Assembly: GCA_016791475.1 (NCBI GenBank)
Contig: JAEUWI010000022.1
Location: 73,658 to 107,858 of the forward strand
Origin: Candidatus Hydrogenedentota bacterium
GTDB taxonomy: Bacteria > Hydrogenedentota > Hydrogenedentia > Hydrogenedentales > JAEUWI01
Direction: 5' to 3'
DNA length: 34,201 nucleotides
Shown: one piece after another, positions 1 through 34,201 of the stretch
How positions within the stretch are numbered: position 1 is the first letter of the stretch
Layout of the letters: each line of letters starts with the position of its first letter
Translations under genes and position numbers: made by a program
Notes under the pieces: model-generated
Seen by the model: the letters and a program-made list of their open reading frames with translations, nothing else
What the model was told of the DNA's origin: nothing
The model's database searches: none

Positions 1-941
1 TCGGTGGCGACGTTGCCGAACTCGTACACCGGAGCAATCTCGTACTGGCCGGGGGCCACTTCGTTGTGGCGGGTCTTCACGGGGATGCCGAGCTTGAAGC
101 ACTCGCGTTCCACCTCGAACATGCACGCAAGCACGCGCTCGGGGATCGCGCCGAAGTAGTGGTCGTCGAATTCCTGGCCCTTGGGCGGCGCGGCGCCGAA
201 AAGCGTGCGGCCGGCATTGAGCAAGTCGGGGCGGGCGTAGAAGAAGTTCCGGTCGATAAGGAAATATTCCTGCTCCGCGCCGGCGGTGGAGGACACGAAG
301 GCGCCGGCGGTACCGAAGAACTTCAGCACGCGCTGGGCCTGCTTGTTCAGCGCCTGCATCGAGCGAAGCACCGGGGTCTTCTTGTCCAGCGCCTCACCCG
401 TCCAGGACACGAAGGCGGTGGGGATACACAGGGTCGTGCCGTTGGGGTTTTCGAGGATGTACGCCGGGCTGGTCACGTCCCAAATCGTGTAACCACGGGC
501 CTCGAAGGTCTGCCGGATACCGCCGCTGGGAAAGGAGGAGCCGTCCGGCTCGCCCTGGATGAGGGTGGAACCTTCGAATTCAACGAGGGTTCCGCCCTTG
601 CCGTCGGGCGTATAGAAGGAGTCATGCTTCTCCGCCGTCAGGCCCGTAAGGGGATAGAATACGTGGGCGTAGTGGGTTGCGCCTTTCTCCAGCGCCCAGG
701 ACTTCATTTCCGACGCCACGGCGTTGGCCGTTGTCGGATCGAGCTTTGTACCCTTCTCGATGGTCTTCTTGAGGGACTTGTACACCTCTTTCGGAAGGCG
801 CTTCTGCATGACCGCCAGGCTGAAGATATTCTCGCCGAAGATCTGGCTGGTGGGCACATCCGCGAAGGGAACCGTGTTCCCAACCGGCTGCATGTTGATG
901 ATTTCCGAAATGGCTTCAAGCCGTACCGCATTCCCGCTCAT
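1..941 (-). CDS. glnN: Glutamine synthetase type III, N-terminal 313 residues (3' end outside window)
   Basis: The minus strand is open from an ATG at 941 to the window edge, so about 313 residues are visible of a family that usually has about 700. GSIII makes glutamine from glutamate, ammonia and ATP in the cytoplasm. The segment has a GSIII-like N-terminus, the [10 protein letters not shown] stretch with the active-site glutamates, and the run around [14 protein letters not shown] that is typical of the class. A GGAGAA ribosome site lies 3 bases before the ATG. No upstream neighbour is on this strand, so the gene probably has its own promoter; a sigma-54-like element sits at 1002-1017. Family assignment is firm. 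Whether this is the only glutamine synthetase of the genome cannot be seen. Confidence 0.95.
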
Positions 942-1001
942 AATTTCTCCATTGCACCGTGTTCTTGTTGAGGGTTAGGGGTAGATTAACTCCGGTTAGT
1001 A

Positions 1002-1017
1002 AGCCAATTTCATGCCA
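1002..1017 (-). promoter_or_regulatory. Sigma-54-like -24/-12 element before glnN
   Basis: Read on the minus strand this is TGGCAT-N5-TGGCT. The near-invariant GG and GC pairs are present at the correct 12-base distance; two other consensus bases differ. The predicted start near 991 gives a leader of about 50 bases. Sigma-54 control of glutamine synthetase is well known in enterics; applying it here is inference. Confidence 0.4.
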
Positions 1018-1082
1018 GATTTCTGGCGATTGTATTACTACTCGGTTAGCAACTGACCCATATTCACTTAGGGTAATACTGG

Positions 1083-1108
1083 ATGGCACGAATGAAAATG
1101 CGTGCCAT
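1083..1108. promoter_or_regulatory. Perfect 8-bp inverted repeat upstream of glnN
   Basis: ATGGCACG and CGTGCCAT face each other across 10 bases. The dyad lies roughly 100 bases upstream of the predicted glnN start, which is the usual distance for a sigma-54 activator site. It does not match the NtrC consensus well. Two shorter palindromes are nearby: GCCAGA-N2-TCTGGC at 1014-1027 and ACCGTACGGT at 1149-1158. Confidence 0.35.
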
Positions 1109-1392
1109 TTTGGACCTACCGGGCGGTACCACAGGCGCAAATTTTCTGACCGTACGGTAGGTTTTTGCGGCGGCCCGCCGCGCCACCATAAACCTCGGGG
1201 ACGTCGACCGAGGCGCGCCGGGCTGTCTTGCGCTGGGGCAGTGAAGGATCCAAGCTTCCTTCACCCCGCACAAAGTGCCGACATCATACTCCTCGGAGAT
1301 GCGGCGGGCAACCGCAAAATGATCCAAAGTCTCGGCGCCTCAACGCTGCGCCCGTGGACAGGTCGCCTCGCTCCGAAAACATCGCGCTTCAA

Positions 1393-1420
1393 TTGACTGT
1401 GGACGAATACCTGTTATAGA
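1393..1420 (+). promoter_or_regulatory. Sigma-70-type promoter for the 1465 gene
   Basis: TTGACT and TATAGA are separated by 16 bases. The expected start near 1427 would give a leader of about 38 bases to the ATG at 1465. Confidence 0.45.
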
Positions 1421-1464
1421 ATTGAGGGTTGACGACCCATGGCAGCGGAACGCGTGTCTTCATC

Positions 1465-1914
1465 ATGGCGCATGCAGTTGGACATACAAGGTTCTTGCCC
1501 ACCCGACGATCCGGTTGGGGCACTGCCCTTGTCGTCTGGGCCCTGGTGGCCTTCTATCTCTTGGCTTCGGCCCGAGCCTTCGTCCCTGGACTGTGCGCAA
1601 CGCAGGCGGCGATCGATGCGCAGTGCCACACGCCCCAGGGCGCGGCGACAATCAGTCCGGCCAGGCGCAGTTGCTGCGCCGCGAAAGTGCCGGCAACGAC
1701 AGAGAGTTGCCCCACCGACGAGCGCGAGCCCATAACGCCCTCGGAATCCGGCTGCGCGTTCTGTAATCTGCTTATCGCCCACACGGACCCGCCTTTTGCC
1801 TTCGTCATGGCGGCCCTCCCCGAGCCCGCCCATGCGCGGCCTCTTCCGCTCCTGGTTCAGGTTGCGCCGGAAGCGCCCTTGGCAGCCGCGCCGAATCGCG
1901 CGCCGCCCACCTGA
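1465..1914 (+). CDS. Small Cys-rich membrane or secreted protein of unknown function
   Basis: The product is 149 residues and I do not recognise the family. A basic N-terminus precedes one hydrophobic segment (residues 20-36), so it is an inner-membrane or exported protein. Seven cysteines follow, at 44, 54, 70, 71, 82, 97 and 100, including a CC pair and a CAFC motif before a His; this is faintly like small metal-related proteins such as DUF2946, but the match is weak. The tail is Pro/Ala-rich. I chose the ATG at 1465 because it starts just before the membrane segment; an in-frame TTG at 1429 would add 12 residues. The opposite strand is also open here, which lowers certainty. Confidence 0.5.
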
Positions 1915-2054
1915 GACTCCCTTCTCCGATCCCTGAATTAACAACGCCCGAAGTGTGTCTTCACGCCGCGGATGGCGGCCCCATGCCGCGCGGCGCACTT
2001 CAACGTATCAACGAAATCATCCAGGGCGCGCGCCCTGGTGAAGGAGCCTATACC

Positions 2055-2999
2055 ATGAACCGAAAGGGATTTACCCTTATTGAACTACTGGTGGTAATTG
2101 CGATCATCGGCATTCTTGCCGCCATTCTGCTGCCGGCCCTGGCCCGCGCGCGGGAGGCGGCGCGCCGCGCGAGCTGCCAGAATAACCTGAAGCAGCTCGG
2201 CCTGATGCTCAAGATGTATGCGAACGAGAGCAAGGGCGAACGCTACCCCCCGATGGGCGTACGCGATTGCAACGACGAGTTGCTCGTGTGGAACGCCATG
2301 TTCGACGCCTCCGTGGTGTACCCCGAGTACCTCACGGATTTCGACGTGCTGGTATGCCCGAGTAACCCGGCCGGTACCACGGCGCTCGAACTGTGGGACG
2401 AGGGCAAGACGAATCACATGATCTACCCCCATTCGCCCCTGATGAACAATGGCAGAGTGGAGCCTTGTGAGGTGGTGACCCACCCCTATTACTACAACGG
2501 TTTCGCGATGAGCCAGACGATGTTTGAAGACGAAGATCTGGAACACAATATGTCCCATTTTGCGGAAGCGGTGGGCATTTTCGGCGAGGAACTCGAGCAC
2601 GCGTTCATGCACGATGGATTCGACGGTGCGAAGGCCTATGTGGACAAGGATTGGGCCTTCTTCTTCCATGGCGCCTTTGGGGATATCGGAAGCCAGGGTA
2701 CCGCTCGTCGGCTTCGCGAAGGCATCGAGCGCTTCTTCATCACGGACATCAACAATGCGGGTGGCACGGCCCAGGCACAGTCCCAGATTGTGCTGATGAG
2801 CGACACCGTCGCCCCCCACCCCGAGCACTTGAGCCATGTGCCGGGCGGGGCCAATGTGCTGTATATGGACGGCCATGTGGCGTTCATCAAGTGGGCCGGC
2901 GGCACCGGGCTGACAAACCCCTTCCCCATGAACGAGGCGGGCTTCAACCTGCACTTCGGCACGATGGGCGCCGCCGGGGGCGGAGGGCACCATCCCTGA
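2055..2999 (+). CDS. Type II secretion/pseudopilus-like prepilin with H-x-DG motif (DUF1559-like)
   Basis: A 314-residue prepilin. The N-terminus [14 protein letters not shown] is a textbook prepilin peptidase site: cleavage after G5, Phe at +1, Glu at +5, then a hydrophobic helix to about residue 28. Near the C-terminus (about 280-297) the segment [15 protein letters not shown] is the H-x-DG motif of the large planctomycete-type prepilin family, here with 10 rather than 9 residues between His and DG. The product is expected in the cell envelope as a pseudopilin or filament subunit. AAGGAG lies 8 bases before the ATG, which decides the start. No secretion genes adjoin it, which is usual for these scattered paralogues, and a strong terminator follows. 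Confidence 0.9.
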
Positions 3000-3026
3000 T
3001 CTGAGTAATGCAGCCTGAGTGAATGG

Positions 3027-3052
3027 ACGCGGGCCGCTGTTGCGGCCCGCGT
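3027..3052 (+). terminator. Rho-independent terminator after the prepilin gene
   Basis: A perfect 11-bp GC-rich stem (3027-3037 with 3042-3052) closes on a TGTT loop and is followed by TTCTCTTC. It separates the prepilin gene from the gene at 3207. Confidence 0.8.
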
Positions 3053-3206
3053 TTCTCTTCCTGGGCCCCTGCGGAGCTGGAGAAGATTTCGACAGCTTCC
3101 CTCTCCTTGGTCCGTACAATGGTTGCGGACGATGCCCCGGTTAGATCAGTATAGTCACGATGAGCGTGAACGGATCAGATCTACAAAAGTTACCAGGGTA
3201 AACCCG

Positions 3207-5726
3207 ATGCTTGCCAAGCTGCTTCATACCGCACTTGCCGCCGCGCCACTGCTGCTTTGCCTGCCGTCGCAGGCGGGGCCCGCGATCAACTTCGACCGCG
3301 ATATCCGGCCGATTCTCAGCGACAACTGCTTTCAGTGCCACGGGCCCGATGCCGCGACGCGCAAGGGCAATCTTCGCCTCGATACGAAGGAGGGCGCCTT
3401 CGCCACCGTCGACGACATGGCCGTGGTGATGCCGGAGAAGCCCGATGCGAGTGCGCTGATTAAACGAATAGAATCTACGGATCCGGCGGAGCAGATGCCG
3501 CCGCCCGAGGCGAAGAAGAATTTCAGCGACGCGCAAAGGGCGCTTCTTCGCCAGTGGATCACGGAGGGTGCGCACTGGTCCGCCCATTGGGCCTTCGTTC
3601 CTCCTGCGAAGGTCGCGCTTCCCATGTCGAAATTCGACACCTGGGCGCGCAATCCAATTGACTCTTTCATCGCATCCAGGCTGGAGGAAATGGGGCTGGC
3701 GCCATCCCCCGAGGCTTCGCGGTCCACCCTGATCCGCCGCTTGACGCTGGACCTGACGGGCCTCCCCCCCACACCCGAAGAAACGGCCCGCTTTATGGCG
3801 GATGCTTCGCCCGATGCCTATGAGCGCCTGGTAGAGCGCCTGCTGGCTTCGCCCCACTATGGCGAGCGGATGGCGTGGCCCTGGCTCGACGCAGCGCGCT
3901 ATGCCGACACGAACGGCTATCAGGGGGACAATGAGCGAACGATGCACCCGTGGCGCGACTGGGTGATCGAGGCCTTCAACAGCAACATGCCCTATGACCA
4001 GTTCACAATCGAGCAATTGGCGGGCGATCTGCTGCCCGATGCGACCGGCGCTCAGAAGCTTGCAACGGCATTCAACCGTAACCACATGATCAACGGCGAA
4101 GGCGGGCGCATCGCCGAGGAAAACCGGATAGAGTACATTTTCGATCAGCTTGAAACCGTCGGCACGGTGTGGATGGGGCTGACGTTCAATTGCTGCCGCT
4201 GCCACGACCATAAATATGACCCGCTGACGAACAAAGACTATTACCAGTTATTTGCCTTCTTCAATCAGACCTCTGTGGACGGTGCCGGGGGCGATCCGAA
4301 GCGTCCGCCGAACCTGGCCTTCAACACGGCGGAATCGGAGGCGCGGATTGCACGGCTGCAAGCAGAGATTTCCGGGCTGGAGCGCCCAATAAGCGCGAGG
4401 CGAACTGAACTTGAGCCGCTGCAGGCAGACTGGGAGACTGCGACCCTTGCCAGGCTCGCTTCATCCCCGCCTGCCGATGATGCTCAGAAGGAACTGGCCT
4501 CATTGCTTGCAACGCCGCGGGATACGCGCGATGAGGAGACGAAGAAAAAGATCGCGGAGGCGTATCTTCAGTCGGACACGGCCTATCGCAGTGTGAGTGA
4601 GCGGCTCAAACGAGCTAAGGAGGATCTCAAGAAGCTTGATGCCGAAACCGTCAAGGTCATGGTCATGGAAGACATGGCGGAAACGCGCAAGACCTTCATG
4701 CTGAAGACCGGCCTGTACAATCAGCCCGGCGAAGAGGTCTCCACCGCCGTGCCCGAGTTCCTCTTTGACATGGCCGATGACGCACCGCGCAATCGGCTGG
4801 GCCTGGCGCGCTGGCTGACGGACCCGCGACATCCGCTGATGGCGCGCGTGACGGTTAATCGCTTCTGGGCGGACTTTTTCGGAAAGGGGCTGGTAAAGAC
4901 GACGGAGAACTTCGGCGCGCAGGGCGAAAAGCCTTCTCACCCAGAATTGCTGGACTGGCTGGCCGTGGACTTTGTGGAGAACGGCTGGGATGTAAAGGCG
5001 CTGGTCCGGCTGATGGTCACCAGCGCGACCTATCGCCAATCTTCCGATGTGGACGAGCGTAGACTCGCGATTGATCCCGAGAACCGATACCTGTCGCGGG
5101 GCGCGCGATTCCGCATGCCTTCCTGGATGATACGCGATCAGGCGCTGGCCTCGCGCGGTTTGCTCGTGTCCACGGTGGGCGGCCCTCCGGTGAAGCCCTA
5201 TCAACCGGACGGACTTTGGCAGGAGTTTTCCTTTGGGAATCTCAAGTACGAGCCCGGCACAGGCGAGGATCTCTACCGCCGCAGCCTTTACACCTACTGG
5301 CGACGGATTGTGGCGCCGCCCATGTTTTTCGATTCCTCCACGCGGCAGACCTGCTCCGTGAAGGCGCCGCGCACGAATACGCCCCTGCACGCCCTGGCGA
5401 CGCTGAACGACCCGACCTATGTGGAAGCGGCCCGGGCGATGGCGGAACGGTTGCTGCGGATGCCGGGTGCGACGGATCGGAGTCGCATCGACGCGGCCTT
5501 TCGTTATGCGCTGACACGATCCGCAGGTGAAGAGGAAATCACGTTGCTGGAGAAGAGTATCGCGCGGCTGCGTCGCGAATTTGCCACCAATCCCGAGGCC
5601 GCGCGGGCCTATCTGGCGGTGGGTGAATCGACGCCCACGCCCGGCATTGCCCCCACCGAACACGCCGCCTACGCCGCGCTCTGCCTGTCGATATTGAACA
5701 CCGACGAAGCGCTCACGAAGGAGTGA
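3207..5726 (+). CDS. PSCyt1-PSCyt2(DUF1549)-PSD1(DUF1553) secreted cytochrome-domain protein
   Basis: An 839-residue exported protein. A signal peptide covers residues 1 to about 23. PSCyt1 follows, with heme-type CFQCH (C41, C44, H45) and a likely axial Met in EQMPPP. The DUF1549 region (about 145-360) holds a second CxxCH as CCRCHDHK. A charged, coiled-coil-like insert (about 375-490) leads to DUF1553 (about 525-800). The family is expanded in Planctomycetes and relatives; its reaction is not established, though a periplasmic redox or polysaccharide role is often assumed. ATG 3207 is chosen because it starts the signal peptide and has AGGG 8 bases upstream; in-frame starts before it would add a charged tail. 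The DUF1501 gene follows after 4 bases, so the two are co-transcribed. Confidence 0.92.
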   Translation: MLAKLLHTALAAAPLLLCLPSQAGPAINFDRDIRPILSDNCFQCHGPDAATRKGNLRLDTKEGAFATVDDMAVVMPEKPDASALIKRIESTDPAEQMPPPEAKKNFSDAQRALLRQWITEGAHWSAHWAFVPPAKVALPMSKFDTWARNPIDSFIASRLEEMGLAPSPEASRSTLIRRLTLDLTGLPPTPEETARFMADASPDAYERLVERLLASPHYGERMAWPWLDAARYADTNGYQGDNERTMHPWRDWVIEAFNSNMPYDQFTIEQLAGDLLPDATGAQKLATAFNRNHMINGEGGRIAEENRIEYIFDQLETVGTVWMGLTFNCCRCHDHKYDPLTNKDYYQLFAFFNQTSVDGAGGDPKRPPNLAFNTAESEARIARLQAEISGLERPISARRTELEPLQADWETATLARLASSPPADDAQKELASLLATPRDTRDEETKKKIAEAYLQSDTAYRSVSERLKRAKEDLKKLDAETVKVMVMEDMAETRKTFMLKTGLYNQPGEEVSTAVPEFLFDMADDAPRNRLGLARWLTDPRHPLMARVTVNRFWADFFGKGLVKTTENFGAQGEKPSHPELLDWLAVDFVENGWDVKALVRLMVTSATYRQSSDVDERRLAIDPENRYLSRGARFRMPSWMIRDQALASRGLLVSTVGGPPVKPYQPDGLWQEFSFGNLKYEPGTGEDLYRRSLYTYWRRIVAPPMFFDSSTRQTCSVKAPRTNTPLHALATLNDPTYVEAARAMAERLLRMPGATDRSRIDAAFRYALTRSAGEEEITLLEKSIARLRREFATNPEAARAYLAVGESTPTPGIAPTEHAAYAALCLSILNTDEALTKE

Positions 5727-5730
5727 AGCC

Positions 5731-7197
5731 GTGAACCCTGTGAACGAACACAAGCTGCTCTCCACGCGCCGGGCTTTCCTGGGCCAATGCGCCACGGGTC
5801 TGGGTACGGCGGCGCTTGCCGGGCTGCTGAATGGGGAGAAAGTCTTTGCAGCCACGCGCCACGGCACGCGGGAACTTGGACTGCCCGATCTCCCCCATCA
5901 CCTCGCGCGGGCGAAGAGCATCATTTACCTCTTCCACAACGGCGGCCCGACGCATGTGGACATGTTCGACTATAAACCGCGCCTGCTGGAGATGCACGGC
6001 AAGCCCGTGCCCGACGAGTACATCCAGGGCAAACGCTTCAGCACGATGACGGGCGCGCCCCAGGGCAAATTGCTGCTCGCGCCCATCGAGCCCTTCAAGC
6101 AATATGGCGAGTGCGGCGCGTGGGTCAGTGACCTCATGCCCCACGCGACGAGCATCGTGGACGACGTGTGCTTCATCAAGAGCATGCACACGGAGGCGGT
6201 GAACCATGCGCCCGCAATCTCCTTCTGCCTGAGCGGCGCGGAGATGCCGGGCCGTCCCGCCCTGGGCGCGTGGCTCACCTACGGTCTGGGCAACGACAGC
6301 GCCGAGCTGCCCGCCTACGTGGTGATGACCTCGGTGAGCAAAGGCACGAGCTGCGGGCAGATTTTCTACGATTTTTACTGGGGCTCCGGCTTCCTGCCCT
6401 CCCGCTTTCAAGGCGTGAAATTCCGCGGCGGCGGCGATCCCGTCCTCTACCTCTCCAACCCCGAGGGCATGACCGAGCAAACCCGGCGGGGCATGCTGGA
6501 CGACATCGCCGCGCTCAACGAAATCAAACTCCGCGAATCTGGCGATCCGGAAATCGAGACGCGCATCGCGCAATACGAAATGGCCTTCCGCATGCAGACC
6601 TCCGTGCCGGAACTGACCGATCTCTCCCGAGAGCCGCAGCACGTGCTGAACCTCTACGGCCCCCAGGTGCTCGAACGCGGAACTTTCGCCCACAACTGCC
6701 TCATGGCCCGGCGGCTCGTCGAGCGGGGCACGCGCTGCGTGCAGGTCATGCACGCGGGCTGGGACCAGCACAACAGCCTGACCACCGAACTCTACACCCA
6801 GTGCAAAGACACCGATCAGCCTGCGGCGGGCCTCGTGCACGATCTAAAGCAGCGCGGCCTGCTGGAGGATACCCTCGTCATCTGGAGCGGCGAATTCGGC
6901 CGCACCCCCTTCCTCCAGGGCAACCTGAACGACCGCCCGCGTTGGGGCCGCGACCATCACCCTTACGCCTTCACCTGCTGGCTCGCGGGCGGCGGCGTCA
7001 AACCCGGCATGACCTACGGCGCCTCGGACGACCTCGGCATCAACACCGCCGAGATGGGCGTCCACGTGCACGATTTGCAGGCGACGATTTTGCATCAACT
7101 GGGCATCGACCACGAGCGGTTGACGTACAAGTTTCAGGGGCGAAACTTTCGACTGACCGATGTGCATGGGAAGGTGGTGCGGGAGGTTCTGGTGTAG
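5731..7197 (+). CDS. DUF1501 sulfatase-like protein with Tat signal
   Basis: A 488-residue protein of the DUF1501 family, which has an alkaline phosphatase/sulfatase-like fold. STRRAFLGQ (residues 11-19) followed by an Ala/Leu-rich stretch is a twin-arginine signal, so the product is exported folded. HNGGPTHVDMFD near residue 70 and GEFGRTPF plus WGRDHHP near 390-415 are family-typical and supply likely metal-binding residues. The start is a GTG at 5731; AAGGAG at 5718-5723 overlaps the end of the previous gene, consistent with coupling. DUF1501 proteins nearly always accompany PSD1 proteins, as here, so they probably act as partners in the periplasm. The exact substrate is unknown. Confidence 0.93.
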   Translation: MNPVNEHKLLSTRRAFLGQCATGLGTAALAGLLNGEKVFAATRHGTRELGLPDLPHHLARAKSIIYLFHNGGPTHVDMFDYKPRLLEMHGKPVPDEYIQGKRFSTMTGAPQGKLLLAPIEPFKQYGECGAWVSDLMPHATSIVDDVCFIKSMHTEAVNHAPAISFCLSGAEMPGRPALGAWLTYGLGNDSAELPAYVVMTSVSKGTSCGQIFYDFYWGSGFLPSRFQGVKFRGGGDPVLYLSNPEGMTEQTRRGMLDDIAALNEIKLRESGDPEIETRIAQYEMAFRMQTSVPELTDLSREPQHVLNLYGPQVLERGTFAHNCLMARRLVERGTRCVQVMHAGWDQHNSLTTELYTQCKDTDQPAAGLVHDLKQRGLLEDTLVIWSGEFGRTPFLQGNLNDRPRWGRDHHPYAFTCWLAGGGVKPGMTYGASDDLGINTAEMGVHVHDLQATILHQLGIDHERLTYKFQGRNFRLTDVHGKVVREVLV

Positions 7198-7442
7198 CGC
7201 GATTCGAGATCCCGGGTTTCGCGCGGAAGTAATAACGGTTCATCCGGTTTGGGGATACGTCGTCAATCGTACCTTGGCCTGGTCGTAGCGCATTGGCGTT
7301 CCCCCGGGCTGGGTGTTGAGTCCGCGTTGGTGATTTTACCCCTATATCACCGCCGGAGGGGAGAAATGACGAAAACGGTAGGCCCCTATTCTCAATTCGA
7401 GTCGATGCGGGAGATTTGCGGAGCGGAGCTCCGGGGACTGCA

Positions 7443-7463
7443 TTCCCAAGGGGACCTTGGGAA
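7443..7463. repeat. Perfect 9-bp hairpin between genes
   Basis: TTCCCAAGG and CCTTGGGAA are separated by 3 bases. The hairpin lies 10 bases beyond the stop of the minus-strand gene at 7474 and may end its transcript, but no T-run follows. The remaining space between 7198 and 7473 shows nothing else that I can name. Confidence 0.4.
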
Positions 7464-7473
7464 CGAGTATAAG

Positions 7474-7701
7474 TCAGGTGTCGGCATCTTTTTTCCGCAT
7501 GGCGTTGCGGAAGGAGATCCTGTTCAAGACGATATTGAGATTGGTCAGGAAAAATAGGCCTGTTACCCCGTCCTTCTCGAAGCTCCGTCCCCCGCCGTCA
7601 ATCCGATCCCATATCATAAACGCGAAGATGACAACGAGCCCTATTGTCCAAACAAACATCTGGACTTGGTCCGACAACTCGATTTTCCAGTTCTTTTCCA
7701 T
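7474..7701 (-). CDS. Small single-span membrane protein, unknown
   Basis: A 75-residue protein with one clear membrane helix (about residues 13-31), flanked by a polar N-terminus and a basic C-terminal tail. The middle part is a glycine-rich turn, and a weaker hydrophobic stretch around 48-60 may touch the membrane. GGGAG lies about 9 bases before the ATG. It is alone on this strand, divergent from the propeller gene at 7917. No family is recognised. Reality is supported by the helix, the ribosome site and its position in a gap of more than 700 bases; codon evidence is weak at this length. Confidence 0.5.
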   Translation of the reverse strand: MEKNWKIELSDQVQMFVWTIGLVVIFAFMIWDRIDGGGRSFEKDGVTGLFFLTNLNIVLNRISFRNAMRKKDADT

Positions 7702-7916
7702 GAGATTTCGCTCCCTTTGGGCTGCGCCCCTGTTTGTCCGTTGCTCACAGCCTACAATGCATGGGCGTGGGGTTCAACAGCCCGTTGGACGCGTGGTCCC
7801 GCGCGAGGCTGCGGAATGCGGTATACTATGGACCGTTTTGCAGCAAAACTCAGGTGTCGGGCCTGTCTTGCGGCCCCGCGCTGGTGCGGGCCGCTCAATC
7901 CAATGGAGTACTCAGC

Positions 7917-9956
7917 ATGTTGATTTCCGCCACCTTGATTGCCCTCGCCGCCCTTGCGCAAACCCTCGAAGTCTCGCAGGCGCCTTATGTGCAGGAGATT
8001 CCCTCGTACTACACCTCGGCGGAGGCGTTACCCGACGGCGTTGCGTTTCCCCTGGAGGCGCACAGCATCACGTCGGACGACCTGAATGATGGGGGGGCGA
8101 TCCTGGCGGTCGCGGCGAAAGCGGGTAGCGACCATGCGACGGCCATCGGCGCGGAACGTGGACTCTACCTGCTGAGCGACGACGGCAAAGGGTATGAGAA
8201 GGTCTACCCCGCGGATGCGCGCTACTCGTGGGCCCCGCGCCAGGTGGCGGCGGTGGTTTATGACAGCAAGGGCCGGTTGTGGTTTGGTGCGGAGAATGGC
8301 GTGGGCGTGCTGGATGGCGGGGAATGGTCGCTTTATACCGGCGCGGAGGGCCTGCCCTGGAACCGCTTCACGTGCGCCGCCGCGGGCAAGGACGGTGCGG
8401 TGTGGTTCGGGACCGACCACGGCGCGATTCGCTTCGATGGCACGACCTGGAATTATCGCGCGGGCCGGAACTGGCTGCTGGATGATCATGTGACGGGGAT
8501 TGTCGTGGAGGACGACGGTTCCGCGTGGATAGCGACGAAGACGGGCTACAACCACATCAAACGCGAGCAGTGGACCCTGGACAAGAAGTCGGATTATTTC
8601 ATCGACCAGGTTGAGAAGCGCCACAACCGCGACGGCTACATAACGAATTGGGACCTGAAAGTTCAGGGCGATGTATCCACGGCCGAGCCGCAGATCACGG
8701 ACAACGACGGCCTCTACACGTCCATGTATGGCGCGGCCATGGCCTTCAAATATGCGGCGACCGGCGACGAGCGGGCCCGGGCGCTGGCCCAGCGCAGTTT
8801 CGAAGCCTGCAAGCGCCTGGTGGATATCGTGCCGGAATCGATGAAGGGCTTCCCGGCGCGCGTGCTGATTCCCGCCGATTGGAAGGACCCGGTGAACGAG
8901 CAGTATGGCGCGGAATACAATGCGCGCCACCTGAAGGGCGACGCCTTCTGGAAACAGATCACGCCCCGCTTCCCGCTGAGTGAAGACGGCAAGTACATGT
9001 ATAAAGTGGACACCAGTTCCGACGAGCTCGCGGGCCACTATTTCTTCTACGCCATCTACTATGACCTCGTGGCCAGGACGGACGTCGAGAAACAGGCCGC
9101 GCGGGAAGTCGTGCGCGACATTACCGATCACCTCATCCGCAATGACTTCGCGCTGGTGGACCACGACGGCAAACCGACCCGCTGGGCCTGGTTTGGTCCC
9201 GACGCGCTGTACTCACCCTTTGGCTGGGCGCAGGTGGGCCTTAATTCGATGATGATGCTTTCCTTCCTGAACGTGGCGGAGCATGTGACGGGGGATTCGA
9301 AATATGGTGACGTCGCCGCGATGCTGCGCGACGAACACCACTATCACATCAACGCCATGGTGCCCCGACCGACCTTTCCGCCGGAGAATGTGGTGCCGTG
9401 GGACAACAACCTCGCCCTGCTGAGCTTCTACGGCCTGCTGAACTATGAGAAGGATCCGGAGCTCTGGCTGCTCTACCGCCAGAGTCTGGAAGACTGCTGG
9501 CTCTTCTGCAGCAGGCAGAAAAACGCGCTCTGGAACTACATCTACGCGGCGGGCGCGGATCGCTTTACCAAGCTGGCGAAGGAGGGGTTGTTTGAGGGCG
9601 CTTTTCCTGAAGCGGGGCCCTACACGCCGCATTATGTGGAGCGCTTCTCCACCTACGACGCGGCGGGCGCGGACTCCCTCGAAACGCTTCAACGCATGCC
9701 CCTCTATCTCCTCGGCTGGCCCATGCAGAACAGCCACCGCCTGGACGTGGAACTCGATCCCACACCCCACGCGCAGAATGCCGGCTGGTCCCGGGTGGAC
9801 CGCAAGGCGCTACCCATCGACGAACGCGCCCACGTCCGCCAGGATCGCGACGCCTTCAAGCTCGATGCCGAAGAGGGCAACGGCTGGACCGAGCATGAAG
9901 GCACCTTCTTCCTGCTGCCCTATTGGATGGCGCGCTATCATGGGTTCTTGAAGTAG
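7917..9956 (+). CDS. Secreted protein: partial beta-propeller plus helical (alpha/alpha) barrel-like domain
   Basis: A 679-residue protein. The signal peptide spans residues 1 to about 16. Residues about 110-215 contain sensor-propeller repeats of the kind found in two-component regulator propellers: RLWFGAENGVGVLDG, AVWFGTDHGAIRFDG and SAWIATKTG are successive blades. From about 225 to the end the sequence is helix-rich with many Trp, Tyr and acidic residues, as in (alpha/alpha)6 carbohydrate-active domains, but I cannot assign a glycoside hydrolase family. The ATG at 7917 has GGAG 8 bases upstream and begins the signal peptide; a frame open further upstream lacks one. No kinase domain is present, so the blades probably bind ligand or substrate outside the cytoplasm. 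A TATACT box at 7822-7827 is a possible -10. Confidence 0.75.
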   Translation: MLISATLIALAALAQTLEVSQAPYVQEIPSYYTSAEALPDGVAFPLEAHSITSDDLNDGGAILAVAAKAGSDHATAIGAERGLYLLSDDGKGYEKVYPADARYSWAPRQVAAVVYDSKGRLWFGAENGVGVLDGGEWSLYTGAEGLPWNRFTCAAAGKDGAVWFGTDHGAIRFDGTTWNYRAGRNWLLDDHVTGIVVEDDGSAWIATKTGYNHIKREQWTLDKKSDYFIDQVEKRHNRDGYITNWDLKVQGDVSTAEPQITDNDGLYTSMYGAAMAFKYAATGDERARALAQRSFEACKRLVDIVPESMKGFPARVLIPADWKDPVNEQYGAEYNARHLKGDAFWKQITPRFPLSEDGKYMYKVDTSSDELAGHYFFYAIYYDLVARTDVEKQAAREVVRDITDHLIRNDFALVDHDGKPTRWAWFGPDALYSPFGWAQVGLNSMMMLSFLNVAEHVTGDSKYGDVAAMLRDEHHYHINAMVPRPTFPPENVVPWDNNLALLSFYGLLNYEKDPELWLLYRQSLEDCWLFCSRQKNALWNYIYAAGADRFTKLAKEGLFEGAFPEAGPYTPHYVERFSTYDAAGADSLETLQRMPLYLLGWPMQNSHRLDVELDPTPHAQNAGWSRVDRKALPIDERAHVRQDRDAFKLDAEEGNGWTEHEGTFFLLPYWMARYHGFLK

Positions 9957-10023
9957 GCGACGGACACCATATCAGGCCGAATCCCGCCGCGTGACGATGC
10001 CTCGGATCACGCGCCACAAGCAA

Positions 10024-10055
10024 CAAAGCCGCCTGCGATCCCGCAGGCGGCTTTG
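10024..10055. terminator. Bidirectional terminator between convergent genes
   Basis: A perfect 14-bp stem (10024-10037 with 10042-10055) closes on an ATCC loop. It lies between the converging genes ending at 9956 (+) and 10079 (-). The A/T ends of the stem supply short T-runs in both directions. Confidence 0.8.
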
Positions 10056-10078
10056 CTATGGTGCGTTGTACCAACCGT

Positions 10079-12655
10079 CTAGCGGCGACGCAGCTTCCAG
10101 GTGCCTAAAGCCGCAATCAATCCCACCAGCGGCAGGGCCAGATTCAGTGATAGAGCGGGCACACTGTCAACCGTCAGGAGTGCGCTCGGCCCCGCAGCGG
10201 GAGCCAGATTCCCGGCCGCATCCACGGCCGTCCCTGCCGCGATGGATATCGAGAGGGTACCGTCGCCGGAGATGTCCGAAACCGTCAATGTGTACGCATT
10301 CCCACTTCCACCCAGCGTTAGTACGCCCAGGACGGTATCGGTAGCATTGACGGAAATGTCGCTCATATCGAGACTCGTACTGACGGCGTTCATATACGTG
10401 ATGGAAAAGGTGACCGGTCCCACGGCGGTTGTGTCGGGCGTGGGCGACCCGATAACGATCTGGGGCCCGACCTGGTCAATGGTCACGGCGGGACTGACCA
10501 GACTTGTGGCAAGGCTGTTGCCCGCGAGATCCTGCACATCACTGGCCGTGTTCACCGCCAGCGTGATCGAACCGTCGCCGGTGATGCCCGAAACCGAAAC
10601 CGTATACTCCAAAGGCCCACCTACAATGAAAACACCGGTGCTCCCCGTGCCCGAATAGACTATATTCACATCACCCGCATCATCAAAATACTGCACCGCT
10701 TCGTCGAAACTTACGGTAAAATCCACGCTCGGGGCGTTGGTCGGTCCGGTGGTCGATGGCACCAGCGCCAGGGCATTGGGGGCCGTGTTGTCGATCAGCA
10801 CCGCAGCGCTTGTCGGACTGGAGACGAGGGCATTTGAAGAAAGGTCCTTTACGTCACTCGCCGTATTCACCGCCAGGGTGAACGAGCCGTCTCCGGCAAC
10901 GCCATTCACCGTGACGGTATAGATGGTCGGGCCGCCAGCGATAGTCAGTCCACTGTGACTTGTGCCAGTATGGACTATTGTGACGTCGGAGGCATCGTTG
11001 AAGTTCTGCACGGACTCATCAAACTCGACCTCAAATCCTACGCTGTCCGCATTCGTCGGCCCGGTCGGGGCAGGCACGAGTGAAATCACGTTGGGTGGTG
11101 TCGCGTCAAGCGTAGTTCCCGAACCCGCAGGTCCGTCACTGGTTGAAACCGAAGCACCGTTGCGGGCGATGGCCACGAAATTATAGGTCGTCTGATCGTC
11201 CAGCCCGGTCACCGTCCTCGTGCCCCACGCCGCGGACGTCTGGTAAACCGGCGCCGCCCCCAGGGTCCCGTCCGCCTGTACATAAAGGCCGCTATCCGTG
11301 TTCCGGATCGCATAGGTGGTAATCGCGGGATTTCCGTCGCCCGAGGCCACAGCCACGTCCAGCGTCGTGGTCCCCGGATTGGATACGAGGGGCGCGAGCG
11401 GCGTCGCGGCACGGGTCCACGACTGGAAATTGGTGGTCTTGGCGCTGTCGCCATTGGAATTGGTTGCGGCGACCTGAAACGCATACTGCGTGTTGACCTG
11501 CAGGCCGGTGGCCTCCCAGGTTGTCGCATTGGCCGTGGTGGTCGTGCTCAAGGTAACCGGCGGTCCCGCACCGGCATCAACGTAGACTTTGAAGCCCGAT
11601 TCATCGTTCGAATTGTCGACCCAGGTAAAGGTCATGGAGGTTGTCGTGATCGTGGTGGCGCCGGGATCAGAAGGGGCTGTGGGAAGGGGGCCAAAGCGCT
11701 GAACCCGGTTATTTCCGGTATCCGCCACATAGACCAGGCCGGTACTTGCCACGGTGACCCCGCGCGGCTGGCTGAACTGACCGTTCCCGGTTCCGGCCGT
11801 GCCCCATTGGGTCAAATACACGCCCGCCGACGTAAATTTTTGAATTCGATTGTTGCCGGTATCGGCCACATAAACGTTGCCGGCACCGTCAATCGCAATG
11901 TGACGCGGCGAGTTAAACTGACCGTTGCCACTGCCGGCGGAACCCCACTTCGCGATAAAGGTACCCGTCGACGAGAATTTCTGAATTCTGTTGTTGCCGC
12001 GATCCACAACATAAACATTCCCACTGCTGTCAATCGCAATTCCCGTGGGGGTATTAAACCGGCCATCCGCCGTACCGGTCGTGCCCCATTTGAGCGAATA
12101 AGTGCCCGTCAGACTCAAGCGCTGGATGCGATTGTTGCCGGTGTCGGCGACGTAAACATTGCCCAATCCATCCAGGGCAATACCGGTGGGTCTGTTAAAC
12201 TGTCCATTGCCCGTGCCCGCGGCGCCCCAGCGAGGCGACGTCGCCGGTTGCGTTCCATCGGCGCTATTGTAGCGTTGAACTCGGTTGTTGTTCGTGTCCG
12301 TCACGTAGACAATGCCGCTCGAGTTGTCTACCGCAATGGCCGCAGGAGCATTCAGACGAAGTGTGGCGGGTGTGATCGTGTTGCCGAAACGCAGGGCAAA
12401 GGTACCCGTCGCACTAAACTTCTGGACACGACTGTTGGCGACATCGCAGACGAACACATTTCCCGAGGTGTCTGTCGCGAGGCCGTAGGGCGTATTGAAC
12501 TGCCCGTTACCCGCTCCAGCAGTGCCCCATTGGGAGAGATACGTGTAGGTCTGGGCCGACGCGGAACTCACGGCAAACACGGTGGCGACTATTGTCAAAC
12601 ACCAGCGGAGCCCCCGAAATACGATACGGCAGTGCGAGTATACAGGCGTATACAT
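10079..12655 (-). CDS. Secreted NHL-propeller / fibronectin III / Ig-like protein with C-terminal sorting signal
   Basis: An 858-residue surface or secreted protein. A signal peptide ends near residue 35 (ASAQT). Six NHL repeats (about 38-322) carry the signature VYVADTGNNRIQKF and should close a six-bladed propeller. Two FN3-like domains follow (about 325-418 and 420-515). Three homologous Ig-like domains (about 519-831) come next, the first two sharing the phrase LAVNTASDV. The C-terminus is VPAL, a hydrophobic helix and KLRRR, resembling PEP-CTERM/IPTL-type sorting tags that are cleaved and attached by an envelope enzyme. ATG 12655 is chosen for GGGAGA upstream and for the signal peptide; in-frame starts up to 12736 would bury it. 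A long leader follows the promoter at 12866-12895. Confidence 0.88.
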   Translation of the reverse strand: MYTPVYSHCRIVFRGLRWCLTIVATVFAVSSASAQTYTYLSQWGTAGAGNGQFNTPYGLATDTSGNVFVCDVANSRVQKFSATGTFALRFGNTITPATLRLNAPAAIAVDNSSGIVYVTDTNNNRVQRYNSADGTQPATSPRWGAAGTGNGQFNRPTGIALDGLGNVYVADTGNNRIQRLSLTGTYSLKWGTTGTADGRFNTPTGIAIDSSGNVYVVDRGNNRIQKFSSTGTFIAKWGSAGSGNGQFNSPRHIAIDGAGNVYVADTGNNRIQKFTSAGVYLTQWGTAGTGNGQFSQPRGVTVASTGLVYVADTGNNRVQRFGPLPTAPSDPGATTITTTSMTFTWVDNSNDESGFKVYVDAGAGPPVTLSTTTTANATTWEATGLQVNTQYAFQVAATNSNGDSAKTTNFQSWTRAATPLAPLVSNPGTTTLDVAVASGDGNPAITTYAIRNTDSGLYVQADGTLGAAPVYQTSAAWGTRTVTGLDDQTTYNFVAIARNGASVSTSDGPAGSGTTLDATPPNVISLVPAPTGPTNADSVGFEVEFDESVQNFNDASDVTIVHTGTSHSGLTIAGGPTIYTVTVNGVAGDGSFTLAVNTASDVKDLSSNALVSSPTSAAVLIDNTAPNALALVPSTTGPTNAPSVDFTVSFDEAVQYFDDAGDVNIVYSGTGSTGVFIVGGPLEYTVSVSGITGDGSITLAVNTASDVQDLAGNSLATSLVSPAVTIDQVGPQIVIGSPTPDTTAVGPVTFSITYMNAVSTSLDMSDISVNATDTVLGVLTLGGSGNAYTLTVSDISGDGTLSISIAAGTAVDAAGNLAPAAGPSALLTVDSVPALSLNLALPLVGLIAALGTWKLRRR
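11690..12544 (-). repeat. DNA-level tandem repeats encoding six NHL blades
   Basis: Near-identical segments recur about every 140-150 bases, at roughly 11710, 11850, 11990, 12133, 12286 and 12433, each coding for a variant of VADTGNNRIQ. The inner copies are the most alike at DNA level, which suggests blade duplication by recombination. Confidence 0.7.
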
Positions 12656-12859
12656 AGAGAACTGTTCTCCCTTAACGGCAGCCACCACTGCCAAGGGGGT
12701 GATTTGGCGAACGCGATCCATATTCACCAAAGACACACCCGGAATAGTCTAATGCCGGTATCCGTGGCCGAGAACATTCCCGCACGCCACGCAAACCCAT
12801 CAAACTCCGCAGCCATCCCCCCGGATAACTGCAAAGCAATCCAATTCAACAACTTGAGC

Positions 12860-12910
12860 GACCAAATTTTACCACTGCAATTTCACGTTGGTCAATCGAA
12901 TTTTCAAGTT
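12860..12910 (-). promoter_or_regulatory. Promoter with overlapping dyad for the NHL gene
   Basis: On the minus strand, TTGACC (12890-12895) and TAAAAT (12866-12871) are 18 bases apart. GACCAA at 12860-12865 and TTGGTC at 12888-12893 form a dyad around the -10 box that also covers part of the -35 box. A second dyad, AACTTGA at 12851-12857 with TCAAGTT at 12904-12910, encloses it. The expected start near 12859 leaves a leader of about 200 bases. The remaining space to 13080 shows nothing further. Confidence 0.45.
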
Positions 12911-13082
12911 TAATGCTAATTGTTAGATTTCACCCAACCATTCCAGAGTAGATTCCCAAAAAACAGCCCAACCCATACTACAATTCAGCCATGGACACCT
13001 GAGTCCTCGTCATGTGCTTCATGGGTGGCCAGAGCTTTAGCGCATGAAGAGAAATCTGGGAGAGGCAGGATCGAGTGACCAA

Positions 13083-13122
13083 AGAAAAACGTGCAGCCAA
13101 CCCCGCGAAGGGTTGGCGGCAC
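13083..13122 (-). terminator. Rho-independent terminator of valS
   Basis: On the minus strand, 26 bases past the valS stop, a stem of GCCAACCC with GGGTTGGC (13096-13103, 13110-13117), extended by GTGC/GCAC, is followed by GTTTTTCTTT. The orientation fits valS exactly. Confidence 0.85.
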
Positions 13123-13148
13123 GCATGCGATACTACGGAATTCCGGTT

Positions 13149-15860
13149 TTACTCCGCGGGCGGATGAATGGTGGTTTCGACCGAAACCAGCGCGTTCTCC
13201 ACCTCGCCCGCCTTCACGGTCACGCTCTCGATCTTCAGCATGCGCTGGATGTCGTCCAACGTCGCTTCGACCGCCGCAACGGCATCCGCAACCACGGTGA
13301 AGTTGGCCTTCTGCACGGGCGCGGCCATGCTGACGTTGGCATCGGCTTTGGCCTTGCGGACGGCGTCGGCGGCGGCGACGGTTGCGTCGTAGGTGTTGGC
13401 CGCTTTCGGCGCGGGGATGGCGCTGAATTCGTCCAAACTCGGCCAGGGGCTTTTGTGGACGAAGCGGTTCATGCCCGCGTCTTCGCTGTAGGCCCAGTGC
13501 CAGACTTCGTCGGTGATATAAGGGACGAAGGGCGCGAAGAGGCGCACGAGGGCGCGGTGGGTCAGGCGCAGCGTCGCGCAGGCGGAGAGGCGTTCGGGGG
13601 TGAGCTCTTCGTCGTAGGTACGGGACTTGGCCATTTCCACGTAGTTATCGCAATAGACCCGCCAGAAGTAATCCTCCACGAGGCTGAGGGCCTGGGCGTA
13701 ATCGAATTCGGCGAAGGCCTTCGTGGCTTTTTCGATGACGGGGCGCAACTCGGCGATGACGGCACGGTCCAGCTCCGTGATGACCTTGTCGGCGGTCAGG
13801 AGCGACGCGTCGACACCCTCGATGCGCTGAAGCACGAATTTGCTCGCATTGAAGAGCTTGGTGACCAACTTCTTACCGACCTTGAAGACTTGCTCGTCGT
13901 AAGACGTGTCCACGCCGAGTCGCGCGCGGGCGGCCCAGTAGCGGACGGCGTCGGCGCCGAACTGGTCAATGAGGGGCTCGGGCGTGACGACGTTGCCCTG
14001 ACTCTTGGACATTTTCTTGCGGTCGGGATCGAGGATCCAGCCACTGAGCACGACGTTGTGCCAGGGAACTTCCTTTTCGTGCAGGTAGGCCTTCACGATG
14101 GTGTAGAAGGCCCAGGTGCGGATGATGTCGTGGCCCTGGGGCCGCATGTCCATGGGGAAGAGCTTCTGGTGGCGGTCCTTATCGAGGAGCCACTTGGAGG
14201 CAATCTGGGGCGACAGCGAGCTGGTGGCCCAGGTGTCGAGTACGTCCGGATCGCCCGTAAATCCGCCGGGCTGGTTGCGCTGGGCCTCGGTGAAGCCCGC
14301 GGGGGTGTCGGACAGCGGGTCGATGGGCAGCAGGTCCGCGGCGGGCAGGAGGCGCTGGTCATAGCGCACTTCGCCGTGCTCGTCGATGCGGTACCAAACG
14401 GGAATGGGCACGCCGAAATAACGCTGGCGGCTGAGGCACCAATCCTGGTTCAGGCCTTCGACCCAGTGGGCGTAGCGCTTGGCCATGTAGTCCGGGTGCC
14501 ACTGGATCTTCTGACCCTGGGCGATGAGGGCGTCCTTTTTATCCATGATTTTCGTGTACCACTGGCGCGTGGGGACGAGCTCCAGCGGGCGGTCGCCCTT
14601 TTCGAAGAACTTCACCGCGTGGGTAATGGCCTCGGCGGGACGGTCGAGGACATTGCCGCGCTCCTCGGCAATCTCGATGATGCGCTTCTGGGCCTGTTTG
14701 GTGTACTTGCCCTGCATTTCGGCGTAGACCGCATTGGCCGCCTCCGGATTGAGGCTGGGCACCGTGCGGGGATGCATCGGCTTTGAATTCTCCAGCTCCG
14801 CACCGAAGCAGATAATCAATTCGCGCCCGTCCCGAAGCGTCTCCCGATGAAATACCCCTTCCAACGGCTCACCTTCCACATGAACGAATTCCATGGACAT
14901 GAGGTGACCGTCGCGCCCGATGATCTGGCGCGTGGGCAGGCTGTAGGCGCGCCACCACTCCACGTCGGTCTGATCGCCGAAGGTACAGACCATGACCACC
15001 CCGGTGCCCTTTTCCGGGTTCGCCTTCGGATCGGCCATGATGGGCACGGGCACTTCGAAAAGGGGCGTAATGGCGTTCTTGCCGACGAAGCTGGCATAGC
15101 GCTCGTCGTCCGGGTGGACCAGCACCGCGACGCACGCAGGGAGCAGTTCCGGCCGCGTGGTGGCGATGACCAGCTTCTCGTCGCTGCCTTCCACACCGAA
15201 GCGGAGGAAGTTGTAGGCGCTGGGGCGTTCTTTGTCTTCCAGTTCCGCCTGGGCGATAGCGGTCTGGAAGTCCACGTCCCACATGACGGGCCGCTCGTCC
15301 TGATAGATCTCGCCAGAGGCCAGCAGTTCGAGGAAACTGAGCTGGGAAATGCGGCGGGAGTGCTCGTTGATGGTCGCATATTCCTGCGCCCAGTCGTAGC
15401 TCATGCCGAGGCGCGTCCAGAGCTGCTTGAAGGCCTTCTCGTCGTCCACGATGACTTCGTCGCACAGCTCAACGAAATTCTTGCGGCTGATGGGCTTCGG
15501 GTCGCCCTTTTTTCCGCGCTCCGCCTTGAAGTCCGGGTCGTAGGGCAGGTGGGCTTCGCACTTCACGTTGAGCAGGTTCTGCACGCGTCGTTCGGTGGGC
15601 AGGCCGTTGTCGTCCCAGCCGATGGGAAAGAAAATGTTCTTGCCCATCATCCGCTGGAAACGCACGATGAAGTCCTGGTGGGAGTAGCTGAAGAGGTGGC
15701 CGACGTGGAGGGAGCCGCTCACCGTGGGCGGCGGGGTATCGACCACGAAGGTCTCCTCGCGGCTCCGGGTGGGGTCCCATTTGTAGAGGCCCTCGTCTTC
15801 CCAGGCCTTGAGCCACTGGGTTTCGACATCTTCGGGCTTATAGTTCTTCGACAACTCCAT
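13149..15860 (-). CDS. valS: Valyl-tRNA synthetase, archaeal-like type
   Basis: A 903-residue class I synthetase that charges tRNA-Val in the cytoplasm. HVGH (52-55) is the HIGH signature and KMSKS (616-620) the second ATP-binding signature. The editing (CP1) domain lies between them and the anticodon-binding helices follow. GWDDNGLPTERRVQN after the HIGH motif is the form seen in archaeal and rickettsial ValRS, not the form in most bacteria. The C-terminal 60 residues resemble the usual coiled arm region but are short. ATG 15860 has AGGAG 7 bases upstream; a longer in-frame start is not needed. It follows the M50 protease gene on the same strand, but an extended -10 box in the 175-base gap suggests its own promoter. 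Confidence 0.97.
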   Translation of the reverse strand: MELSKNYKPEDVETQWLKAWEDEGLYKWDPTRSREETFVVDTPPPTVSGSLHVGHLFSYSHQDFIVRFQRMMGKNIFFPIGWDDNGLPTERRVQNLLNVKCEAHLPYDPDFKAERGKKGDPKPISRKNFVELCDEVIVDDEKAFKQLWTRLGMSYDWAQEYATINEHSRRISQLSFLELLASGEIYQDERPVMWDVDFQTAIAQAELEDKERPSAYNFLRFGVEGSDEKLVIATTRPELLPACVAVLVHPDDERYASFVGKNAITPLFEVPVPIMADPKANPEKGTGVVMVCTFGDQTDVEWWRAYSLPTRQIIGRDGHLMSMEFVHVEGEPLEGVFHRETLRDGRELIICFGAELENSKPMHPRTVPSLNPEAANAVYAEMQGKYTKQAQKRIIEIAEERGNVLDRPAEAITHAVKFFEKGDRPLELVPTRQWYTKIMDKKDALIAQGQKIQWHPDYMAKRYAHWVEGLNQDWCLSRQRYFGVPIPVWYRIDEHGEVRYDQRLLPAADLLPIDPLSDTPAGFTEAQRNQPGGFTGDPDVLDTWATSSLSPQIASKWLLDKDRHQKLFPMDMRPQGHDIIRTWAFYTIVKAYLHEKEVPWHNVVLSGWILDPDRKKMSKSQGNVVTPEPLIDQFGADAVRYWAARARLGVDTSYDEQVFKVGKKLVTKLFNASKFVLQRIEGVDASLLTADKVITELDRAVIAELRPVIEKATKAFAEFDYAQALSLVEDYFWRVYCDNYVEMAKSRTYDEELTPERLSACATLRLTHRALVRLFAPFVPYITDEVWHWAYSEDAGMNRFVHKSPWPSLDEFSAIPAPKAANTYDATVAAADAVRKAKADANVSMAAPVQKANFTVVADAVAAVEATLDDIQRMLKIESVTVKAGEVENALVSVETTIHPPAE

Positions 15861-15985
15861 GAAAGGCTCCTGTTCCGCACCCGGCGAAGGCCGGTGCAAG
15901 ACGCTAGACAATGCGCATTGGGGATTCCCGGGCGGGTGCACGCGCGGACATTCGACGTGCGGGGCGGCGCGCTCGGGGAGGGGGG

Positions 15986-15994
15986 ATTATAGCA
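15986..15994 (-). promoter_or_regulatory. Extended -10 promoter for valS
   Basis: TGCTATAAT on the minus strand is a perfect -10 with the TGn extension. No good -35 is visible. The predicted leader is about 120 bases. No T-box features (specifier stem, antiterminator motif) are seen. Confidence 0.5.
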
Positions 15995-16035
15995 AAGCGG
16001 CGGCGAACTATTCGATCCGGAAAGCCGTTGCCGAG

Positions 16036-16767
16036 CTAGACGGAAGCGAGGATATTCTGAATCTCGGCCTCGGAAAGGACGCCTGCGGCGGCGATCTTCA
16101 CGAGGAAGCCCATGGCCACGGGCATCGTCGCACCGAGCCAGAACTGGGAAACGAAAATCACGGCAATGATGATGCCGAATGGGCCGATGCTTTCGAGGAC
16201 GGCTTTGCCGCGGGGCGGCAAAAAGTAGTAGAGGACATGATGCCCATCGAGGGGAGGCAGGGGGATCATGTTGAAAAGGGCCAGGACCACATTGACGGTC
16301 ATCATGTAGAACGCGATAAGCAGGAGCGTTCCCAGGACGGGAACCTGAATACTATTGGTAAGCAGGAGAAAGATGATGCGCAATAGGACCGCGCAGGTGA
16401 CGGCAATGATCACATTGGAAACGGGTCCGGCCAGGGCAATCAGCACGGGATCACGCCGATAATTACGCAGGTTGCGGGGATTGAAGGGCACGGGCTTTGC
16501 CCATCCGAAGAGGTAGGGTATACCGGAAAACATCATGAGCAGTGGCATGACCACCGTTCCCATGGGGTCGATATGCTTGCGCGGGTCGAGGGTCATGCGG
16601 CCCAGCAGGCGGGCGGAGGGATCGCCGCACCAGTTGGCCATGGCGGCGTGGGCGGCTTCGTGGGCGCAGAGGGAAAAGAGCAGGCAGAAATACTGCATCA
16701 GCACCATGCCGAAATCGATATTGTTCATGGGGGGAGGAATTCCTATTGCCGGTCTTCGCCTGGGCAT
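16036..16767 (-). CDS. Site-2 protease family (M50) membrane metalloprotease
   Basis: A 243-residue polytopic membrane protein. HEAAH (36-40) sits in the first core helix and supplies two zinc ligands plus the catalytic Glu; NMIPLPPLDG (165-174) supplies the third ligand, Asp173. There are about five to six membrane segments and no PDZ domain, as in the short rhomboid-adjacent/SpoIVFB-like group that cleaves substrates within the membrane. The ATG at 16767 has AGGA 8 bases upstream; an in-frame ATG at 16728 would begin nearer the usual family start (MNNIDFG) but has a poorer ribosome site, so the start is open between the two. The target cannot be told from neighbours. Confidence 0.9.
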   Translation of the reverse strand: MPRRRPAIGIPPPMNNIDFGMVLMQYFCLLFSLCAHEAAHAAMANWCGDPSARLLGRMTLDPRKHIDPMGTVVMPLLMMFSGIPYLFGWAKPVPFNPRNLRNYRRDPVLIALAGPVSNVIIAVTCAVLLRIIFLLLTNSIQVPVLGTLLLIAFYMMTVNVVLALFNMIPLPPLDGHHVLYYFLPPRGKAVLESIGPFGIIIAVIFVSQFWLGATMPVAMGFLVKIAAAGVLSEAEIQNILASV

Positions 16768-16863
16768 TGCCTGTATCCTGCCCTGCAGGAACCGGGGCCA
16801 TAGTATAGAAAATAAAGGGCCAAATTATCAAAAGGCGACCACTTTTGTCATTGGGCGACCTCC

Positions 16864-16906
16864 GGGTGCCACCTCAATCGAGCAACGCTCGATTGCGGTG
16901 GCACCC
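16864..16906. repeat. 43-base near-perfect palindrome (REP-like hairpin)
   Basis: Two nested arms, 10 bp (16864-16873 with 16897-16906) and 9 bp (16875-16883 with 16887-16895), are separated by a single T/C mismatch and close on an AAC loop. No T-run follows on either side, and the neighbours diverge, so it is not placed as a terminator. Confidence 0.75.
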
Positions 16907-16945
16907 AGGGTATGCTTTTGAACCGCGGGTCCGTCCGTCGGGCAG

Positions 16946-16974
16946 TTGACCCCTCCCTTCGGCTTTCGTACACT
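16946..16974 (+). promoter_or_regulatory. Sigma-70-type promoter for the 16997 gene
   Basis: TTGACC and TACACT are exactly 17 bases apart. The start near 16981 would leave a very short leader that includes AAGGAG at 16985-16990. Confidence 0.5.
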
Positions 16975-16996
16975 GCTGGCGCAGAAGGAGTACCCC

Positions 16997-18508
16997 ATGG
17001 CCACCCCAGCCTTTTCGATTGACGCATTCAAGGCCGCCGCCGAGCCGGTCCTGGCCGATGCGGTAGAGCGGCGGAACACGCTAAGTCTTGCCGCGCTTCG
17101 CGACTACGCCACCCTCTTTACCCCCGCGAACCTGGAGCTGTACAAGCTGGAGAATATCTTCCAGTCCTTCGTGATGCATTTTCCGCCGAGCAGCTTTTCG
17201 GTTAATGTGGCCCATGTGCGGGATGAGCGCGTGGGCGACGCCGCGCGGATGTCGGCTTGTGTCGGTGCGCTGCTTAAAGCGATGGAGCGCGCGCCCGGCA
17301 CCACGCTGGAGGTGGAAATCTTCGAGCAGGAAGAACACAGCGTCATGGTGTCGCGCATGGCCATCGCCTTCAACGGCCCCGGACGCATCCCCGAGCACTT
17401 TCTCTTTGCCGGGCGCTTCCCCATGACCTTGACGGAGCTGAGCCACTGCTGGACGCTGGCGACCTCGGGCGGGCGCATTGATTTGACGGAAGACGGGGTG
17501 GTGCTGCGTCTCGACGGCATGCGGATGCCGCCGGAGCCGCTGGAGCTCGCGGAACGATTGTCGGCTTTTCTGGGGCGATCACCGCAGGTGGAGGACGCCG
17601 AGCGGGCGCTTTCGCTGATTGAAGATCGGGGGCCGCTGGAACTGGCCGACCTGGCCCGGGTCTACGGCGAGGCTGTGGAGGCCCACAAGTCGCTGCTGCA
17701 CCAGGGCGGGATTCTGGAGAAAAACGGGTTCGAGGGCAGCTTCCCTCCCCTGCCGCTGAACCGCGCGCGCATGGGTGCTTTTTTCGGAGGACTCTTTCAC
17801 TGGGCGGTGGCGGTGGCTCCCGAAGGCGGGGTTTTGGAGACGCTGGTGGAGTACGACGAGTCGAAGCGGGAGGCGGCGGGGATGATCACCTTCAACACGA
17901 CCGCGCCAACGATTAAGGAAAGCTTTCACCTTTCCGTGATGAAGCGGGCGATCCGCCATCATGGCGGCGGTGTGGATATGGATCTCGCGCCAACGGAGGC
18001 CGCCATCACGTTCACGCTGGCGGATGGCGTTGGAAAGACGCTGGATGCCTGGCTCCCCGGTTGGGATGCCTTTGGGCCGGAATCGCGCAAATACCTCCGT
18101 CTGCTCAAGAGCGGTGCCCAGGCCCCGCCGGAGGACTTTATTCTGGGCGGTATTCTGGAGCAGGAGCTGGAGAACTGGCTCCTGCCGCGCCTGGCGGAGC
18201 CGGTGGCGGTCAACCTTGCGAAGGACGGGACCTTTCGTAATGAAGGTCTCAAGGGCAGCATCAAGGAGCGTATGCAGAAGGCCCTCGATCAGGTGGGGCG
18301 CGGTAAGCCGAAGAAAGAGATCTGCCAGCCGCAGTACGCGGGGGAACTGCTCTGGGCCTTCCGGGGCGATCCGCGCCAGCGCTACGCCCTGGGCACCGAG
18401 GTGCTCACCGATGAAGAATTGCAACAGCTATGCGAAGGGCTCCTGTCGAAGCCGGTGGATGGGCGGGCCTGTCTGGTGCTGCTCGCCCTGCTCCACACGC
18501 GGCGTTGA
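16997..18508 (+). CDS. Unrecognised 503-residue protein with two HATPase-like segments
   Basis: No family is recognised with confidence. There is no signal peptide or membrane helix, so it is probably cytoplasmic. Two segments look like decayed GHKL/HATPase folds. In the first (about 84-172), FNGPGRIPEHFL resembles the G1 box of histidine kinases, and SGGRIDLTEDGVVLRL resembles their last strand pair. In the second (about 257-341), LSVMKRAIRHHGGGVDMDL and TEAAITFTL repeat the latter pattern. The N-box Asn and the G1 Asp are missing, so ATP use is unlikely. A helical region lies between them, and the C-terminal 160 residues are unassigned. AAGGAG 6 bases before ATG 16997 fixes the start. It appears to be a single-gene unit. 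Confidence 0.85.
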   Translation: MATPAFSIDAFKAAAEPVLADAVERRNTLSLAALRDYATLFTPANLELYKLENIFQSFVMHFPPSSFSVNVAHVRDERVGDAARMSACVGALLKAMERAPGTTLEVEIFEQEEHSVMVSRMAIAFNGPGRIPEHFLFAGRFPMTLTELSHCWTLATSGGRIDLTEDGVVLRLDGMRMPPEPLELAERLSAFLGRSPQVEDAERALSLIEDRGPLELADLARVYGEAVEAHKSLLHQGGILEKNGFEGSFPPLPLNRARMGAFFGGLFHWAVAVAPEGGVLETLVEYDESKREAAGMITFNTTAPTIKESFHLSVMKRAIRHHGGGVDMDLAPTEAAITFTLADGVGKTLDAWLPGWDAFGPESRKYLRLLKSGAQAPPEDFILGGILEQELENWLLPRLAEPVAVNLAKDGTFRNEGLKGSIKERMQKALDQVGRGKPKKEICQPQYAGELLWAFRGDPRQRYALGTEVLTDEELQQLCEGLLSKPVDGRACLVLLALLHTRR

Positions 18509-18560
18509 TGCCCTTCAGTGTAAGCGTCCGCCGAGCCAGTGAACCGCTCCTGTCCCACCG

Positions 18561-19100
18561 TCAGTGGCCCAGTTGCTCGATCAGCTCCGAGGCGTCCGCC
18601 TTGGTTTTCAGACGTGCAATCTGCGCCCCGTTCGCCCCGAGTTTGTGCAGCAGTTCAATCTGCATCTGCGTGGGACGGAGGTGCATGGCTTCGATGAGGG
18701 CGGAGGCATCGGCCTGGCTGATGAGTTGGGCGATCTGATCGTGGGATGCGCCAAGACGAATCAAGTGGGCCAGTTGCTTGGGCGTGGGCGGGGAAAGTTT
18801 ACGATGCTGCGTCCGCAGGGCGTCGATCCGATCCGCGGCGGCATCCTTGTCCAGTCCAATAATGTCGGACTCCGTATCGCCAAGGCGCCGCAGGTATTCC
18901 TTCTGCGCCTCGGTCGCCGGCGTGCCGGAAGGGCCCTGGGGCAGTTCGGCCACAAGGCTCGCCATTTGAGGCGCGGGATCGTTCGCCGCGCCGATGAGGG
19001 CAATCTTGACGCCGCACTTATTGCACTGGCCGCGCTGGCCGAGATGCCTGGGCGCAACGCGCAGCACCTGCCTGCACGCTGGACATATGAACTGAAGCAT
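18561..19100 (-). CDS. Zinc-ribbon protein with three helical LGA repeats (paralogue A)
   Basis: A 179-residue soluble protein. CPAC (C6, C9) and CNKCG (C26, C29) form an N-terminal zinc ribbon that ends in IALIG. After a linker, three repeats of about 35 residues (61-95, 104-138, 143-177) follow the pattern PTxxQLxxLxxLGAxxxQIxxLxxKADASxLIExL. The repeat resembles the eASxLIxxL helical motif seen in some phage and archaeal DNA-binding proteins, but that link is weak. The gene at 20133 is a clear paralogue with the same architecture. The gene is last in a minus-strand run of three (20687 to 18561), 114 bases after the epimerase. The ribosome site is poor. A nucleic-acid or protein-binding role is plausible; none is shown. 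Confidence 0.8.
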   Translation of the reverse strand: MLQFICPACRQVLRVAPRHLGQRGQCNKCGVKIALIGAANDPAPQMASLVAELPQGPSGTPATEAQKEYLRRLGDTESDIIGLDKDAAADRIDALRTQHRKLSPPTPKQLAHLIRLGASHDQIAQLISQADASALIEAMHLRPTQMQIELLHKLGANGAQIARLKTKADASELIEQLGH

Positions 19101-19214
19101 GTTTTTCGCACTCTTTCCGGCGTGGCGTGGCCACGCATGCTATACGCCACGGCTCCTTCGCCGGGGCCTGCCACACGACCGCTCCCAAAGAGGACCGACC
19201 GCGGGCGTCTGGTT

Positions 19215-20075
19215 TCAAGAATAATATCTGGCTTCGAGGGTTTTGAGGTATTTCAATCCATCGCCGAGGAGTTGATCACTGGACTCGGCCAGGGAACGCC
19301 ACATGCAGGTCGCCGCAGCCATGGCGGGTGAGACGCTTTCGAAGGACTCAAGTCCCACGATGCCTTCGTAGCGAGACTCGCCGAGGGCCCGGTAGATCTC
19401 GTCCCAGTTCACCGTACCCGTCCCCGGCGTGCCGCGATGGCTTTCGCTGAGGTGGAAGTGGCAGAGATGGGGTACCGCCAATCGGGTGGGTTCGTAAAAG
19501 TTACGCTCCTCAATGTTCATGTGATAGGCGTCGAGGTGTACCTTGACGTTGGGTTCGCCGATGCGGTCCCGCAGGGCGAGTGCCTGCTCGGCGGTATTGA
19601 TGAGAAAGGTCTCGTAACGATTGATCGCTTCAATGCCCAGGGTGACACCGTGGTCCGAGGCGTAGCGCGCGGCTTCGCGCATCACCGTTGCCGCGTGGTC
19701 CCAATGGGCCTCGTTGGGGCGTCCCGTGATCTTTCTGCCAATGGCGGAATAGGTGACGCCCGTGAACACGGTCCCTCCCATGTCCGCCGTGGCCTTGATG
19801 CATTTCTTAAGGTAATCGAGCCCGGCTGCGCGGACGGCGGGGTCGTCCGATGTGGGGTCGGTATGCTCCGCGCAGGCCGTGGAAGTGCACAGGGCCATGC
19901 CGGCCTCCGCCGCGCGGGCCCGGATGGCCGCCGCGTCCACCTTCTCAATTTCCATGAGCGGCACTTCGACCAGATCAAAGCCCAGCGATCGGGCGCGGTC
20001 GATGATATCGAGTGTGTCGTTGCTCCAGCTATTCGTCCACGCATAGGCGTGAACCGCATACCGCAAGGGATTCAT
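19215..20075 (-). CDS. Sugar 3-epimerase / sugar phosphate isomerase, TIM barrel (tagatose/psicose 3-epimerase-like)
   Basis: A 286-residue cytoplasmic TIM-barrel enzyme of the AP-endonuclease-2 superfamily. The four metal ligands of D-tagatose/D-psicose 3-epimerases (E152, D185, H211, E246 in the known enzymes) are matched here as E149 (GIE), D182 (HLDAYH), H208 (CHFHLSE) and E243 (GLES), a constant shift of three. Arg214 matches the known active-site Arg, and the catalytic pair of glutamates is therefore intact. It should interconvert ketohexoses or related sugars at C3; the natural substrate is open because the superfamily is broad. A very strong ribosome site, AAGGAGGAG, lies 8 bases before the ATG. 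It sits between the two zinc-ribbon paralogues, 57 bases after the first, probably in one operon. Confidence 0.92.
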   Translation of the reverse strand: MNPLRYAVHAYAWTNSWSNDTLDIIDRARSLGFDLVEVPLMEIEKVDAAAIRARAAEAGMALCTSTACAEHTDPTSDDPAVRAAGLDYLKKCIKATADMGGTVFTGVTYSAIGRKITGRPNEAHWDHAATVMREAARYASDHGVTLGIEAINRYETFLINTAEQALALRDRIGEPNVKVHLDAYHMNIEERNFYEPTRLAVPHLCHFHLSESHRGTPGTGTVNWDEIYRALGESRYEGIVGLESFESVSPAMAAATCMWRSLAESSDQLLGDGLKYLKTLEARYYS

Positions 20076-20132
20076 GGAAAGACTCCTCCTTCAAATCGAG
20101 GCTGCAATTCTCCGGGCCGTGCCGGAGCGTTC

Positions 20133-20687
20133 TCAATAGTCACTTTCGTATTCTTCCGCGTCGTTTTCCGATTCGTACTCATCAATCATCGCCTGGGCCA
20201 CGCCCTGCGTCGTGAGGTAGCTCAATTCTTCCTCCGACACGCCGTAAGACCGCAAAATTGCCAACTGTTCTTCCGTCGGCGGCGGCTGGAGCACTTCGAT
20301 CAGGCGGATGGCGTCGCCCTTGGTCTTCAACCGTTGCAGTTGCCCCTCGGTCGCGCCGAGTTCGCGGAGGCGCCTGAGCTGATCGTCCGTGGGAGGCGCT
20401 TCAATTTCCGAATCACTCTCGAAGTCGGTCACAACTTCGTCGTCCCAGCCCGAAATGCTTTCCAGGGCGGCATCGAGCGAAGACGCGACCAAATGGGGCA
20501 GACCTTCGATGGGATGGGCCACTTCCACCACCCGAGGCTCCAGCGCCTGGGCCCGCTGGGCCGTGAGCATGTTCCGTTCTCCGATGAGGGCAATTCGACC
20601 GCCACACTTCTTGCAGTAGCCCCGGAATCCGACAAACTGCGGGCGAATCTGGAGCGATTGCTCGCAATGTGGACAGATGAATATCAT
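20133..20687 (-). CDS. Zinc-ribbon protein with two helical LGA repeats (paralogue B)
   Basis: A 184-residue soluble protein related to the one at 18561. CPHC (C5, C8) and CKKCG (C25, C28) form the zinc ribbon, again ending in IALIG. A variable, acidic linker (about 40-97) follows, then two repeats (99-132 and 137-170) of the same pattern, for example PTDDQLRRLRELGATEGQ, and a strongly acidic tail rich in Asp, Glu and Ser. ATG 20687 is chosen for GGGAG 5 bases upstream and because the Cys motif follows at once; the open frame beyond it lacks protein character. It is first in the minus-strand run of three and divergent from the gene at 20874. Function unknown. Confidence 0.82.
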   Translation of the reverse strand: MIFICPHCEQSLQIRPQFVGFRGYCKKCGGRIALIGERNMLTAQRAQALEPRVVEVAHPIEGLPHLVASSLDAALESISGWDDEVVTDFESDSEIEAPPTDDQLRRLRELGATEGQLQRLKTKGDAIRLIEVLQPPPTEEQLAILRSYGVSEEELSYLTTQGVAQAMIDEYESENDAEEYESDY

Positions 20688-20778
20688 GACGACTCCCAAC
20701 CAGACCCCGATGCGCAGGGGGGCACGCGCAACTTCCCCGTTGCCACGCCCATCGGGCGAAGCACGGGCCTTACTTTGC

Positions 20779-20806
20779 TTGACGCGGCCACGGCACGCGC
20801 TATACA
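20779..20806 (+). promoter_or_regulatory. Sigma-70-type promoter for the GH20-like gene
   Basis: TTGACG and TATACA are 16 bases apart. The predicted leader to ATG 20874 is about 60 bases. Confidence 0.45.
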
Positions 20807-20873
20807 GTGAGTCAATCATATAGCCCTGAGAGCCTCCACGCAACCTTAGCCCCATGGGGAAGACCCTTCATCC

Positions 20874-23675
20874 ATGCATTTCGGCCGAACCAGCTCTACC
20901 GTTGCGGCACTGGCGCTGCTTCTGGCGTACACAATTCCGGCGATGGCGGCGGAACCGGAGAACGAGGTTGGAGTACCGTTAAGATCGGACGTAGCGCCGG
21001 TTTACGATGCGGATCACCTGAACGACGGGGCCTTCCTTCGGGGCTGGCTCATCTGCGGTCCCTTTCCCAATCCCGGCAATACCGACAGCACGGGCGCCTG
21101 TGTTCATGATGGATCCTGCGTCGGCTTTTTCACGGATTTTCTCGCCCCATCCGGAGGCGAGTCCGCGATTGCCCCCCAGGCGGACCTGCAGGTCCTCGGT
21201 CCGGATCAGAAGACGCGCCGTTGGAATGCGGTGAGTACGTTGGGCGGGCGGGTATATTTTGACGAGTACCTTTCGCCCTCGGAATTTCAGACGGGCTACG
21301 CCGCGTGCTGGATTAACGCCACGAAGGATGAGGACCGCCTCTTCGGCGTTGGAGGCGACGATGGTATGCGAATCTGGGTCAATGGGGAAGAAATCTTTCG
21401 CTATCACGCGTCCAGAATCCTCACCCCGGACGAGCATTACATTCGTTTTCCGCTGAAAGCCGGCCGCAATCTGGTTCTGATCAAACTGGACAACGGCACC
21501 GGCCGCTGGGGCTTCTCAATCCGCCCGGTGGACAACGCCAGCGCGGTAAAGGAAACGATAGACCGGCTTCGCAAGGTATTGCGCTTTGACTTTCGCTTGG
21601 GAGAACAAGGCTTCGAGTTAACCCTGGGCGATCCGCTGACCCTCGGCAATTTGTGGGACCTTCCCGAAGGGGAGATCCGGGTCATGAACCGCAATGGGGA
21701 CACGGTTCACACATTCACGACGCCCTTATGCCGTCCGGTCCTGCTGCCCTATGCGGATTTTTCCGAAGAAGTCTACCTGCTCGAGGCCAAGGTGCTCTGG
21801 CCCTATCGCGGGCGTATACTTATTCCCGGCATGATTCACCGGGGAAACTTGCGGGCCGACGTGCAGGCCATGGTCGCAGGAGAACCACCCGACCTTCCCC
21901 CGGGGCTCGCCGCGGAGGCCTACCGCAATCTTCTGGACAGCGTCCATCAACGGGACCAGTTCAACGGATTCGCCGGCGAGCCTTACGCGTATTACCGCTT
22001 GAAAGCGGGCCTGACCCAGGCGCTGCAGTTTGCCATCAACCTTCAGAACAATGCATCGCCCTATGATCGAATTTTCCCGCGGCCACGTCAAGCGGGCAGA
22101 AGTGGCCACGCGCCTGTAACGATCACGGGACATTGGACGCTTGACTGTGCCGAGTCGATATTTGATGACGCGTTGGACGCGCACTTCATCCGGCGCTGGA
22201 CCGAGCTCACTTCCGATTTGGGCGGCGAGGCCGAGGGAAGCGTCCGGGTGATGGCCCTGGAATCCGGATTTCTCAATGTTCCCGCGCCGGAATTGGAGAG
22301 TGGCGCAACGGCGTTTGTGGAGGCGGCCGCGGCGATTCGGGAATCTGTACCCGCCGATCCCGAGGGCTATGCGATTCTAGTGACCGCGGACGGCATCATC
22401 GTCGCCGGGCGCACGGCGGCCGGGGCGAATTACGGCCTGGACACCCTGCTGCAACTTCTTTCCGGCGCCTCGAAATCGGAAGAGCGGACGCTGATACTGG
22501 ATGGCGGCACAATCATCGATGCGCCGGTCTATCGCACCCGGGCCTCCCTGCTGCCGCTGGAACAGTTCGACGACGGGTTCAAGTCGGCGATTGACGGCCT
22601 GGCGGAGCTCCGCTTCAATCACGTGTTTCTGCCGTCTTCCCACTATACGGCGCTGGACGATGCCGAAGTCCGGGCCACGCTCGTGGACGCTTACGCCTAT
22701 TGCCGGGCGCGCTTCGTAGAGCCTGTTCCGCTGATCGAAAGCTTCGGGGCCGACAGCGTTGTCGCGGGGCTCGATCCCAATTTGCTGGAGGGCACCTACG
22801 TGGAGGAGTTTCCCGCGGTGGTGGACGAACTCCGGCGGGTCCATCTCCCCTATGACCGCATTCTGGACTGCGCGTCGAGCCGACCGCGCGTGCGCACGGC
22901 CAAGGGGTATGCGGTGTTGCGCCAGGACCGTGACTATGTCTTTGAGTCCTACGCGCCCCCGGTCCTGCAGCTCAAAGGCCAGGCGCCGGTACAGACCGGG
23001 GATACCCTGCTCATCACGGCGGATCTGGTGGATCTCTCCCAGGCCAACACGCCCGCGTGCTGCCCGTCGGATACGAACACCTGGCTCCTGCTGGAGAAAC
23101 TGATGGCGGAGGTCTACACCCATTTGAAACCCAGGGCGATTCACCTGGGGCACTCCGGCGCGGGATATCTCAATCGGGACAGCCGCTGTATCGAGCGGGG
23201 CATGCCCAATGACCTTATCCTCGCGGACGCCGTTCAAAAGGGTACGGACATCGTCCGCAATCTGGATCGTAAGGCGGATGTTTTCATCTGGGGCGAGCAC
23301 TTCAATCCGCTGGATCGGGCCATCGAACTGGATGGGGTGAAAGGCGCGCAGCAGCTTCCGAAGGACATTACGGTGGTGGACCTTCACATCGAGGGGGCGT
23401 CGTGGTATGACCTCTGGCGGATCGATGAGGGCCTCAGCTTTTTTGACCAGTTTGGTGTGGACACGCTGGGCGTGGTCCGCTCCGACCCGCTGGCGGCGGC
23501 CCGCTACGCCGCGATGAAAAGAGAGCATCCCCAGCGCTTCCGAGGCGTACTTCACTATCCGGTGCCGGGCGATGCGGGCGGGCAGTTTGCGGCGGCCCAG
23601 GCGGGCTGGGAGGCGACCACCCTGCTCGGAAGCCTGGACACCGACGCGGCGGCGCGCACCGATGTGGCGCGCTGA
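20874..23675 (+). CDS. Secreted GH20-like (beta-hexosaminidase fold) protein with altered catalytic motif
   Basis: A 933-residue exported protein with a signal peptide (about 1-25, cleaved near AMAA). Residues about 55-220 form a carbohydrate-binding-like domain with GVGGDDGMRIWVNGEEIF, a PA14/galactose-binding type signature. A GH20 domain-2-like segment lies near 500-530 (IIVAGRTAAGANYGLDTLLQLL), followed by a TIM-barrel-like domain beginning DAPVYRTRASLLPLEQF. In active GH20 enzymes the barrel carries an HxGGDE motif; the equivalent here appears to be IHLGHSG (756-762), without the Asp-Glu pair. It may be a binding protein or an enzyme with a different mechanism. There is no strong ribosome site (GGGGAAG lies far upstream); the signal peptide sets the start. 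It is monocistronic or leads into 23784. Confidence 0.78.
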   Translation: MHFGRTSSTVAALALLLAYTIPAMAAEPENEVGVPLRSDVAPVYDADHLNDGAFLRGWLICGPFPNPGNTDSTGACVHDGSCVGFFTDFLAPSGGESAIAPQADLQVLGPDQKTRRWNAVSTLGGRVYFDEYLSPSEFQTGYAACWINATKDEDRLFGVGGDDGMRIWVNGEEIFRYHASRILTPDEHYIRFPLKAGRNLVLIKLDNGTGRWGFSIRPVDNASAVKETIDRLRKVLRFDFRLGEQGFELTLGDPLTLGNLWDLPEGEIRVMNRNGDTVHTFTTPLCRPVLLPYADFSEEVYLLEAKVLWPYRGRILIPGMIHRGNLRADVQAMVAGEPPDLPPGLAAEAYRNLLDSVHQRDQFNGFAGEPYAYYRLKAGLTQALQFAINLQNNASPYDRIFPRPRQAGRSGHAPVTITGHWTLDCAESIFDDALDAHFIRRWTELTSDLGGEAEGSVRVMALESGFLNVPAPELESGATAFVEAAAAIRESVPADPEGYAILVTADGIIVAGRTAAGANYGLDTLLQLLSGASKSEERTLILDGGTIIDAPVYRTRASLLPLEQFDDGFKSAIDGLAELRFNHVFLPSSHYTALDDAEVRATLVDAYAYCRARFVEPVPLIESFGADSVVAGLDPNLLEGTYVEEFPAVVDELRRVHLPYDRILDCASSRPRVRTAKGYAVLRQDRDYVFESYAPPVLQLKGQAPVQTGDTLLITADLVDLSQANTPACCPSDTNTWLLLEKLMAEVYTHLKPRAIHLGHSGAGYLNRDSRCIERGMPNDLILADAVQKGTDIVRNLDRKADVFIWGEHFNPLDRAIELDGVKGAQQLPKDITVVDLHIEGASWYDLWRIDEGLSFFDQFGVDTLGVVRSDPLAAARYAAMKREHPQRFRGVLHYPVPGDAGGQFAAAQAGWEATTLLGSLDTDAAARTDVAR

Positions 23676-23704
23676 ATTCGTACATCCGGCCCGTTGAGTG
23701 ATAC

Positions 23705-23710
23705 TATAAT
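23705..23710 (+). promoter_or_regulatory. Consensus -10 box before the MshEN-FHA gene
   Basis: TATAAT matches the -10 consensus exactly, about 74 bases before ATG 23784. The -35 region is weak. Confidence 0.45.
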
Positions 23711-23783
23711 CGCTGATCCGGGCGGCGGATTCACCTGCCACGCCCGGTGTGCGCGAAGCTTTGACACCCGAATTCTGCTATCC

Positions 23784-25259
23784 ATGACCGAACCATCCAA
23801 TGTACCCGTGAACGACACGCCGAGCGCCGGCCGACTTGGTCAGTTGCTGGTAAAGCAGGGCATTGTGTCCGCAGGACAAATCCATGCCGCACTCGCCCTT
23901 CAGGAAAATGAAAACAGCCACCTCGTGAAGGGCCTCGTCAGCCTCGGCTTTCTCAAGGAGACCGACCTGACCAATTTCCTGGTGAAGCACCTCAAGCTGC
24001 CCCGTCTCAACCTGGCGGATTACAACGTGAGCCAGGATGTGCTCAAGACCGTACCGCGCGAGTTGTGCCTGCGCCACCGTCTGATGCCCATCGACATTCT
24101 CGGCAAAAACCTGACCCTCGCAATGGTGAATCCATTGGATGATGCCGCGCTCGCGGCGGTGCAGCAGGCCTGTCCAGACTTTCGGCTAAAGCCCTTTCTA
24201 TGTTCACTTTCCGACTTTGACCTGGTGGCCAGTCGCCTTTTGCGAAGCGAGCAGGAACAGAAGAGCAACTCCGAAATCAGCCTGAAGAGCCTGGGCATCA
24301 CGGGACCCGCCCGAAAGACCGAAGTGCCTGCGGGCCTGTCCCGTCCGGAGGCACCGCCCGAGGTAGAAGACGATCCCACCGCGACCAAGCTCTTCGATGG
24401 CCCCGCCATCATGCCCCGTCGTTCTACCGGACCGCTGCGGTCCAGTCTGATCTGCCTCGACGGCTGGGAGTTGGGCCGGGAAATTGAAATCCAGGGCCAC
24501 GAGTATCTTCTTGGTCGTTCGGCCGATGCCGATACCACCATCGCCTCACCCCTTATTTCGAGGGAGCACGCCCGCATCACGCGAAATGAAGAATACGGCC
24601 AGGAAACCTTCGTCATCACCGATCTGAAAAGCAGTAACGGGACTTTCGTGAACAACGTGCCGGTGACGACGACCATCCTGCGGCACGGAGACCGAATTCT
24701 ACTGGGCAATGTGCTTTTCAAATTCGTGCTGCTGGACGAAGTTGAGGCGCGATTCCACCAGGATGTGCACCGACTCTACAGTATCCAGAAGGGTACGGGA
24801 CTGCTGCCCGCCGATGGCTGGTTTAAGGCGCTTGATCGCGCGGTGGGTGGCTCTGAGGCCCCCCTGCGCACCGCGTGCCTGATTGAAATTGACCATTTGC
24901 CCGCAGTAGAGCAGAGTCATGGACAGATCGCGAGTGTGATTGTCTTGAGCGATGCGAGCGACATTCTTGGTCGCTCTCTCGGGCGTGGAGACCTTCCAGG
25001 CGATCTCGGAAACGGACGAATTGGCGTGCTGTTTGAATCAAAACAAACAGAACCCGCCTATTTGCTTCTGGAGGACCTCCGGCGCTGTGTGGAGGCCCAT
25101 GTGTTCACCCACAAGGAAGCCCGATTCCGCAGCACGCTCAGTATCGGCCTGGCAACGACCGAGGGATGTGCGGACGGCAAGGCCCTCTACGGGAAATTGG
25201 AGAAGGGGCTGGCATCCGCGATCGAGTACGGTCGCAACAGAATAGAAATACAGCACTAA
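23784..25259 (+). CDS. MshEN - FHA - degenerate GGDEF signalling protein
   Basis: A 491-residue cytoplasmic protein with three modules. Residues 16-152 are an MshEN/T2SSE-N domain; GRLGQLLVKQGIVSAGQIHAAL and the second LGFLKETDL motif fit the c-di-GMP-binding pattern described for MshEN. A Pro-rich linker leads to an FHA domain (about 222-317) with the phosphothreonine-binding residues in place: LGRS (R245), SREH (S259, H262) and SSNGT (N285, G286). Residues about 330-490 match the GGDEF fold, with a recognisable IEID core and SIGLAT end, but the GGDEF loop reads GNGRI, so no cyclase activity is expected. The start is set by the domain; the ribosome site is poor. It may relay c-di-GMP and Ser/Thr phosphorylation; the partner kinase is not in the window. 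Confidence 0.88.
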   Translation: MTEPSNVPVNDTPSAGRLGQLLVKQGIVSAGQIHAALALQENENSHLVKGLVSLGFLKETDLTNFLVKHLKLPRLNLADYNVSQDVLKTVPRELCLRHRLMPIDILGKNLTLAMVNPLDDAALAAVQQACPDFRLKPFLCSLSDFDLVASRLLRSEQEQKSNSEISLKSLGITGPARKTEVPAGLSRPEAPPEVEDDPTATKLFDGPAIMPRRSTGPLRSSLICLDGWELGREIEIQGHEYLLGRSADADTTIASPLISREHARITRNEEYGQETFVITDLKSSNGTFVNNVPVTTTILRHGDRILLGNVLFKFVLLDEVEARFHQDVHRLYSIQKGTGLLPADGWFKALDRAVGGSEAPLRTACLIEIDHLPAVEQSHGQIASVIVLSDASDILGRSLGRGDLPGDLGNGRIGVLFESKQTEPAYLLLEDLRRCVEAHVFTHKEARFRSTLSIGLATTEGCADGKALYGKLEKGLASAIEYGRNRIEIQH

Positions 25260-25355
25260 CCGACGCAAAGCAACAACACTTTCATGCTGGCGATGAACGC
25301 CGATGCCCCCGTTCAGTTGTGTCTGTTCTTGTCTGGTTGCGCCGAAAAGTTAGGA

Positions 25356-25391
25356 AGGAGGCAGCGCGCCGCGAGCGGTACGCTGCCTCCT
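25356..25391. terminator. Terminator between convergent genes
   Basis: An 11-bp stem (25356-25366 with 25381-25391) plus a small inner CCGC/GCGG stem is followed by CGTTTTGTT on the plus strand. It serves the 23784 gene and perhaps, in reverse (CTAACTTTT), the 25442 gene. The rest of 25260-25441 shows no gene. Confidence 0.8.
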
Positions 25392-25441
25392 CGTTTTGTT
25401 CGCGTCATGCGGAACAAACACGGGGTAACTGGGGTGAGACG

Positions 25442-25966
25442 CTACTCGTCCTCCTCGACGAGGGTCGCCGAGAAAGTGCCGGAAAGCTGCACGGGAAATA
25501 CGGCGGTCCATTCTCCCGCAAGTGTGTCGGCCTGACCATCGTCATCGATGTCTTTGGCCTGGCCCGTAAGCACGAGGCTGATGCAGAGGTCGCTATTGCA
25601 CCCGCCGATTATATCTTCCGACCGAAGCAGGAAATTACCGCCGACGACGATGCGACCGACCACGCGAATTTCGCCGACTTCGATCTCCTGGAGATTGAGC
25701 AAGGTCTGGAGGGTCTCGAAGCAGGTAAAATCCAGATTGACGTAACCCTCAACTTCGGTGGCGTCGACGGGGTCTTCGGCAAGGGCATAATGCACAAGGT
25801 CGAGTGTGATGGGGCATTTTTCGTCGGCGGCGTCCCCCTCGCCGGGCAGCACCCACTTTCCAGCATAGCTTCCCGTCATATCGAATGAGGAAAGGAACTC
25901 CGGGCATCCCGCCAGGAGTAACAGACAACCCATAGCGGAGAGCATCCGCTTCCCAAGTGGTTTCAT
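25442..25966 (-). CDS. Lipoprotein of unknown function
   Basis: A 174-residue lipoprotein. The N-terminus is basic then hydrophobic, ending in LLAG-C21, a standard lipobox, so the mature protein starts at Cys21 and is anchored to a membrane. The rest is acidic with several Cys and beta-strand-like stretches, and near the C-terminus an acidic DIDDDGQAD stretch looks like a calcium-binding loop. I recognise no family. ATG 25966 is chosen for AAAGGA 5 bases upstream and for the lipobox; a frame open to 26083 lacks sense. It converges on the 23784 gene across a terminator and appears to be monocistronic. Confidence 0.75.
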   Translation of the reverse strand: MKPLGKRMLSAMGCLLLLAGCPEFLSSFDMTGSYAGKWVLPGEGDAADEKCPITLDLVHYALAEDPVDATEVEGYVNLDFTCFETLQTLLNLQEIEVGEIRVVGRIVVGGNFLLRSEDIIGGCNSDLCISLVLTGQAKDIDDDGQADTLAGEWTAVFPVQLSGTFSATLVEEDE

Positions 25967-26228
25967 TGCTTCCTTTACTTCCCAGTTCCGGCGCGAACTC
26001 GCGCCATAGCACAGCCTGCTCAGCCTACAACCCGAACGCAAAAACATCACACTGGCCGCAGCCCAACTCCCGATATGCCCCATCCTATGCCATAAGAACG
26101 GAGATTCCAGATCGCGGGTTGACAGCGGCGTCCACAGCGGTTGCGGGCAATTGCGCCATGCGGGGGCGACTTGCTAAGGTGGCGGGCGCGATGCGCATGG
26201 CCCGTGGCTCAGGTAAGGAATGCAGCAG

Positions 26229-26882
26229 ATGAAACTTCGATCGGTAAATGTGTCGGGCCTCACGCAAGTCGTGCATCAGGGCGAACTGGTTCAGACGGGC
26301 ATCTTCAAGCGGCCCGTGGCGGGCCCCGTGACCGTGGGGACAGTCCAGATCGCGGGTGACCGGCAGGCCGATCTGGTCAATCACGGCGGCGAAGACAAAG
26401 CCGTTTATGGCTATCCCTGGGAGCACTATGCCCATTGGTCGGGCGAGCTGGGTCGCGATGATTTTGAGCCGGGGCAATTCGGCGAAAATCTTACTACCGA
26501 AGGAATCCTCGAGTCCGAACTGAGTATCGGCGACCGGCTGCGCGTGGGCACGGTGCTGCTCGAAGTGAGCCAGCCCCGGGTTCCCTGCTTCAAGTTGAAC
26601 CTGCGAATGAAGCACCCCGGCTTTTCAAAAATCTTTCTCAAGAGCGGACGGGTGGGCTTCTATTTTCGCGTGCTCGAAGCCGGTGAAGTCGAGGCGGGCG
26701 ACGTGATCAAAATCGAAGCGACCGGACATGAACGGATCACGATCATGGAGGCGGTCCATACGCGTTTCTTCGACAACAGAAACGTCCAGGCGATTCGACG
26801 CCTCCTGAGCAATCCGGCGCTGGCCGCCGTATGGCGACACGACTTGGAGGCGCTCGCCGCGAGGGCGGAAAGCTCTCTGTGA
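26229..26882 (+). CDS. MOSC domain protein, YiiM-like
   Basis: A 217-residue cytoplasmic protein. GDRQADLVNHGGEDKAVYGY (43-62) and GQFGENLT (82-89) are the signature of YiiM-type MOSC proteins, which bind molybdenum cofactor and are linked to reduction of N-hydroxylated compounds. Cys120 in PRVPCFKL is the likely sulfur/Mo ligand. The C-terminal 45 residues correspond to the small three-helix domain of this family. Two ATGs are possible; 26229 is preferred because AAGGA lies 8 bases upstream of it, while at 26220 the same AAGGA overlaps the start codon. No molybdopterin or redox partner gene is adjacent, as is common for this family. Confidence 0.92.
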   Translation: MKLRSVNVSGLTQVVHQGELVQTGIFKRPVAGPVTVGTVQIAGDRQADLVNHGGEDKAVYGYPWEHYAHWSGELGRDDFEPGQFGENLTTEGILESELSIGDRLRVGTVLLEVSQPRVPCFKLNLRMKHPGFSKIFLKSGRVGFYFRVLEAGEVEAGDVIKIEATGHERITIMEAVHTRFFDNRNVQAIRRLLSNPALAAVWRHDLEALAARAESSL

Positions 26883-27026
26883 CCGTAGGGCACCGACGCG
26901 CGGCGCTTCGGTGGAGTCGACAGGCACGCGGCGCGGAGGCGCCCGCAGAGCTGTCCACATTTCGAACACTTGAGGCGGTGGCGCGTGCGATAAGCGCATA
27001 TTTTCCGGCGCTGGCGAGGAAAACCA

Positions 27027-27056
27027 TTGACAATACTGCGGTTGTAGACCTAGAAT
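27027..27056 (+). promoter_or_regulatory. Sigma-70-type promoter for the 27172 gene
   Basis: TTGACA, a perfect -35, is 18 bases from TAGAAT. The leader to ATG 27172 is about 110 bases. Confidence 0.6.
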
Positions 27057-27171
27057 GGTGTTGTACTTCTGTCATGATTTTTGCACGATATGTGCTGAAC
27101 CGGAACGCGGTGCAAGCGAATTGCAGGGTTGGGGGGCTGTTTGCCGGGGCCGCAAGCTGAGGAGCGATGCG

Positions 27172-27792
27172 ATGTTCACGTTGAAGTGGATTCGAGCGAC
27201 GGTGCTGATTGTCTGTCTTGTGATTGGCGTTCCGTGCCTGGCACAGAACGCGGGCACCGGCTACGACCGAATGGACGGAAACTACATTAAACCCAGTCGG
27301 CGAGAGCAACCGAAGCGCAATTTCAACAACACGACGAAAGAGCGCCTGAACATCTACAAGGTGAAGCGCAGCGCGAATTCGCGAGCGGGCACCGATGTGC
27401 GGTATGTCGTCTCCCAGGAGGGCGATCCCAAGGATGACAGCCAGGAAAGCCGGCGGGCCAAAGACAGAAGCGTCACACTCCAGGGGGAACGCACCGAAAT
27501 CGAACTGGAAGACTCCATGGACATCGTGGCCCCGGAAGGGGAAGCTTCGGAATCCGGCGAAGGTGTCCAGACCACCGAAGCGGTGGACGTGGTTATCGAA
27601 GAAACGACCCCGCAATTGCTTCCATCGCGCAGTATCGACCCCGACCAGATGGTTTTCTGCTCGAAGCGCCTGATGGAATTCCACTGGACTGAGGACTGCG
27701 CCATGCTCAAGAATGTGAAACCGACGCGGCTCACCTACAGTGACGCAAAGGAAGCGCACTACACGGAGTGCACGGCCTGCGGCGGCAAGTAA
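27172..27792 (+). CDS. Secreted protein with C-terminal Cys/His metal-binding-like domain
   Basis: A 206-residue exported protein. The signal peptide covers residues 1-24 (ending CLAQ). A low-complexity, charged middle (about 30-155) looks disordered. The last 47 residues form a compact domain with C163, H171, C176, C200 and C203 in the order C-x7-H-x4-C-x23-C-x2-C; it resembles the small Ada-like metal-binding modules found at the end of many envelope proteins (weak match). GAGGAG lies 7 bases before the ATG. It converges on the HAD gene with only 6 bases between stops. Function unknown; zinc binding is inferred from the ligands only. Confidence 0.8.
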   Translation: MFTLKWIRATVLIVCLVIGVPCLAQNAGTGYDRMDGNYIKPSRREQPKRNFNNTTKERLNIYKVKRSANSRAGTDVRYVVSQEGDPKDDSQESRRAKDRSVTLQGERTEIELEDSMDIVAPEGEASESGEGVQTTEAVDVVIEETTPQLLPSRSIDPDQMVFCSKRLMEFHWTEDCAMLKNVKPTRLTYSDAKEAHYTECTACGGK

Positions 27793-27798
27793 AGCTCG

Positions 27799-29118
27799 TC
27801 AGCGCATGAAAAGGCCGTGCCGGACGATAGCTTCGATCACGCCGTTCTTGAGGACGTATGCGGCGCCACTGAAATCCTGACTCAGGGTGTGTTCGATGGG
27901 TACGGCACAGGGAATGCCAATCCCCGCTCCCCGCTGCGCCGTTATGCCGGCTTCCGTATCTTCAAACCCGATTACGCGGGGCGCGTGGCGACCATCCAGT
28001 CCGAGTCGGGCCAGAGCCAGCGTATAGGGATCGCGATAGGGCTTGGTGCGGCCCTCGATAACATCGTCGCACGTGACAATGGTATCGAAGAAGCGTCGAT
28101 GGCACTCAAAACCAGCCCGTATCCTGCCGCGCGCGTCCCCGTCGATTTCCCATCCAGCCACTTCCTCGCGCAGAGCACGGAAGACCGCCTGAAGCACGAG
28201 ATTGGTCTCGAATGAACCTGACGAGGTAACCAGGGCGACGGGCACGGGGTTGTCGCGAAAGGCGCGGCAAAGTGTGGCCAGCGTCTCCGGGAGCTCGTCC
28301 GCCAGAGACATGTCGGGGTGGGCATTGCGCACCGCGCGCGCGAGTTCCGGGGCGCAGGATTCCGGCAGCCAGCCCTTGGCAAGGGCGCACAGCAGGGCCA
28401 CGCCCGGCATGGCGTTTATGGCGGGCACGGCGGGGTCGCCATAAATCATTTCCGAGACGGCGGCACCCTCTCCCCTGTTCACCCGCTCAAGGATATCGAT
28501 GTAATCCGCGTAGAAAATCATCAGGCCGAACTGGGCGAACATTTCCTGGCCTACACTCGGATAACGCAGCATCGCTTCGCGAATGAGTGCGTCGCCCTCG
28601 GCGGCGCGCCTCGCGGGATCGCCGGCATGGCGGGGCCAGGTCTCCATGCCGAAGGTGCGCGTCATCGTATCCACGCGGGTGCGAATATCCTCGGGCACAT
28701 CGCGCTCGGCCAGGAAAACCAACGCCTTCATCGTCTCATCGAAAAAGAGGTCGGGGCGAATGGCATGGCCCACCGACGCGTAAAGGTACTCCAGATTGCG
28801 CTGGGTACTGTAGCCCACGATGTTGGGATAGTCCCGCTCGGGATTGATGCCCGCCCACGCTGCTTTGGTCTTCCAGCCGGTGCCACGACGCACGACCTCT
28901 TCCACATCGTGGAGAAAGAGCGGCTCGGTGTAGGTGGTCGTGCCGTCCATGTCCAGAAAGATCGCGGCGGGCGGCCCGTCGAGGTGGGAAAATTTCGCGC
29001 CGAGGGGCACGATCTCGCGGGGCGGAAATACACCCGGCGCATTCTCGATGCAGGCGAATTCTTCGCCCATGGCGGTCAGCTCGGCCTGGGCCTCGGAGAG
29101 ATAACGCAGGAGACCCAT
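27799..29118 (-). CDS. HAD-superfamily hydrolase, beta-phosphoglucomutase-like
   Basis: A 439-residue cytoplasmic protein, longer than usual for the family. FLDMDGT (D56, D58) is HAD motif I with the nucleophile and acid; LVTSSGSF (near 300) is motif II; KPYRDPYTLAL (near 370) supplies the lysine of motif III; GFEDTEAGI (near 395) is motif IV. Between motifs I and II a large helical insertion (about 70-270) forms an extended cap. It probably dephosphorylates or isomerises a sugar phosphate; the substrate is unknown. The start overlaps the stop of the lactonase-like gene by one base (TGATG), pointing to translational coupling. AGGA lies 11 bases upstream. Confidence 0.88.
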   Translation of the reverse strand: MGLLRYLSEAQAELTAMGEEFACIENAPGVFPPREIVPLGAKFSHLDGPPAAIFLDMDGTTTYTEPLFLHDVEEVVRRGTGWKTKAAWAGINPERDYPNIVGYSTQRNLEYLYASVGHAIRPDLFFDETMKALVFLAERDVPEDIRTRVDTMTRTFGMETWPRHAGDPARRAAEGDALIREAMLRYPSVGQEMFAQFGLMIFYADYIDILERVNRGEGAAVSEMIYGDPAVPAINAMPGVALLCALAKGWLPESCAPELARAVRNAHPDMSLADELPETLATLCRAFRDNPVPVALVTSSGSFETNLVLQAVFRALREEVAGWEIDGDARGRIRAGFECHRRFFDTIVTCDDVIEGRTKPYRDPYTLALARLGLDGRHAPRVIGFEDTEAGITAQRGAGIGIPCAVPIEHTLSQDFSGAAYVLKNGVIEAIVRHGLFMR

Positions 29119-30197
29119 CAGGCGGAATCCTTCACGGTGGGAACGTTGATGCGCCCGAAGGCGGATTCAAGAATACTGCCGAAGTACAGTTTGCCGTCGT
29201 GCTCCTGCACGCTGGTGATGGGTGCGAAGGCACCATCGGGATCCTGGAGGTTGTGGACGACCTTGCCCTCCGCATCGATACCCAGAACGAAGGCATGGCG
29301 CAAGGGCTTCGGGCGAAGAAAGGCGGGCAGGCGCATGACCACCTTGCGCAAGAAGGGCTTGGAACCCAGCTTGTCCATCAGGGGATTGCGCGGCGAGGCG
29401 ATGGCAATCCAGTAAACGCCGTTGGCGCCCGTGGAGATTCCATCCGGGAATCCGGGGAGGTTGTCGATGAGAACTTCGTCCTGCCCCTTCTTCTCCCCTG
29501 CTATCCAGTATTTGCGCACAAGGTAGGAACCTGTCTCATTCACCAGGACAAACTGCTGGCCGGGATCCACGGCGACGCCGTTGGCGAAATGGAGGCCATC
29601 GAGCAGCAATTCTGTCCTCTTCGTGTCGGGGTGCCAGGCCAGAAGCCGCCCATGGGCGCCGTGCTCGATGAGATCTTCCATGTACTGCGTCTGGCCGAAT
29701 TTCGACGAGGCATCGGAAAAGTAGATCGTGCCGTCGGCGGCAACTTCGACGTCGTTGGTGAAACCGAAAGGCACGCCGCCATGCTCCGTTGCCAATACTT
29801 CAATGATTCCAGCCGGATCAATGCGGAGAAGGCCTTTGTAGGAGTCGCACACGATGAGATTTTCACTCGCATCGAAGTGCAGACCGAGGGGACGTCCTCC
29901 CGTGTTGGCAAAGACCTCTGGATTCTGCGCGTCGGCGTCCCAGCGCATGATACGGCCGTCTTCGAAGCCGCCATAGATGCGGCCCTGGCTGTCAACGGCG
30001 ATATCTTCGGGTTTCGGTCCCACGCCCTCGCCGAGCCGCTCGACGGACGCAAGGGATGAATTGACGGCGTAGGCCCCTTCAAGGGCCGGTGCTGCGGGCG
30101 GTTCCCATGCGACGGGATCGATGGGCACGGGCCACAGGAGGAGGTACAGGAGAAGGAGCACAAGCAACAGTGCACAGGCTTGGATGAACTTCTTCAT
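29118..30197 (-). CDS. SMP-30/gluconolactonase - strictosidine synthase-like beta-propeller protein
   Basis: A 359-residue protein with an N-terminal membrane anchor or uncleaved signal (about residues 2-25, Leu-rich), so it faces the periplasm. The body is a six-bladed propeller of the SMP-30/strictosidine-synthase group: KPEDIAVDSQGRIYGG, RPLGLHFDASENLIV, FTNDVEVAADGTIYFSD, FANGVAVDP and FPDGISTGANGVYW are successive blade starts, and the Asn-Asp and Asn residues in them match metal ligands of the fold. Lactone or ester hydrolysis is likely, substrate unknown. ATG 30197 begins the anchor; upstream in-frame starts would add an unlikely tail. It is the first gene of a two-gene unit with the HAD hydrolase. 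Confidence 0.9.
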   Translation of the reverse strand: MKKFIQACALLLVLLLLYLLLWPVPIDPVAWEPPAAPALEGAYAVNSSLASVERLGEGVGPKPEDIAVDSQGRIYGGFEDGRIMRWDADAQNPEVFANTGGRPLGLHFDASENLIVCDSYKGLLRIDPAGIIEVLATEHGGVPFGFTNDVEVAADGTIYFSDASSKFGQTQYMEDLIEHGAHGRLLAWHPDTKRTELLLDGLHFANGVAVDPGQQFVLVNETGSYLVRKYWIAGEKKGQDEVLIDNLPGFPDGISTGANGVYWIAIASPRNPLMDKLGSKPFLRKVVMRLPAFLRPKPLRHAFVLGIDAEGKVVHNLQDPDGAFAPITSVQEHDGKLYFGSILESAFGRINVPTVKDSA

Positions 30198-30478
30198 GGT
30201 GATCTCGGGGATGATTACAGACACAGAAAATGCCTCGCGAGAGGGGATGCGGGGCGAGGCGCAGTGTAGCACATCGGAAGTCCGAGACGGGATAGCCTGG
30301 GCATGGAGGTTGCATGAAGTTGGCGGCCTTTAGAAGTGGGACGCCGTCGGGCCGCACTTAATCGTTCTTCCACGATGACCGTGAAGCGAACTAACAAGAG
30401 AGCGGGAAAGTAGCGTTCTGCGACTGAGATTCCTCCCTGCAATCAAGGCAGGTTCCGATTGAGCTTGCATTACAACTT

Positions 30479-30506
30479 CCTTTGCGCCTTAGCGCCTTTG
30501 CGTGCG
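30479..30506. repeat. Short intergenic repeat of GCGCCTT units
   Basis: Units of 7 to 8 bases (TTGCGCC, TTAGCGCC, TTTGCGTG) follow one another. Similar tracts are common between genes in several phyla; this is recalled, not searched. Confidence 0.4.
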
Positions 30507-30687
30507 ACACATCGCGACGTTAGTATGCCTCACGCAATCAAGCCGAAGGCGTGTTTTCAATTTCAGTTGATACCCAGGCCATTGCGCTTGAAACCACTTG
30601 CCCATACACGCTTCCCGAACTATCCTGTTGAATAATTTGCTATCTTCCTGGATAAATCAACCCCACATGTGCAACGCGCCCACGCTC

Positions 30688-30716
30688 TCTAAGGTCCCCT
30701 TAATCGGACACTTAGA
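30688..30716. repeat. Imperfect dyad upstream of the rtcA -24/-12 element
   Basis: TCTAAG-GTCC and GGAC-A-CTTAGA face each other across 8 bases, with one extra base in the right arm. The centre is about 56 bases upstream of the predicted rtcA start. It could be an activator site or a leftover palindromic repeat. Confidence 0.35.
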
Positions 30717-30731
30717 AAGGTACGGGCGCGT

Positions 30732-30747
30732 TGGCACCCTTCTGGCT
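30732..30747 (+). promoter_or_regulatory. Sigma-54 (-24/-12) promoter of rtcAB
   Basis: TGGCAC-N5-TGGCT matches the consensus TGGCAC-N5-TTGCW at all but one base, with exact spacing. The predicted start near 30758 gives a leader of about 62 bases. E. coli rtcBA is known to be driven by sigma-54 with the activator RtcR, so the find is expected on biological grounds. Confidence 0.7.
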
Positions 30748-30819
30748 CTCAGTCAGACAACCCAAGACCAATGGGAAACCCGATCAGGGTTCCGGTCTCT
30801 CGAAAGAAAGCAGAAGAAC

Positions 30820-31872
30820 ATGGACGTAAAAGATGACATGGTGGTCCACATCGACGGATCCCAGGGTGAGGGCGGTGGACAGGTGCTGCGCACGAGTCTC
30901 GCGCTGTCGGTCCTGACCGGAAAACCCTTCGTCATGGAACGGATTCGGGCGGGCCGGAAGAAGCCGGGACTCGCGCGGCAGCACATGATGTGCGTGGAGG
31001 CGGCGGCGGCCATCAGCGGTGCCGAAGTTGAGGGCAATGGGCTTGGCTCACAGTCACTTCGCTTCCAGCCCGGCACGGTGCAACCGGGTGACTTTCACTT
31101 CGATATCGGAACGGCGGGCAGCACAACGCTGGTGCTCCAAACGCTGTTGATGCCGCTGTTGCTGGCGGACGAAGGGTCGCTCCTGACTATCGAGGGCGGA
31201 ACCCACAATCCCATGGCGCCTCCGTTTGAGTTTATCAGGGATACGTTTCTGCCCCAGTTGCGCGCCATGGGCGCGCGGGTCGAGGTTACGTGTGAACGAC
31301 CCGGCTTTTACCCTGCGGGCGGTGGGCGTTTGTCGGTTGAGATAACCCCTGCGCGTGCGCTGAAAGCCTATGAAATGCTGGACCGTGGTGCCTTGATTCG
31401 CGTCACGGCGGCGAGTCTGCTCTCCTTGCTGCCCGATGTGATTGCAGAACGTGAACTGGCCGTGGTGCGCCGAAAGCTGAAGCTGCCCGAGGACGGGCAA
31501 ATCACTCGGATCGATACCGCAAAGGGTCCGGGCAATGCCGTGCTGATCACAATCGAACATGAGCACATCGTCGAAGTGGTCACGGCCGTCGGCGAGAAGT
31601 CGGTGTCGGCGGAGCGCGTCGCGACGGGTGCGGCGCGGGAAGCACAAGGCTATCTCCAGCATGGCGCGCCCGTGGGCGAGCACCTGGCGGATCAGTTGCT
31701 GTTGCCCATGGCCGTGGGCGGCGGCGGGCGCTTTCGCACCGGGCCGCTGACGGAACATACGCGGACCAACATGCGGACGATTGAGGCTTTTGTGGATGCG
31801 AAGTTTGAGACGACACAGGTGGATGCGCACGTGTGGGAGATAGCGGTGACGCGGATGCAGGCCGGGAAATGA
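30820..31872 (+). CDS. rtcA: RNA 3'-terminal phosphate cyclase
   Basis: A 350-residue cytoplasmic enzyme, close to the family's usual 340. It converts RNA 3'-phosphate ends to 2',3'-cyclic phosphates using ATP through an adenylyl-histidine. The start IDGSQGEGGGQVLR is the family signature, GTAGSTTLVLQ follows near residue 105, and the catalytic His is H313 in TEHTRTN, matching His309 of E. coli RtcA. ATG 30820 precedes the signature by 10 residues; the ribosome site is weak (AGAAG). The leader can form a small GGGTT/AACCC hairpin at about 30773-30793. rtcB follows after 76 bases, an order reversed relative to E. coli. Confidence 0.96.
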   Translation: MDVKDDMVVHIDGSQGEGGGQVLRTSLALSVLTGKPFVMERIRAGRKKPGLARQHMMCVEAAAAISGAEVEGNGLGSQSLRFQPGTVQPGDFHFDIGTAGSTTLVLQTLLMPLLLADEGSLLTIEGGTHNPMAPPFEFIRDTFLPQLRAMGARVEVTCERPGFYPAGGGRLSVEITPARALKAYEMLDRGALIRVTAASLLSLLPDVIAERELAVVRRKLKLPEDGQITRIDTAKGPGNAVLITIEHEHIVEVVTAVGEKSVSAERVATGAAREAQGYLQHGAPVGEHLADQLLLPMAVGGGGRFRTGPLTEHTRTNMRTIEAFVDAKFETTQVDAHVWEIAVTRMQAGK

Positions 31873-31948
31873 GCAACTTGATGAGCATACTATTGCGGAT
31901 GACGATGAGTGCTGTGACTACTGGCGGAACTCATAAGAGGAAGAAATC

Positions 31949-33337
31949 ATGAAATCACGTGAAATTCTGGAACTCGGGGTACCGAGAGCCCTGTTGAAAG
32001 AGGCGCAGCTTGCGGTGCGTGCCGCGATTGCCGGCGGCATCAAGAAGCGAGCATTGCCAGAGTTTATCAAAGCGATCCTGGAAAGCCCGGAAAGCCACCG
32101 CAACGATCCGCAGGGCGGCGCGCTGGCCTGTGGCCTGATCCAGTACCGGGAGTCGAACCGCTTCGAAGCGCGGGATGAGCCCGCGCCGTGGCGTCAATGG
32201 GGCGATGATCTGGAACCGCAGTCGGTGCAGCAGTTGCGGAATGCCTGCGCGCTGCCCGTGGCGGTGCGCGGCGCGCTCATGCCGGATGCCCATCTGGGTT
32301 ACGGGCTGCCCATCGGCGGCGTGCTGGGTACACGGAACGCCGTCATTCCCTATGCCGTGGGCGTGGATATTGCCTGCCGCGTGAAGCTGAGCGTGCTGGA
32401 CATGCCCGTGGACAGCCTGGATACAAAGCAGGAACAATTGAAAAACGTCCTCCTCCGCGAGACGCAATTCGGGATCGGCGCCAAGTTCGATAAACGCCGG
32501 GAACACGATGTGATGGACCGCGACTGGTCCGTAACCGTTATAACAGAACGCAACAAGGACAAGGCCTGGTCCCAGTTGGGTACCAGCGGTGGAGGCAACC
32601 ATTTCGTCGAGTACGGCATCTTTAGTATCGGTGACGACACGCTCGGGATCCCGGCGGGCAAATATCTCGCCATCCTGAGCCACAGTGGAAGCCGGGGTAC
32701 GGGCGCATCCGTCTGCGACGAATACAGCAAGCGGGCCAAAGCACGGCGTCCTGAATTACCGGGCGAACTGAAGAACCTCGCGTGGCTGGACCTGGACACG
32801 GACGACGGCCAGGAGTACTGGGCGGCGATGAATCTGATGGGCGAATACGCCGCCGCAAACCACGCGTGCATCCACCGGCACCTGGTGTCGGCGCTGGGCG
32901 CACAAGTGTTGCTGGATGTGGAGAATCACCATAACTTTGCCTGGAAAGAAGTACACGATGGCGAGGAGCTTATTGTTCACCGCAAGGGTGCGACGCCCGC
33001 GGGTAAGGGCGTGCTGGGCATCATCCCGGGCTCCATGGCTACGCCCGCCTACGTGGTGCGCGGTCTTGGTCATCCGGAGTCGCTTAACAGTGCGGCCCAT
33101 GGTGCGGGTCGCGTAATGAGTCGGACCCAGGCAGCCAAGACGCTGAAATGGAAAGACGCCCACGCCTTTCTCGCCGAGCGGGGCGTGACCCTGCTCTCGG
33201 CGGGAATTGATGAGGTCCCCGCAGTGTATAAGGACATCCAAAGCGTAATGCGCGCCCAGGCGGATCTGGTGGAGCCGGTGGCGCAGTTTCAGCCCAAACT
33301 GGTGCGCATGGCCAAGGATGGTCCTGCGGAAGACTGA
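31949..33337 (+). CDS. rtcB: RNA-splicing ligase RtcB
   Basis: A 462-residue cytoplasmic GTP- and Mn-dependent ligase that joins 2',3'-cyclic phosphate or 3'-phosphate RNA ends to 5'-OH ends. Metal ligands are visible: D140 and C143 (VGVDIAC), H218 (GGGNH), H245 (LSHSGSRG) and H327 or H328 (ENHHNF). The guanylylated histidine is H384 in AAHGAGR. All positions fit the known enzyme, so it should be active. GAGGAAGAA lies just before the ATG. With rtcA it forms an RNA repair operon that is probably induced by RNA damage through sigma-54. No RtcR gene or archease gene is present in the window. Confidence 0.97.
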   Translation: MKSREILELGVPRALLKEAQLAVRAAIAGGIKKRALPEFIKAILESPESHRNDPQGGALACGLIQYRESNRFEARDEPAPWRQWGDDLEPQSVQQLRNACALPVAVRGALMPDAHLGYGLPIGGVLGTRNAVIPYAVGVDIACRVKLSVLDMPVDSLDTKQEQLKNVLLRETQFGIGAKFDKRREHDVMDRDWSVTVITERNKDKAWSQLGTSGGGNHFVEYGIFSIGDDTLGIPAGKYLAILSHSGSRGTGASVCDEYSKRAKARRPELPGELKNLAWLDLDTDDGQEYWAAMNLMGEYAAANHACIHRHLVSALGAQVLLDVENHHNFAWKEVHDGEELIVHRKGATPAGKGVLGIIPGSMATPAYVVRGLGHPESLNSAAHGAGRVMSRTQAAKTLKWKDAHAFLAERGVTLLSAGIDEVPAVYKDIQSVMRAQADLVEPVAQFQPKLVRMAKDGPAED

Positions 33338-33365
33338 AGGTACTTGCCGAGGGACAATACGAAAA

Positions 33366-33398
33366 GGGCCTGCGCGACATCGTTCGTCGCGCAGGCCC
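33366..33398. terminator. Terminator between rtcB and the PKD protein gene
   Basis: A perfect 13-bp stem (33366-33378 with 33386-33398) closes on a 7-base loop. On the minus strand it is followed by TTTTCG, so it fits the end of the PKD gene best; it may also stop rtcAB transcripts. Confidence 0.8.
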
Positions 33399-33420
33399 GC
33401 TGCTTATCTACACGGCAGGA

Positions 33421-34201
33421 CTACTCCCTGCGGAGGGCGCTCCACCCGGAGAGGGTCAGTGCCGCAATTCCCAGCAGGAACAAGTCTCCAATGCGTGACT
33501 GGACCTTGCCTATCGTACCGGTGACCGTGAAGTTGCACCCTTCACCTTCACCTTCACCTTCACCTTCACCTTCGCCTTCGCCTTCGCCTTCGCCTTCACC
33601 TTCACCTTCACCTTCACCTTCACCTTCACCTTCACCTTCACCTTCACCTTCGCCTTCGCCTTCGCCTTCGCCTTCGCCTTCGCCTTCACCTTCACCGCCA
33701 TCGACCTGCTCCTCGAGCTCCCCGTCCGACAGGAACCCATCGTTGTCCGTATCCAGCTCGTTGAAGGCGACGCCGGACAAACTGGGAAACGCGGTCAGAG
33801 CCTCAGTGAATGAAAGTACGCCATTTTCATCGACATCAAGCAGATCAAAGAGATCCAGCAACACTTCCAGGACCTCCTCGATTTCAACTTCGCCCTCCCC
33901 TTCACCGCCATCGCCGCCCACGTCGATGTAACGCGACTTTATCTCAACATCGTCCAGGTCGCCCACTCCCAAAATACTCAGCGCCACCGTGTAGCGACCG
34001 GGAAATTCATAGGTGTGGATGGGATTCTGATCGCTGCTGAAGGTGCCGTCTCCAAAGGACCAGAACCAACCGAGGACACCTTCGGCACCGCCCTGTGACA
34101 AGTCAGTGAACTGTACCGTGAGCGGAGCGTCACCTTCGGTGACGTCCGCAATAAACTCCGCGATAAAAGGAATTTCGCCTTCGCCTTCGCCTTCGCCTTC
34201 G
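33421..34201 (-). CDS. PKD / EF-hand surface protein with Gly-Glu linkers and Cys-type C-terminal sorting signal (5' end outside window)
   Basis: The frame stays open to the window edge, so only the last 260 residues are seen; a TTG at 34101 is not a real start. From the edge inward there is a Gly-Glu linker, a PKD domain (FWSFGDG, HTYEFPGRYTV), a short second Gly-Glu linker, two EF-hand loops (DVDENGVLSFTE, DTDNDGFLSDGE) that should bind calcium, a (GE)26 linker, and a C-terminal tag: GC, about 20 polar residues, a hydrophobic helix (LFLLGIAALTL) and RRE. This layout resembles MYXO-CTERM/SYNERG-CTERM tags, where the Cys is thought to be processed and anchored at the surface. Similar Gly-Glu linkers are frequent in Hydrogenedentes and Lentisphaerae. 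Confidence 0.88.
   Translation of the reverse strand, partial: EGEGEGEGEIPFIAEFIADVTEGDAPLTVQFTDLSQGGAEGVLGWFWSFGDGTFSSDQNPIHTYEFPGRYTVALSILGVGDLDDVEIKSRYIDVGGDGGEGEGEVEIEEVLEVLLDLFDLLDVDENGVLSFTEALTAFPSLSGVAFNELDTDNDGFLSDGELEEQVDGGEGEGEGEGEGEGEGEGEGEGEGEGEGEGEGEGEGEGEGEGEGEGEGEGEGEGCNFTVTGTIGKVQSRIGDLFLLGIAALTLSGWSALRRE
33541..33696 (-). repeat. 26-unit hexanucleotide repeat coding for (GE)26
   Basis: TTCACC and TTCGCC units (GGTGAA and GGCGAA on the coding strand) run in blocks of 5, 4, 9, 6 and 2. The blocks of like units point to expansion by slippage. A second tract of four units plus a partial starts at 34174 and runs off the window. Confidence 0.95.

Follow-up and report, generated by a model that had tools for sequence, protein, structure and literature searches.

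Zinc-ribbon proteins with tandem DUF3072-like repeats in Candidatus Hydrogenedentota and their possible role as docking adaptors

DUF3072 (PF11272) is a Pfam family of unknown function. LysW, an amino-group carrier, carries its substrate on a C-terminal EDWGE motif. Among DNA-annealing proteins, the C-terminal domain (CTD) of Red-beta forms a bundle of 3 helices to which lambda exonuclease and SSB bind, but not DNA (PMC8303780), and annealing proteins of several families have a common shuffled C-terminal domain, remotely homologous to the Red-beta CTD (PMC8093625). As for pyrrolysyl-tRNA synthetase (PylRS), a helix of its domain 1 touches the tRNA acceptor (PMC11764691).

The 2 proteins considered here, ZnA and ZnB, are made of parts that are known or named, and the combination of these parts is new: in the libraries searched, neither a ribbon followed by tandem units nor a paired acidic paralogue was found described. 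According to profile matches, ZnA shares its repeat unit with DUF3072; the 2 DUF3072 members examined, however, consist of a single unit with no ribbon, whereas ZnA has 3 units behind one. Full or near-full units (28–40 bits) are also present in a Thermus Rad52, an ERF protein, and one superfamily 2 (SF2) helicase. There, however, one copy is attached to a catalytic protein, while ZnA and ZnB carry tandem copies on a ribbon and have no catalytic domain.

Two ribbon proteins and the gene between them

The window, i.e., the whole analysed stretch of 34,201 nucleotides, belongs to a draft assembly of 7.7 Mb. ZnB (184 aa, 20133..20687), a sugar epimerase (19215..20075), and ZnA (179 aa, 18561..19100) follow one another on its minus strand, with gaps of 57 bp between ZnB and the epimerase and 114 bp between the epimerase and ZnA. 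The open reading frames, the alignment, the charge, and the repeat hidden Markov model (HMM) bear out what the preliminary description had reported, namely, a related pair flanking an epimerase on one strand with short gaps, a four-cysteine ribbon ending in IALIG in both proteins, 3 repeats versus 2, and an acidic tail in one copy, which is ZnB. ZnA and ZnB are indeed paralogues.

Both proteins open with a C-x2-C-x16-C-x2-C ribbon (residues 1–37 of ZnA, 18990..19100, and residues 1–36 of ZnB, 20580..20687, both on the minus strand). It has the 2 CxxC knuckles and the small beta fold of a zinc ribbon: C6, C9, C26, and C29 of ZnA are invariant in 18 homologues, and the predicted structure shows 4 short strands. 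The CxxC...CxxC pattern is common to MJ0042-type and LysW-type ribbons, with the MJ0042 model matched by 6 of the 18 family members (best E-value 0.0019) and LysW being the top structural match to the ZnA model (Z 5.8). These matches, however, are weak, none of them was seen to exceed a curated cut-off, and the EDWGE motif of LysW is absent from both ZnA and ZnB.

In ZnA the ribbon is followed by 3 repeats, namely, residues 61–96 (18813..18920), 104–140 (18681..18791), and 142–177 (18570..18677), all on the minus strand. ZnB has 2 repeats on the same strand, at residues 98–134 (20286..20396) and 136–171 (20175..20282), while an acidic segment (residues 72–97, 20397..20474) stands in for repeat 1 according to alignment and charge, and an acidic C-terminal tail (residues 171–184, 20136..20177), reading ...ENDAEEYESDY, closes the protein. 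Overall ZnB is strongly acidic (net charge −19, pI 4.4), with values of −14 to −28 across its members.

In a search of 68 Candidatus Hydrogenedentota genomes, a profile built from 18 members recovers the family in 14, which belong to families f1, f2, f6, f8, f9, and f10; in f3, f4, f5, f7, and f11 the same profile finds no member. Outside f1, the family of the window, there is a single copy with 3 repeats, which in one genome (G007) is split over 2 contig ends. ZnB is found in the 4 genomes that represent the genus of the window and in one genome (G005) from a sister genus, and its proteins group in a single clade (99/97) that excludes every ZnA and single-copy protein, in a tree that has a midpoint root only and 2 long branches. 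Most simply, ZnB arose by duplication, losing repeat 1 and gaining acidic segments. Both ZnA and ZnB are selected protein-coding genes under purifying selection, since dN/dS comes out at about 0.1 within the genus wherever dS is computable, third codon positions change about 3 times as often as the others, or even more often, and the cysteines as well as the start sites are kept.

The middle gene is an ordinary ketose 3-epimerase of the D-tagatose/psicose type from the wider AP_endonuc_2 family (PF01261, 5.9e-46). Its closest PDB entries are D-tagatose 3-epimerases (1e-56), and its score for the D-psicose 3-epimerase equivalog NF051856 (201.6 bits) lies below the curated cut-off of 300.

Regarding other genes, the plus strand of the window holds a 520-aa protein without a Pfam match (16946-18508), in which stretches like degenerate histidine-kinase ATPase domains can be seen by eye, and a gene kept near ZnB within the genus (23694-25259), the product of which combines MshEN and FHA with a GGDEF match that falls just short of the Pfam cut-off. 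The pair of ribbon and repeat recurs in different proteins of the genus. Thus, a third such protein of the window's own genome (L128:2306-3031, G000:C5) has a ribbon, one LGA repeat, a membrane segment, and a Cys-rich C-terminal end, and a protein of another genome (L160:246-857, G002:C514) has a ribbon and one LGA repeat joined to hydrophobic segments resembling a TM2 domain.

The repeat unit and its carriers

The repeats of ZnA and ZnB, about 36 residues long, are above chance. The local scores of ZnA repeats 2 and 3 (75) and of the ZnB repeat pair (70) are reached by none of 2,000 shuffles; repeat 1 of ZnA is weaker, its score being reached by 1 shuffle of 2,000. The repeat HMM reports 3 units in ZnA, 2 in ZnB (E-values from 3e-17 to 2e-13), and one in the third protein of the genome.

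Repeat 1 of ZnA matches DUF3072 with 30.1 bits (gathering cut-off 27.5), and 13 of the 18 family members match it at E ≤ 0.1 (best E-value 2.6e-12), which makes the repeat a relative of DUF3072. ZnB has no match to the DUF3072 model in the Pfam search, and a literature search on DUF3072 in a limited paper collection found nothing. The preliminary description had been unable to match the architecture to a named family and had suggested an HMM search with both the repeat and the ribbon. For the architecture as a whole this stands, with no whole-protein family recovered; it does not for the repeat, which leads to DUF3072, and the ribbon leads to weak MJ0042 matches. Two further matches were set aside: designed TIM barrels, matched by the repeat profile among PDB sequences, have only KQxExLRRLGA in common with it, which is put down to chance, and a Streptomyces NACHT protein (E 0.3) does not contain the repeat.

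Searched against 72,556 plasmid records, a native three-repeat orthologue (from G015) has its best match (E 2e-5) in a Rad52/Rad22 protein encoded by a Thermus plasmid, towards the end of that protein and with its C-terminal 39 residues included. The last residues of this protein, KPASEAQIRFLRKLGYPEEKLVGLTASEASRLIDELSRK, form one complete unit according to the repeat HMM (40.1 bits), and the remainder is a Rad52/Erf-type annealing domain (PF04098, 1e-18; Erf-like phrog_1097, 2e-31). A pattern scan of viral contigs adds an ERF annealing protein (PF04404, 3.5e-38) that ends in the unit (28.4 bits), as well as SF2 helicases (phrog_16, 6e-81). Because the query of this first scan included consensus sequences made by the author and the Thermus unit, the scan was redone with natural ZnA-family repeats as the sole query. 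It gives 2 hits, one of which is once more an SF2 helicase of that group, with a unit of 32.1 bits and a phmmer match to the other helicases at 7e-22. The tail of another helicase pair (L176/L177), which came from the first scan, scores just 2–3 bits with the repeat HMM.

All unit carriers with an assigned function are DNA-annealing proteins or helicases; for most of the other carriers on viral contigs no function is known, and 12 of the 13 Rad52/Erf-type proteins examined are without the unit. A large viral-contig group with no known function (L174:355-1644, L175, L180:481-1623, and L181:235-1644) shows a conserved CVCGH...EHI and has the unit at its C-terminus. What ZnA and ZnB have in common with Rad52/ERF proteins is the accessory unit alone, as neither matches PF04098 or PF04404 in Pfam. 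With ZnA itself as the query, phages and plasmids return no match, and no whole relatives turn up among viral contigs, phages, and plasmids when these are scanned with the family or ZnA. The identity of the module, i.e., a DUF3072-like unit that is also borne by annealing proteins and helicases, is well supported.

Predicted structure and possible role

The AlphaFold2 model of ZnA has a four-strand ribbon and 3 three-helix units (mean pLDDT 88.7, pTM 0.51). Modelled alone, the repeats again form 3 helices each (pLDDT 88.6, pTM 0.54), and at these pTM values (0.51–0.54) the orientation of one repeat to the next is uncertain. Foldseek reports no PDB match under E 0.001 for either model, and the viral structure library gives weak matches only. 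In the VIA search the full ZnA model is paired with the complex of the Red-beta CTD and an SSB peptide (8tfu) at Z 4.5 over 47 residues, which lies in a Z range that the tool calls common; Red-beta is not listed in the repeat-only search. As predicted, the repeat would be a three-helix unit similar in size to the Red-beta CTD/lambda Orf fold, which docks SSB and exonuclease, and either unit can form the C-terminal end of annealing proteins. The sequences, however, show no significant similarity (1.6 bits, hhalign probability 2%). The fold matches to Red-beta and, as detailed below, to PylRS are weak leads.

The preliminary description had named adaptor and nucleic-acid-binding functions side by side. 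Because the unit is also present on DNA-recombination proteins and helicases, its sequence relationships favour an adaptor over a nucleic-acid binder for ZnA and ZnB. A mobile module, attached to the C-terminal ends of annealing proteins as well as helicases, would most simply serve to dock some shared partner at single-stranded DNA. On this view ZnA, with 3 tandem three-helix modules, would be a freestanding, multivalent adaptor for docking, the ribbon of which may hold a second partner, and the acidic two-repeat ZnB would probably compete with it or modulate it. That ZnA is a small soluble docking adaptor in DNA repair or replication and ZnB a later, acidic modulating paralogue is a proposal to which we give an even chance of being right; here we infer that the modules dock, what they dock to, where in DNA metabolism they act, and what ZnB does. 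Counting against a repair role, the conserved neighbours of ZnA are not DNA-repair genes: in several relatives it adjoins the 520-aa gene without assigned function, and some of these also have an M50 protease and ValS close to it. As a strict partner, the 520-aa gene, which is convergent with ZnA in several relatives, was rejected, because it is present in 29 of the 68 genomes, some of them from a large family that lacks ZnA, and is located elsewhere in 2 genomes with ZnA. PADLOC reports no defence family.

In favour of the docking adaptor, the SSB of the host ends in the canonical acidic tip DDIPF. A two-part switch, in which the ZnA modules would bind this tail and the acidic segments of ZnB (e.g., the C-terminal ...AEEYESDY) would mimic it and so block or release the modules, is conceivable, yet the chances of it being correct are slim.

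As for other explanations, ZnA and ZnB could be general protein–protein adaptors acting outside DNA metabolism, e.g., scaffolds of the membrane or of cell organisation, which is somewhat unlikely. In G000:C5 and G002:C514, proteins of the same genus, membrane segments accompany one repeat and a ribbon of similar kind, and the relatives of the ribbon include the protein binders LysW and ZitP (Z 4.2) by structure and AgmX by sequence (E 0.5). The functions assigned to unit carriers, however, all belong to DNA annealing or unwinding proteins as listed above, which counts against this reading.

Direct binding of RNA or tRNA by the ZnA repeats, through helices like the N-terminal tRNA-binding ones of PylRS and a basic ribbon in a translation-linked protein, appears unlikely. 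According to the repeat-only VIA search, the best Z belongs to PylRS (3dsq_A, Z 4.3, rmsd 2.2 over 44 residues), with M. mazei PylRS at 3.0–3.7. The narrow repeat HMM, moreover, gives 2 PylRS N-termini 7.4 and 9.4 bits, above all unrelated natural windows (best 5.8), and the registers are compatible (hhalign E 3e-4 for this one comparison). The tRNA contact of PylRS domain 1, a net ribbon charge of +2 to +7 in ZnA and the single-copy members, and the location of ValS near ZnA in some relatives also speak for this reading. With the broader module profile A7, however, the PylRS scores drop to background (5.3 and 4.0 bits vs 5.5 for the best unrelated window), every Z is below 5, the repeats have about zero net charge, ZnB is strongly acidic, and the close relatives of the unit sit on DNA-annealing proteins and helicases.

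Finally, a sugar-metabolism unit of all 3 genes, with the ribbon proteins regulating the epimerase, is highly improbable: strand and order are the same in 4 genomes of the genus and G005 of one sister genus, and only there, but the gaps across relatives vary between about 30 and 545 bp, no epimerase adjoins the single-copy ZnA genes, and an epimerase 76% identical to that of the window (L129:4262-5119, G028:C243) occurs in another family without ZnA or ZnB. The epimerase link, for which the preliminary description had suggested a neighbourhood survey, is therefore not general; because the epimerase is also found without ZnA and ZnB, the link is local to one lineage and the enzyme is probably unrelated to the ZnA/ZnB system. 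The G028 epimerase was possibly transferred horizontally.

Returning to the docking adaptor, these comparisons tie DUF3072 and an unnamed tandem repeat to a module that accompanies annealing proteins and helicases of phages and plasmids. A small domain without known function thereby becomes testable as a docking module. In the lineage described here, a free zinc-ribbon protein bears several copies of the module, and every genome sampled from several families of this little-studied phylum has such a protein. If docking to SSB is true, ZnA and ZnB would serve the replication and repair machinery as free docking proteins with several binding sites.
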